Below are positions 1-64,000 of a stretch of 64,000 nucleotides of DNA, piece by piece. Each line of letters begins with the position of its first letter. Position 1 is the stretch's first letter. The notes under the pieces are model-generated. The model had not been told where the DNA came from. It searched no databases and saw only the letters and a list, made by a program, of their open reading frames with translations. The DNA lies in assembly GCA_018398765.1 (NCBI GenBank), contig JAHBMJ010004407.1:16753-80752 (forward strand). The letters run 5' to 3'. Position numbers and translations under genes: made by a program. Source of the stretch: Chromera velia. Lineage: Eukaryota > Sar > Chromeraceae.

Positions 1-182
1 AATATGAGAGGCAAATACTGTGGGTAAGAAGGAGAGTGGCAGGTAAGAAGGAGATAGGCAGGCATGAAGGTCTCCTGGAGGCAAGCTGGCAAAAAGGAGT
101 AAAGTAGGCATTATAGAGACAGGTGGGTAAGAAGCGGCAAGCAGCGGAAAAAAGGATGTGAGGGCATGTCATTGAGGCGGAG
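1..182. repeat. GA-rich minisatellite, left part
   Basis: Degenerate tandem units of roughly 20-28 bp built from the words aggcaggca, agaaggaga and tgaagg. The same array resumes at 2225-2945, so the DNA between is an insertion. Open frames on the minus strand are simple consequences of the repeat (Leu/Pro/Ser/Cys-rich) and are not taken as genes. Confidence 0.85.
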
Positions 183-553
183 AGGCAGACCTAGGGTATG
201 ACACTTAAAAAAAAAAAATATAATTTAATTACAAACCCTGGGGGTACGTGTCACTTTGATTAGCTACAACTCTAAAAAGTGGTTTTTTAAAGTTTTTAGG
301 ATGAACTGACCTTATTTTCATGATAACACAGCTTTTCAAATCAAATCTTATAACTTTTTATATATAGGAAAGTCAATTCGCCCTCTGAGGTTTGCAAACG
401 CTCATGACGTCGGTTTGCAAACCTAATCCCCCAACCTGACCAAACCTGTCTAAACCTGTCTAAACTTGGTTCCAAATGGCTTTTGCATGAAGACAGAGAA
501 GATGCAAAGCAAACACAACCTGGCATTTTACCAGGAAACATCAGATAAACCGA

Positions 554-1174
554 TTATTCAACGAATCCAGGAAACATCAACAAAGCTGCCTTCATTCTTT
601 CACACTTCAGCAGACTCCTCAAGGGGGGCAATTTCCTTTTCAAACGCCAATTCTTTATCTTTAATTCTTTATCTTTAATTCGTAAGCCGCCATCAACGTT
701 CAGTGCAGTGTGAATCCAAAAAAAGACTGCGCTCATCGGCATATCGTCCAAGCGTGGAGTATGAGAGCGTCGCATCAGCATTGGCATGAACATAGTGTAG
801 CTCCCCTCGCTCTGTTCATCAGCATCTTCATACGACACAAGACGAGCATGAAACTTCGCATTTCCATCAATATGGCCGATCCGAGAAAGACCGATGCTCT
901 TGCCTTTCTTGGTAACAGGGTGAATGTTTTTAGAATTTACCAGATCGACTACCTTAGAAACATACCACTCATGCTCTCCAGGTTTGTCTTCATACCGCAC
1001 CGCAACGATATCCCCCAACCCAACAGAATACTCTCCCTTCTCAGGCCTTACATAGTGAAGAAGAGGCTTGCATGCGATACGCGCTCCTCTGTCAGCAGCA
1101 AGCTTCTCGTCGCGAAGCCAAATGCATGCAGATGAGAGCAAGATGTCTCCACGAACGGGATGCTGCACATGCAC
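554..1174 (-). CDS. Hypothetical protein inside the 191-2224 transposon
   Basis: A 206-residue open frame, uninterrupted and of normal amino acid composition, unlike the repeat-derived frames around it. The middle (residues about 45-85) has the pattern GLGDIVAVRYEDKPGEHEWYVSKVV, here cited only in part, which resembles a small beta-barrel reader fold such as BAH or chromo-barrel; this is inference from hydrophobic spacing. I see no transposase DDE or DDD triad. Its start overlaps, head to head, that of the plus-strand frame at 1122, so the two would share a divergent promoter of almost no length or one is mis-started. Function unknown. Confidence 0.4.
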   Translation of the reverse strand: MHVQHPVRGDILLSSACIWLRDEKLAADRGARIACKPLLHYVRPEKGEYSVGLGDIVAVRYEDKPGEHEWYVSKVVDLVNSKNIHPVTKKGKSIGLSRIGHIDGNAKFHARLVSYEDADEQSEGSYTMFMPMLMRRSHTPRLDDMPMSAVFFWIHTALNVDGGLRIKDKELKIKNWRLKRKLPPLRSLLKCERMKAALLMFPGFVE

Positions 1175-1733
1175 CCTGGACCAGATCTGTCTCCTCTACA
1201 CAACATGTCTCCTCTACGTAGGTTACCTGGACCAGATCAAAGAGAGAGCGAAGAAACCTTTTGATGAAATTGTGTGGGAGGCGCAGCTGGAGAGAGAGCG
1301 ACTTCGGGGAACTGGTGGGGTAGGTGGAGACAACAGTGTTCTGGAGAGACCTTTGAAAAAAACTAAGCAGACTAGCAAGTCATCTTCCCACCCACCTAAG
1401 CCTGCCGAGCGGGTGATGAAGGATCATATCATAGCAGTAATTGAGAACGCCAAGATTGGTGTCAAGGAGACGAGAGTCGTTTCTTTCTCTACCAATGAGG
1501 AGGGGGGTGCACAGCCTGACTTTGCGGTTGACGAGATCCGATTCTACAACCCAGATGAAGATGGAATTTCGTACAAGAACAACTATAGGGTGATGGTAGA
1601 GTATAAGATTTGTTCCGTTGCCGACAGACAGAAGAAGCTCTTCACTGTGTGGTGGCCTCCTGGAAAGGCAAAGATCGTCCTAACCAAGTTCCTCAATCAT
1701 GTCTGCAGTTTTTATAGGGAGCCGATCAAGTAA
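1122..1733 (+). CDS. Hypothetical protein inside the 191-2224 transposon
   Basis: The open frame runs from possible starts at 1068 or 1122 to a TAA near 1733. Residues encoded from about 1222 onward look truly coding: a charged helical segment (IKERAKKPFDEIVWEAQ), a Lys-rich basic stretch, then a compact domain with alternating beta-like segments and conserved-looking aromatics (VMVEYKIC, LFTVWWPPGKAKI). The first 30 residues are Cys-rich and low quality, so the true start may be an upstream exon. It is followed by a Lys/Glu-coding purine tract (1742-1835). No family recognised. Its position in the element suggests a transposon accessory protein or a captured gene. Confidence 0.4.
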   Translation: MHADESKMSPRTGCCTCTLDQICLLYTTCLLYVGYLDQIKERAKKPFDEIVWEAQLERERLRGTGGVGGDNSVLERPLKKTKQTSKSSSHPPKPAERVMKDHIIAVIENAKIGVKETRVVSFSTNEEGGAQPDFAVDEIRFYNPDEDGISYKNNYRVMVEYKICSVADRQKKLFTVWWPPGKAKIVLTKFLNHVCSFYREPIK

Positions 1734-2224
1734 ACAAAGATTCCGCAGGAGGGAAAGAAGAAGGAGAAGGAGGGAGAGAAGGAGAAGGAAAAGGAGGGAG
1801 AGAAGGAGAAGGAGAACGCTGCGGCTTCCATGAATGCTTAGGTAAATGCATGCAAGTGAAGCCGCAGGCTAGCATGCTTATCACATCTGTGAAGCATCTC
1901 TAACAGCAAAAACAACTCCAGCAAAGAGACCAGATATAGGTTGGAACAGGTTTGAACAGGTTTAAACAGGTTTGGGAAGTTGAAATCTGTTGAGGCCTTG
2001 GTTTTTAAACCATTTTCAAACCTGGCCTAGCAAATGCACTTTAAACCAATCATAACTTACCCTAACCTAGCCTAACTTCAACTAGTTCACCCTTTTTTAG
2101 TGTTTTTTAAGGTTTTCAGGTGATTTGAATTTCAAAAAATGTTTTAGAACTAAAAGAAAAAAGAGTTTTTAATATAAAAACTTTGTTTGAACCTAGGGTA
2201 TGCTCACAATGTATCAGACCCTAG

Positions 2225-2950
2225 AGGCAGACATAAAGGAAACAGCTAGGAAAGGAGGAGACAACCAGGCAAGAAAGAGGGTAGGGAAAGAAGCAGGGAA
2301 GTATGAAGGTGAGAGGTAGGTAAGAAGGAGACAGCCAGCCAAGAGGGAGAATGACGGGCCAGAACGAGATAGCGAGGAAAAAAGGAGGGAAGCAGGGAAA
2401 AAGGAGACATAGGCAAACAGGTAAAAAGGAGATAGGGATCGAGGCATAAATGTGAGAGACAGATACAAAGGAGACATCCAGGAAAGGAGGAGACAACCAA
2501 GCAAGAAGGAGGGAGGCAGGCAAGAAGGAAACAGCTTCAAACAGGCAGGCAATTGAGAAGGAGACCAGCAGGCAAGGAGGAGGCCGGTAAGCAACAAGGA
2601 CACAGGCAGGCAAGAAGGAGTCGGGCAGGCAAGAAGGAGACAAGCAGGTAAAAAGGAGACAGGCAGACAAGGAGGAGAGAGGTAGGGAAGCAGGAGAGAG
2701 GCAGGCATAAAGGAGGGAGGCAGATAAGAAGGAGACAGGCAGGCAAGAAGGAGACAGGCAGGCATGAAGGAGGCAAGCAGGCGAAAAGGAGAAAGGTATG
2801 CATTTAGGAGATGGGTAGGCAAGAAAGAGGCAAGCAGGCAAAAAGGAGACAGGGAGGCATGAAGGAGAGAGGTAGGCCATAAAGCAGATAGCCAGGCACA
2901 AAAGAGGCAAACAGGCAAAAAAGAGACAGGCAGGCATGAAGGAGATTGGC
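2225..2950. repeat. GA-rich minisatellite, right part
   Basis: Continuation of the array at 1-182, about 30 units of aggcaggcaagaaggagac-type sequence with many substitutions. Four overlapping minus-strand frames of 84-238 residues lie here; all are Leu/Pro/Cys/Ser repeats in several frames at once, the usual sign of a noncoding repeat. Confidence 0.85.
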
Positions 2951-3098
2951 TTATCTAGTTGTTGAGATGTGCTTCAGATGAAGATCAGGGAAGAACGACA
3001 TTGAGACGCACGAGTCTAGGAGGCGAAGCGACAAAAGTGAGAGCGGCAGGCATGCATGATCATGGAGACGGGTAGCCTTTTGCACTCTCTCTAAACAT

Positions 3099-3600
3099 TT
3101 ACACACCAAACTCCATCATCCTCCCCATTCACACAGCAAACTCCATGCTTTCTCCATCCACACACCAACTCCATCACCCTCTCCATCCACACACCAACTC
3201 CATCATCCTCAGAGTCTCCACCCATACTCCAACTCTATCACCCTTTCCATTGATACACCAACAGTTACTCCATCTGACTCCATCACTCTCTCCATCGCTC
3301 TCTATCCACATACAAACTCCTGGGACGATTACCCCCTCGATCTATACACCAACTTCATCATCCTTTCCATCCATACAAGAAACTCTATGCTCTCTCTATT
3401 TACACGCCAACTCTATCAAACTGTCCTGGAGCATCCACACACAAACTCCAGGGGACCTGGGACCATCATCCTCTCCATCCACACACCAACTCCATCACCC
3501 TCTCCATCCCTACTGTGATACCAGCTCCATCACTCTCTCTATCCATACACCAACTCTATCACCCTCTCCATCCACACCTAGATCCACACATGCAATTCCA
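3099..3600. repeat. CT/CA-rich minisatellite (~29-bp unit)
   Basis: Tandem units of the form caccaactccatcaccctc tccatccaca, with variable spacing. The plus-strand frame 3145-3648 is repeat-derived (Thr/Pro/Ser/His) and is not called a gene. Confidence 0.8.
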
Positions 3601-3649
3601 TACACTAAGTACCATCATTGTAAGCTGTGTGCATACTGGGCTAAGTAAT

Positions 3650-5450
3650 CATGAGGTTAGCAGTGTGGTGGGCTAGACAGAGATATTCTCAATCAGACGT
3701 TCATAGAGGGAGTTCCATCTTAGAGTTCTAACAACAACGACTCATGCCAATCATCTAGCTTCTACTGCCTTCTAGGCTCTCTCTTGCTTGGCTACAGAAC
3801 GCATGTCTCACTGTAAGTATCGTTTAGTGCCTAGTTTAGTACACAAACGTACGCGTTCATCAATCCCACGCCCCCCTCCGTATGAGTAGCCCATCAAGCG
3901 ACTAAGTACCATGACAGCCTTGTGGCGGCACCACGTATAGGCCTTACATCTGCTCGCTCACTGAGGCCGACGTCCATGCTTGGCTCATAGTGTCACTTTC
4001 TTTCTTTTCCTCTCACCATCTATATTCTATCCCTACATCTGCCCGCTCGCTGGGTGGGTTGGGTAGGCAAAATCAATCTACCCAATCTCAATTCTTTCCT
4101 TTTCTCAATTAAGATAGCGTGATCGTATGACAACGACAAAATGGTCGCAATAACGCTGAGCTTTAGTCCTAGATCGCTGAACAAAACTGCAGTCGACCTC
4201 CAAAACAGATGTATGTGGCTCAGTACACCCTCTCACGCACACTGGCTAGAGACCCTGAGTGCTTAATTCCCAGTCGACTGTTCAGGGTACATGCTGGCCT
4301 CCAGTCCTAAAGGACCGCAATACCTCCCATCTTCAGCTTATAACACACTCAGTGTGTTGCACACGTTACCCTCTCTACACCTCTCCAGTTTATTTTCTCA
4401 TCTCAGGCCCCCCGCTGCACCAAGGCCAAAATCGCACGTAGCCTGCTTATGGATGTGCAGCTCCATGCTCCTTCACACACTCCTGACAGTCGAAAGCAAA
4501 AATTATAGTCCTGTGCAAGCAGTGCCATAGTAATGATCTGCATGGGCGCCAGAGGATTCAGACACTGTGATACGCAGTTGGAATAAGATGAGTACGACCA
4601 CACACCGGCGAATATGGCTGCAAACAGCCGGGTTTTCTCTTTCTTTTTTCGATGCAAAGGCGATGGTTTGACACGAAGTCAACACACTGCTCAGAACTCC
4701 TAATCGCAAAGTTGTGCTTTCCAAGTTTACAGTATGATACGGGGTATGGTTCGACGTGCAGTCGACATTCTCACTTTTCTGTTTGCTGTGTCAGCGTCAT
4801 GCATGTGCACTCTTGTACTCTCGCTCCCAGTCTCTCTTATTTTTCCTTCTTCCCCCCCTTTTCTTTTTTCACTCTTCCCTCTTGAACCCCAAACAGACAG
4901 CAAGGAAGTAAAGACAATAGATAACACAAAACAGAGACAGCAAGAGAAGTAACATACCAACATTTGCCCTACAGACAATGTCAAACATCCTGGCTGAAGT
5001 CATCAGCCCCCAGGCGGCCGTTCCCAAGCATTGAAGACATACAGCCTCTCCTTTTCCTGCCCCACTATCATTCCTTTACGCAGTCATTTCTCTTTTTCTC
5101 TTCATTGCCTCTTCTTTTTTATGTTTGTATCTCTTTTCTTCTGTAATCTCCTCTCACTACAACAAACCCTCAGTCTCCTCACCTCCAACTTCTTTTCCCT
5201 CCTCTCCTTCCCTTTTCTCTCTTTTCTTCGCAACTGCCTTGGCCCTTATGACCCATTCCTACCATGAAGACATAATACAGTCAGGATGTACAGAGAGATA
5301 CAGTCAGACATACCAGCCACCAGACCTATACCGACTTTAACACACTCTTTCTCACTTCATCACCTCCCTTCCTTCCTCCCCCCCAAAACAAATTTCTCAA
5401 CCTTTAACCAACAACTAAAAGAAAACAATCTAGGAGTTCACTGACTTGGA
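3650..5450. other. Intergenic stretch, no gene recognised
   Basis: About 1.8 kb of mixed-complexity sequence with pyrimidine-rich tracts (4840-4880, 5090-5230). Short frames of 60-85 residues occur on both strands but none shows a domain, a convincing start or clean splice sites. Confidence 0.6.
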
Positions 5451-5462
5451 GATGTGCAGCAG

Positions 5463-6118
5463 CCATGCAGAGAAAAGGATCTGTACGCTTCTCTCTGGAA
5501 GGTGGAATGAATCTGAGAATGGATACAGAGAGGGATCTCTGTCCTATCCTATCTGCAAGACGGAATAAATGCAGAGAGAGGGATCTGTGAGCTTCTCTTT
5601 CTGCGAGGCGGAATGAACCGGGAATGACTGCAGAGAGGGATCTCTGTCCTTAGCCATCTACAAGAAGGAATGAATGCAGAGAGAGGGAATTGTGCGCTTC
5701 TCTATCTGCAGGAATTAAGGAATGTGTGCAGAGAGAGAGAGATCTGCACCTTTGCCTGTCTGCAAGCCAGAATGCATGCAGAGGATGGTTTGTGGCCTTC
5801 AAAATTATCCCTGTCCGCAAAAAGGAGTGGATGCCGAGGGATTGATTCTTGCCCTTCGTTATCTGCAAGAAGGAGTGAATGCAAAGAGATGCATCTGTGC
5901 TCTTCACTGTCTGCAAGAAAGGAATGAATGCTGAGAGAGAGATCTGGGTTCCCCTTGTTTGAAAGAAAAAATGAATGCAGATAGGGACCTTTGCTCTTGT
6001 CTGGCTACAAGCAAGCAGGAATGCAGAGAGGCATCTTTGCCCTTCATTATGTGTAGGAAGAAAAGAATGCAGATAGATCTGCGTTTGTAAGGAGAAATGG
6101 ATGCAGAGCATAGATGCA
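5463..6118. repeat. Minisatellite of ~50-60 bp units (gaatgcagagagggatct type)
   Basis: Degenerate units containing gaatgaatgcagagaggg, atctgtgc and ctgcaagaagg. The same family continues at 7428-7510 and 7755-7880, so the intervening segments look like insertions into one ancestral array. The minus-strand frames (up to 153 residues, repeating HSFLLADRE-like words) are repeat products. Confidence 0.8.
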
Positions 6119-6460
6119 CAAGTACACTGTACTACACTGTACTACACTGTACTGTACTGTACTACTGTACTATGACATCTACACTGTACTGTACTACTGT
6201 ACTAGAGTCTGACCTTAAAAAAAATTTTTTCTATTTCTAGTGTCCTAAGGAGTCTCTTAACCTACATTAATACTCTATTAACATGTGCTAAGTTATGATA
6301 TGGTAATGGTGAATTACAATAACTTAGAGAAAGCTTCGAAAAGAATTGAAACTATATGTTATACATATATACATAATTATAGATATGTAACATAAATTCT
6401 TATACCATCATTAGAACAGTCCTAGCAATAGTCTCAGCAGTCTACCCCCCCCCCCCCCCC

Positions 6461-6477
6461 NNNNNNNNNNNNNNNNN
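6461..6477. other. Assembly gap (17 N) within a poly-C run
   Basis: Seventeen N bases flanked on both sides by C homopolymers. True length unknown; features spanning this point cannot be trusted. Confidence 0.99.
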
Positions 6478-6504
6478 CCCCCCTCCCTGTCCCTTCTATC
6501 AGAC

Positions 6505-6890
6505 TCAGAAAGGAGCCTGTCTGAACTCCAGTCCAATGCTCTTCAGGTATTCAACTGCCATCTCTCCATCCAACTCATCATCGAATGCCTTCGCTGACTC
6601 ATCAGACGTAAGGTCAAATCCCTGCAGGCCCAAAATCTGTGTCTCTCTTCTATAGTGCCCCGGGCCGGCGTTCCTCTGATAAACCCTCTGGAGGTGGAAG
6701 TTGGCGGAGGTTGGCATGTGTGGTGACCAGCAAGTCCTAGTACGGCTAGGTGAGACGGTTTCTCTTCTCAGAGTAAACCTGGTCGTAGAGAGAGAACCTC
6801 CGCTCCGAGACCCCTGCCGCGTTAGCGGCCTGAAAGACCTCCGTGGCGAGGGCAGCATTCTTGGGAGCTGCTTCCACAAGGTCATCCCAG
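6505..6890 (-). pseudogene. Remnant of an unrecognised protein-coding gene
   Basis: Two adjoining segments on the minus strand look coding but lie in different frames. The upstream one (about 6890-6755) reads DDLVEAAPKNAALATEVF and then ERRFSLYDQVYSEKRNRL before a stop. The downstream one (about 6700-6505) ends in FDDELDGEMAVEYLKSIGLEF and a stop. No splice sites join them neatly, so a frameshift or a missed intron is likely. The gene end lies next to the assembly gap. No family recognised. Confidence 0.35.
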
Positions 6891-7427
6891 TGCTACTAGG
6901 AGAGGTAACCGTTGTTTACCTTGTCGTCTGACGATATACAGTTAAGCTAAAGAGGGGGCATCGCAGCCTGTACTACTTTGCACCACTTCCAAATCAACGT
7001 TATCTACAAGGATATCGTTACCCTAGATTTCCTCCACCTCTCGACTTCAACATACAAAACCTCGTTTAAAGACCTGAGGGGTGGAATAGAAACATTGTAT
7101 TCTCGTGGTTAAGAGGCTTCACTTGAAGCCATCTTTTTTTCTAATTTATGTTTTAGAATGCAAACTTTAACTATTTACTATTTACTATCTTAAATTACTA
7201 TAAAAACATAATGAAAACTCGATAAAACACTAGTAAAGAGTTACTAAAACTTAGCTTATAAACATGCTAAACATGCTAAAACTTAGCTTAAAAGCTTATA
7301 AAAAGGTAGTGGGACGAGTGGTGGGTGGCCCGCCCAACTTAGTGAGGCAGGGCGGGGCGGGCCACTCGAATTGTACTGTACTGTACTGTACTAGTTTTGC
7401 TTCTACACTGTACTATACTGGTGCAAC

Positions 7428-7510
7428 TATGATGCAGAGAGAGGGATCTTTGCCCTTCGCTGCCTGCACAAAAGGAACGAATGATCAGAGAGGGATCAGT
7501 GTGCTCGTTA
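7428..7510. repeat. Minisatellite fragment (gatgcagagagagggatct family)
   Basis: One to two units of the family at 5463-6118, left between two insertions. Confidence 0.65.
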
Positions 7511-7752
7511 ACCTCCCTGAACCTAAGTGCCACTTCAAAAAATATAATCAAGATGATCTCTATCTGCGGCATCATTTTTTAAGAGACCGTCCACAACTGC
7601 GGCGTAGATGTTCAAGACACTGTCCAGATATACGGCTTTGGCTTTCAAGACACTGTGAATGATCCGTGCCTGCGGCGCGGACTCTCAAGCTTATTTAAAA
7701 ATGCAGCTTGAACTTTCAACTTTTCAAGTGGTACTTATAGGTTCAGGGAGGT
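7511..7752. mobile_element. 242-bp MITE-like inverted-repeat element
   Basis: The left end ACCTCCCTGAACCTAAGTGCC is mirrored at the right end (7727-7752) as ACCTCCCTGAACCTATAAGTACC on the other strand, giving terminal inverted repeats of about 25 bp. The interior holds further short inverted and direct repeats (tcaagacactgt twice) but no coding frame. It interrupts the same minisatellite on both sides. No clear target duplication seen, so the superfamily is open. Confidence 0.6.
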
Positions 7753-7754
7753 CT

Positions 7755-7885
7755 GTTTGTTATTTGTAAGAAGGAATGATTGCAGAGAGGGATCTTTGCC
7801 CTCGTCTGGGTGCAAGTGAGAAGGGATGCAGATAAGGATTTTTGCCCGTCATCGTGTGCAAGAAGAAAGGAATGCAGAGGGATGA
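7755..7885. repeat. Minisatellite fragment (gaatgattgcagagagggatctttgcc family)
   Basis: Two to three units matching the array at 5463-6118, continuing after the MITE-like insertion. Confidence 0.7.
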
Positions 7886-8219
7886 AGCGCGAGGGTTCTT
7901 GCCATGGGTGCGTCGGCCGGCCTGAGTTCTCCGCTGTGCTCTGCTTTGATCCCAAAAATTCTTCGACAACTCGTGTAGGCCGGACTCACAGTGTGGCTAA
8001 AGACTACAAAATGCATTCACAAGGACGGCTTAGATGCTGAGGGATAAAACAAGGTGTGTGCAATAGTAGGAAAAATATGTATGCAGGAAGCCGAGAACAG
8101 AATACGTTCAGGTGAAGCAGCATCAATTTGAACATGACATTGTGAAAAGAGACATGAAGACCGAAGATGCTCCGGAGCATGAGGGTTCTGACTCAGACTG
8201 TCTGGCTCGGTAATAATCG

Positions 8220-9125
8220 TATGCGTAATGGCATGTAAATAGAGTGTGCTCATTCACAGGGGCAAAAAGAATGCGGTGCACGGTGACATAAGACAAGAAT
8301 GTGCTTAGGGGCAAGCAAAATGCGTGTGGTCAGGGGAGCACAATGATCGAATGCTCAGGAACAAGAAGAACGTGGTGTGCAGGGGACTCAGGAATGAGTG
8401 TGTGACCCGGTGATATCTCGGTGATGATCCGATGTGATCGTGTTTGCATGGCATTGGGCAGGAAGCAGAGAGAATGTGCGTAAGTCAGAGAGAATGTGCG
8501 TACGGGCACGAGCTAGGGCATGAGTCAGAAAGAATGTACGCAGGGGCACGAGTCAGAGATTATGTGTGCAGAGGCACGAGTCAAACAGAACGTGTGCATG
8601 GGCACCAGTTAGAGAGGATGTGCACAGGAATACGAGTGAGAGAGAATGTATGCAAAGGTACGAGGAATGGGTGTGAATATGTATGACTGGTTGATGATCC
8701 GGTGTCATCGTGTGTGCAGGGCACGAGTCAGATAGAATGTATGCAGGGGCACCAGCGGGTACCAGTCAGTCTGAGAGAGAATGTGTGCAGGGGCACCAGT
8801 CAGAGAGAATGTGCGCAGAGGCACAAGTCAGAGAGAATGTCCACAGGGGCACAAGTCAGAGATGCAAATGTGTGTGACTGGGCAATGATCCGGTATCATC
8901 GTGTGTGTGGGGTACGAGTCAGACAGAATGCGGCAGCGGCATAAAAAATACGTATTCAGTGACATGGAGCACCGATCGAAACAGAGCTCTCACTTGACCC
9001 AAGGTACGAAGAATGGGCAGGGGTAAAAAGGAGAGTTCACACTCGATTCAAGACTGTCACAAAAAATCTTTGTGCACAGGGACAAACGATGGAGTTAATG
9101 CTTGACTCAACGTACGAATAAGAAG
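8220..9125. repeat. Minisatellite of ~28-bp units with a longer higher-order period
   Basis: Units of the type gggcacgagtcagagagaatgtg repeat between about 8440 and 8945. Every 200-250 bp they are interrupted by a conserved spacer with the words gactggg, tgatgatccggt and catcgtgtgtgc (8405-8450, 8685-8715, 8875-8910), a higher-order repeat. The Arg/Glu/Cys-rich plus-strand frames are repeat products. Confidence 0.75.
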
Positions 9126-9148
9126 AGAGTTCCACCACTCAGCTCAAG

Positions 9149-10305
9149 GGATGGGGGGGTGATATCAGGGGGGGGGAGTCTTGGTCCGCGCGGCTGGCTT
9201 GCCAGCCGTACAGGACCCCCTCCCTGGAACCGCGCGGAGCACGGTCTGGGCTCGTAGCATGGGAGCAGGGGCGTGCTACGCGGTAGACCATTAAAAAACA
9301 TAAGCCATCACGGCTCTAGCACTAGTTATCCAAAACTTTATCCTAATTTATAAAAAAAATAATTCAAATCATATCAATCTTATATTATTTTTTATGATTC
9401 TTACAGTTTTTGTGTTTTTATTTATTTCTGTTTATAAATCGAACGCAGATAGGTGATCATACAAACACATGTGCTATATATTTGCAATTGCGATATTTGC
9501 ACACACTTGGTCTCAAGGTCTGACTCGTCTTCTCGCGTTGCCCCCCCCCTCTGAGACTCTTCTTGCCAACGGATCAATATCAGCATCTGGATGCTGAAGA
9601 AGATACTGAGAGAGAAGAGTGGGGCAGTTGAGTGCCTCTTCCACTAGCTAGGAGTCGTCATCGGCAGAGAATCCCTCCCATCAAACAAGAAACTTTCTTA
9701 CTCATCTGTGGACCGCCCCCTTCCATCTGCAGTCATACTGACTCATACATATACATATAGTGGGACAGAACATATCAGTGAGCCTTTCTTGAATTTTTTA
9801 TTCAACTACAACAGTCAACACTTCAACCATACGACCTTCAAAGCCACGTTTCTTTTTTTAAGGGCCCGAAAGGGCCCCAGCCGGAAAGCCTAATGCATAC
9901 TAGAGAAAATTCCGCTGCCGCGCTGCACGGCCCGCCAAGGCCATGCCACGCGGCAGCCTTTTTTTACGACATGGGGGGGGGGGCGTACTGCTGCGTGGTG
10001 AAGCCGTGCAACATGCCCTCCCCCCTCCTGTGCTAAAGGCATTTCACCCGTGGAACGGTAACTCTTGGAGTGTTCTGGGCCGAAGGCCTAAAATCGGACT
10101 GTGTTTTGCGGAGTATGTTTTTCAGACTGTTCCCATACAGAAAAGGTTAGAAAAAATCTTTTTTACAACCTGTAAAAATCACCAAAAAGACCTAAAATCG
10201 GAGTATGATCACCCTGTGTGGAGTGTTAGGGTCTACAGACCTAAAATCGGAGTGTGTACCTAGACATACTCCGATAGGTATTGACCCACGATTTCACCCC
10301 CCTAT
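9149..10305. mobile_element. Putative ~1.16 kb inverted-repeat element with 6-bp flanking duplication
   Basis: The left end ggatgggggggtgatatc pairs with the right end, which on the other strand reads ataggggggtgaaatcg. Both sides are flanked by ctcaag (9143-9148 and 10306-10311). Inside are a GC-rich palindromic block (9170-9250), an AT-rich centre (9300-9480) and a repeated word cctaaaatcgga g (three times between 10089 and 10250). No transposase frame was found. Confidence 0.4.
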
Positions 10306-10973
10306 CTCAAGGGCATGAGTACGTGTGAACTTGTAGCACTTGAGTCAAGGGCACAAAACGCGTGGTGTGATAAAAGATGTGAGCATGAACCACAGTCGAA
10401 CCAATCCACCCTAAAATGAAGGAGGCTGGTTGCTAAGTACTCACGGAGCCGGAGCCGGATCAAACGAAGCGGACTCTTCCACACGAGGAGGTGTCCGTTC
10501 GCTTTCACCGACTGTTTCACAGACGGTCTTTCAGATTCTCTTCTCTCACTGCTCTTGCTGTTGCGTTTGTTGGAATGTATGTATATATATATATATATAT
10601 ATGAATGTATCTTTCTTGCTGAAATATTGTTTGGCAGCGGTGAGTGGCGGCGACATGCCGGCGACGACGCTCAAACGCTCGGCTAAAGGCTCTGCAGTCG
10701 CCGCCACGCCTTCCATGCATGCATGCATATATAGTCTAAATTAATTCCATAATTGCAGGCAATGCATTCACCGCGGTACGTCATTGCACTCGATCGATAT
10801 ATATGTCGTGGGCAGACATTCGATCATTGACCGTCACCCTGCGCACCTACACCCATGCTCGTACGTAGCGCACAGCCCTGCTTACTTTTCGTTTCAAGAG
10901 ACCACAAGACACCGGCACTGGCTGCGTAGCACGTTTTCCAGGTCTTCAGACTTCTCTGCCGAAATCTGCCGAT

Positions 10974-11930
10974 ATGGCGGAAGGTGCCGACTTGAACGCC
11001 AGCCAGCTGGCTGCCTTCTATCTGTCCATCGCACTCTTTCAAGCTCTTGCAGGGGTGATCCTGTACCGACTTTCTGGTCAGTGAGTGCAGAATGGGGCCA
11101 GATTCGCAGCACTCATGAGCCAGCATGTGCGAGGACGCACTACCACGTACATATATACATGGATGTATCCGACTCTTGTGTGTCTGTGGATGTTTGCTTG
11201 CAGCGCGGTACATCGGGACTCACGACATCCTCAGACTCAGGTCAGTGGGGCGGCATTGAACCATTGCTTAGCTTCCTTGGACAAAGAGCTCCCACTATGA
11301 GCCTCTCTTTCTTCTCCGTCTTTGCAGGTGGGAAAGAGGCTACAACACTGGAGCAGTTGGAGCGAAGCAGTTGCCCCTCTCCCGATTCATTGGCGTGGTC
11401 ATCGCCTACATCTCTTGCCTGGAGTACACAATCAAGGCTGCACAGGAATTTGACCTGGCAGCAGGGAACGACATCGGGTAAGTGCGTGACATCGTCGGGG
11501 GCATGTCTGTGAAGAACAGCCGATTTGACTGACCTTTGCCTGACCTTGTTGCACTTGTATATCTGTGTTTGCAGGTTGAACCTGACCCTCTACCAATACT
11601 GGGGATACCTTGGGGGGTGTCCGCTGATCATGTACGACTTCACTGAGACCTTGGGAATTGAGGGAAATCTGTATTACGCAGTGGGCACGTTTGCGGCCCT
11701 TCTGGCTGCCTTCTGGACCGAGTGGGTCCGTGGGGCCGCCCAGTGGGTGCTCTTCGGGGCGGGAGCCATTCTGGTGGTTGGAATGGCATACTTTGCCGCC
11801 AAGAGGTCCCTTGGAACTCTGGGCGTCCTCAGGAAACACGATGTGTCCAAGCAAGCGTGTCTGTGGCTTCTCATCGCTCTGATGACCTTCGGGGTATGTC
11901 TGTCTGTCTGTCTGTCTGTCTATCTGTGTG

Positions 11931-12001
<71 letters not shown>

Positions 12002-13733
12002 GTCTATCTGTCTATCTGTCTATCTGTCTATCTGTCTATCTGTCTATCTATCTGTCTATCTGTCTGCAGGTGTGGCTGTCTGCCTGCTGGCATGCCTGTA
12101 TGCTTGCTTGTCTGTTTAAGCGGCTGAAAGGAAAAAGAAAGAAACCTTGTGGTCTGTCCGTCAGCAGAATACCTGCACAGCATACAGACAAGACCATCAG
12201 TCAAGCTCTCTGGATGAATGACATGTCACCATGAATGTACATCAATTTCATTGCGTGGGGTGTGTCTGTCTGTCTGTCTGTGTGCAGGTGGGATGGATGA
12301 TCTTCCCGACCTCCTGGCTGCTCCGAAGTGACATCCACTCGGGTGTCCTGAACAACGCCACGATTGCGATCCTCCACGGAGTCGGAGACGTCGTTTCGAA
12401 GCCTCTTTTTGCATTCTTCCTCACACGGTCAGTCAGCCGTCATACACTCATGCAATGAGAATTCGCAGATGAAAGACGCACAGTTCTGGTGTCATTTATG
12501 TGAAGTATTGTGCGAGGGTTCCAAAGACGTTGCCATGGAAAGCCGGTGATTATCATCCACGTATGCGTGTGTTTCTTTTTTCAGATACCGAATGGAGACG
12601 GAGAACATCCACCTAAAGGCTATTCTGAAGGGCCTCAAGTGGCACAAGGACGGCACCAAGGACATCACTTTCGTTAACGCACCCGAGGAAGTTCTCGTCA
12701 TCACAGGTGCGTACGTAGGTCTCTGTCTTTGTCTGCATTGATGGATGGCACTTTCTTGATCAGACAGACAGGCAGGTTGGCGAAGACTAAAGCACGTGTT
12801 TCATTGTTATGGGTGGAGTCACCCAGAATTGTGGGGATATTCTGCCACATGATGACGTGACAGTGTAGTGTTCCAAAGCAGGAGGATGAATTTCCAGGCT
12901 GTGCGGGTCTTTCTCTTTTCCTGTTTCTTTTCCAAGACCGGAAAGCCAGGTGCGTCCCTTGCACTTTCCCAAGAATGATCTTGTTTGTTTTGCTCTCTTC
13001 ACAACATCGCGGGCGGATAAAGTGACCGACTCTCCCTTCCTCCGTTGGCGCTTCTTTTGTTGCTGTGCATTTATTTGCTCCTGGCACTTTTCGGACTCCA
13101 ATGCTGTTCAGCTCTCGTGTCCCGCGGCTGTGCAGTCTTTTGTGTATGCAATGATTCTTTCAGTCGTTCCTGCCTCTCCTCTCCACCTGACTGTCTGCCT
13201 ACTTGCTTGCAGTCCCTGCCCTACTGGAGCACACGATCAGCCAGAAGCAGCCCGAGGAAGTGAAACAAGCCATGAACCGCCTGCGCATGAAGACCTTGGG
13301 ACAGTCCGATTTCGACAAGAAGGGACTTGCGGCTCTTCAGGCAGAGCTCGGAGGAGGGGGAGGAGGAGGAGACGGCTACGCAGATGTTGAACAAGGACCC
13401 CCACGGAAGCCCGCATCCCCCAGCAGAGTCCCACAGTCGCAGCACGCCACACCAGCTCCCCCCTCGCCCGTGTCCCCCTACGCATATCCCATGGCCGCAA
13501 TGCCCATGTACCCCCCTTATGCAATGCCCATGTACCCCCCTCGCCCCATGACCCCCCCTACCCACCAACAGTCGCCTGGGGGCGACACCGATGTGCTGCT
13601 GTCGAAGGTCCTGGAGGCAGTGGGCCAGCTGGCTGGCAACATTCAGGCCCTGGAGGGTGAGCCTGAGGGAGGCGCTCAGGAGGCGAGACCCCGAGCTTCT
13701 AGAAACAGCATTTCCTTCACGGACGCAAGGTAG
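10974..13733 (+). CDS. Type-1 (microbial) rhodopsin with long C-terminal tail
   Basis: Seven exons fit with consistent phases: 10974-11076, 11204-11240, 11328-11477, 11575-11893, 12288-12427, 12585-12706, 13213-13733, giving 463 residues. Seven hydrophobic helices occupy about residues 10-250. Helix G reads GDVVSKPLF, with Lys241 as the retinal Schiff-base lysine and Asp237 four residues before it. Helix F keeps the retinal pocket Trp206, Pro210 and Trp213. In helix C (YQYWGYLGGCPLIMYD) Pro113 and Asp118 match bacteriorhodopsin Pro91 and Asp96, but Arg82 is replaced by Gln104 and Asp85 by Gly107; the CysPro pair recalls channel and cyclase rhodopsins. Helix B has a buried Glu79. The tail contains a basic segment, a Gly run and Ala-Met-Pro-Met-Tyr-Pro-Pro repeats. 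The lost counterion argues against a proton pump; a channel or sensory role is inference. The ATG was chosen because it lies just before helix A. Confidence 0.85.
11894..12070. repeat. TGTC/TATC/TG microsatellite in rhodopsin intron 4
   Basis: Runs of tgtc, tg and tatc directly after the splice donor gtatgt. Overlapping Cys/Leu/Ser frames here are not coding. Confidence 0.9.
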
Positions 13734-16700
13734 TGCGCCTACATTAACTCGGACAGGGATAAATCACATGCAGACGGCAGTCACAGGGGGTGCATGGGTC
13801 TGCTGCTGGGAGGCGGGGACCCGTTTGGTCAAACGAGCAAGCAACAGACGATCGAGAATTGAACGAACAAACAGAATCGAGGAATGGAGAAGGAAAGAAT
13901 ACATGGGTGAATTCAGGGGGGACCGGGTCGTTTCAGTTCCCTCTGGCCAATCGATGCACAACATGGCGGGGTCGATTGGGGAACATATCATCAATCGATG
14001 AATCAACCAAATCGTTTGTTTCGCTTATTTCGTTACTTCATGCAAGTGCGTCCGTTTCGTCAATGCATTCTCCCCTCCTCCTTTCCGTCCTCTTCTCGTT
14101 CCTTCCTTGCATGCTTGCGTCAATTTAAACAGAGGCACGTGGGAGGTATTCATAATGTACTGTGTGTCTCTCTCCATCTCTCTGTATTTTTCCTTCTCGT
14201 CGTTCATGTCTCTTTCTCTCTCCCTGTGAAGTGACACAGGTGCATGGGCAGACTGGGAGTGCAAGCGAGGGGAAAAGGGAATAGACAGCAATAAAGAGAT
14301 CCATCCGTTGTTTGATTGATTGATTCTTCCTTCAATCAATTTGACTTCCTTTCTTCCAATGGTCAGGCCAGCAGGGTCAGCCATAGCCTTCAATTTAACC
14401 ACCAGACCCATGCATCAGGAAAAGAAAGGAGGGCAGTCCCATTCACGAGTCTGTGGACTGACGTGATGGATCTGCTCACACAAGGCAAGTCGTCCAGGTC
14501 TGGCCCTCTTTCTTCTGAACCCAGAAGCAAGACCCGGCTGCCTGCCTGTGAGAATGAAGCACACACTCTTATAGAAAGAATCACAGCAGTGCGCAAAGAG
14601 AAGAAGAAGAAGAAGAAGAAAAGATAACCTGGCTCCCAACGAAAAAAAAAAAACGGACCGGAACTTTAGCAAACTCCTTTGAAACGCCAGAGAGTTTGGA
14701 GACGTACGGGGGGGATGTCAATGGGCAGAGTCTGCTTGTTAATTAATTCGGTTCATTTACATGTTCATTGCACTTTCTTTCTTTTTTTTTTTTCATGAAT
14801 GTCGTTCGTCCTTGTCATATGGTCCCGATTGATGAAGCCCTTTTTTGAGGCGGAAAGAAAGAAAGAGATTCATGCAGTGATCGAAGGAAAGCAATCGAGA
14901 GACGTGAGCGCAGCCAAGTTCGGATTGCTCCGTCTCATCAAAGAGCGACATATACAGAGCGAGATGCATTACGCGATAAAGCCGCGCATGTACATGTCAC
15001 CTATCTTCATTCGACCGGCAAAGAAATGAAGGAAAACGAATCGATCAATCCATCGAAGTGCAGCAGAGGAGAGAAGAGAAAAACCGACGATGGCAATGCG
15101 ATTGCAGGAAGCCAAAAGGAATCTATTCGTTTCCTTATCAGATTTCCCCTGCATCTGCAAGCAGTCCCTCTTGCCGGGAAAATCGAGGGAGAGAAAGACA
15201 GGAGAGCTGTTTGTTCTTTCATACTCACTCACTTTCGTATTTTCTTTCTTGCGCGTCCCTCCTCACGTATGGGATGCTGTATAAACACATTCCTCCCTCT
15301 ACATTTCTTTCTGTCTGTTCCTCACTTACTCGCCTCTTTGAGGGTCGATGCCCATGCAGCCTCCATGCATACGTGCAGTCATTGAAGTGGCAAATCTTTT
15401 TAACTCATTGTAAGCGAAAAGCCACTGCCCACCCAAGCAAACCACACTCATTGAATTGACCAGCAAACACAAACAACCAGCAAATCCGATTGCACAGCCT
15501 AGTGCACAGCAAAGAAAAGAGAAGATAGAAAGATGATACCTGGGCAACAAGCCATACCCTAGACTCCTTGAAGTCCTTGATGGCAATGTCTTCTGTTGTT
15601 CAGTTCAATGTTTTGTCTGTCCGTCTGCCCGCCTGTCGTTTTGTCCATGTCTTCCAGTGTGCATCTCTCTGTCTTTGCAGCACCACCATGCCTGCCTCTG
15701 CCTGACTGTTTTGACTTTCTTTACTTGACTGTCTGCTCGACTCTTCATCAAGCCAAGCCTCATGCACCCACGATCAAGCTGTTTAATAGGAGGGGATCCG
15801 TGGGGGAACACACCGTTGAACAACCTCGATCGTATGTAGTCGCACTGTCTCCCACCATGCTGAATTCAGTTCAAGCAAGCAAAACTGTAGATCTATCGTC
15901 ATTGTGGTGGATGGAGAGAGAGCAAGAGCGTGTCCTTCTTCCCCTTCTCAAGCTGACTGACAGGCTGACTGACTGATTCATGAATTGAGCATGCAACCCG
16001 ACTGGTTCTGATCGATACAGCTCATTCACCGACTTGGTGGCTGCAACACACATACGTGATCGACTGCAGCTTCACAGGGTCTGACAGGGAAACACTTCAC
16101 CGACAGGTAAAATCAAGAAAGCCTGCCGAAGTCTTCTTCAATTTTATGCAGTCATTTTGTCAGCCAGGCCAGCACAGGCGAAGAGGGAAAGTAAGAAGAA
16201 GAAAACGCTGTGGGGGAAGAGGGCGAGAAGATTAGTAAATTACGGATGGCGCTCTCAACTAATTCGAAATCGTTCAGCACGATGCACTGCCAATAACTAC
16301 CAAGCAGCAGTCAGCTGCTTCAGTATCGTGCAGCACCGCTTCTCACACTTCTCTCTTAATAGATTCAAAAAAAATATTTGAAAATTTAAAGAGAAAGAAC
16401 ATCTGTAAGAACATAATTCTCACTTTTTCTTTCCGCATTAACATATAAATATTTCTGGCACGTACTGCATAGATACTTGTATAGTTTATTTGAAATTTTG
16501 ATAGTTGTGATTCAATTTGTGAAGCTGCTTTGTATGAGTCATAGTGTATAAGACTGTTGACAGCGGTTTTTTACCATTAAAAACAAGTTTAAACAACTAA
16601 AAACTTAATAGTATGTGAATATACAGACATATATATATAGAGATACAAAAAACACTAGCTAATTATAATATTCTTGAATATTCAGATTATATATATATCC

Positions 16701-17455
16701 AACTGCAGGCTTTGCTCAAGCTTTGCTCAGGCTTTGCTTAGGCTTTGCTGAATTTGCTCAGGCTTTGCTCAGGCTTTGCTCAGGCTGCAGCGGTGCGACG
16801 CTGGAGAGAGAAGTTCAAACTCAGGAAGCGGTCTGAAAAAGCAATGACTTTGACTAACAGCAAGCGTGTCAGCCGTCTCCACCCACTCAAGTCGCATAGA
16901 GCTGTTAACGATATGTTTCTAGGCGTAGGATATTACAAACAATAATCAAAAATAATAATCAAAACTAAAAAAAAATGACTATATGATTCAAATGCAAAAA
17001 CTGTAAAGTTTGACCTATAGGTTGCTTCTAGGACCCTCTGGTCACTTAAAAACGTGTTCAAAAATTCAAATGAATTGTTTTGGAATTTTTGAAAGCAATT
17101 TTATAGATTTTAATGAAGATGAATTCTGAAGTTAGTCTGTATACGATAGGCTGAATTATACAATTTTTGCATTTCCTTCTTCAAGAATTTTGACAACCTC
17201 AATCGGCACCTCCACCTATCTACCAACCCACCCATTGTATGTTTTCCGCCGGTATCTTCATCTTTTTTCTTCAAATTTTTTGGAACTTTGAAAGCTTCGC
17301 CGCCTTCGCGACCCTGAAAATATTTTTAAAACGCGTTCTATCTTTGTCTTCAATCATGAGACCAAAAGTTGCAGTCTCTGCACTTTGCTCACACCCACCC
17401 CTTCTCCTTAATGATGTTGCCAGCATCATTGTTGAATGGTCTTCTTCTTGCTTTG
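13734..17455. other. Intergenic stretch after the rhodopsin gene, no gene recognised
   Basis: Holds the presumed 3' UTR of the rhodopsin, pyrimidine-rich tracts and AT-rich DNA (16,370-17,160). Many short frames occur on both strands (up to 133 residues) but none has a domain, a believable exon structure or a codon bias like the flanking genes. A tandem repeat at 16,706-16,789 is listed separately. Confidence 0.55.
16706..16789. repeat. 11-bp tandem repeat (caggctttgct)
   Basis: About eight near-identical copies of caggctttgct, one of them shortened, in an AT-rich setting. Confidence 0.9.
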
Positions 17456-17811
17456 TAATCAGCCACTTATAGAGAGGCGGCGGCGGGCGTGCAGTGGTCG
17501 GCCCGGCTCGGCCGGTCCCGAGCCGCGGCGTTGCTTATCGGGGCAGCGCGGCTGGAGGCATTATGGAGAGCATGCATGCATTGATCCATGTTGTGAAGTT
17601 GATTCGCGCAATACTTCGAGTGATTCGATAAAGCAACTCTCAATTTCTTTAGTGTCTCTCTGGTCCTTTGTCGGGCCAGTATGCATCTTGCCTAGGCATA
17701 GGTCCTCAATAGATGAGAGCAGAAGCCGGACAGAAGTCATGCAGTATTATTCCTGTATAGAGAACCGTAAGATTGACTGGACTGTCCTTGACTGGACTCT
17801 CTAGTTCATTA
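17456..17811 (+). repeat. Left LTR of copia element 1
   Basis: Starts taatcagccacttat and ends ctctagttcatta; directly repeated at 23288-23577. Confidence 0.9.
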
Positions 17812-20800
17812 TATGGTAGCAGTTGGTTCTTTCCTCCTTCTCCTCCTCAGGGTCTGTTGGTCTCCATCAGAGTGTATCTTTCCCTCTCTGATGCCAACTT
17901 CGGACGGAGACCAACCTCGTGGGGCTGACGGTCGTTTCATCTCGAAAGACTCGTCTGATCAAAGCCCTAGCCCCTCTGACTTGGATATTTTTACCGCCAA
18001 TGTCACCAAATTGACGCAAATATTTCTTTCTCAGTCGGCTTTTATCCCGTCTCCGACTCCTACCCCCACCACTGACACGGGGAAATTCGCCCCATGGAAG
18101 TGCAAGCTCCCCTGCAAGGATACGCACGGGGGTCGAGTCGCGATTGTCAAAGCGTTTGAAGACCACTGCAAATTGCAGCCTGCCAGTGCGCTGTCTGACA
18201 TCCGTGCAGCAGCATTCTGCCAGGGTTTGCAGAAATACCCTGAGCTCTACAATCTCGTCTCGGATCTCTCGCCTCCCGAGTCTGATGATGTTGACCACTG
18301 CGAGAACCTTATCTTGCAGTTGTCGGGGGAGACCAAACACAAGCGGATGTTCACAAACTTCCACTCTCTCTTCACCCTGTCCATATCTGACTCCCCCAAC
18401 GTTGAGAAGTACATTGAGACGGTAAAGTCGGCCTGTCGAGTAATTTCCCGTCTCTTGTTGCAGGAAGAGGTTGTCCCTGTGTGGTCCGAGGTGGGGGACA
18501 AAACTGATTTCAGCACATGGAGGGTAGAGAACAAGCTCGTTCCCCTCCTTGACCCCCTTACCCGTCGTCAGGGGTAGCTGGCCTCCCTGGTCCTCATCAA
18601 CGGGATCTCCGACAGCACCGTGCATGCGAATGTTGAGAGCAGCATCGCTCCCCATATGCCTTTCGACGGCGATGACGGTGCAGTAGCAAAATTCCGTCAC
18701 TTTGCCCAGCCCTCTTGTTTCTCCCGTCTCCCTGCCACCCCGTCTGTTCTAGAGCAAACGCATGGTGTGAACATGACCGGTCGCTCCACTAACGGCCACC
18801 CTCGGTCCCGCGCGAGTAGGCCATCTCGCAGGCGCCCTCACTGTGAGCACAGGAGCCACCATCCTGAAGAGTGCTTGAAACAGCACTACTGCAGCGACTG
18901 TGATTACTGGGGACACAAGACTCAGTCTGGTGACTGTGAACTCGCCCGTGACCACTTTGCCCTCTTGAGGGCCTACGGCTACAGCGGGGGCGGGTCCGGG
19001 GGGAACGGGGGCGGGCAGGGAAAGAGGGGCAGACAGCCTACAGGGTCAAGATGGGGGCGTGCTTGTCAGCAGGGAGGGGCCCTGACTGGCGAGACGAATG
19101 AGTCAGAGGCATCGGATACAGATTCGGACGCCTCCCCTGCAGCCGCCGCTGCGGGGCATTTATGAAAGTCAGTTTTTTCTCTTCCGGTTTCTTCTGGTTT
19201 CTCTTTTGACGGTTTTGCGTGTTTGCTTGATCTGGGTGTAAGTGGCACTACGTGCACTCGTGGCTAGCTGAACAAGCATGCTGAAGAGTCAGGGTTGCAG
19301 TAGACTGAGACTGATTTGCCAAACCCTCTTTCAGTTATGACTGCTTGTCGAACGAAAGTGTGATGCGGCGCCGTGCCACCATTCTTTGCAAACTGAATAG
19401 GCAGCCCGCTGTGTTGAAACCCTCCATCATGGAAACAGAAGCAGTCACCCTCCCACTCATCGGCAATCAGCGTCTCATCGAACTAGGCGCGCGATTTGAC
19501 TATCAGACTGGATCCCTGGAACTCCCCTCCACCGTTATCAATTTTCTCCATGCAGAAAATGACCTGTTTTTTCTGCCTCTGGAGATAGACAGGACTTCCC
19601 CGCCCGAGTCCCTACCCGTTTCGAATTCCCATTCCGTGTCTTCAGAGGCCGTTGCGGTGGGTCCTGCATTGCCTGTGTCCCCTCCGTTGTCTTTTTCTCC
19701 TGTTATCCTTGCAAATGGGCACCTCCCTGCTCGTTTGAAGGCAGCCAAACAGAGGAAGCGCCAACGAGGAAATCGCATCCAGTTTCATATTGTGAAAGCC
19801 CATTCGGAAAAATCTGCTGTCTCTCCCCCCGTTTCTTCATCTTGTGACAGTTCTCCAGCCTCCGCTCAGCAGCTCCAATCTTCTTCCTCACAGGACCCCC
19901 CTCCCATCTTAATAAAAGCCACTGTTGATGAACTCATCCGCGCACATCACGAATGGTTAGGACACTTGGCGTTCCCTCCGTGCATCCCTTTCTAACCTCC
20001 TTCCTGGTCGTAGCAGCATTTCCCGTCATGCTGTTCAACGCGCCCTGCTCCCATGCATCCGAGGAGGTACATGTGCGCATGTGAAGCCGAGGCATGGGGG
20101 GGACGGCACCCGGGGGTCTTTGAAGGTCGATCGCCCCGGGCAGCGAGTGTGTTGTGACCTGGTGATGGGGTTGAAGGGGGGGTACTCGTTGCACATCCAA
20201 GATCAGCATGATGATTGGCTCGCCCAAGAGGTAGTCGAAACAAAAGACTCCGCCACAATCCATGCCGCCTATGATTGTTGGTCCCGCAGTCTGGAGGGTG
20301 ACCTCACTCCTGAGGTGATAACCGATTACGGACCCGAATTTCAAGGCGACTGGTGTGAGTGGTTGGCTGAGCAGGAAGCCACAAACCCTTTAACCCCTGT
20401 GGGCAGCCACCACTCTCTTGGCAAAACAGAGCGTTCCCATCATGAGTGGCTCATGATCTTGCGGGGCATTTTGAGAGATCGTGGTCTTGACGATTCGCAT
20501 TGGAAGGAGTTTGCTTCTCTTGCGACAGCCAAATACAATCGTCAGCCTCGAGGGTCCTCTCACAAGAGCCCCTTTGAGCAATGCTAGGGTGCCCAGCCAC
20601 CCAGTCCTCCCATCGACGCCCTGCATGACCTTCTTCAGACCTCCCATCGTCCCTCTGCCGAGACGTCTCCCTTTCTCATTGGCTCGTCTGTTTTGTATCA
20701 TCACCCCGATCACCTCCGCGCCAAACTTGCCCCCCTGTACACTCCTGCGACTGTGCTGCAGCGCATTAGCGAGCATGTGTTCCGCTTACGTCTCCCTTCA

Positions 20801-23287
20801 GGACGTCCCATCCTATCACATCGCAGGTGCATCCATCCCAATGACAGCCCTAACTCCGACCCCGTCTATGTCGTTCCGTTGCCGTTGGACTCCCCTCTCG
20901 AGCGTGCGGACACATCCGTTGGGTCTTCTCAGCAGCAGGAGTAGCAGCAGCAGCAGTCTTCTGACTCGCCGTGTTCGTCTGCCCCGCATTCTTCCCTCAA
21001 GTTTGACATCACCGATTTTGGCAAAGATGAGCTTATTCTTTGGCGGGATGAGAATACAGGCCGCTGCTTCCTTGGTAGCGTCCGTGCTGTCGACTCTGAG
21101 GGTGAAGGATGGGTTGAGGTTCAGGCATGGGGGTTAAACAGTAAGCAGCCTCTTGCCAGCCGACGTATGCAGCCTGCATGGTACCCTCTCAGGGGCCGCC
21201 CCAAACTTTTATACGGTGCGCAGAAACATTCTGGGTGTGGGCCTGAGCTTTGTTTTCTGGTGCCAGAAGAGGTGGTGGAGAGAAACATTGTCCTCTCTGC
21301 CGAGGGAACCCTCCCCTCCCACCTTTGTGACACTTACCGAAGTGTTCTTCTGGCCAGCCCAGAAACTGTGTTCCCCACCGATCGGTTGTCTTTCGACTCT
21401 TTTGCCTCCTCAGCAGCTACGGCTGCCATCTTCCCTCCCCCCCCCCACCCGACTCCTGTTGCAGGTGCCTCTGTTGTGTACTTGTGGAACGAGGACGATG
21501 AGGTGGGGCCTGGTGCGTTCCAAGCTGCGACAACTCACATTCCCCTCCCCCGCTGGGGGCTCACAGTAGAACAACTCGACGAAAGAGCTCAGTCCCGTGC
21601 CGCCGAGTTGCAGTCCTTTGCCGACAACGATGTGTACAAGCGAGTCCTGATCGCCGAAGTAGACGCTAAGCACCGCCGCTCTGCAGTGCCCACGCATTTT
21701 GTTGACACCGAGAAGCGTGTTGAGGAAGGTGCTTGGACTTACAAGTCTAGAGTCGTTACTGATGGCACTCCTTTCTTCGACCGCCGTGAAGGAGTCACCA
21801 CGTCCTGCGCTACCGCCTCCCAGTCTGCTATACGCATTGCCCTTGCCATGGCATTTGCTCATTCCGATTTTGACCCCCGTGAAATCGTTGTGGCCGATGT
21901 GAAAACAGCATATCTCATGGCTCTCCGTTCCGATTCCCTTTACGTCTATCCCCATGGGCAGTTCCTGTGGCTCCTCAACCGAGCGTTTTATGGACTGCGT
22001 GATTCTGGTAATCTGTGGGACCGCTCTCGCAATAAGACGCTCGCAGCAGCAGGGTGGGTGCCTTCCTCTGTTTGAGGAATGTGGTGGAAATGGACAGGTA
22101 AGCCTGAGGCCCCCACTTCATACCTCCTTGGGATTCTTCCCACTTTTGTTGACGACTTTGCCATCCTGCCCGTTGGTTGATCTGCAGTTCAGCTTGCGCA
22201 TGAAATCACAGCCAAAGGAGGTTACCAGATGAAGATCACCAAACCTAAGAACGGAGCCCTCCGCTGGGCAGGGGTGGATTTCAATGTGTCACGAGACTCC
22301 GTGCCCATCCACCAAACCAAGTACCTCCTGTCTCTCCCCCTCCCTGAAGGTATGGGGGAGTCTGAGGATTCTTCCGCATCCGCTTCCTCTTCTGCTCCCG
22401 TTCCTTCTCCCGATTTGTTTCCCCTCTCCCCATCGTCTCGCGAGCTTCCTTCCGAACCGCCTCGTCTCTTGACAGCCCAGGAAGGCAAAGCCTTTCGTGA
22501 ACGGCTGGGGTATCTTTCGTGGGTTGCACGAGATACTCACCCTGACTTGTCCTAAGGGTGCAATCAACTGAGCCGTCATTCGTCCGCTTCCATTCAAGCC
22601 GACGCTGCTTACCTCCTTTCCCTTCTCCGTTATGCCCGTCGCACCGCAACCTCCCGTATCCTCTGTATCTCCCGCTCTGATGTCCCTCCCACATCGTCTT
22701 CCCTCTCCACTAAGTCATGGAGCGATGCCGTGTTGGGGTCTGCAGGAAATGCACATCTACAATCTGGGTGGCTCTTCACTTTAAAGTCTGCCATCCTGCA
22801 CTGGCGGGCCTTTTCTTAGAAGCGAGTTGCCAGGTCTTCTACCCAAGCAGAGCTCTATGCTACTCATGACCTCTTAGAGTGCCTCTTATCTGTCCTGCGG
22901 TGCGTCTGAAAAGCAGGAGTCACAGCGGAAGTGGGGGTAGACTCAAATAACTTGCTGAAGCTGGTTTTTAGTGAGATGCCCCGTCCGACCGAGCGTGCCT
23001 TCCAGTCCGTCATCGAGTCACTTTAGCTCGGCATCATCGAAAAATCGCCCTGCACCCTCGTTTTGTACATCTTTTCCCTCCGTGATGCGTTAGATAAAGC
23101 TTCCATCCGCCTTTCGTTCGTCCCTTCTCATTCCAATGTGGCTGACCCTTTCACAAAGCCCATGTTAATTGAGCTTTTACTCCTTTATTTCACTTCCCTC
23201 TCCCCTTGTCCTGACAGTGTGACATCGTCCCCATCAGATTTTCCGATTGTCCTGTAAAAAAAAAAAAAAAAAAAAAAGGAAGTCATA

Positions 23288-23577
23288 TAATCAGCCACTT
23301 ATAGAGAGGCGGCGGCGGGCGTGCAGTGGTCGGCCCGACTCGGCCGGTCCCGAGCCGCGGCGTTGCTTATCAGGGCAGCGCGGCTGGAGGCATTACGGAG
23401 AGCATGCATGCATTGATCCATGTTGTGAAGTTGATTCGCGCAATACTTTGAGTGATTCGATAAAGCAACTCTCAATAGATGAGAGTAGAAGCCGGACAGA
23501 AGTCGTGCAGTATTATTCCTGTATAGAGAACCGTAAGATTGACTGGACTATCGTTGACTGGACTCTCTAGTTCATTA
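23288..23577 (+). repeat. Right LTR of copia element 1
   Basis: Same ends as the left LTR. Preceded by a long A run and aaggaag, the likely polypurine tract. Confidence 0.9.
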
Positions 23578-25807
23578 CAGCTTCCTCAGGCAGTCCTAAC
23601 ACACAGTGTGAAAACGCTGGTTGCCAAAAAGATCGGTAGGGATCGGTCGGTATCTAAAATTCAATTCTAGCATCACTCAGTAATTTGAGATTCGTTTGAA
23701 TTCATTTCAGTCAGTTCCGTACGTAGACTTCCGTCTCCTCTTGTGGATCTTTATGGATCTTTATATAAAAAACTAAATTTTAATCATCTTTCTCTTTATA
23801 AAGCTGGTTAAACCTTCTAGTAAACTTTATATAGAACTTATGTCTTAACTAGTGTCTTGATTTATATTTGGATGGTTTAAAAATTAAAAAAGACTAAAAT
23901 CAAATATTTAAAAAAAAAATCCGAAAAATGATGTTATGTTTTATTATTTGATTTTGATGTCCTACGCTCAGATGTGTTCTCTCACCACAAATCAACTCAG
24001 CTTTGCATCAACTCCCATTGATCCCTGAGGAGACGGCCTAAGAGCAACTACAAGAGAGAGTTTGCCTCCTTGCTCATAGAACAACCAGTTTAGCTCGATG
24101 ATTGGTATCCATCGTTCGATGGGGAAGCAAGTCTCACTTCTACACGATGCCATTCTGAAACCTTTTGACCAGAAGGAAGAGAGCACTAAGTCTTGCATTT
24201 GAGGAGAAAGATAGAGAAAGATGGAGAAGGAGACAGGAAACAGTTTTTGGCAGTTTTACAAACCTGTTCGGGGAACAGATGCCAGTTCTTAAGGGTTCCT
24301 CACCGACCTGCAGTTGGAGAGTACAAACAGTTAGCGCGCACTCGTGCTGAGTGCGAAAGACTGATAACGGGGTTAGACGGATAAGGTTTTCTCCCTTTTT
24401 GGGAAGTGGTTCCTGGAATGAGGACAAAGCCAAGCCAAGCTACCGTTTTTACCCATATCTTCAGCCGTCTCCGTTGTTCCACTACCGTCTGCTTCAAAAC
24501 AGGTAGGCTAGAAGGAGCTTTGGGGCGAGATATGAAGGTAAAAGGGCGCAATCTAACCTAGCCTATCAGAATAAAAGTTTTCTGGCTCTTTTTTCTTCTG
24601 ATTGAGCTAGATTTCGATAGAAAGAGGACAAGGCCACACGTTCTGTATAAGGATGTAAAACCACTCTGCCTTGCCATAGGAATTTAGTGAGTGGCCGTTA
24701 TGGAAAAGCTGTTCTTGCCTGTGTTATCTTCCTTTGTAGGAGAGGACTGCTCTAGCAGTGTGTCCAGCTGCATATCGAACCAGTCGAACGTTAGACGTTT
24801 ATTTATGGACCGATAGTAATGGTGAATGATGATGATGATATATTGATATAGTTAAAACTGATCTTCATGCAATATTTGATAACATTTAAAAATTTGATTA
24901 AAGATTTTAATTGTATATGATTTCATATCTTTTGCTAGATCTTTTGACTGCATGACAAAAAAATTTTAAAGCTTAACTAAGTCCAACAATAATATTTGGT
25001 AGATATCAATAAATAATTTTTGAAATGCGTACATTTTTTTTTTTAATTAGCAGACAAAGTTAGACAAAATAAAATATGCACAGAGTGTCACACACTATGC
25101 ATATTCAAATTTTCATTCATAAAAAAAAACTAGAAAAAAAACTATTGCAAAATCTAAGTATCAATAGATCATACCAGTGCACAAGAAAGGCTGTCCGGGC
25201 TCTAGTTACTTGTGGTTTTTTTAGCTAGTTGTTGATAGTTGTCGAGGGTGTGCATGGTGCTGCCGAATCTTGTGCTTATAGTGTTGCGCCATTGTTTGTG
25301 CCAGGCCATGTGTCACTTCTGGAGTGCGCGCGCTCGCGCGAATCAAGGCTTTTTTTTCATTTTCTTTTTTTTCATGCATTTTTGCTGGCCGCTGCATGCA
25401 GCTATGTATAGCATATGCAGTTTATTAATACAAGTCTCGATTGCGATTGCGGTCGATCGATTTGGCTGTTGATCATTCGTCAGGGCAAAGCTGTATATAT
25501 TCTCTTCCAAACAGAGGAAGGCCACAACAGATCTGATTTGAGGGACGGACCGGGCAGCGACAGTCTGCTTCCTTTGCTCTCGGCAATTTTTTGAGCCAAA
25601 AAAAATCAGAGACAAGTTCTTTCATTCACACGTTTCAGAACGCATGACAGGCAAGATCTAAAGCCGCAACGAGGCACCAAAACCTTTTTCTTGTGCTCGT
25701 TGTTTTGAGTTCAAGAAAGCCAGTGGTTTCTTTTGACGTAAGGCAAGCAGTAGGAAAAGAAAACATAAATCACAAGAGGCAGGAGCAAAGAATCAAAAGA
25801 CAACAAA
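23578..25807. other. Intergenic stretch, no gene recognised
   Basis: AT-rich DNA at 23,700-23,960 and 24,580-25,200 encloses a more complex patch (23,960-24,560). Short frames there (for example one ending GEYKQLARTRAECERLITG near 24,390) look weakly coding but have no start, splice sites or recognised family. The last 180 bases before 25,808 are presumed 5' leader of the CEP76-like gene. Confidence 0.5.
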
Positions 25808-27277
25808 ATGAACGCCTTGAGCAATGCGATGGCTTTGGGGAGTCTGAAGGGGAAAATCCAGCAGGGAGCTGATGCGGTGGTGAGCAAGACGAAGAAGAAG
25901 AAAAAGTCCAGCAAGAAGTCCAAGCAGGACAAAAATGAATCTGAGGGCTCTTCTTCGGAGTCGGAGGCTGAAAGGTCAACAACCGAAACAAATCAATATA
26001 TGCATAAAAAGAGACAGCCAACTCATTTCCTCTCTTTTCGTCATCCGCATTTTCCTTGTGAGTCACTATTCATTATTCTCACTAAAATGCTGCAGCAATG
26101 GGCATCAGGACAACGAGGAAACTGCGGAGGATGCCTCGGCGTCTGCCCAGGAGAGCGCTAAGGCCTCCACAGAACCTCCCGAGGAACCCGAGAACGTGAC
26201 AGAGGACACGAGAGACCTGGTGATATCAGAAGCAGAGTATGAGAAGAGAAGGAAGAGGCTGGCGAAGGAGTACTCGAAAGAGCGTGGCGATACAGAGGCA
26301 GAGAAGAGAACCTGGAGAACTCCCAGACGGTTCAAGTTCCACCTATCAGGCCTCAGACTGGAGAACCTTTCCAAAGACGAGAACGTGTGCGCGTGGATCG
26401 GTCCGTTTCTTCTTTCCTTCCTTTCCAGAGAAGAATCTATATGATTGGGAGCCCCTTGTGCCTCCACTATCTCTCAGTTTCGCCCACTTTCTCTCAAGTC
26501 CACACACGCCCAGGGTCAAATGCACAAACCCCCCCTCCACCCTTCATCCGAACCGCTATTCCTCTTTATACATCCAGAACTTTTCGTTAACATACCCTCT
26601 GCACTCTCTGCTCATCCTCGTGTCTGCAAGTTCACGACATGCACCTTTCTGTGTCTCCACGCAGACATGATGTTCGGGGGCACTCGCACGGAGTTCCGTG
26701 TCAGAGACAACAAGGGCACAGAGAGAGCCATTGCAGACGGCACCTTCGGGACTGTCATCAGAACGCATCACGCAGAAATTGCAGGTCGGTTGGCGAGGAG
26801 TGGGTGGGGACAATGGGGGAGCAGAGAAAGACAGAGTGTGATGGACAGAGAGAGAGAGGGAGTCTGCCTCATTAATTGACCGTGCGATCTTGTGAGGGGC
26901 AATCCTTAGGGGTTTCCTCTCCGTCTGCTTCCGGAAGGTCCTCCGAAAAGTGACCGGCAATCTGCTTTGCTACTTTCAGCACTGATCCTGGTTGCTCACA
27001 AAGACGCGTAGGCTCTCTTCCTGTCTCGATTTTGGCCGGCCTGCCTGCCTGCCTGCCCGCCTGCCTGACCAACGAATGATTGTCTCATTAACTGAATGGA
27101 CGAATGATTGACTGATTGATTGCAGCCGGAGAGGTGACGGAATTCTCCACCCAGGCCGAAGGCGAGTGGCGTGGGAATTATATGGACCTCGAGAGGGTCC
27201 GTCGGTGTTTGTTTATTTGTTCCTTCTTTCCTTCCTTCCTGCCTGCCTTCCTTCCTTCCTTCCTTTCTTTCTTTCTT

Positions 27278-27315
<38 letters not shown>

Positions 27316-30300
27316 TCCTTCCTTCCTTCCTTCCTTCCTTCCTTCGTTCCTTCCTTCCTTCCTTCCTTCCTTCCTTTCTTCCTTCCTTCCTTCCTTCCTT
27401 CCTTCCTTCCTTCCTTCCCTTCCTTCCGTTCTTTATTTGCTTGATTTTTTTTTTTTTGCATTTGTTTTTACGTGTCTTGTTTGTCGCTTTGCTTTTCACC
27501 TGATCTGAATCGAGCGGAGGAGGAAAAAATGTCCAAGAACAAAAGGAAGAAGATCAGACGTGAAGCAGGAGGAAAAGGTGTCAGAAACAGCCCGAACAAT
27601 TTTCTGAAGGGACACTTTATTCTTTCGTGGCCGCCGGCTCTTTTGCCATCTCTAAAACTCAGCTGAATGCCGGATATACTGCACGGTGAGAATAGAATTA
27701 AGGCATTCTGCTTAATTCCCGCATGTCTCGCCCCAGAGTGCAAGAATCAAGCAAAGGGTGTATATCGATGTATGACATATGTGCGCGAGCCTGCAGGAGA
27801 AGTTCCAGATTGACATCTGGAGCGTGGTCTCGAATGGAGTCAACAGACTGAAGGCACAGTACGAAAGTTCACTTTACCCTTTTGCTACGGGTGGGTGTTT
27901 ATGTGGCAGAGAGGGAAGACTCATACACAAAGAGGGTCGGAGAAAATCTTCCACACAAAAAACGAAAACTTCATTCCTACACACGGATCAAGAGAACAGG
28001 AAATAAACATTTGACCCGGTTCATTTGGAACGACTCCCATGTGCTAACTCCTGCTCGTCTTCGGACGTTTCTCATTTTCATTCTCGTCGAGAGAGTGATC
28101 AGCTCAAAAGCCCTACAGCATGAAAGCTCTGGTCTGAGGACCGCCCCGTTTGTCCTTTTCTTCTCTTTTCTTCTTTTCTGTCCTGGGAGTGTCTTCACTT
28201 AATTTCAGGCACTCATTCGTTTGCCCATAACGCGTTCTCTAAAAGCACTCTCTCTGCTTCCTGAACCTGCAGGGCGTCTGGCTCAGAGCTTCGTGATGGA
28301 GCGGGTGGTGGGGAAGAAGAGAACTGACGCGTTCCGAATTTCCTTCCAGGTACATTCATGCATTCACGGGGTTTACAAGTCTCCTCGTGTCTCATCATCC
28401 TCTATCTTCTGTCGCTTTTTTTTTATGATTTTGGTATCGCTCATATGGATGTGGTATGTCCACCAAAGAGGAAACAATCACAGGAAGGCCCCCACTAGAC
28501 TGTGAGGGGAGCACGAAAGTGAAATGATGGCTTCAGCACTTTCAGAGAGCTCGATGAGTCACGAATTTGTGTACACAGACTCAGAAAGCACATGTGCATC
28601 CTATCTCTGCACAATAATTTCTGCAGCTTTTGTTCCAGGAGATTTTTGACTTCGAGTTAGAGCTCTCTGAGTGGAAGCTCAGTGGCCTCATCCCTCTTGA
28701 CGGTGCAAAGGAGGTGGCAGAGGGGAGGGCTGCAGGGGAAGATGACGACGATGACGACGTGAGTTGCCTTGCTTTTCTTCTGTCGGTGTGAGAGAATCAG
28801 CCAAATACATGAGCTTCATGAGCATGCTGGCAGACGTTCTTGTGGTGACCTTTGCTCATCTCATTGTTCCTTTCGCTCTTTTCATCCTTGTGAATCGATT
28901 TGAAGCGTGTGTGCACAGAAGGACCCTTCACAAAAGGTGTGCAAACATTCCTGTGAGAGGAACTATCTGCGCTCTGCTCCTTCTTATTGCTCTCTGGTCG
29001 TTTTGTACTATCTCACCTTCACTCGCCCCTCCCCTGTTCTTCTCTCTTTCTAGCACCTGGATTGTCTCCTCTGAATGACGCACAAAGAGACAAACCAATG
29101 AATGCGGTTATGCCTGCATGCAGCTCGAGGCAATGGACGCCACCCCCCTCAGCAGAGGCCCCAGAGGCCTCTCACCTCGAAGCCCCGCTCCAGCTGCGGC
29201 GGCCCAAGGGCAGGCAGGGAACCCTTTCAGCATCACATCACCACTCGTGCAGAACATCAGCACAGACCCCAAACTCATTGTACGCATTCCTCTGCAGGTC
29301 CGTCGGTCGGTTGGTCGGTCGGTCAGATGGGAAGTCTGTCGGTGAGGGACAGGGATAGGAAGACAAGAACTTGTTTTCGATTCCGTTGTTCTCCTTTCTC
29401 TCCGCCTCTTTTCACATCACAAAATTATTTCATGCTTTTCCTTCGTCCAAGTCCCTCTGTGTTCTGTTCGCAGAGGCAATATGAAAAACAGAACCTTGAT
29501 GGGGGGGACCTATTCGTCCTTTCTCTGCAGAATCACTTGCTTTGATCCTCCCTTTTGCTTTCCTGCAGGGAGAGAACACCGCGCCAATGAGGGCTGCATC
29601 GATGGTCAGTGACAGGATTTGCAGTCCGTGTATTTGTCGCCCCAAAAGATACCTACCCATGATATGATTAATGAAAACCATTGGAGTGGACTGCGTGTGT
29701 GCCTTCGTTCTTCGACTATGCAATTTCGACCCCCCCTCCCCGGTCATTTGTCCGCTATTCCGTCCTCTGTCTGTCGTCCATCCGTCATTTTGAGAATTTC
29801 TCTGCCCATTTTCATCTTGAGCTTCAAGCATTTCTCACACGTACGCTTTCTTCCTTTTTTCCTTCCTTCTTTCCTTTCTTCCTTCCCTCCTTCCCCCCTT
29901 CCTCTTTCTTTCTTGTCAGGTCCGGTACCGCACTCTGAACCCTCGGTGGGACTCTCTTGGGGTGATCAGCTTTCGGTGCGTTCGTTGGCCTGCCTGTCTG
30001 TCTGATTTTTCCGTGATCACCCTTTTGTGTTCATTTTGCCGTTCTGTAAATCCCCGGGATTGCCCAGCTGTCCTTCTATTTTGCTACTAAAGGAAGAAAT
30101 TTCTGGTTTCATAATAATGGAGATAACAACTTGAAACTTATATGATGTGCGTTCTATCTTTTCAACGTGGCCGCCTTCTGTCTTTGCATTTCATTTTGTC
30201 TGCTTCTTCTCGACTAATCATCGATCTTCCTTGTGACTTTAATTTCTCTGTGTTTCTTTATTTGCGTTGCTTGCAGGGGCACAGCGTCGGATCTGGAGAA

Positions 30301-33300
30301 TGTGAAACTGGAGTACCGAGTGCTCGACGAGGATTCAACAAACGCAAAGGAAAGAATCTGGTCGCTCTTTTCAACACCTTCAAACATTATTGCAGAGGTT
30401 GGTTAAATTCGTGGGGGTGGGAATGCAAAGGACGGATCGATGTCTGTGTGCTGAGCACAAAGGGAAGAAGGACAGAAGAACGACGGACGGTCTTCGTTGG
30501 TTCCCAACCTGGAAGAAACTTCAACCACGCTCTCTCACTCCCTGTCCCGCACTGCGGGGGGATCGCTGTCGTTCGGCAAGTTTCTTCTGAAGATGCACAT
30601 GCATCATTCTTCATCTCCCATTTATTTCTTCTGCTCTTTGTTTTATGCAGGGTTCAATAGAGCTCAGAGGAGTTCTCGAGTACGGCTACGTGTCCAGCGA
30701 GCTGAAGCCGCCCAAGTGGGCCATCGCTCTCGCACAGTCCACAGGACCCTCAGCAGAGAGGGCGCTGACGTCCATGAACTTTGGGAAGATCGAGGGCAAA
30801 ATCTTTGCCTCCAACAGACCCAAATACCAGTCAGTCGGGCAGGGAGGAAGTGAATCGAATGATGCAAACATGCAAGGCTCGCTTGTGTTGTGTTCATCAG
30901 ACTTGGACGTTCTTTCTCCCTGAAATATGCAGGCATTTTCTAATTTGATTTCAATGGAACACGGCTGAGTTAGAAAAAAAACTCCCCCCTGGACCCGAAG
31001 AGTTTTTGTCGTGTCAAAACCTGACCTCCATCTGACTTCCTTTTTTTTCTCCCTCTCTTTTTTCCTGTACCCCATCATCATATGGGAGACAAGCAGAATG
31101 CACGACGAACGAAACGAGCGAGTACCGCATGTGTGTGTGTGCAGTCAATTTGGGAACGTTTGTGAGATAGAGAAGGGCCACTGCTACTTGATGATCAAGG
31201 TGGGCTGAGAGGAACCTTTGAGGGGAGGCAGCCCTGTGTGTGTTTGTGAGAGAGAGAGGGGGGTTGGGGTGCAAAAGAAATAGTGCCAGTGTGAGGGAAA
31301 GACAGTGTCTGAGCGTGAAAGCCGGCAAGAGAAGATCTGATCTCCTCATCCAGATGGATGATTTTATTGGTCTTCAAGCAGTACTGACGAGAAAAGAAGA
31401 GAGAGACTTCATGCATATTGCTCTTGGGTTCGTCTCTGCTCTGACTTTCAAAGTCCTCGCTTCTTCCAATTCACCGATTGAGTTCCTTACGTCAATTAAC
31501 TCCATTCCATTCCTCTGCAGATCATCAAGATTGACAAGCTGGTGACTCCAGACGAGAGGGAGACGGCAGACAGTTTTGTGGAGGTAGGTTCGTGGGGGGG
31601 GGGGCCTGCATGCATGGGGTGGTGGTACATGCAGTGCATGGGTGTTGTTGCCTGCCTATCTTGCTTGATACTACATGATGACGATCTAGGTCTTGCAAGG
31701 AGACAGGGCAGAGATGAAAGACAGACAGACAGACATAGACGTCTTTGTGGGTGGCTGCAGATGCAGGAAAGCAATTTTATCCCGACAACAATCTCATTTT
31801 TGGACCTCTTTCCGCATCTTTCCTGAGTTCACATCCACCTGCGTGTCTGTCTGCAGATCATGTACGACGGGGTTGCCGCAAAGACCCGACCCGTGGTTGA
31901 CTCTCTGGAGCCCCAGTACCACCAGGACCTGACCTTCGAGATCAAAGTCAGGGACGTGTCCACACCCTCGGCTGCAGAGATCAACGTGAGTGAGTGAGTG
32001 AGGACTGTCGGGGAGATCTTGACCTGCTTCTTTCTGCAAATTATTCTTGGGTCCCTGCTTCTTCCTTTTCTTCTCTGTATCCTTACGCTATTCCTTCCTT
32101 CGTTCTGTCCCTCCCTCTGTTATGGAAGCCGCTGTGTCTCCATTGAAAACGAAAACAGCTTCAATCATCCGACCAGCTCCCCATATACATCAATGTGTCA
32201 TGTGATCTTATGTTGAGCAGGCAAAGGGCCCAGTCGTCCTGGATGTGTGGGGAGTCGGGGGGGTGTCGAATGACCACCTTGGGTGGACTCAGTTCTCGAT
32301 TGCGGAGATCCTCTTCGAAGCCTCTGGAGCTGTAAGTCTTTCGTGAGGAGACCAGAATCATTTGGGATCAGTTTGAATAATCTGTGCGATCCTTCTGTCT
32401 GCTATCTGTCCGTCTTTGGAACGCTCTCTTTGAGACTTCCGACATTGACAATTTGGGAAGTAAGTGGAATTCCGGAGCAAAAATTGGAGAAAGACCTCAA
32501 TGAGCTCTTAGGCATAGCACCAACACAAAAGGAGATCAGCGCAGAGCTTCACTTGTTCCTGTCTCTGTGCACAGATCATTCCCATTTCCTTTGTTTGTTC
32601 CTGCCGACCTCTCGGACAAAATTTCGCCCTCTCTACTCCTTCAGTTTTCCTCTGACTCATGGACTGAATCGATATGAGGAGTTTGCTTCTCCTTTTCCAC
32701 CGTTCGACTTTTGTTTGAATACGTGCAGGAGAGAGAGATGGTGGAGAAGAAAGCGTGGGACCGAAAGAAAAAGAAAGAGGAGCCATACCTTGCCAGGTCG
32801 GGATGTCCGCTTTCGTGCTTACCTATTGCGGCGCTGGCATGTCTGCTTTGCAAAAGACTTTCCACTTCCTTGAGGCTTTCCTTTGCATGCTTTTTTCTAT
32901 TTCGTGATTCTGTTTTGCCTCTCAACCTCCAAACTTTCAACCGAGGATTTCATTTCTGTCTGACAGGCAAAGATCACGACAAGGCAATTCTGAGAACCAA
33001 TCGATTTCATTTGTTTTTTCTCTGCAGGGTATTCAAAGCAAAGAAGAAGCTCCACTTGACAAGCGACAAAGAGAGAGACGCAGCAGAGGAGTCCCACATA
33101 TTCTTCGAGGTGCATTGGCCTTGTCTAGTTCCACTTTTCCGGCTGGTGTTTTTTTCTGGCCGCTACTTTCAACTGTCCACACCTGAGGTTTGCCTACGAT
33201 TGCAAAAGGCGCGACACAGAAAGTAAATCAAATTGATCAAAGTGGGTACGCAGATTCAGCAATCTCTCACCTCTCCTTGTTCAGCAGAGCAAGCATATCG

Positions 33301-36300
33301 CATCTCTATTCGTTGCTGTTTATGTAGACGGTGGAGTCACATTCTTTCCCGCCTTTTGTACCTTCCTGCCATCAGACATACGCCTGTCCGGCCATACACT
33401 GAATGCAGGCTTGGGTTGTTCCAGATCTGGGCAACATGACTGGGCTGGTGCAGGACTTCGCGAGGGGGGAGCAGCAGCTGCCTGCGTTTGTGAGGGAGAA
33501 GTGGCCCTCTCTTCTGGAGACCTGGTTGACGGTCACGCGGTCTGTGGCTCTGCCTGGAAGATCAGTCTCAGTCTGCGTATGTATCTTGTTCATTCCTTTT
33601 TGGGATTGTCGAGAGGGTCTTTCTTTGCAAAGATAGAAAGGTTGGAGAGAGGGGAAGAGGGGAGGGGAGCGGGAGAGTGACTGAAGTGCACAGATAACGT
33701 AAGTAAGAAAGAGGTTGTACGAACAAGTGAACCAATTATCAGATAAGGAGAAAGGAAGGACAAGTAGAAGCGACGGTAGGCCGACAGGGAAAAAAGGTGT
33801 GTAAGCATGGACACTTTGTGGCACCGCACACCTGCTTGTTGTTTTCCCTCTTCCTGTATTTGCTTCTCTGCAGAAGTTTCCAAGTTCAGGCAAACGACCA
33901 ACGTGGTCGCACCCACTGGCTCCCCCAGTTTCTGTGTGAGCTTCGACCGCCCCGGCAACTGGAGAGACCGAATGCGATTTACTCTTTTGTTCGGTCAGTC
34001 GATTCAGGCATGGGCGTGTACACTTCTTTGTGCTTGAACCCGGACGCTTTTGTCTCTTCACGTCGTGTTCGATGCGTTAATTCGACTTCTTCTTATTCGT
34101 TTGGTCATTTCGTTCCCTCCTTTTTTCTTCATCCGTCCCCTTCCAACATTTGCTTCAGTCTCTGGACCCCCATTTGAATTGAATTTTTGTTTTGTTTTTT
34201 ACACTTGAACGTGACTGCAAGCAGAGCAGTTCCCTTTTCCACCGAGAGGAGTGTCCACTGGACGACCCCCGAGTTCCTCCTGAACCTCATGAGGGGAACA
34301 GCTGTGGACCATTGTCTGCTTCACGCGTCTCTCCTTCTGTCAGTCAGTCAGCACTACTGTCTGCTTCACGCGTCTCTCCTTCTGTCAGTCACTGTCTGCT
34401 TCACGCGTCTCTCCTTCTGTCAGTCAGTCAGCACTACTGTCTGCTTCACGCGTCTCTCCTTCTGTCAGTCAGTCAGCACTACTGTCTGCTTCACGCGTCT
34501 CTCCTTCTGTCAGTCAGTCAGCACTACTGTCTGCTTCACGCGTCTCTCCTTCTGTCAGTCTGTCAGCACTACTGTCTGCTTCACTCACGCGTCTCTCCTT
34601 CTGTCAGTCAGTCAGCACTACTGTCTGCTTCACGCGTCTCTCCTTCTGTCAGTCTGTCAGCCAGCCAACCAGGCACAAAGTGCGGGTCAGACACTCCGTC
34701 ACTCAGAAGGGAAACACTCATATGGGTTGACAGACAAGGTGGACGAAGTGGCGAACTTGCAGATGCTAAAAAGGGCTCGGAGAAACACGAAGTTTTGCGT
34801 GTTTAACTGTGGAATGACACCACTGCTCCTTTTTGTCACGATGGAGGACCTTCTTGATGTCTGCATCTTCCCGCCTGCCATTGTGGCCATTTGATCCACA
34901 CCTCTAGAGGGTCTCTGATGGCACCCTTGTTCGTTCTTCTGTATCGCCTCCTTGTCTTCTGTCTGATTCGTTAATTCTGAGTGAGTCTGCATGCATGCAG
35001 AGGCCTCCCGAGTCCCGCATTTGTGTGTTTGGGGACTCTGTGGAACAGACAGCCGCACGCATGGGTGATGACATTCGAGGAGGACGGCTGGTCAGTCGGG
35101 GAGAGGAGAGACAAGTGGAAGGGAGGGTGAACCGGCGCATTGACTTGGCAGGCACGCAGCAGATAGCCAGACACGAATAGAACAGGCAGAGGGGAGAGTA
35201 CAAAAAGACACAAGCGAAAGGACAAAAATGAAGAGAGAGCAATGGGCACTTCTGCTCATTTCCTCATCTGCGTATGTTGGTGTGATTCGTGGGATGCCAT
35301 GCTTGCTGATGATTTTCTTCTGTGCTTCTTCACCATCACACTTACCTGAATGCAGCGTCGTCTTCTGGGACACTGCAAAGGGGGAGGTGTACGAGCTTCC
35401 AGACAGGTGCGTCTCCCTGCTTTGCTTTGCCAACCAAGAGTGGAAGAAAAAGTTTGCATGTTTATTGCGACCGCCCTCTTTGTTTGCTTTGTCTTCCGGT
35501 TCGTTCTCGTCCCGCGTTCCCAATCTAACTATGGTATTTTTTGATTGAATTCCTGATCTAGAGAGCATCCGATGTTATATTTCTCCTCGACAACAACTAA
35601 CATACACCAAGACATTATAAATGCCCGCCATGCCTGCAGATTTGCAGACCACGATCGATTCCTCATCTATATGTCCAGCTTTGTGGACTCAGACTCCAAT
35701 TCGGCAGCAAGTCAGTCAGTCAGTCAGTCAGTCAGTCAGTCAGTCAGAAGATCGGCAGCGGAGAGGGGCTTTGTGGCTCGTGTGTGTGGGAGATACTTGC
35801 TTGCACATACGCGTCGGCACACGCTAGCAGAAGCTCTGCTGGAGTCCGCACATCCTCCGAGTGTCACGTTGTGTATGTCAAAAACATTTTTGTTCTTTGT
35901 TGTGTTTCCTTTCGCTGGTATGTAGTCCGTTCAGATCAGTAGAGTTACTGGATGTGCTTGCAAGGGAATATCATTGTGTCTGTCCGCCCACCACTTCGCC
36001 TGCGGGTCTGCCCTTCTGTCTGTTCTGTGTGTCTATGATCGCTTCCTCTGCGAGTCTTTGTCCCTGTCTAATTTATCCATCAGAGACTGAATCGGTTCCT
36101 TGATCTCTGCATTGCCTGATGAATGTTGCAGACAAACAAAGGAGACAAAGCGAATTCCGCCGCAGACGCAAGCTGATGAAGGACATCCAATCCAGAGCGG
36201 CTGGGGGAGACGGTCGCAGGGCAACCTTGTCAGTCGACCTGATGCCTGCCTCTTAGCCTCTTACTCCTTCCTCCCCCTTCTCTTTGGGTGTATTTTCTTT

Positions 36301-39300
36301 GTCCTCTACTGGAATCTTGCCGTGTGAGGACGATTTGCTTGCCCGCAAAAAAGACAAACAGCAACATCCCCTTCCTTCCTTTCTTCCTCTGTGTGCAGCA
36401 TCCCCGGCATGGCCCCAGGAGAGGACCCCGAGAGTGCGATGAGGAAGCCGGTGGAGTTCGAGGAGACCCCCAAACTTCCTTACAGGACAATTGAGGTCGT
36501 CTTCAACAACCGGAATTGTTGGGCAAACAGACAACACCAGGTGCGAGAGGGCGCCTTGAGTCAATGCCAATGCACGCTGGAGTAGAGGTCCATCAGATAG
36601 ACAGGAAAAGAAAATGGCAGCGCAAAAAGGAAAAGCATTTTTCAATCGAAAATCGTCCCCTTGCCCTTTTTATCCTGTGTACGCGACTCTATTTTTCTGC
36701 CTGCACTGTCCCTTTGTGATTCTTACCTCTCTGTCTGACTCTCGAACAAAATGCCCGAATGGGTGGATCATGTTGCAGAATCCTGTCCACACCTTCTACG
36801 ACATCTGGGAAGTCGAGCGTTGGGTTCCTTTCGCAAGCAGATCCGACCAAATCGGTTAGTCGATCAAGCTTCCATGATTGCCTCCTTTTATGTGGAGACC
36901 CTTTTTCCGTTCCAGAATTTGTGTGTATCAGAGACGCACACAAGAGGATCAGTAACAGTCTGAGTGCTGAAAGGCTCCCCAAGTAGTTTTTTTTCGATCA
37001 AAGAGGTTTTTTCTCTCTTTGTCGATGAGCTGCTTGGGGATCTGTACGAAGATGACTCTTTTGTCAACTTTTCTGAATCTCTCTAACTTAGTGAATCCCT
37101 GTCATAGGTTGTTCCCCTGTCCTCTTCTGTGTATTCATCGTCCCCCTGTCTGCCTCCCTATTCTTCCCTTTGCCCCCCCCCCTCAGCTGACCCATGCTTC
37201 ACTCCGAAGATCATGTCAAGCCCCCATCCCCCTGCGTGGAAGGGAAGGAAGCAGAAGTCAGTCAGTGACGCAGTAAGTCAGTCAGGCAGGGAAGCAAGAG
37301 GGGGGGCGCGGTCTCACTTTACGATTTGATTTTGCGGTTTTTCCGTTCTCTCGCGATTGCATGGGCCGATTCTCTCTCTTTGCCTTTTGGGTCTTCGATC
37401 CATTCCCTTCCCTTGTGTGTGCGGATCTGTGAGAAGGACATCGTTTGGGAGGGCAGGAAAGGGCCGGGGGAGGAGGAACTGGTTCTGGCCTGAGAAAGTG
37501 GAATGACTTCAGGCAGGTTTGAAATGTTCACCTTCTCTCCCCATGTCGCAGTCACTTTCCCTCAATAATGCAAACAAGCCCACTTCTTCCTTCCTGCAGG
37601 GCGATTTACGAGGAGACGATTCGTTGGGTCCAGGCCTCCCGGTTCTCCCAGAAGATGGTCACCCGAAGCTTGTGGCCTTCCTAGAGAAGGGCCTGGGCCT
37701 GGTGGAGGAACTGGAGACCTGTGCCTCCGACGACGCAGAGATAGCAGCAGCCACGTTGCGTGACTGGAGGAAGGTGCTCTACTCTCACACGCCCAGAAAC
37801 CATAGGTCCGTAAATGTGTGGGAGGGTTGGAGGGGGCATTGCTGTGGAGGGACGGTCGAGCAAGACGGATCTTGAGGAATCAGATGAGCGGGTGAAGCTG
37901 TAGAAAAAGCAAGGAACGTGTAAAGAAGGGAGTCGTCAGACCCACACATGATGAGATCCTCAGGGGGACACGGAAAAGAAGGGACGGGACAGGATCTCCT
38001 CGGGGGTCTTTCTTTGTTTACCTTTTCCTTTGTTTTCTCCTTTTGTTCGCCTTCTATCTGCTTGTGGCTTCTCTCTCTGCCTTCTCCTTCCCTTTCTGTC
38101 CTCGATTCTGTCTTTTTTCTTTGATTGGATGTTCTCATGATCTCTCAACTGTCTGTCACCGTCCTGCTTGCAGGCTTCGAGGAGGCCCCATGAGTTTTGC
38201 GTTCTCTGACCCTCGCACAGTGGCCAAGGCCGTGGTGGAGAATTTTCCTTTCCTGGACATTCGAGAGAAAACAGGTGGGTGGGCAGGGGGGATGTCTGCT
38301 TGCAGAGATACGATACATGTGTTTTTCGATTCCTTCTTTTTTTTCTTTCCTTCCCGATCTCCGAAGATTTACCTTTTCCGGCTCTGTTTGTCTTTTTCGG
38401 TCTTTCTTTGCTCCCCAGCCTTTTGATTTATGGTAACAAGCAGGGCGCACACTGTTAAACGGTTGTTCCTTTTCGCTTTCCTCTTCCCACGCCTGTAAAC
38501 CTCGTCCTTCATCCCTTTCAGAACGACTCACTTTCAACAGAGAACTCGGTAAAGAGAGCCTTGAATAATCTCCATAGCATTGAATGCATCGACAAGAAAA
38601 TCAATCGCGTCTGTTCCATCTTCCTTCTTGGCGCAGCGCAATTTGCGTTGGCAGTCCGAGTGAGCCCTCTGCCAAACCAGGTGGTCTCCGTGTACGTTTA
38701 CCTGGTCGTCATTCAGGCTCTTAAGGTCTGTCTCTCTGTCTGTCAGCTGGACGGACGATTTGTCTGCGTCCTAGTGTCCCGTCTTGCGTCTCTCTTCTGT
38801 ATCTCTGTTTTGTGGGAAGGGGAAGGTTGGCATCTTGTTGACAGGAGTCTGTCGTCCGCAAAGTCATTCCGATCGATGTGTGTGTCCTTGTCTTCGATGG
38901 GCATGCCTGGCTTTCTCCGCTTTCCACAAAAACGGATTCCTGTCTGAGTTGCAATTGAAGCTTTTGCATCTTATGAATTCCGTTCTAGATCCTGTTTCTG
39001 TATACCTCTCTCGAAGGACATGACAAAGGGAAGTTCCCTCCTTCCATCTCGAACGACATGCAGGCTTGGATTTGTTGCATGTCTTCTGTTATTTTATGTG
39101 TCTTCGTGAATGAATGGTGGTGTGGTGTCGTTTCTATCTCAGGATTCCGAAATTCGCGCGGTTCTAAGGGCCCAGGGGCAGAGCACTGCAGTGCACACAG
39201 ATGGAGAGGGGGTCGGTCGTTTGTCTTATACGTCTTCGCAACGTTTCTTTTGTCGGCTTCTCTTCTGAAAGGAGAAAGAGTGGGTATGTGTGGCAAGCAA

Positions 39301-40328
39301 AGCAAGTTCATCGTTTCACTTGAGAGCCAGATTTTCCTTTTTGGGCAAGGGCACACGCATCGACTGACTGCCTTGATAAGGTCTTCACATGCCTTTTTCG
39401 ACTGCCTGGTGCCTTTTGTCGGCGTCGAGCTTCGTTGTCTCATTTCGTAAAATACTGCACAACGGTTTCCAATATCGAAAGCCGCGCCCGAATCATGCAT
39501 ACGCACCCTCGCTTTCTCTTTCAGGACGCGGAGGGAGGAGACGACGAGGGGGAGGCAGAGGAAGGGGAGTCCGATTCGGGGTCAGGGGGGCAGCCTGGGA
39601 CAGACAGAGAGGGGTCGGCTCCGTCATGGGGGATTCTGACTGAGCACAGCGACACAGACAAGGAGAAAAAGGAGAAGACCGAGAAGCAAGTGCGTCTCCC
39701 TGAGAGTTCAGCCCTGCAGGACGTGGCTGTTCTTCCTGACGGGTTTGATGGAGAGAAGAAGAAAAAGAAAGAAAAGAAAAAGAAGGACCGAAAGGACAAA
39801 GACAAGAAGGACAAAGACCAGCCTGCAGCAGCTGCCGCCGTAGCAGCATCGAGTGAGACAAAGGACGAGGAGGAAGAGGACATCGACTTCATTGCCCTCG
39901 AGAGAGCGAAGGCTCAGCAGCGTCGGAGCACCATCAACAAGGGACCCCGTCAATCGATCTTCGACAAGGGTCGACGCTCTTCCTACTCCGAAATGATGAA
40001 AGCCCCCGAGGGAGCAGAGTTTTCGGATGCGGAGTCTGAGACCCAGTCGGAGCGGCGGAGTCGTCGGAGAAGCACTCGAAAGAAGAATGCAGAAGAGGGA
40101 GGAGAGGAGAAGGACGAGTCTGGGGATTCCAAGAGAGAAGGGAAGAAAAAGAAAAAGGACAAAAAGAAGGACAGAGAGGGTGAAGGGAGTGAGACGAAGA
40201 GAGACAAGAGCAGGAAAAGGGACAAGGACAAGGACAAGGAGAGGGATGAGCAATCAGATCGGCAAGCAGACGCCGACATGGCTGCTTCAGAGGCAAAATG
40301 GGGGAGCCAGTGGGGGCCTGACGATTAG
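25808..40328 (+). CDS. CEP76: CEP76/CC2D2A-family protein: C2 domains plus transglutaminase-like domain
   Basis: About 34 exons, ~1,445 residues: 25808-25974, 26096-26400, 26665-26784, 27126-27196, 27797-27890, 28273-28349, 28639-28758, 29124-29297, 29569-29604, 29920-29975, 30277-30397, 30651-30829, 31145-31199, 31521-31583, 31857-31985, 32221-32331, 32729-32796, 33028-33109, 33409-~33579, ~33876-33993, 34227-34338, 35001-35090, 35356-35406, 35640-35710, 36132-36228, 36399-36540, 36779-36854, 37187-37272, 37600-37805, 38174-38274, 38522-38548, 38637-38725, 39143-39211, 39525-40328. Phases agree at nearly every junction; the 33579/33876 junction is unresolved. The transglutaminase-like core (HAWVMT, CVVFWD) and the motif PYRTIEVVFNNRNCWANRQ match CEP76, as does the C-terminal LAVRV segment. 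CEP76 proteins act at centrioles and basal bodies. Two C2-like regions and Lys/Glu-rich ends make it about twice the size of human CEP76 (659 residues). Confidence 0.8.
26096..28349 (+). other. First C2-like domain region of the CEP76-like protein
   Basis: Exons 2-6. The start, RRFKFHLSGLRLENLSK, is a typical first C2 strand and loop. VCAWIDMMFGGTRTEFRV follows as the second sheet, and EREKFQIDIWS is a C2 strand of the form L-x-I-D-V-W. Aspartates of the calcium loops are not evident, so binding of calcium is doubtful. Confidence 0.5.
27215..27430. repeat. CTTC/CT microsatellite in an intron of the CEP76-like gene
   Basis: Pure ttcc, tttc and tc runs starting 20 bases after a splice donor. 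Frames on both strands (Phe/Leu/Pro/Ser or Arg/Lys/Glu/Gly) are repeat products. Confidence 0.95.
29920..32331 (+). other. Second C2-like region of the CEP76-like protein
   Basis: Exons 10-16. YRTLNPRWDSLGVISF has the C2 signature T-x-N-P-x-W. The later segment SFVEIMYDGVAAKTRPVV, then PQYHQDLTFEIKV, then VVLDVWGVGGVSNDHLGW follows the order of strands in C2 domains of CC2D2A/CEP76 proteins. It may be one or two C2 folds. Confidence 0.55.
34309..34663. repeat. 45-bp minisatellite made of an exon end and its splice donor
   Basis: About eight copies of the unit cactactgtctgcttcacgc / gtctctccttctgtcagtcagtcag. The first copy contains the last codons of the TGL exon (HASLLL, ending at 34338) and the donor gtcagt; the others repeat both. 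Because 45 is a multiple of three, the repeat keeps an open frame. Confidence 0.85.
35702..35750. repeat. AGTC tetranucleotide run at a splice donor
   Basis: About ten agtc units starting exactly at the donor of the exon ending at 35710, so several overlapping gtcagt donors exist. Confidence 0.85.
39525..40325 (+). other. Charged low-complexity C-terminal tail of the CEP76-like protein
   Basis: The last exon encodes about 267 residues rich in Lys, Glu, Asp and Arg, including runs such as EKKKKKEKKKKDRKDKDKK, an Ala block, and Arg-Arg-Ser motifs (AQQRRSTINK, KGRRSSYSEM) that look like basophilic kinase sites. The mirrored minus-strand frames (Leu/Phe/Ser) are shadows. Confidence 0.7.
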
Positions 40329-41124
40329 CTCTCGTGAATGAGAGCGACACTCTTCCTCCGCCCCCCCGTTCTCGTTGACTTGCTCAACTCCCTTTTGCTG
40401 CGAAGTTTCCCCCGCTTCAAGTTTTTAACCAAATGATGGAACTCCTAGACAGTCATTGATTTTGCTGTCATCTCTCCCTCTCGTTCAGTCACTTTGCTTG
40501 ACTGGGGATCTAGTTTGATCGAGGGTCTCTGTAAAAGGAGCCCTAAAGGAGAGTGCAGACCTCAAGCTGAACCTCAAATCATAGAGCTTTGCACGTTAAG
40601 GTCTATTTGTCAGGACTCTGTCGTGATTTGACCTTCAAGTTTGATTTCTACAATGTTGAGGCATTCAATCCGCACAAGTCATCAAGGTGATCATCATGAG
40701 CTCTTTCACCATTTCAGTCTGAAAAAAGGCTAGATTCTTTTAATGACAAGTTTGACCATAAGTTGAATTCTATGTCGCCAAATTAGCAAAATTCAACTCA
40801 CTGGCAGAGCTGGAGGCTAATTGCATCATGCATATCATATCGTATACAATCGTATATATAACATGTCCAAATTAACTTGTGATTGAATTTATATGCTATA
40901 CTACAGTATATTATGTAGGCATAATACAGCTTATATGCTATGATAAATTGATAATTAGAATTATTTAAACCAGTATCTATAAATTTTTAAGTTTCAAGTT
41001 AGTATGTATTGCTAGATGTATATTAACTAGTGTATTGAATTATTGTGCAAGCCGTCTCCCAGTAGTGGACCTCAGGACGAACAGATAACATAAATCAGTA
41101 TTAAATTCACTAGCAATTCAATCC

Positions 41125-41553
41125 AGAGATGTAAAATGATTGGCTTAGCCATTGGCTTAGCTAGCCAAAGGTTATTTTTTGGCTTAGCCAATGTCAGTGC
41201 TAATTAGTGCTAAAAGTGTTAAGTATATATTGGTTACTGTTTGTTGTTTGTTTTGGTAAGGCTATTCTGTTTGTATGAGTAAAAAAAATGAGTTTAGATG
41301 GGGAAAAAAACTTGTTTTGCCTCTGCAAAGGCTTGTGTCCTTTAGGGGGTCCAGGGGGGGGCAAAGGCCCCCTCCTTGATAAGAAAAAATTTTTTTAGGG
41401 GTCATTTCCCCTTAGAAAACAAGCTTTTTTGTCGATGAATTTTGATTTAGCATCATAAGAAACATGTTTGAGTGTTTGGCTAACTTTAGCCAATCAGCTA
41501 GCCAAAGCCTCTTTTTTGGCTTAGCTTTAGTGCTAAATCAATTTAACATCTCT
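41125..41553. mobile_element. hAT-like MITE (~430 bp)
   Basis: The left end AGAGATGTAAAATGATT matches the right end on the other strand, AGAGATGTTAAATTGATT. Next to each end lie inverted words built from ggcttagcc / ggctaagcc and agctagccaaag. Termini of the form AGAGATG are common in hAT elements. No clean 8-bp duplication and no transposase. Confidence 0.45.
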
Positions 41554-42429
41554 CATGCAATCCAATCGAATTGCATCATTTTGTAGGTCGTTTAGACTAC
41601 TTATATAAACAGGCCTATAGAAAGTCGTATTAGAGACAAGCTGGGACAGTTCATTTTAAAATTAAATCATAAAAAGTTATGATAGCTACTAAAATGGCTA
41701 ACAAGTATTAAAAAAGTAAAAACTTACTTTAAAACTAGCTCTAGAACTTACTAGTGAAATGACAAATAAGCTTTTGAAAGCTCAATCAGTTCTAGGCTTG
41801 GTTATCAGATTGCTAGCTAGCTTGAAAACTGTTACATGTCTCACTACTGTAGTTGTACGTATATTGTGTAAAAGCTTTTGAACTAGCTGTGAGAACTACT
41901 GCTCAGTTGCATGATAACTTGCATTTTTTATTAGATTAGTCATTTAGGTATAGTACAGTTTTATGACCCATGCGAGAAGGTTGAACAATAAAAAAAGAGA
42001 CCAACAATTCGGTTTGACAGATTAATAAAACACAATGAATGACAATGCTAATGGCAATGTCTAGGGCAATGTGACCTATGGCATCATAAAAAAGGCTTTT
42101 GAACAGCATACAAGATTTGGGTGGTATCTGAAAGGTTGGTCTCCATGGTTTATTGATTGATCGATTGATTGATCGGTTCTAAACGCTAGGTGGAGCTTTG
42201 AATCGTACTGCTTTTCCGGGTCAGTTTCAACAGTACTCGATACTCCGTCAGGACCATGGATCACTGCTGCTACTGCTATTGCTCTTATTGATTGCTGGAA
42301 GGGGAGGCACAGAGAGGGGGGTTTGGGGGTTGGAATGAAAGAGAGACAAGCAGGCACAAAGAGAAAAACAAGCAGGCGGGCAGATAGTATATTTCCAGTA
42401 TATTTCCTTCCTTTTCTGCTCCTGGTTTT

Positions 42430-42456
42430 CACATCAAACAAACAAACAAACAAACA

Positions 42457-42487
<31 letters not shown>

Positions 42488-42907
42488 GGATAAAACGAAA
42501 GAGACAAAAAGAAAGAAACAAAGACAGAAGAAGAGAACAAAACAAAAAAGGGCAAAAAAAACGACATTGTAACGGTAATTCAGACAGACCATTATGATAT
42601 GGCTTCTTCTTTCATTTTTCCTTCCTTATTTGGACAAACAGGCAGACAGAGCGACAGACAGTTAGATAAACACCACTCCATGAGTTGTTTCCTCTTCCCC
42701 TCGATTCACTCGTCCATGGATATATATATACTTTTTTTTCTGGAACTCAAACAGACCGAGAGAAGGGCAGGAAAGACAGACTGTGTATTTCTTTCTTTCT
42801 TTCCCCCTTTTACACAGACAGAAAGACAGATATCCAGACAGAGCATATTTCCTTCTTTTTTAGAGAGACAGACAGACAGACAGATAGACAGACAGACAGA
42901 CAGACGG

Positions 42908-42953
<46 letters not shown>

Positions 42954-42960
42954 TATGTGT
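42430..42960. repeat. Tetranucleotide microsatellites (AAAC, AAAG, AGAC)
   Basis: caaa run at 42438-42456, gaaa run at 42457-42487, and a long agac run at 42865-42953. Related scattered agac words continue to 43,190. Confidence 0.95.
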
Positions 42961-43659
42961 TTCTTCTTCTCCCTTCATTCTTTATGGACAGAAAGACAAA
43001 CTATACAGAGCGACACATAGAGAGACAGATAGATAGAATCCTTTTCTTTTCTCCTCTCGGCTCCTTTCGTATACACAAGGGATGAAGAAAGATATATGGA
43101 TGGACAGACAGACAGCTGAGAAAAACACAAACACTTTTGTTTCCCTTTTCTTCTCTTCACTGATTGTCAAAACGGACAGACTAGACAGAGAGAAAAGCAA
43201 GATCATCTTCTTTCCCTGTCTTTTCGTTCTGTCTCACATACAAGGTAAAGTGTATCGTTCTGGGTCGTTTTGTCTTTTTTGAATTCTCACTTACTCAGTA
43301 TGAAGATGTGAAAGATCATCCAACCCTGCCATCAACCAGCTGGCAACCAGGTATTCAGGGAGAGCGAGGGAGAGCGGTAAGGTCTGAATGATGCGTAATG
43401 AGAAAACAAAATGTCGACTGCTAATCAAATTCCTTTTCGACCATCCACCAACCACTCGATCATCCTCCCCAACCACGACGCGGCACTTAGAGGGAGGCTA
43501 CCATTCAGCCATGCTGCCTGGTAGCCGTCATGCTGAATTTTTATTCGAAGAAAGCCAGCACCCGACGAACGAAGCATGGCCACTCGCCATTTCCCAATCA
43601 TTCATGGACACCCAGAAATCCATCGATCACCTACTCATTCATGTAGTCACCCGACCATC

Positions 43660-44096
43660 GATTCATGAATCTCTTGCCTGATTGCGTCCGCTTGATTCAA
43701 CACATTGAAGCCAGAACCGCACTGATGCAGCTGAGTCCATCGGCGTCGGCAAATGCCGGTTGTGCAATGGCGAAAGTCAGCCAACCGCTTTGCCGGAAGA
43801 ATGCGAACATCAGAAACGGTTTCTTGTACTCCGACGGACTCGAACTTCACGTCCTTGTCAGAACCAGTAATTCGTTGGCTGTCAGCCTCCTGAATCCCTC
43901 CAGGAGCAACAGGGAAGAGCTCTGGGCCCACCGAGCCGCTGATGTGGAGCAGAGCTGACTTGACTTGTGGATGGGAATACACATATACGAAACAAAAAGG
44001 GAGACGGCCGGGGAAGATTGAAAATTCAACGACTGAAAAAGAGAAAAGCCGGAAAAGGATCCTTTGTGCAGCCCGCAGATGGATGGCATCTTTCAC
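43660..44096 (-). CDS. Possible hypothetical protein or exon in a complex patch
   Basis: The only high-complexity stretch in 5 kb of repeats. The minus strand is open for up to 149 residues, with a middle such as SGSVGPELFPVAPGG and QETVSDVRILPAKRLADF. The plus strand is also open over much of it (MQLSPSASANAGCAMAK, NSLAVSLLNPSRSNREE). I cannot decide the strand and recognise no family. It could be an exon of an unseen gene, a noncoding RNA locus or a transferred fragment. Confidence 0.25.
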
Positions 44097-44877
44097 GGCT
44101 GTAAGTGTGAGCCATTTGCTTCCCGCGAAAGCTGTTTATGCCTTTGTGGCCGAACGCTAAAAGTCTGAGACTCTGGTCGCATGGAGACGGCCCGGTGTGT
44201 ATATTATGGACGGGTGTTGGTACATAACCAAAATTTAGGCCGGCTTACCAAAATTCCAGCTCATGCAAGGCTAATAGGAAGTAAAAACATGTTTGATCCG
44301 TTAACGTGCTTTTTGACATCTCTGAAGATCTGACATCTTTCAGCTGACATATATATGCACTGTCAAATTAACTGAAATCGTTGACAAACTCCCGCATCCG
44401 GCGTCGGATGATCCCGCGCGCGCGTGAAAGGCGAGAAATTGAAAGCATGCATGCTTTTTTAAAAAGTTATAATATAATTAACAAGTGAGTGCGCGCGCTT
44501 TGCGCATGGAAGTGACTAAGATCTTGTCACCCGACTCTTGTGAGTATGTTAATTATCACGTACGGGCTAAAGAAAAACGTTAAAAAACATAAGCATGCAG
44601 TATTACGGTCTGATTCCTAAATCTTTTCTTGAGCTACTATTGGTATCTAAATCCATCAATTACATATTTACTGAACCGAATGCATTTAACATCATTATGA
44701 CTTTAAAAAATTACGCATTCAATCAATCAACTAGTCGATCAAATAAGAGCTGTGTCATAAAATATTCTAAAATTCGTTAGACTTACGGCTAAACACATTA
44801 TGTAACCTTTTTTAGAAGATACTTTTTGATAAATGCTTTGTATACCAGCTGTGGAACTCATCGATCGATTGAAAAAT

Positions 44878-45160
44878 TCTAGAAGCCACTAGATCTTCTC
44901 AACTAGAAGCTTATCATTAGAGTCTCTTAAAATCTTCTTACAAGGAAAGACTGAAGGATGGGATACATTGCATATTTCCATTCCTTTCATTGTTTAGCCG
45001 TTTCATCTCATCGCATTTTATGAGCATGCTACTATTGATTGCAATTAATTCAACTTGCATGAAGAAGCATGCATATGCATGCATGCAGCTCGGCATGGCT
45101 CATCAATCTATGAGGCAGCGCACATGGCGGCGGGCACTTCAGGCATGGTGGCTCAACAAT
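44878..45160 (-). repeat. 3' LTR of copia element 2
   Basis: Plus-strand ends tctagaagccactag and ggctcaacaat; repeated at 50516-50800. Confidence 0.9.
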
Positions 45161-48100
45161 CACCCCCTGACTGAGGCACAGACGAAGGAACAAATACAGA
45201 GCCGTTTGTTTACCCACAACGCCGACTGACTCTCATGCATATGCTCGATCGCTTCGCAAAGCCAATTTTCTTAACACGTGCTCCTGCTTTCTCTTTCTTC
45301 TCAACTCTCATACTGGAAGGAACGTTACCATTGCAGCGCTCTAACATGAGCTTGGTCTGTCTATCTGCCCTTATGTTACTAGTTCTGCATCAGTACATAC
45401 GGGAATGCAGACGACGCAATTCCTGTTTGACATAAGCAAGAAGACTATTCATAACGGGCTCTGCCTTTGTCTGTCCAGACTCTAGCTGATCCATCACTAG
45501 GATCCATCAACGGCCCGGAATCCGTCACGAATTCAATCAGCACTTTCTTATACCAAAGCGGCTCTACCAGATCCTTCCAAGCAAAAGCTTTTTTCACGCT
45601 TTCTACAGATGCAACTGTCTCCAACGAAGTGCTCGAAATCCGCTTTCGCTTCACTCTCGCACTCTTCCATACAAAAAGGTTGCTCTTTCTTGAAGTATAA
45701 ATCCTTTTTCTGTCTACCTGTTCTGTCTGATCTACAAGGTAAGCTTTGTTTCCCTATCGCCCTTCATACTTCTGGAGAGAATAAGACCCATCATGGAAAA
45801 CAACCATCTTGGGGTCCTTGACTGCGGTAAAAACAAGAAAGGTCTTCCTTTGCTTCGCATGATTCAACAAATGTAAACCACTTTCTACCTTCTCTGTAGA
45901 CGGCTTAGTCGACCACCGACTCAGCTCACCAAAAAGAAAAGAAATGTCTGGCTGTGTCCTTGCTGCCCACCCAGTTAGCCCCATGATCTTCTGCATGAGT
46001 GGCACATATTCTTCTTTAATCTCTTCTTCTGTTGAACTCACAGTTGGAGGGTCCAAAAGGTCTGGTCTGATCTTCCCTTCCTTCAGTTTGCTCTCTTCTA
46101 CTTCAACGGACTCAAGATACTCTTCCTGACTCATCTCAAAACCTTCCTTTGTTTTCTTTAGCTGCATGCCTATGTAGCTCATTGTCTCTCCTTCTTTCAA
46201 CACCTCAAGCTCATACATTTTCAGTTTCTCTTACAGAAGAGAAAGGAAAGAAAGAGGATCTTCAGCAAAAAAAAGAAGATCGTCGACATACCTAATTAAA
46301 ACGGCCTTCACTTTATCCCTTTCCCCGCCTCTGTAAACGAAAATGTTTTCTTTTATCTCCTCCCATCCCAATTCCTTTGCTATCTTCTTGAAGGAGAGAG
46401 AGAAGAGATAGGGACTGTCTGCAAAGCCGTAAATTGCTTTCTTCAATTTTAAGATGGCACCTGGCTTCATCCATTCAGGATAATCAGGAGGGAGAGAAGT
46501 AGAAAGTTGAATAAAAACAGAGTCAGAAATAGGAGCAGTCAGAAAAGCAGTGCGGATGTCCGACTTTGCAGCCGTTCATCCCTTCGAAGAAGCAAAAGAA
46601 AGAACTAAAAGAACTGCTCACCAATCTACCGTCCTGCTAAAAGTCTCTAACTCTTTTTGGTCGTCCTGAAACCCTTTCACGACCAGCCTTGCTTTTGCGA
46701 CTCTTTTCCCTTCCTTCATTTTCTAAGTAAGCACCCATCTGCACTTCATGGCTTTTTTTCCTTTCGGGAGATGCACACCTGGCTGAAAGACATCACATTC
46801 GATGAATTGATTCAATTCGGCTTTCTGTCCTTCAACGTGAGACCCCCCCACAACCTCTTCTGGAGTGGCATCGATGTGTCCTTTCTTTGGATTCACGTGA
46901 GAAAGCATCTTCTCCACGACTTCCTTATCGACCTCCAACACACCGGGCAGGGGACGTCTGGCTTTCTCTTTTTCCTTGATTACGTGCGTAAGCTTTTGCT
47001 TCAACTCATTTAGTCTCTCTTGCAGATCTTCTATCTTTTCATTCTCATCTTCTTTTCTCTGTGCAAAACGCATATCTTCCTTCTTTTCTTCATCTTTCTG
47101 CACAAAATGTGCATCGTTAGACGGCAGCTTCCAAATTCCGCTCACAGCGGACTTGCATACCGACTGATGTCTGCGCCTGTCTCTCCTTCTTGGAACAGAG
47201 GCCTGACCGGAATCTGACCCCCCTTGCCCAGACCTATTCGCTTGGCTGCCCTGCATACCCTCTGTGTCCCCATCTAGCTCCCCCCCCTGATGCTGTGCAA
47301 TTATCTCGAGGTGGCCGCCCCAAAGTGACTGCCCAGCAGACGTGGCAGGAAGAAGAACTGATGCATTTGCGCCCTCACTCCTCTTACTGGCCATCAAGGG
47401 AGACAAAACGCATTGCTCGGCTTGCTTTGCAGCTTGCTGCAGAACATCAGGGAAAAAGTATGCAGGGTTGAAAGAAGAAAAGAAATGTGCATACCTCCCT
47501 GCACCGGAATCAACCTCTATTTCATCCACATCCACATCCAAAAAAGAATCTTCCTATGGAACAAAACCCTGTCTATCTGGAGACAAAGAAGAAGAAGAAG
47601 GAGAAGAAGAAACAAAAGAAATGCCTGACCACCTGACAAGTAAAACTAGTGAAAGATGCACTCGCAAAGGCTTCCATCCGTTCCCCTTTTCTATTAGAAC
47701 CACCACTACAGACGAATTCTCTACAGAAGCAAAGATGTCTTCCTTTCTGTGCACAGGCTCTGCCCCTTTCTTGATTAGGTGAGGATTATACACCACCACC
47801 CTGTCTCCTACAGCTATCGGAAAAATCTTTTCTACCTTCTCTTCCCCAAAAATTGCCTTCATTGGAGACTCCCCTGTCACAGTCGACACAACTTCATTCA
47901 ACTGCTGCACTACCCCCGAAAAGAGCCATTTCTCTGTATATCTGGGTAAGCAGGCCTTTTTGACTGTCTTTCTCAAGAGTCTCTTTACCGTTTTATTTGG
48001 TTTTTCTACTTGTCTCTGTACTTAAAGATAGTAGTCTGGTCCTCTCTCATGATGCACTCCCTCTCTTTGCAAAAACAAATCGTATTCCTTCTCGAACTCG

Positions 48101-50515
48101 CCTCCGTTGTCTCTCTTAACGATCTTTGGTTTCCCTTTCCCAAGTCTTTGCCACTTCCTTATCCAGTGGATCATTGCTCTCTTTGTCTGACTTTTTTGAG
48201 AAAGAGTCTTCCTGTGCATGAATCTTGTTTTTCCGTTAACAAACAGACTGGCTGGCACCCACCCCGTAAGCATGCAGAAGTCATGCACAACAATATCATT
48301 GAATTCTTCTGTCCTCCCCCCCGGTGTCTGTCTTGCTGGAATTCTTCTCATCGTTGCATTCACTTCTCTGCACTCGCGACAGTCAATCATTTCTGTACAG
48401 TCCCTCACGCGTACACGGTGAGCCATTCCTTTCTCTCTCAAGGTCGCATACAAACGCTTACCTGTCGAGTATCCAAAACGGCAGTGCCACATGTTCAATT
48501 CTCTCTGGGACATCTGATCATCTTGAGCAAGAGAAAAAAAATCGGGTCTGAAGGGTTGAGAGGCTCCCGCCTGCTCTCCACCTGCCATCGCCTTTTCTAT
48601 CGGGGGGGAGACGGGATCATCACCAGAAGAAATCTTCTCTTCCTCAGTGACTGCCAGGCAGACACATTCATTCACTCGTTTAGAAGAAAAAGAAACAAAA
48701 GAAAAAGAAGAAGAAAAAAGAAATGCATGAATTACATGTACACCGTCTCTCTCTTCTAACAATGCTTTAACTTTCTTTCTGTCTCTTGATGAACGCAATT
48801 CAACCCAATAAGGCTTGTCGACTTTCTGCAGACGGAGACTCCGAACAGATAAAAGAGAAACAGGAACCGAACACGAGTATGCACCTTCTATATACACCTC
48901 CTCGATTTCGTTCTCTGGAGACAAAACACTGACACGCGCATGCACGTATCTGTCTGTCTGAAAAGAATCTCCCTTAGCTTTCTCATACGTCACTTTCTTT
49001 CTCCAACTGTCTATAATATAATCATCTAAGTCACGACCAATCATATGTTTACTATAACCAGTATCAGTAAAAGGAAAGCGGACCTCTTCACACTCACAGT
49101 CGTCCTCTGCCAGGGGTGCAAATGGGTTCGAGAAACGAGAACCCCTTGCCGTCTCTCGTCCCATGCCCGAGTGTGATCAATCGCCCTTCCCCCCCCCGGA
49201 GGAGGAAAAGGACCCCCCCTTCTTCAATCTTGTATGCAGGGGCGCCCGCGTAGTAACCCTTCTTACTGCAATCCTTGCACTCGATGTTCTTCTTCTTAGC
49301 CCAGCACTCACCCTTGTGCTTTCTCCTACAGGTGTAGTAGAGCGGATGCTGCCCCCCCTGACCGGAGCTCCCACTCGAACCCTGCCCGGAGGACCCCCCA
49401 GTGTTCTCGTTCTCCCTCTGCCTACCATGATCATTCCCCCTGTTTCTCCCCTTGGGATGGGAGGAACGCCCTGCCTTCTCCCTTCCCCCTTCCCCACCAT
49501 TCTCCTTCTCCTCGATGGCAGCGAACCAGTTGAGGTAAGGACGAATATTGTCCCACAAGAGCGAGTTCAGGTCAAGGAGCATCTCTCCCTTCTGCGCTTT
49601 GATCGCGGTGATGAGGGTGTTCTTTTGGTTGGAGTCGAGGGTGTGGAGGATCATGATCGGCTTCGCTGCCACGTCTTCAATGGGTCTCTGCACCCCCATC
49701 ACTTCCACGTCCAGATTGAACAGACGTCAATGCAGGGTCTTGAACCCAAACTTGATCTTAGGCTTGAGGATCTCTCCAGCTACGCTGTGCTGGTTGGTGT
49801 TGTAGGAGAATTTTTTGACCTTCTCCTCCACTGCCAGTTGCTTCACAAGCAGGTTGGAGAGGTATTCTTCCTTCACATGCCTGAGGATCTCCTTGTGCTT
49901 GAGGCCAGTGCAGAAAAATCGCTTGAGGTTGGACTTGAACCTCGAGTCGTTCTTGGCGGCCTTATACATACCCATCCAGACCACCCTCTTCCACTGACCA
50001 GAAGAGCCAAAACAGGACCTCCGGAGCTCCTCCTTTATGAAATCTCCCCACTGTCTCTCCCAATCCTCGAACCCCTCCTTGGGGTCGAACACAGGCAGAA
50101 GCGCCCAGTCCACCTTCACCTTCTTCCACGAGGAAGACGACACGACAGAGGAAAAATCAGAGGACTCAAACTCGCTGGAAGAGTCCGAGTCATCAGAAGA
50201 GTCCGAATCGTTGCTTGGCATAGCAACAAAAACCTTCTACCATCTCTTGCTCTTTCCGGACTTCTTCTTTTCCAAAATCTTTTCTACGATCTTGGCAATC
50301 TTTTCTTCTCATTTCTTCTCAAGGAGCAAATCGAGTTTGGAATCAAGACTCACTGCGCTGCTGCTTGACTGTGCATCTGCACCTTCTTCTTAGGCCTTCT
50401 TCTTGGCCTCTTCCTTTTCCTTTCTCTTCGGAGCTCTCGTCCGAACCATCTTGAAAAATCCAGAGAGAGCGAGAAAAAGAAAAGAGCAGTCACTCTGACA
50501 TACTGACTGAAAGAC

Positions 50516-50800
50516 TCTAGAAGCCACTAGATCTTCTCAACTAGAAGCTTATCATTAGAGTCTCTTAAAATCTTCTAACAGGGAAAGACTGAAGGACGGG
50601 ATGCATTGCATATTCCCGTTCCTTTCATATTGTTCAGCCGTTTCATCTCATCGCATTTTATGAGCATGCTACTATTGATTGCAATTAATTTAACTTGCAT
50701 GAAGAAGCATGCACATGCATGCATGCCGCTCGGCATGGCTTATCAATCTATGAGGCGGCATGTATGGCGGCGGGCACTTCAGGCATGGCGGCTCAACAAT
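50516..50800 (-). repeat. 5' LTR of copia element 2
   Basis: Direct copy of the LTR at 44878-45160, same orientation. Confidence 0.9.
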
Positions 50801-50889
50801 TAATAGTCGGTCAAAAAAGTTTTGTAATCTGGTACAAATTTTCCTAAATTTTCTCAAACAGTTTGATTATAAAAGCTTTTTATAACTGT

Positions 50890-51140
50890 ATTCAATAAAT
50901 TAATGCCGATCGATGTTGACGATCAATTTATGGATCAAGTATAATCAAGTCAAGAGAATTTACCATGCAATACCATTTAGGCGCCATCATAAAAAAAATG
51001 TATAAAAGAGCGATGTTCAATAAATGGCGGTCGATGTTGATGATCGAGTACGATCCTGTCAAGGAAACTTATCCTGAAATAACTTTCAGGCGCTATTATG
51101 AAAAAACATGTAAAATAAGAGGTATACATCCAAAGAGAGA
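50890..51140. repeat. Imperfect ~124-bp tandem duplication
   Basis: The segment starting ttcaataaattaatgccg at about 50892 recurs at about 51017 as ttcaataaatggcggtcg, with matching order of gatgttgacgatc, atcaagtcaa/atcctgtcaa, gaaaa and the word ttaggcgccatcat / caggcgctattat. A plus frame (50965-51306, very Lys/Arg-rich at the end) crosses it and is not trusted as a gene. Confidence 0.6.
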
Positions 51141-51309
51141 AACAAAAAGGGGGAAGAGAATGAAGAAAGCAGTGACAGAAAGAAAGAAGAAACACAGAAC
51201 AGGTAAAGAGGATAGAAGAGGTGATGGGAGAAAAGATAGAAGAGCAGAAAAGCGAAATGTGGAAGGTTGTCAGGATAGTAAATTGTTAAAGACAGTCCTC
51301 AGATAGGGC

Positions 51310-53300
51310 GGCCCAGTCAGAACTTTTCAGTGAACATAGGCAAAGTTTAACAGAAAGATCAAAATTCGGGAAGTAAACTAAGTCAGGCAGACAGAATAGG
51401 CACCTAGCTAGAATAATGAGAAAGCTGCAGTCAAATAGATAGGGAGGCAGAACTGTGAGCACAGTCAGAAAAGAAGACCTAGAAGCTAGAAGAAGACAAA
51501 ATCAGAAATGTGGTTAGGCATACAAGAAGGCATCCCTGCACGACAGCCAACAGGCAAGTAGGTAGGAATACGCTGAGTCATGCCGGAAGGAAACGTCAAG
51601 ACAGATTCTGAAGCAGAGTGGGATTGCAACTTCTGAATCTCATAGTTTGTTTGTAAGGTGGCATGTAGAGATATGTATAGCTGAAAAGTCGGATAAGAGG
51701 TTGGAATTAAGAGAAATAGCATAAGAGAGGCAAGATAAGAAAAGTGAAATGCAAGTGAAGAGATGAGATGTGAGCAAACAGGGTCACTGAGAGAGTAGCC
51801 TGTGTGTCTGTCTGTCTGTCTGTCTGTCTGCCTGCCTGCCTGCCTGCCTGCCTGGCAGTGCCTATGTCTGCGTGTTTGCATATCTCTCTGCCTTTCTGCG
51901 ATTCTGCCAGTGTCATTCTCTCATTTTATGGGTCTGCCTATTCTGTTGTTTGGTATATCTGCCTGCCTGCCTGCCTACCTGCCTGCCTGCATGCCCACCT
52001 GTTTGCGCCAGGTGATAGCTGGGGCATAAGAGCAATGAGTTGATGGCTGACAGTGTGGGCACAAAAAAGCGAGAACCAAACATGAAAGAGAATACAGCAG
52101 GAAGAGGCGATACATTGGAATCAGAGCACTGAACTGAGAAGACTGAGATTTAATAAGACTCGATGTGAGAGCTGATGTAAGCGTGAAAGGCTCGGCGAAG
52201 AGGCAACTTAGATGACAGTGGGAGAGATGTGGCGTACAAAAGTGCAATAAGAACAGTGAAACAAAATAGATTGTTATACGAAAGCATGCAGTGAAACCGA
52301 TTATTATGGGATCGAGTGGTGATAAGATGAATAGAGATTAATATATACACGCTAAGTGAATGCATGATCGAATGCGAGCAACAGACCTGCATAAGTGAAC
52401 ATATCGGCGCAGTGAGCTAACACGACCACATCATTTTAGGCAGTCGGAGAGCTGCAGGATACATGCAGATAACGAGGATCGTGCAATGATACAGGCAAGC
52501 GGAAAGGAAAAAATAGAGTGCAGTGGGATAAAGCAAACAAATGAGAGGCATTGAGAGGACACAATGAGATGAAAGCAATATAAGAATGAGGCTAGTATAA
52601 ACAGTAAGTCGCAGACACAGTGCTGGTGGTTGTAGATTGTATACATGTATAATTGCACATCTTTGGAGCAACATGCAAATGAAGTGCATGGCTAACAAAA
52701 CGGCTATATTAAATACGGCCAAAAAAAATTTTAGATAAAAATATAATGCAAGAGTGCATCTCAGAGGGCAGTTTATGGTCTGACGCTGCAAAAAGCTCTA
52801 TATACTACGCGCAGTTGCATAAACAATCAAGGTTTATACCCCGCGCGGACGTTTAAATGAACCGCGACATGGCTGGTCGAGGCACTAACCTACTAGGTAT
52901 TAGGTGTGTTACGTAACTTTGGTAAAAGTTCTGCACACACAGGATTATAACATACATATAGTTAGATTGTCAATTAAATTAACGTGATACATCCATGTAA
53001 CGAGTTGGGTGAGTGCCTCAGGGGGCATCGATCAGTGCATGGTTGTGATGGTATGTCTCGACCGTGCATGTTTATGCAAATGCGCGATGTCTCAGGGCTC
53101 CCGGGCCAAGTTGAGCTGCCCTCCAAGGCAAAATATATATTGACTCACCTTGATTCCACAAATTAATTCGATTAAAAAAAAAAGATGACATCGATCTCCC
53201 CCCTAAAAAATAGAATGTATGATCGCGTGATATCAGGGCTTTTCGGCTGATCTCAGTAAAGCTAAGCTGCCCCCCGAAGCGATCGCTGCCATGCATACAG
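51310..53300. other. Intergenic stretch with short repeats, no gene recognised
   Basis: Purine-rich, imperfectly repetitive DNA. Contains tgtc/tgcc tetranucleotide runs at 51,804-51,857 and 51,960-51,995. Minus-strand hydrophobic frames (up to 131 residues) follow from the base composition and have no domain. Confidence 0.55.
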
Positions 53301-53339
53301 ATGTTGCATGATGTTGTATGGCAGAACCCTCAGACCGCG

Positions 53340-53960
53340 GTGTCTGCGTTGAAGGCTACTTATATTTCGATCTATCCGCAGAGCTCTCTGACATCTGATT
53401 GGAGTGACGGTCATATCTCTGACCTGCAAGATAAAAGAATTGTAAAGGGAAAGTTAATGCTGAAGCTGAAGCTCCAACTAGGAATTATAAGTGTGATTGT
53501 GCAAGCCTTCTGTCATGTAAGCATCTTCTGTGTGGCAGCAGTCTTTGTGGCTGCCTGGGCAGCCACCTTATTCAACTCTCTTGTGTGCGTATCAGACGTA
53601 AGCTAGGTATGCCCTGACAGCTGTGAAAACGTCGATAGAAGTCCTGAAGTGGAATGGCTTGACTGATCATAAGCGATCCAGCCTGAGAGACAAGCTGGTC
53701 GTCGCGCTGGTAAAGGCCTTCACAGCCATTGACACGATTGAGTTGGACCTCCTCTGATATGGGGGAGGTCAGAGCAAACAGCAGGCTCTTGCCTTCAAGA
53801 GACATGCATGCAGATTAATGAGGCCAAGGAAAAGCTGACCAGGGACATCGAAAAGCTTTGAAATTCGCTGGTCTCGCATTATTCTTGGGACAGTGCCTTT
53901 GGAACGCCAATTCAGAGTGCCTCTGAGGCCATCGTATCCCTCGAAAACACAGTCAAAGAA
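53340..53960 (+). pseudogene. Decayed copy A of an unrecognised gene
   Basis: Similar over about 600 bp to 54,725-55,320. Shared protein-like words include a membrane-like segment (VAAVFVAAWAATLFNSLVCV), then NGLTDHKRSSLRDKLVVALV and FTAIDTIELDLL. Several stops and frame changes are present. No family recognised. Confidence 0.45.
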
Positions 53961-54589
53961 CTGCAAGATGCCCGTCTGGTATTCCTGGTAAGAGTTGAGC
54001 TTGAGGGAGGTTCCATCTGGAGGAGTATCACAGATGACCGTTGGTCTCCTTCTTTTCTCTCCACTTGTGCAGACTGTTCATCTGTTTGATAGCCAGCTTT
54101 TTTGACCATCCATGCTTTACCAAAGATGTATGTAGGGCATTGCCAACTTGGAGACCACAGACTTTGCTTGAGTCTAAGACTTTTATTGCGTTTATGCAGA
54201 CGGAGTACAGGAGGGGGATTGCATGACACTGTGCACCGATCTAGTTTCTTTCGTTGTCTTTCCCTTCCTAAGCTGACTTATTATCCCCGTTTCCCTCTTA
54301 CAGTTGCAACGGAACTATGCGAGGCTCTGTGGGACACACTCACCAGCGAAATAGGAATCTGTGTGGGCTCTAGGTGTAGGCTTTTTCATGGGACGTGAGG
54401 CCGAACAGCTCCTCATAAAGCTCCACAACCGGGATGTTGTGTGGTTAACGCATAGAGGAGGCCGGAGAAGGAGGGGAAGAGGGGGTGATGAGAGAATTCT
54501 TGCGAGTTTGAAATTCTATGGAGGACCTGACCCAGGTGAACTGCCTCACTATCGAAGAACTGCTGGGTCGATCTATCCATCCACCCCCA

Positions 54590-55330
54590 GGTCAAGGCTG
54601 TCATGGAGGGCAATGAGGTAGGTTTCAAGAGGGGGGACCTGGCCTTCGAGTTTATTTGGGAGATGAAGGGGGACTCAGCATTGTTTATGGTGTCCCGCAC
54701 TGAAATGAGGGATGATCTGATGGAGATTCTCCTTGTCACGTGCCACCTGCATCTCAATCTATCAGTAGAGCCCTCTGGTATCTGATTGGAGAGTGGTAAA
54801 GGGAAAGTTACACGCCGTAAGAGTCCCAGGCTGAAGCTCTAACACCGGTTGAGATTTAAACTTGAGAAGTATGACTAGGTAAGCCTCGTGTCTGGCATCT
54901 TCTACGTGGTAGCGGTCCCTGTGACTGTGTAGGTAGCCACCTTATTCGACTCTCTTGTGTGTGTATGTCTGGTGCAAATTATATCCTGACCAGCATAAAA
55001 ACGTTAGAATAGAATAGAATTGGAACTAGAGGTGTTAGAATAGAATGGCTAGACTGACCACAAGCGTCTAACCTGAGAAAGAAGCTGGCCATCGCGGTAG
55101 TAAAGACCTTTACGCCGTTCACGGCCATTGACACCTAGATTAACATGATTGAGTTGGACCTCTTCCGATATGCAGAACGAACAGTAGGCTGTTGCCCTCA
55201 AGAGACAGCTCAATGAGGCCAAAAAAAAGCTGACCAGGGCCATCGAGAAGCTTTCGCTTGTCTCTCGCTATTCCTGGGACAGTGCCGTTGGGAGGCCCAT
55301 TCAGAATGCCTCTGAGCTAGGCGAACGGAT
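54590..55330 (+). pseudogene. Decayed copy B of the same unrecognised gene
   Basis: Begins with an open piece (54603-54785) reading GFKRGDLAFEFIWEMKGDS and SRTEMRDDLMEILLV, whose end aligns with the start of copy A. It then follows copy A through the membrane-like segment, the Lys-rich helix and a final coiled segment (LNEAKKKLTRAIEKLSLVS). Multiple in-frame stops. A tandem duplication of a host gene or an element gene is likely. Confidence 0.45.
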
Positions 55331-55430
55331 CCCCCAAAAGCTCACTCTCATGGACACGTGTCGTCCAGTGCTACTCATTCCATTTGTCCTGCAATGTCTG
55401 CAGAGTCTAAGATAGATCGGGGAGTAGGCC

Positions 55431-55760
55431 TTGAAGACGGGCCTGATAGAAGAGGACTATCATATCATATGGGAAGCTACCACAGGTCGCCACAGGTTTG
55501 GCTTGTTTTCAATTGGTGTGCGTTGCACTGTCAGTGAGACCAACCAAGGCTTGGTTACTCCCATCGTCGGGGAGCCAGTAGATCCCAATGTCCCCTACAC
55601 GGAGATTTTTGGGATTCGATGGGGGGGCAGTTATTCAGATCATGAGGAGAAGCGGCTCCGAAGTGACGTTTCGCTAACCCAACGGAGCTCCTCTAAGATG
55701 CTAACAGCCCCATCCATAGACAGAGCTGGATACCCCTGCAGGGTGGTGACGGATTGCTGA
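55431..55760 (+). pseudogene. Open piece downstream of copy B, possibly its continuation
   Basis: A 109-residue frame with ordinary composition: YHIIWEATTGRHRFGLFS, then TPIVGEPVDPNVPYTEIFG. The opposite strand is also open here. It lies in the expected direction for a 3' part of the duplicated gene. No family recognised. Confidence 0.3.
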
Positions 55761-56119
55761 TCAGATTTGGCAGCGGTTCGGAGCCAGGTGGAGAGTGTAG
55801 GTTTGCACAGGTGACTGAGCCTGTCGAAGACCACGCCAGTGTCCTGCAGAAAGTCCCAGCTCCCCACGGTCCCAACAGAAAGTTCAGTGTGGAAACTTTA
55901 ATGCGAAGGGGGGGTTCTAACTGCATGCGAATATTCGCTCTAAGAGAAGTTTCTACATAGCTGTCAGAGGTAAAATCTTCACTAAAGCTTTGCAGGACCT
56001 CATCCAAGTCTCTCGCAAGATTCTGCTGCTGTTTGGTAGAACAAGCCCTTTTTGAAAAGAACGCGTGCATAACTTATGGGTGAATTTCAAACAGCTACAC
56101 CCACATATATACTGGTTTA

Positions 56120-57113
56120 CACTACGTGCGAAAATCGGCTTCGATGTTGCAGCTAACTTCGCTACATGAGATTGTATTCGCACGTCGGTTAGAAGCTGAG
56201 CGCGCTCGCGAGATGGTTCCTTTCGAGCCCCGACCCGACAGTCTTCCTATCGATGTCATACATCGATTGAAAGCTCACATCGATCCTGCAAAGATAAACA
56301 GAGTCCCAAAGCTTACAGCAGCCTCCTTCTAGCAGAAAGGCAATCAAACAAAGGGCAGACAGGTTGCTGCAAGGCTGCGAAGGCCTATGGGAAGGCCGAT
56401 CTAATAGCTGACCGATCGCTTTTGAATCGCGCGGAGTGAACTTCAAGGCCAAAATGGAGTCCCAAGCACTTTCTCAAGGCCTTCTTGGCCTTCTAGAGGC
56501 CTGCTCTCTTACAAAGAAGCAGAGAAGAGACCGTCAAAGTCTGTAAAAACCTCTAGAGGTTCGCCAGGAAAGAAAGAAGATCAATAGAAGGCAGTCTAAC
56601 TTCAGATGAAGTTCAGTAGGGAAGCTTGCAACACTGTGACAGTTTGCAGTTGCAACAACGACTTTGAAATGCTATGCATTTCGATCTCTATTTAGTGAAT
56701 TGCAACACAAAAGACCCAGCATCTCAGAGCTCTACTTACTACTGACGGCTTGTTATGTCGATGAGCCTGCGATTCGCCTCCTGAGTGAAGCTAGCTTCGC
56801 CGCTGAAGAGGCTGAAATCCTCTCCAGACGGCCAAAATTGCACCAGATTGAGAAATTTGATGCGCGTGCATGCATGCTTTTCACGCGTGCAACACCTAGC
56901 TTTTTCAAGCAACACATTGCGCCAAGCGGGCTTGCCGGGGCCGCGCGCGCAGAGGCCGGTCACAGCGCAAAACTCAAAAAAGGGCCGCTTTGTCACAGCG
57001 CACATTTCGTTGTGACAATTAAAGCTAGGTGTTGCACGCTTCTGACCGACGTGCAAATATAATCTCGTGCCGGGTTTTTAGCTGCACATCAAAGCCGATT
57101 TTCGCACGTAGTG
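56120..57113. mobile_element. CACTA (EnSpm-type) non-autonomous DNA transposon, 994 bp
   Basis: The ends read CACTACGTGCGAAAATCGGC on both strands, with inverted similarity continuing about 75 bp inward (agctaa, gagatt, ttgcacgtcggt, agaagc). Three-base direct repeats TTA flank it (56117-56119 and 57114-57116), as expected for CACTA elements. The interior has one plus frame (56664-57062, 132 residues) with no transposase motif; it runs into the right inverted repeat. Confidence 0.75.
56664..57062 (+). CDS. Hypothetical frame inside the CACTA element
   Basis: 132 residues; the first half (ELQHKRPSISELYLLLTAC, then EASFAAEEAEILSRRPKLH) looks like a helical protein, the second half is encoded by the terminal repeat. 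Probably a captured or chance frame. Confidence 0.2.
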   Translation: MKCYAFRSLFSELQHKRPSISELYLLLTACYVDEPAIRLLSEASFAAEEAEILSRRPKLHQIEKFDARACMLFTRATPSFFKQHIAPSGLAGAARAEAGHSAKLKKGPLCHSAHFVVTIKARCCTLLTDVQI

Positions 57114-57116
57114 TTA

Positions 57117-59384
57117 GCTAGCACATATCAATCAATCAATGAATACATAAGCAACACGGCACACAACTTATGACACAAGACTTAGCCACTTTAAAAGTTT
57201 AACTGTGAAATGACAATGTATATAAACTATATATTTATATTTATACTAAGCAGGGTCTAGCGCAGATTCATAAATTTAGTCGATCTTAAATCTAATCTTT
57301 AATCTATTTAAATTAAAGTGAAATATGGCTTGGGTCCAGTCGGATGGACCAAGGCGATGGGCACCATGCCCCGCCACGCCGCCGCACTGTATCTCTGTAT
57401 TAGGAGATACGCGCATTTATGTAAACCATATTTTATAACATTCGTACACACTGTTGTGTGCATGTATTACAAGCAGTGCAGTAAGGAAATGATGAACTGA
57501 GAACAGGATGAGAACAGGATGTTGTGAAAATAAGAGAGTAGAGACACAATTCTCTCTGTATATACTCTTCACCGAACCTTATGACTCCATGATTAAGTGA
57601 ATTGATCATCCTACCTTCATTCTAGCCTGCTGTGATCTCTGTGCAACACTAAGTAGTACAACACTACCTACATTCCCCTGTAGCCTCCTTGATTCTATCT
57701 CTTAATCCTCCTCTCTCTCTGCACCAACGAATCAATCACTAATTTCACTATTAAATACTAGGTGCATCACAATAAAAAAAATTAAAGTCAATTCCTTTTT
57801 TTTCTTGCCAACAATGTTAGGTAATTAATAAACAACTGTTATTAAACTTTGACGTAACTGTTATTTTCATGTTCTAGTTCATGTTGCAATATAAAAAAGA
57901 AAAAAAATAGAAAAAAATAATTAAAACCAACATAGGTTTACTTTCTTTTTTTGCTGTGATAAGCTTTGTTTTTAGTCATTCCTGGAGTTTATAAAAAAAA
58001 TGAATCACCAGTAGATTTCGACATTAAATGACCCAATTGAGAGTCTAATTTGTGACCCCAAATATTTTTAAACACGCTCTACATCTAGCTCTACATGCTA
58101 GTACGTGTACGTAAAAATTAGCGGTATATGCATCATTGGTTCAAACATGTAATACGTAGGTCATACCTTGAATGTCGGTTGGCTTGAATTCTGAATTCAA
58201 ATCATGTGAGCCTAAGATCAGCGAAAAGCCGTTGAGGCTCTTATAGCATGCACTAGAGCATGCACCCCAACTGCACTGAACTGCTTCCCAAAAATTGTGT
58301 GCTTGCAGAGATGCCTGCATGCAATCGACGCTTCCTGCTACCCATCAAGAGCGAGCATTGTTTGGCTTAATTTGCATGAAGAACGACTCGGAAAAAGGGC
58401 TTTGTGAGACTCGTGAGAATGCGGTCGATTACTCATTGAGGACCCTGCTCTCAGCGGATCTCCATCGATTGGCAGGTCGATAGAGCTGGAACCGGATTGC
58501 GCTGTACGTGAGGTGATGACCTGAGCAGTCGCGATGATGATAATCCTCTTTCCTTTCCGGGGGAGTCGATGAACGCACGCATACATTCATACTCTCTGTC
58601 TGTCTGTCTGTCTCTCACGTAAAAGGGAGGGAGAAGGCCTTCAGCGAGTTGAGAGTTCAGTGTGAGGTGGCACGAATGATAGAGCAGCCGGAGCAGGTAA
58701 AAACGACAGAACGAATAGGAAGAATAGCAGGCTACAAGCTAGGAGAGTACCTTCAGTGAATGCCCGCTTCTCACGTAAATTGTTCGTATGAGTGACTAAA
58801 AGAAGAAGGAGCCATCCTGTCAGTCAATTCACACCCACCCACCGTGACATTCCTTCTCTTGTGCCCTGTAGATGCATGCGCTTTCTTTCAAAGATCAGAC
58901 CGAAGAGTCCGACTCAAACCTCACAACAATTGTCTCCCCTGCCTTCCCTCGTCAGACTCTCAAGACGATCAGAAGATTCGCTTGGAGTTTCCACACTGCA
59001 CGCACGCATGCATACATCCATCGCAAATCTAGATCAACGGCTGTGTAGCACTGAACTGCGTCCTTCCCTTGCTGGAAAGGTGTCCGTCTGGATCGATGGT
59101 CGGAGGGAAAGGTCCGAGGGTGAATGAATGGATGGATGGATCAATGAATGGATAGATGGATGGATGGATGGGACCACATGTATCATTGGCGTTTGAATGA
59201 CCGAGGCAAGCAGCCACTCCCCCGTCTCTCTTTGTGCCCACGCGTCCATGCAGTCAAGTCTTAATTCGTCTCGGAAAGTCTCGAAGGATCGATAAGTCGA
59301 GAATCAATGGAATCTCCCTATACTGCCCTGGCAAGGGGCTACTTGCTCGACTGACTAACTGACTGACTGACTCTTTAATTTCGG
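57117..59384. other. Intergenic stretch, no gene recognised
   Basis: AT-rich from 57,120 to 58,260, then mixed sequence with ctgt and ggat tetranucleotide runs (58,596-58,615; 59,125-59,172). I searched the minus strand here for a receiver domain that could extend the kinase gene and saw none. Confidence 0.55.
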
Positions 59385-59981
59385 TCATCGACGCTTCCTC
59401 GCTTCTTCGCTTCGAAAACCCAGCGCCTCCATTTCCGTCAGACTGTCTTGAGCCGACGTTCCATTCATGCTTTGACAGTCTGCCAGTTGGAAGGGCATGC
59501 GGATCACAAACGAGCAGCCGTGGCCCTTTCCGCGAGAGGTCATCGTCAGGTTGCCTCCGTGGGCGGAAACAATTTCTCTGGCGATGCCTGCACATACGCG
59601 CGCACACACGGACGGGCATCGTATTTGCGGTCACTCAGACGCGCACACAAGAGAGCGAGCTAGAGAGAGAGAGAGAGTAGAGGTGTCAGCAAGACCCCAG
59701 GAAAATCAGAACCCGTTAATTGCGGTAAGGTGAACTTCCGTGATTACTCCACAAAGCTGCAATGACAAAACGTTCAGAAACACACATCATGTAATGCAGC
59801 GCTCCAAACTTTCTTTGGCTGTCTGCTAACTCGGAAATTCACTCCCAGTGGAACTTTTGCGTTGATGCATGGATCGATACAGAAGGCAGTAGCTAAGGAG
59901 AACCGACAACCTGTTCTTACCTCTTGCTAGCCAAACCAAACATCGGACTACCCCGTATTCCGACACACACACACACGCGCG

Positions 59982-60021
<40 letters not shown>

Positions 60022-62065
60022 GGCACACAGGCAGGCAGGCCGGGTGCTGACTGACCGAGGCCGAGGCCGGACGCGTCCTCGTTGACTGTCGCGTTGCCTG
60101 CAATCTGAGTGAAGGGCTCGAATTTCATCAACAGGTCGATCTGGTCTGCAGTCAGCCCCGCGCCTGTGTCAACTACCTTGAAGGTCACCCACACACCGTC
60201 CACTACCGTCGTGCTGTCGTGTGCAAAGACCGCTCTGCTCGAAGGGGAGCCGACTGCTTCTTCGGGTTCTGCATCTCCAGAGCTGAAAACAGATTTTGTC
60301 ATTTTCTCCGGTGTGCCCACTGTCATTTCGACAGTGATGTTTCCGCCCTTGGAAGTGTACTTGATGGCCTGTGTATTGACGCAGCAGTGGCATCGGCGAT
60401 GAACAAGAAGGGAAAAGAACATCTTTCAGGGAGGAAATGAAAGGAATGTAGAGCTCAGAAAAGAGAGGAAGAAGAGAAAAAGGCTCGATCTCGAGCAGAA
60501 CGGGGCCGGAAACAATAGACTGGAACTGTTCCTCTAGTGACAAGAAAAGACAGACCAAACAGCCACCGAGTTATTCACGCATTGTCCAACAAATCTCGAC
60601 AAAGCAGACGAATGAAACCAAAGCAAGTTTGAGTTTGATTTTTCCACTTGAAAAATCTATCCACGACCCCCACAATCGCGAAACCTCGGTCTGAATGGAA
60701 GAGACCAGAGAAGCAGACAGATCAGAAGGAGTGCCACCAGGACGCACACCGAAGTGACAGACAGAGAGTCCTAACTGACATTCGACAGCCCATTTCCGAT
60801 TGCTTGTGACAGCCTGCAAGTAGCACAAAGAAACCGCGGACAGTGCGACTCAGAGTGTCAATGCAAGCAGTACCTTTGTAGATATCTCATTGTGGAAGAG
60901 GAGGGAAGGGGGGAGCTCCACAAAGCAGGAAAACGTCTACAGAAGATTCATGCCCTTCTGTTCACAGGAAAAAGATTCTGAGGGTGCCTCTACAGACACT
61001 GACTGCCCAACAAAACGACCAAGCGAAGGAGAAAAGGCCGCAAGGAAGGAGGAGAAGAAAGCAGCCAACGACAACGAGAGAAATACCGCACAGGAAAGAT
61101 CTATGTATCGCGCTAGCTGACTGACTTTCTCTGGTCCCCAATGACCATCATGGACTCTGGAAACTGCCCGCTAACTCGGTGGTCTAGGCGGATCTGCTTC
61201 CGCACGGCTCCAGGGCCAAACCTCTTCACCAACCGTTCTGTCGTGTCAAGGAGACGGAATTTACAGGGCTGGATGATTATGCGGACCTGCAGGAGACATG
61301 CACAGAGAGGGAGACACACACACAAAGTCTCCGTGTCTTGCGTAGGAGCAAAAAGGAGGAGATCCATTTGACGTACAGCTGCTTGTCTGTATCTCTGTTT
61401 GCCTTTCTAATGCATAGAAAAACCATGATGATCGGACTGACGGACGGACCTGTTTCTTCATTTGTTCGAGAACAAGAACATCGTTGAGTACGGAGGTGAT
61501 CATCTCTTGTGACCATTGCATCGTGTTGATCAATTTGTTCTCTGCACCCATGTCCTCTTGGAGCATGTCCAGACTTGCGTTGAGGGTGTGCAGAGGGACG
61601 CGCACCTCGTGGAAGATGAATCTGAGAAATTTGGATTTCGCCTCGTCAACGTGAAGGGCTGCGTTCGTCGCATCTTTCAGCTCCTGCATGCATGAGAAGT
61701 TCCTTTATCCGTCCCCACAGATTTTCAGAGAGTCCACTTCTATTGAAGAATCGATCAATAGACAAAGAGAGAAGTCAAAAATATGTGCGACTTCTTATTT
61801 TTCATCATGCCTCTTTCTTTCAGCGTACACGAATTGCCCTTACTCCTTTGTCTCTTTGCTGAATCCATTTTCATCGATCCTCGGGAGGGCAGACGTGTTT
61901 CTCCAAGGACTGTCTTCACTCGCCATCCCACTGTCTGCCTGTCTATGCAGGAGTTGGCATAAGTCTTTCGTTAGTCTGTGCATCCTTCTGTGTGTCAATC
62001 TGTCTCATCATTTGTCTCCTTGTTCTCCTTCTTCCTGTCCAAGAATGCATGCTGACAAACACACA

Positions 62066-62116
<51 letters not shown>

Positions 62117-62438
62117 CTGACCTTCATTTCCGATTCCATCTCGCCCTTCGACTGCGCATCTCGCTGGATTTTCTCGATCATCTCGATGGCCGACACAAAA
62201 ACCATCAGAAACCTGATGGCACGCACAACGTTACAGACACATCTCACAAAACTGCCCTTGGACACTCACCTCTGACACCCGGTCAATTTGGAGGAGAGTG
62301 ACACTGACAAGAAAGGTCATTCATTTCTTCCCTCAAAAATACCTAGGTCGTTCGTTCGGAAAGGAGAACTTTCGCACAGACAGCAGAAACGTACCGTCAA
62401 GAATCGAGACCGCTTGAAGGACGGACACACACACACAC

Positions 62439-62506
<68 letters not shown>

Positions 62507-63822
62507 GTACACACACACACTTGCTTTACGTTGCATCGGCAGCAGGCATACAGAAGCCGCAAACGGAGAGTGAGAGAGAGGCAAACAGACTGACAGGCGG
62601 ACAGCCAGAGAGACACCATGACTGACTGACCGGCAAATTCAGAAAGGAAATGAGGCCACACTGTATGCTTGCTCTTTCTGGGCGGCAGCAGGCAAAAGGT
62701 GGAGAAGGAAAGCCGATGGCCTGTCTTTCACGTCATCAGCTGATCAAACGAGCTGCAGAAATCAAAAAGGCTAAATCTAAACGCACTTCACCAACCCACC
62801 CCTTCGTAACGACGTCGCCGCAGCACCAGAATCCCATCTCAAAGTCCACAGGAATTGCATCAAACATCGCCAGAAAGTAAACAATCCCGTAAATACCGTT
62901 GCTGGCAAGAAGCACATAGAGATTGATGTGCTTGAAGGTTACCAGGTTCTTTGCCAAGTCTGTTTCGTTCTCTTGTCTCGGAAGCCACTTCCGAAAACCC
63001 AGCATCCAACGAACCGACAGAAGATAGGCAGCCCAGCAATATGCATGCCCCCCATGCCGAAGCAAAGGGTGTGCAGCGGTCTTTGACCACAGGGACACCT
63101 GACAGTAGGTCGATTCAAGGATCATCGGAAACAGCATTTCCTCGAAGGGCACTCTGAACAGCCTCCCCACTTGATACATCAACAGAGGAACGTGGGAAGA
63201 CCAGTCCGCCTCTCTGCACGCCCAAACAAAGCATATGCGGAGACGCCAAACATAGTGCACATGAACATGGAGTGAATATGCAAATTTACAAGTCTGGCAC
63301 ACGCAAACGCAGGGGACTCTCACGGTGGGCGTGCGATAGTGAGTGAGTGTGTGTTTGTGCAGGCGGCATATACACAGCATGTTTGTGAGCGAGTGACACT
63401 GTGCGGGGTGCAGCTAAGTGGAAGGAAAAGAAGGGAAGGGGGCCGGGGTCAGTCTGCAAGTGCGTCTGCAGTCGCTATTTGAGGCTCGGTGAAGTCGAGC
63501 GCGTGGGGTGACAGGCAGGCAAGCAAGCTGACCTCCAGGCAAAGAAAGGTCGCCCCGTGAGAGGATCCACGACCGTTGGGAAGAGTTTGCTTCTATAAAC
63601 AATGTACGAGATGAACAGGCTGCAGTTGACGAAGAACGCCACCTTGCACCCCATCATGTCCATTTCCTTCGATCGGAAAAGGAGGTAGAAGATTGCCGAC
63701 ATGACAATCATCCCCCCCAGGACCGGAAAAACTGCACAGAGAGAGAAGCAGAACAGAAAGCCGCATGTAGGAAGACCACCAGGGAGGGACGTGGGGGAGG
63801 CACGATTCATCTTTTCTTCCAT
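59385..63822 (-). CDS. Histidine-kinase rhodopsin (microbial opsin fused to HisKA-HATPase)
   Basis: Eight exons in consistent phase on the minus strand: 63822-63533, 63213-62800, 62212-62122, 61683-61450, 61286-61126, 60813-60780, 60368-60056, 59587-59385; 579 residues. Seven helices span about 25-250. Helix C reads FAWREADWSSHVPLLMYQ: Arg97, Asp100, Trp101 and Pro106 match bacteriorhodopsin Arg82, Asp85, Trp86 and Pro91, while Asp96 is Gln. Helix G ends GDVVTK with retinal Lys234 and Asp230. A coiled-coil linker leads to the HisKA box FLRFIFHEVRVPLH (phospho-acceptor His290). The HATPase has the N box GNGLSNAIKYTSKGG, G1 DTGAG, F box FEPF and G2 GLGLGIAREIV. It should convert light into histidine phosphorylation at a membrane. 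No receiver domain follows. A strong acceptor at 63732 suggests the first exon could lie beyond the window instead of starting at the 63822 ATG. Confidence 0.85.
59950..60020. repeat. CA/CG dinucleotide run in a kinase-gene intron
   Basis: Alternating ac and gc runs just inside the intron after the G2-box exon. Confidence 0.95.
60780..60813 (-). other. 34-nt micro-exon carrying the HATPase N box
   Basis: Between acceptor ttgcag and donor gtcagt. It supplies LSQAIGNGLSN, exactly the residues needed between GDQRK of the preceding exon and AIKYTSKGG of the next, with matching phases. Confidence 0.8.
62056..62114. repeat. AC/AG dinucleotide run in a kinase-gene intron
   Basis: ac run followed by ag run directly downstream (gene sense) of the exon ending at 62122. 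Confidence 0.95.
62407..62520. repeat. Long CA dinucleotide run in a kinase-gene intron
   Basis: About 45 ca units with a few interruptions between the helix-G exon and the linker exon. Confidence 0.95.
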
Positions 63823-64000
63823 CCACTAAGTAAAAAGTATTGGTCTATCTATACCCTGCAGTTGCATGCATGAACGCAATGGGAGCCGACATATCCCTAA
63901 AGACCACACATGTATACATGCATGCTCAGAGAGAGAGAGAGAGAGAGAGAGAGCACATGGATTGACGGTCACATTGCGAGTCACAATTTAGACATAGAGT
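63823..64000. other. Upstream region of the kinase-rhodopsin gene, window edge
   Basis: Contains a ga run (63929-63953). On the minus strand an ATG at about 63892 opens a short frame (MSAPIAFMHATA) ending near a possible donor, but its phase does not match the acceptor at 63732, so I do not call it an exon. Confidence 0.4.

Follow-up and report, generated by a model that had tools for sequence, protein, structure and literature searches.

Results

Gene structure

The window, a stretch of 64,000 nucleotides of Chromera velia DNA, carries on its minus strand eight GT-AG exons, running from 63731 to 59385, which encode rhodopsin helices A to G followed by a HisKA and a HATPase domain. E1 (63731-63533) covers most of helix A, helix B and the B-C loop, and its final two bases belong to the codon of R93, the equivalent of residue 82 in bacteriorhodopsin (BR), which is split by the E1/E2 intron. 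E2 (63213-62800) contributes helices C to F and the first half of helix G, including D96 (BR 85; 63206-63204), H100 (BR 89; 63194-63192), Q107 (BR 96), D226 (BR 212) and the predicted retinal lysine K230 (BR 216; 62804-62802). The second half of helix G and the first part of the kinase linker lie in E3 (62212-62122), and the HisKA/DHp region in E4 (61683-61450), with the predicted phospho-acceptor His286 at 61611-61609 (KFLRFIFHEVRVPL). E5 (61286-61126) spans the end of the DHp region and the start of the catalytic domain, while E6 (60813-60780), an exon of 34 bases, supplies the N-box LSQAIGNGLSN. The ATPase domain follows in E7 (60368-60056), which has an insert of about 40 residues, the G1 box DTGAG at 60170 and the start of the G2 box; E8 (59587-59385) adds the end of the G2 box (GLGLGIARE), the C-terminal tail and a TGA stop. 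Protein residues are counted from an ATG at 63810, which is used here as a label only and is not the true start.

All seven introns between these exons are GT-AG and in phase, in line with the first-pass annotation, which had proposed an opsin spliced in phase to complete HisKA and HATPase domains; its 3' limit of 59385 is borne out by the stop codon. Counting the acceptor at 63732, eight junctions touch the window. The 5' limit of 63822 given in the same annotation is wrong, because the annotated model Cvel_31871 (EukProt), which ends with the E1 translation FPVLGG...FFAW, extends upstream of FPVLGG via another exon; this puts the beginning of E1 at 63731 and rules out the in-frame ATG at 63810 as the gene start. 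Cvel_31871 reads ...IWMRQVELVFPVLGG..., in agreement with the acceptor CTCTGTGCAG ending at 63732. Its part before FPVLGG shows, by eye, a hydrophobic stretch upstream of helix A and had only weak paralog matches in our genome searches (4040 C. velia contigs, 177.8 Mb). The contig ends at window position 64000, and the exon preceding E1, with the extra hydrophobic segment and the start codon, lies off it.

Cvel_31871 comprises 135 residues, ends at the intron after E1 and is without a kinase, as might be expected if an opsin gene and an adjacent gene for a soluble histidine kinase had been misread as one. Such a reading has to contend with a spliced frame that runs from opsin to kinase with zero stop codons and every phase matching; with E3, which holds half of helix G together with the linker, a linkage also kept in a second genomic copy of the gene; with a paralog (C2332) that has helix G, linker and DHp start in one uninterrupted exon; and with opsin-kinase chains of similar H-box that are known elsewhere as single proteins. 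We therefore consider two separate genes very improbable, and take the 135-residue fragment as an example of annotation breaking opsin-kinase genes. Of 2535 kinase matches, 120 were listed (candidates of 316-1006 residues), and none of these 120 was a Chromera protein with the window kinase.

A second copy and paralogs

Since the second copy has the same exon order as the window gene, and since its intron positions recur in two paralogs that show 39% and 46% identity over the exon compared, chance can be excluded as the source of this arrangement. The E1/E2 intron position and the helix C residues are also the same in two paralogs. Between the two copies, kinase, linker and splice sites are kept (dN 0.126, dS 0.675), with 89.8 non-synonymous against 104.2 synonymous differences over E3-E8; the resulting dN/dS of about 0.19 indicates that these parts of the second copy are under purifying selection. 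Its E2 is identical in DNA to that of the window gene and therefore provides no independent evidence for the opsin.

Both the low dN/dS over E3-E8 and the state of the window copy, in which every motif and splice site is intact, speak against a decaying or silent gene, in which the fusion would no longer give a working receptor. The idea draws some weight from the C2332 paralog, where Asp replaces the phospho-histidine and the HATPase score is only 23.8 bits; for the window gene itself, we regard decay as quite unlikely.

A divergent opsin

Helix C (AWREADWSSHVPLLMYQ) contains the Arg-x-x-Asp-Trp motif, and the segment AWREADW, which spans the E1/E2 junction, provides Arg82, Asp85 and Trp86. 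Helix G (GDVVTKGFLMVFV) contains Asp-x3-Lys, with GDVVTKG placing the Lys at BR 216 and Asp212 one turn earlier. In the fold model of E2, the range 1-137 aligns to bacteriorhodopsin up to residue 216, with the helix G Lys on 216, and this Lys occupies the same column in the family alignment. The seven-helix opsin of the first-pass annotation, with Arg, Asp and Trp in helix C and Lys in helix G, is thus recovered with its motifs across E1-E3, and the Lys aligns with BR residue 216 rather than outside the retinal site, the placement which that annotation had named as refuting.

The match to Bac_rhodopsin (PF01036) covers profile positions 8-214 of 224, with an E-value of 1.1e-3 and 18.9 bits, below the cut-off of 24.6. 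Among 452 candidates from a large protein database, none matched residues 1-260 at E ≤ 1e-3, and Foldseek with the E2 model found none at E ≤ 0.001, the best being the rhodopsin phosphodiesterase 7d7q at 1.5. A profile of three Chromera opsin paralogs matched rhodopsin structures in the PDB with E 4.5e-12; used as a query, the same three rows gave one match at E ≤ 0.01 among 3326, Cvel_31871. The opsin is divergent, and its identity is settled not by the Pfam score alone, but by paralogs, profile searches and fold. With patterns that need exact motifs, no relative of the three-opsin profile was confirmed among 4 pattern matches in viral contigs or 43 in genome contigs, which weakly disfavours a prokaryotic or viral origin of the opsin.

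A kinase without a receiver

Both kinase domains score above the Pfam cut-off (HATPase_c, E 9.7e-20; HisKA, E 7.8e-7), and the H, N, G1 and G2 boxes are intact (His286, NAIKYT, DTGAG, GLGLG), the H-box reading FLRFIFHEVRVP. In a Pfam scan of the window protein we found neither a bestrophin nor a phosphodiesterase, nor any receiver domain in the chain up to its stop. Downstream, we scanned 10 of the 12 minus-strand frames that are 60 aa or longer and reach into 56500-59384, and saw no receiver (best match TRAF3_RING, 0.0032, below cut-off); these were continuous frames, in which a receiver split over short exons would be missed, although the chain stops at 59385 anyway. Receiver matches on C3544 or C2731 were absent among 50 scored matches of 139 candidates, and the genome search returned no HPt domain. 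Receiver proteins that could serve as partners lie on contigs C1381, C1407, C794, C3264, C349, C3657 and C3191.

Relatives of the opsin-kinase

Searching with the kinase retrieved opsin-kinase proteins from metagenomes, EukProt and a pelagophyte record (among P0003-P0113), which, like the window protein, have a multi-helix N-terminus and an H-box near FLRxxFHEVRVP; many carry a receiver domain, which the window protein does not. All 120 matches listed of 2535 are 22-33% identical to the window kinase, and seven of these 120 bear a Bac_rhodopsin label. Among aligned opsin-kinases, Asp85 is absent from all 26 that have a residue at this position, and His89 likewise from all 27.

Of 33 relatives that have a residue at aligned position 216, 10 lack the retinal Lys, so that retinal-free opsin-kinases seem to exist. 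By analogy, the window gene could be a true fusion in which light does not control the kinase and the opsin acts as a membrane anchor or as a sensor of something else. We consider this unlikely, as Lys216, Asp212, Asp85, Arg82 and Trp86 are kept in the window protein as well as in the paralogous opsins of C2332 and C3731.

The window opsin with its linker matched the Pfam-labelled family in the second round with E 8.7e-7; with the final 45 residues upstream of the H-box trimmed, the match fell to E 8.5e-4 and 11.7 bits. These E-values refer to about a hundred sequences, and those of later rounds, which contain the query, are inflated. In the trimmed comparison, the opsin profile was matched by 19 of the 32 HEVRVP proteins whose N-terminal part counts 100 residues or more (6 of the 19 had built the profile), against 0 of 71 others. 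The remaining 13 (P0003, P0004, P0005, P0007, P0009, P0010, P0011, P0019, P0021, P0027, P0030, P0088 and P0110) include the rows whose H-box is nearest to that of the window. The common H-box and the weak opsin match that is left after trimming, seen in a comparison with metagenomic, EukProt and pelagophyte proteins, may at most hint at common descent with known histidine-kinase rhodopsins (HKRs).

In a kinase tree that included the H-box, 41 rows fell on one side with 99% SH-aLRT, a partly circular grouping, as 40 of them had been labelled by the H-box motif; without the H-box, the opsin-kinase label needs three changes. A further, more careful tree without the H-box, of 60 rows with other kinases limited to 26, omitted nine sequences for long branches, shortness or near-identity (P0004, P0006, P0018, P0021, P0028, P0030, P0034, P0043 and P0061). 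It places 34 opsin-kinases including the window pair on one side (100/93), while another branch (99/87) sets the window pair, together with the 26 other kinases, apart from the remaining 32 opsin-kinases. The window pair thus appears to sit at the meeting point between these two groups.

Discussion

The locus is most probably a nuclear C. velia gene for a membrane-bound histidine-kinase rhodopsin without a receiver of its own. This agrees with the first-pass annotation, which had seen a histidine-kinase rhodopsin in an alveolate: Cvel_31871 of C. velia carries E1, and opsin, HisKA and HATPase share one spliced frame. Two protein families of the genome, generally regarded as diagnostic, fit an apicomplexan relative: alveolin, with 11 matches (although the control Caulobacter matched too), and CPW-WPC, with 14 matches against 0 of 14 controls; light-harvesting proteins compared with the PDB pointed to no species. 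In the sequence, an opsin with a complete predicted retinal site (Arg82, Asp85, Asp212, Lys216 and His89) is connected by a short helical linker to the kinase. Light would isomerise the retinal on Lys230, and the ensuing movement of helix G could alter both the coiled linker and the DHp dimer, raising or lowering ATP-dependent phosphorylation of His286. With neither a receiver in the chain nor an HPt domain from the genome search, the phosphate would pass directly to a separate response regulator. A light-driven phosphorelay, as suggested by the first-pass annotation for this lineage, may fairly be inferred.

Histidine kinases work as dimers, so that a pseudokinase could pair with an active kinase. 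One may speculate, with considerable doubt, that the HKRs of Chromera form a small lineage-specific set, lacking receivers and bearing an Asp85/His89 site not listed in other HKRs. This set would include two intact kinases and one pseudokinase (phospho-His to Asp), which might join an active kinase in a light-controlled heterodimer. Heterodimers described for fungal rhodopsin-cyclases and NeoR (PMC7655827) are comparable in idea.

Chromera rhodopsins that we met in the open-licence literature are channelrhodopsin-like or belong to a clade near the heliorhodopsins, and in the same literature we found no report of an HKR in Chromera or another alveolate. C. velia is a photosynthetic relative of malaria parasites and belongs to the sister group of the apicomplexan parasites. 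The window gene would place light-regulated two-component signalling in this photosynthetic sister group, and a receiver-free kinase would offer a simple base from which to build a laboratory kinase under light control.

Among structures, the best match of the three-opsin profile was 7pl9 (entry title 'Rhodopsin'), which we take to be Bestrhodopsin, and the sixth-best the rhodopsin phosphodiesterase 7cj3. These too are opsins tied to an effector, which in the window gene is a histidine kinase. Chlamydomonas Cop5/HKR1, Ostreococcus Ot-HKR and 2c-Cyclops are closer in design, with opsin, HisKA and HATPase in one chain and a retinal Lys in helix G; in contrast to green-algal HKRs and 2c-Cyclops, the window chain has no receiver or cyclase domain. 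The extra hydrophobic segment suggested by Cvel_31871 would recall type Ib opsins with eight transmembrane helices, in which such a segment precedes helix A (PMC6284317).

Receptors of this type have been described chiefly from green algae, yet the range given in the first-pass annotation was too narrow: besides the metagenomic, EukProt and pelagophyte proteins described above, HisK-rhodopsins are tabulated for the cryptophyte Guillardia theta (PMC7693036), as PMC7714340 also supports. A further tabulated protein is DsRh1, its genus presumably being Dunaliella. In the table of PMC7693036, a receiver in the same chain is usual but not universal, as three proteins, GtRh9 and GtRh10 of G. theta and DsRh1, are listed under HisK and absent from the HisK-RR row, like the window gene. 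Unlike the window gene, these three carry Gln at 85, with Thr or Ser at 89, and they come from a cryptophyte and a green alga, not an alveolate. Across the 40 rows of that table, compared by its listed residues rather than by sequence alignment, position 85 is never Asp and position 89 never His (PMC7693036), so that the predicted Asp85/His89 retinal site of the window gene differs from those of the HKRs tabulated so far.

Results

A microbial opsin and a histidine kinase are encoded in one frame over eight exons (E1–E8) on the minus strand, from 63731 to 59385 of the window, which spans positions 16753–80752 of its 80752-base contig and so reaches the contig end. All seven introns are GT-AG, with matching phases. 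E1 encodes the greater part of helix A along with helix B and the B-C loop. Helices C–F lie on E2, and helix G is split in half between E2 and E3, the latter also carrying the linker. The DHp (HisKA) domain is encoded by E4 and the ATPase domain by E5–E8, with its N-box on a 34-base exon. In a Pfam scan of the protein, HATPase_c (9.7e-20) and HisKA (7.8e-7) were each above cut-off, while Bac_rhodopsin, matched over almost its full profile length, fell below it (E 1.1e-3), indicating that the kinase part is plain and the opsin part divergent. The claim of the first-pass annotation that an opsin is spliced in phase to HisKA and HATPase is thus borne out. Its suggestion of a probable alveolate also stands: Cvel_31871, a matching EukProt protein (P0001), is named Chromera velia, and the genome holds 58 matches to light-harvesting proteins as well as alveolin and CPW-WPC domains.

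The start proposed at 63822, on the other hand, had to be abandoned. The C-terminal end of the 135-residue Cvel_31871 equals the E1 translation (FPVLGG...FFAW), and E1 ends in a split Arg codon; upstream, the protein runs past E1 with a part whose last residues, ...IWMRQVELV, are consistent with a 3' splice site at 63732 (a polypyrimidine run followed by GTGCAG). As no exon for this upstream part was found in the genome's contigs, where it gave weak paralog matches only, the gene model lacks its first exon, which, judged by eye, carries another hydrophobic stretch.

In the family alignment, K230 and D226 (numbered from the rejected ATG at 63810) fall on bacteriorhodopsin (BR) positions 216 and 212. 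An AlphaFold2 model of E2 alone formed five helices (pLDDT 77.5, pTM 0.58). Foldseek by itself gave no significant match to this model; when its top 83 chains were realigned with VIA-align, microbial rhodopsins took the first 19 of the best 50 places, above unrelated helical bundles. The aligned model range, reported by its first and last residues, was 1–137, and since its far end is bacteriorhodopsin residue 216, the window lysine (model residue 137) meets the retinal lysine. Both alignments therefore place the helix G lysine in the retinal site, as had been proposed, and the contrary outcome, a lysine outside that site, was not seen. A three-paralog opsin profile had as its top match among PDB sequences 7pl9 (4.5e-12), which we take to be bestrhodopsin, followed by halorhodopsin, cyanorhodopsin, RhPDE and others. 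With E values as high as 1 allowed, it matched 20 different sequences, most of them microbial rhodopsins by name; the others, psXR, the chloride importers and the phosphodiesterases, belong to the microbial rhodopsins as well.

A second copy, on contig C2731, retains the exon order of the window gene from E2 through E8, and splice sites are complete in both genes. Over E3–E8 we counted 104.2 synonymous differences in 234 sites (dS 0.675) and 89.8 non-synonymous differences in 777 sites (dN 0.126), using our own Nei-Gojobori implementation, with gapped codons left out and the second copy's E3 trimmed by three bases. Against this dS in the remainder of the gene, E2 is identical in DNA, within a block (L058:1-448 versus window 63240-62793) of 99.8% identity over 448 bases that begins at the contig start and stops 7 bases beyond the E2 end. 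This pattern points to gene conversion or assembly overlap, and the second copy's opsin is consequently no independent evidence.

Two further paralogs are more distant. The C3731 opsin shares 46% identity with window E2 and has its introns as in the window gene; its 3' part is lost in a gap of N. The C2332 opsin (39% identity) has both introns where the window gene has them and in equal phase: the first interrupts the Arg82 codon, the second lies just past the retinal lysine. This gene lies on the minus strand of L060 (C2332:63000-72500), from about 8430 to 3900; its next exon runs unbroken from helix G via the linker to SRNRFMREILDEV, the counterpart of the window H-box KSKFLRFIFHEV, in which the phospho-histidine is replaced by Asp. 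A weak HATPase remnant follows downstream (23.8 bits, below cut-off), making it an opsin-pseudokinase. Separately, an opsin exon, GMRFCEWTMAAPMYTYMVGRILF, on C1128 (L061, 7129-6878, minus strand) resembles, by eye, the helix C region of 7pl9.

A search with the kinase part gave 2535 matches, of which the best 120 were examined. Opsin-kinase proteins are among them: seven of these 120 carry a precomputed Bac_rhodopsin domain and 38 the H-box HEVRVP. Judged by source or name, four listed entries of this type come from eukaryotes: P0028 (MMETSP), which is too short to reveal an opsin, P0029 and P0075 (EukProt), and P0110 (Pelagophyceae). An opsin profile built from six Bac_rhodopsin-labelled relatives, applied to proteins of this set with at least 100 residues ahead of the kinase, matched 19 of 32 HEVRVP proteins versus none of 71 other kinases; it matched the window opsin without its linker weakly (8.5e-4). 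Kinase trees did not fix the nearest kin of the window kinase. At position 216 the retinal lysine is absent in 10 of the 33 relatives with a letter there in the family alignment; the Lys-less opsin-kinases keeping HEVRVP are P0003, P0004, P0005, P0007, P0009-P0012, P0027 and P0030.

The window holds another opsin gene on the plus strand (10893-12458, with a tail to about 13733; LYQYWGYLGGCPLIMYDF in the region of helix C and GDVVSKPLFAFF in helix G). Among PDB chains it comes nearest to BlChR2 (1.4e-6) and HcKCR2 (2.2e-6), marking it as channelrhodopsin/KCR-like, and it may be among the three C. velia sequences that PMC9765531 names. Long open frames at 17792-20587 (plus strand) suggest, on visual inspection, a retroelement polyprotein that includes an integrase-like segment.

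Discussion

Light would be expected to isomerise retinal in the window opsin and thereby move helix G and the linker, which could alter phosphorylation of His286, up or down, and the phosphate may then pass to a free receiver. The sequence shows only the parts; we infer each step from the biochemistry of 2c-Cyclops and HKRs, in which the kinase step is reportedly inhibited by light (PMC6284317, PMC12558739). No receiver domain was detected in the window protein chain or in the 10 downstream frames scanned, nor on either contig carrying the gene copies among the 50 scored matches of 139 genome candidates, and an exon-by-exon search of the genome gave no HPt match. Three published HisK-rhodopsins likewise have no receiver in the PMC7693036 table. 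At least 89 contigs of the genome match PF02518 or the window kinase and at least 46 carry receivers; among the matches listed, 7 of 46 receiver contigs have no kinase match.

Opsin-kinases as a kind have been described before, in green algae and in a cryptophyte, and Micromonas reportedly has a Rhod-HK form that lacks the ATPase domain (PMC12704426). As for Chromera, the main text of the genome paper makes no mention of 'histidine', 'rhodopsin' or 'two-component' (PMC4501334), and the rhodopsins described in other open-licence papers that we found are channel-like (PMC9765531, PMC8818676) or belong to a QTQ-motif clade near heliorhodopsins (PMC9601134). Relative to the open-licence literature, four things are new: the lineage, the Asp85/His89 site, the occurrence of a receiver-less form within a small group of paralogs, and a paralog that is a pseudokinase.

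The window, C3731 and C2332 opsins share R/D/H/Q/D/K at BR positions 82/85/89/96/212/216. Gln at 96 leaves them without a carboxylic donor of the proton-pump kind; Gln likewise occupies this position in the sodium pump KR2 (PMC7693036 table), so the motif taken by itself may still be compatible with transport. Among the 40 HisK-rhodopsin rows of the same table, position 85 is occupied by Gln (17), Glu (10), Met (5), Cys (3), Leu (2), Asn (2) or Ser (1), but never by Asp, and position 89 by Thr, Ser, Ala or Gly, but never by His. The metagenomic opsin-kinase family differs in the same manner, with Asp85 in 0 of 26 and His89 in 0 of 27 sequences, whereas the Chromera opsins have both.
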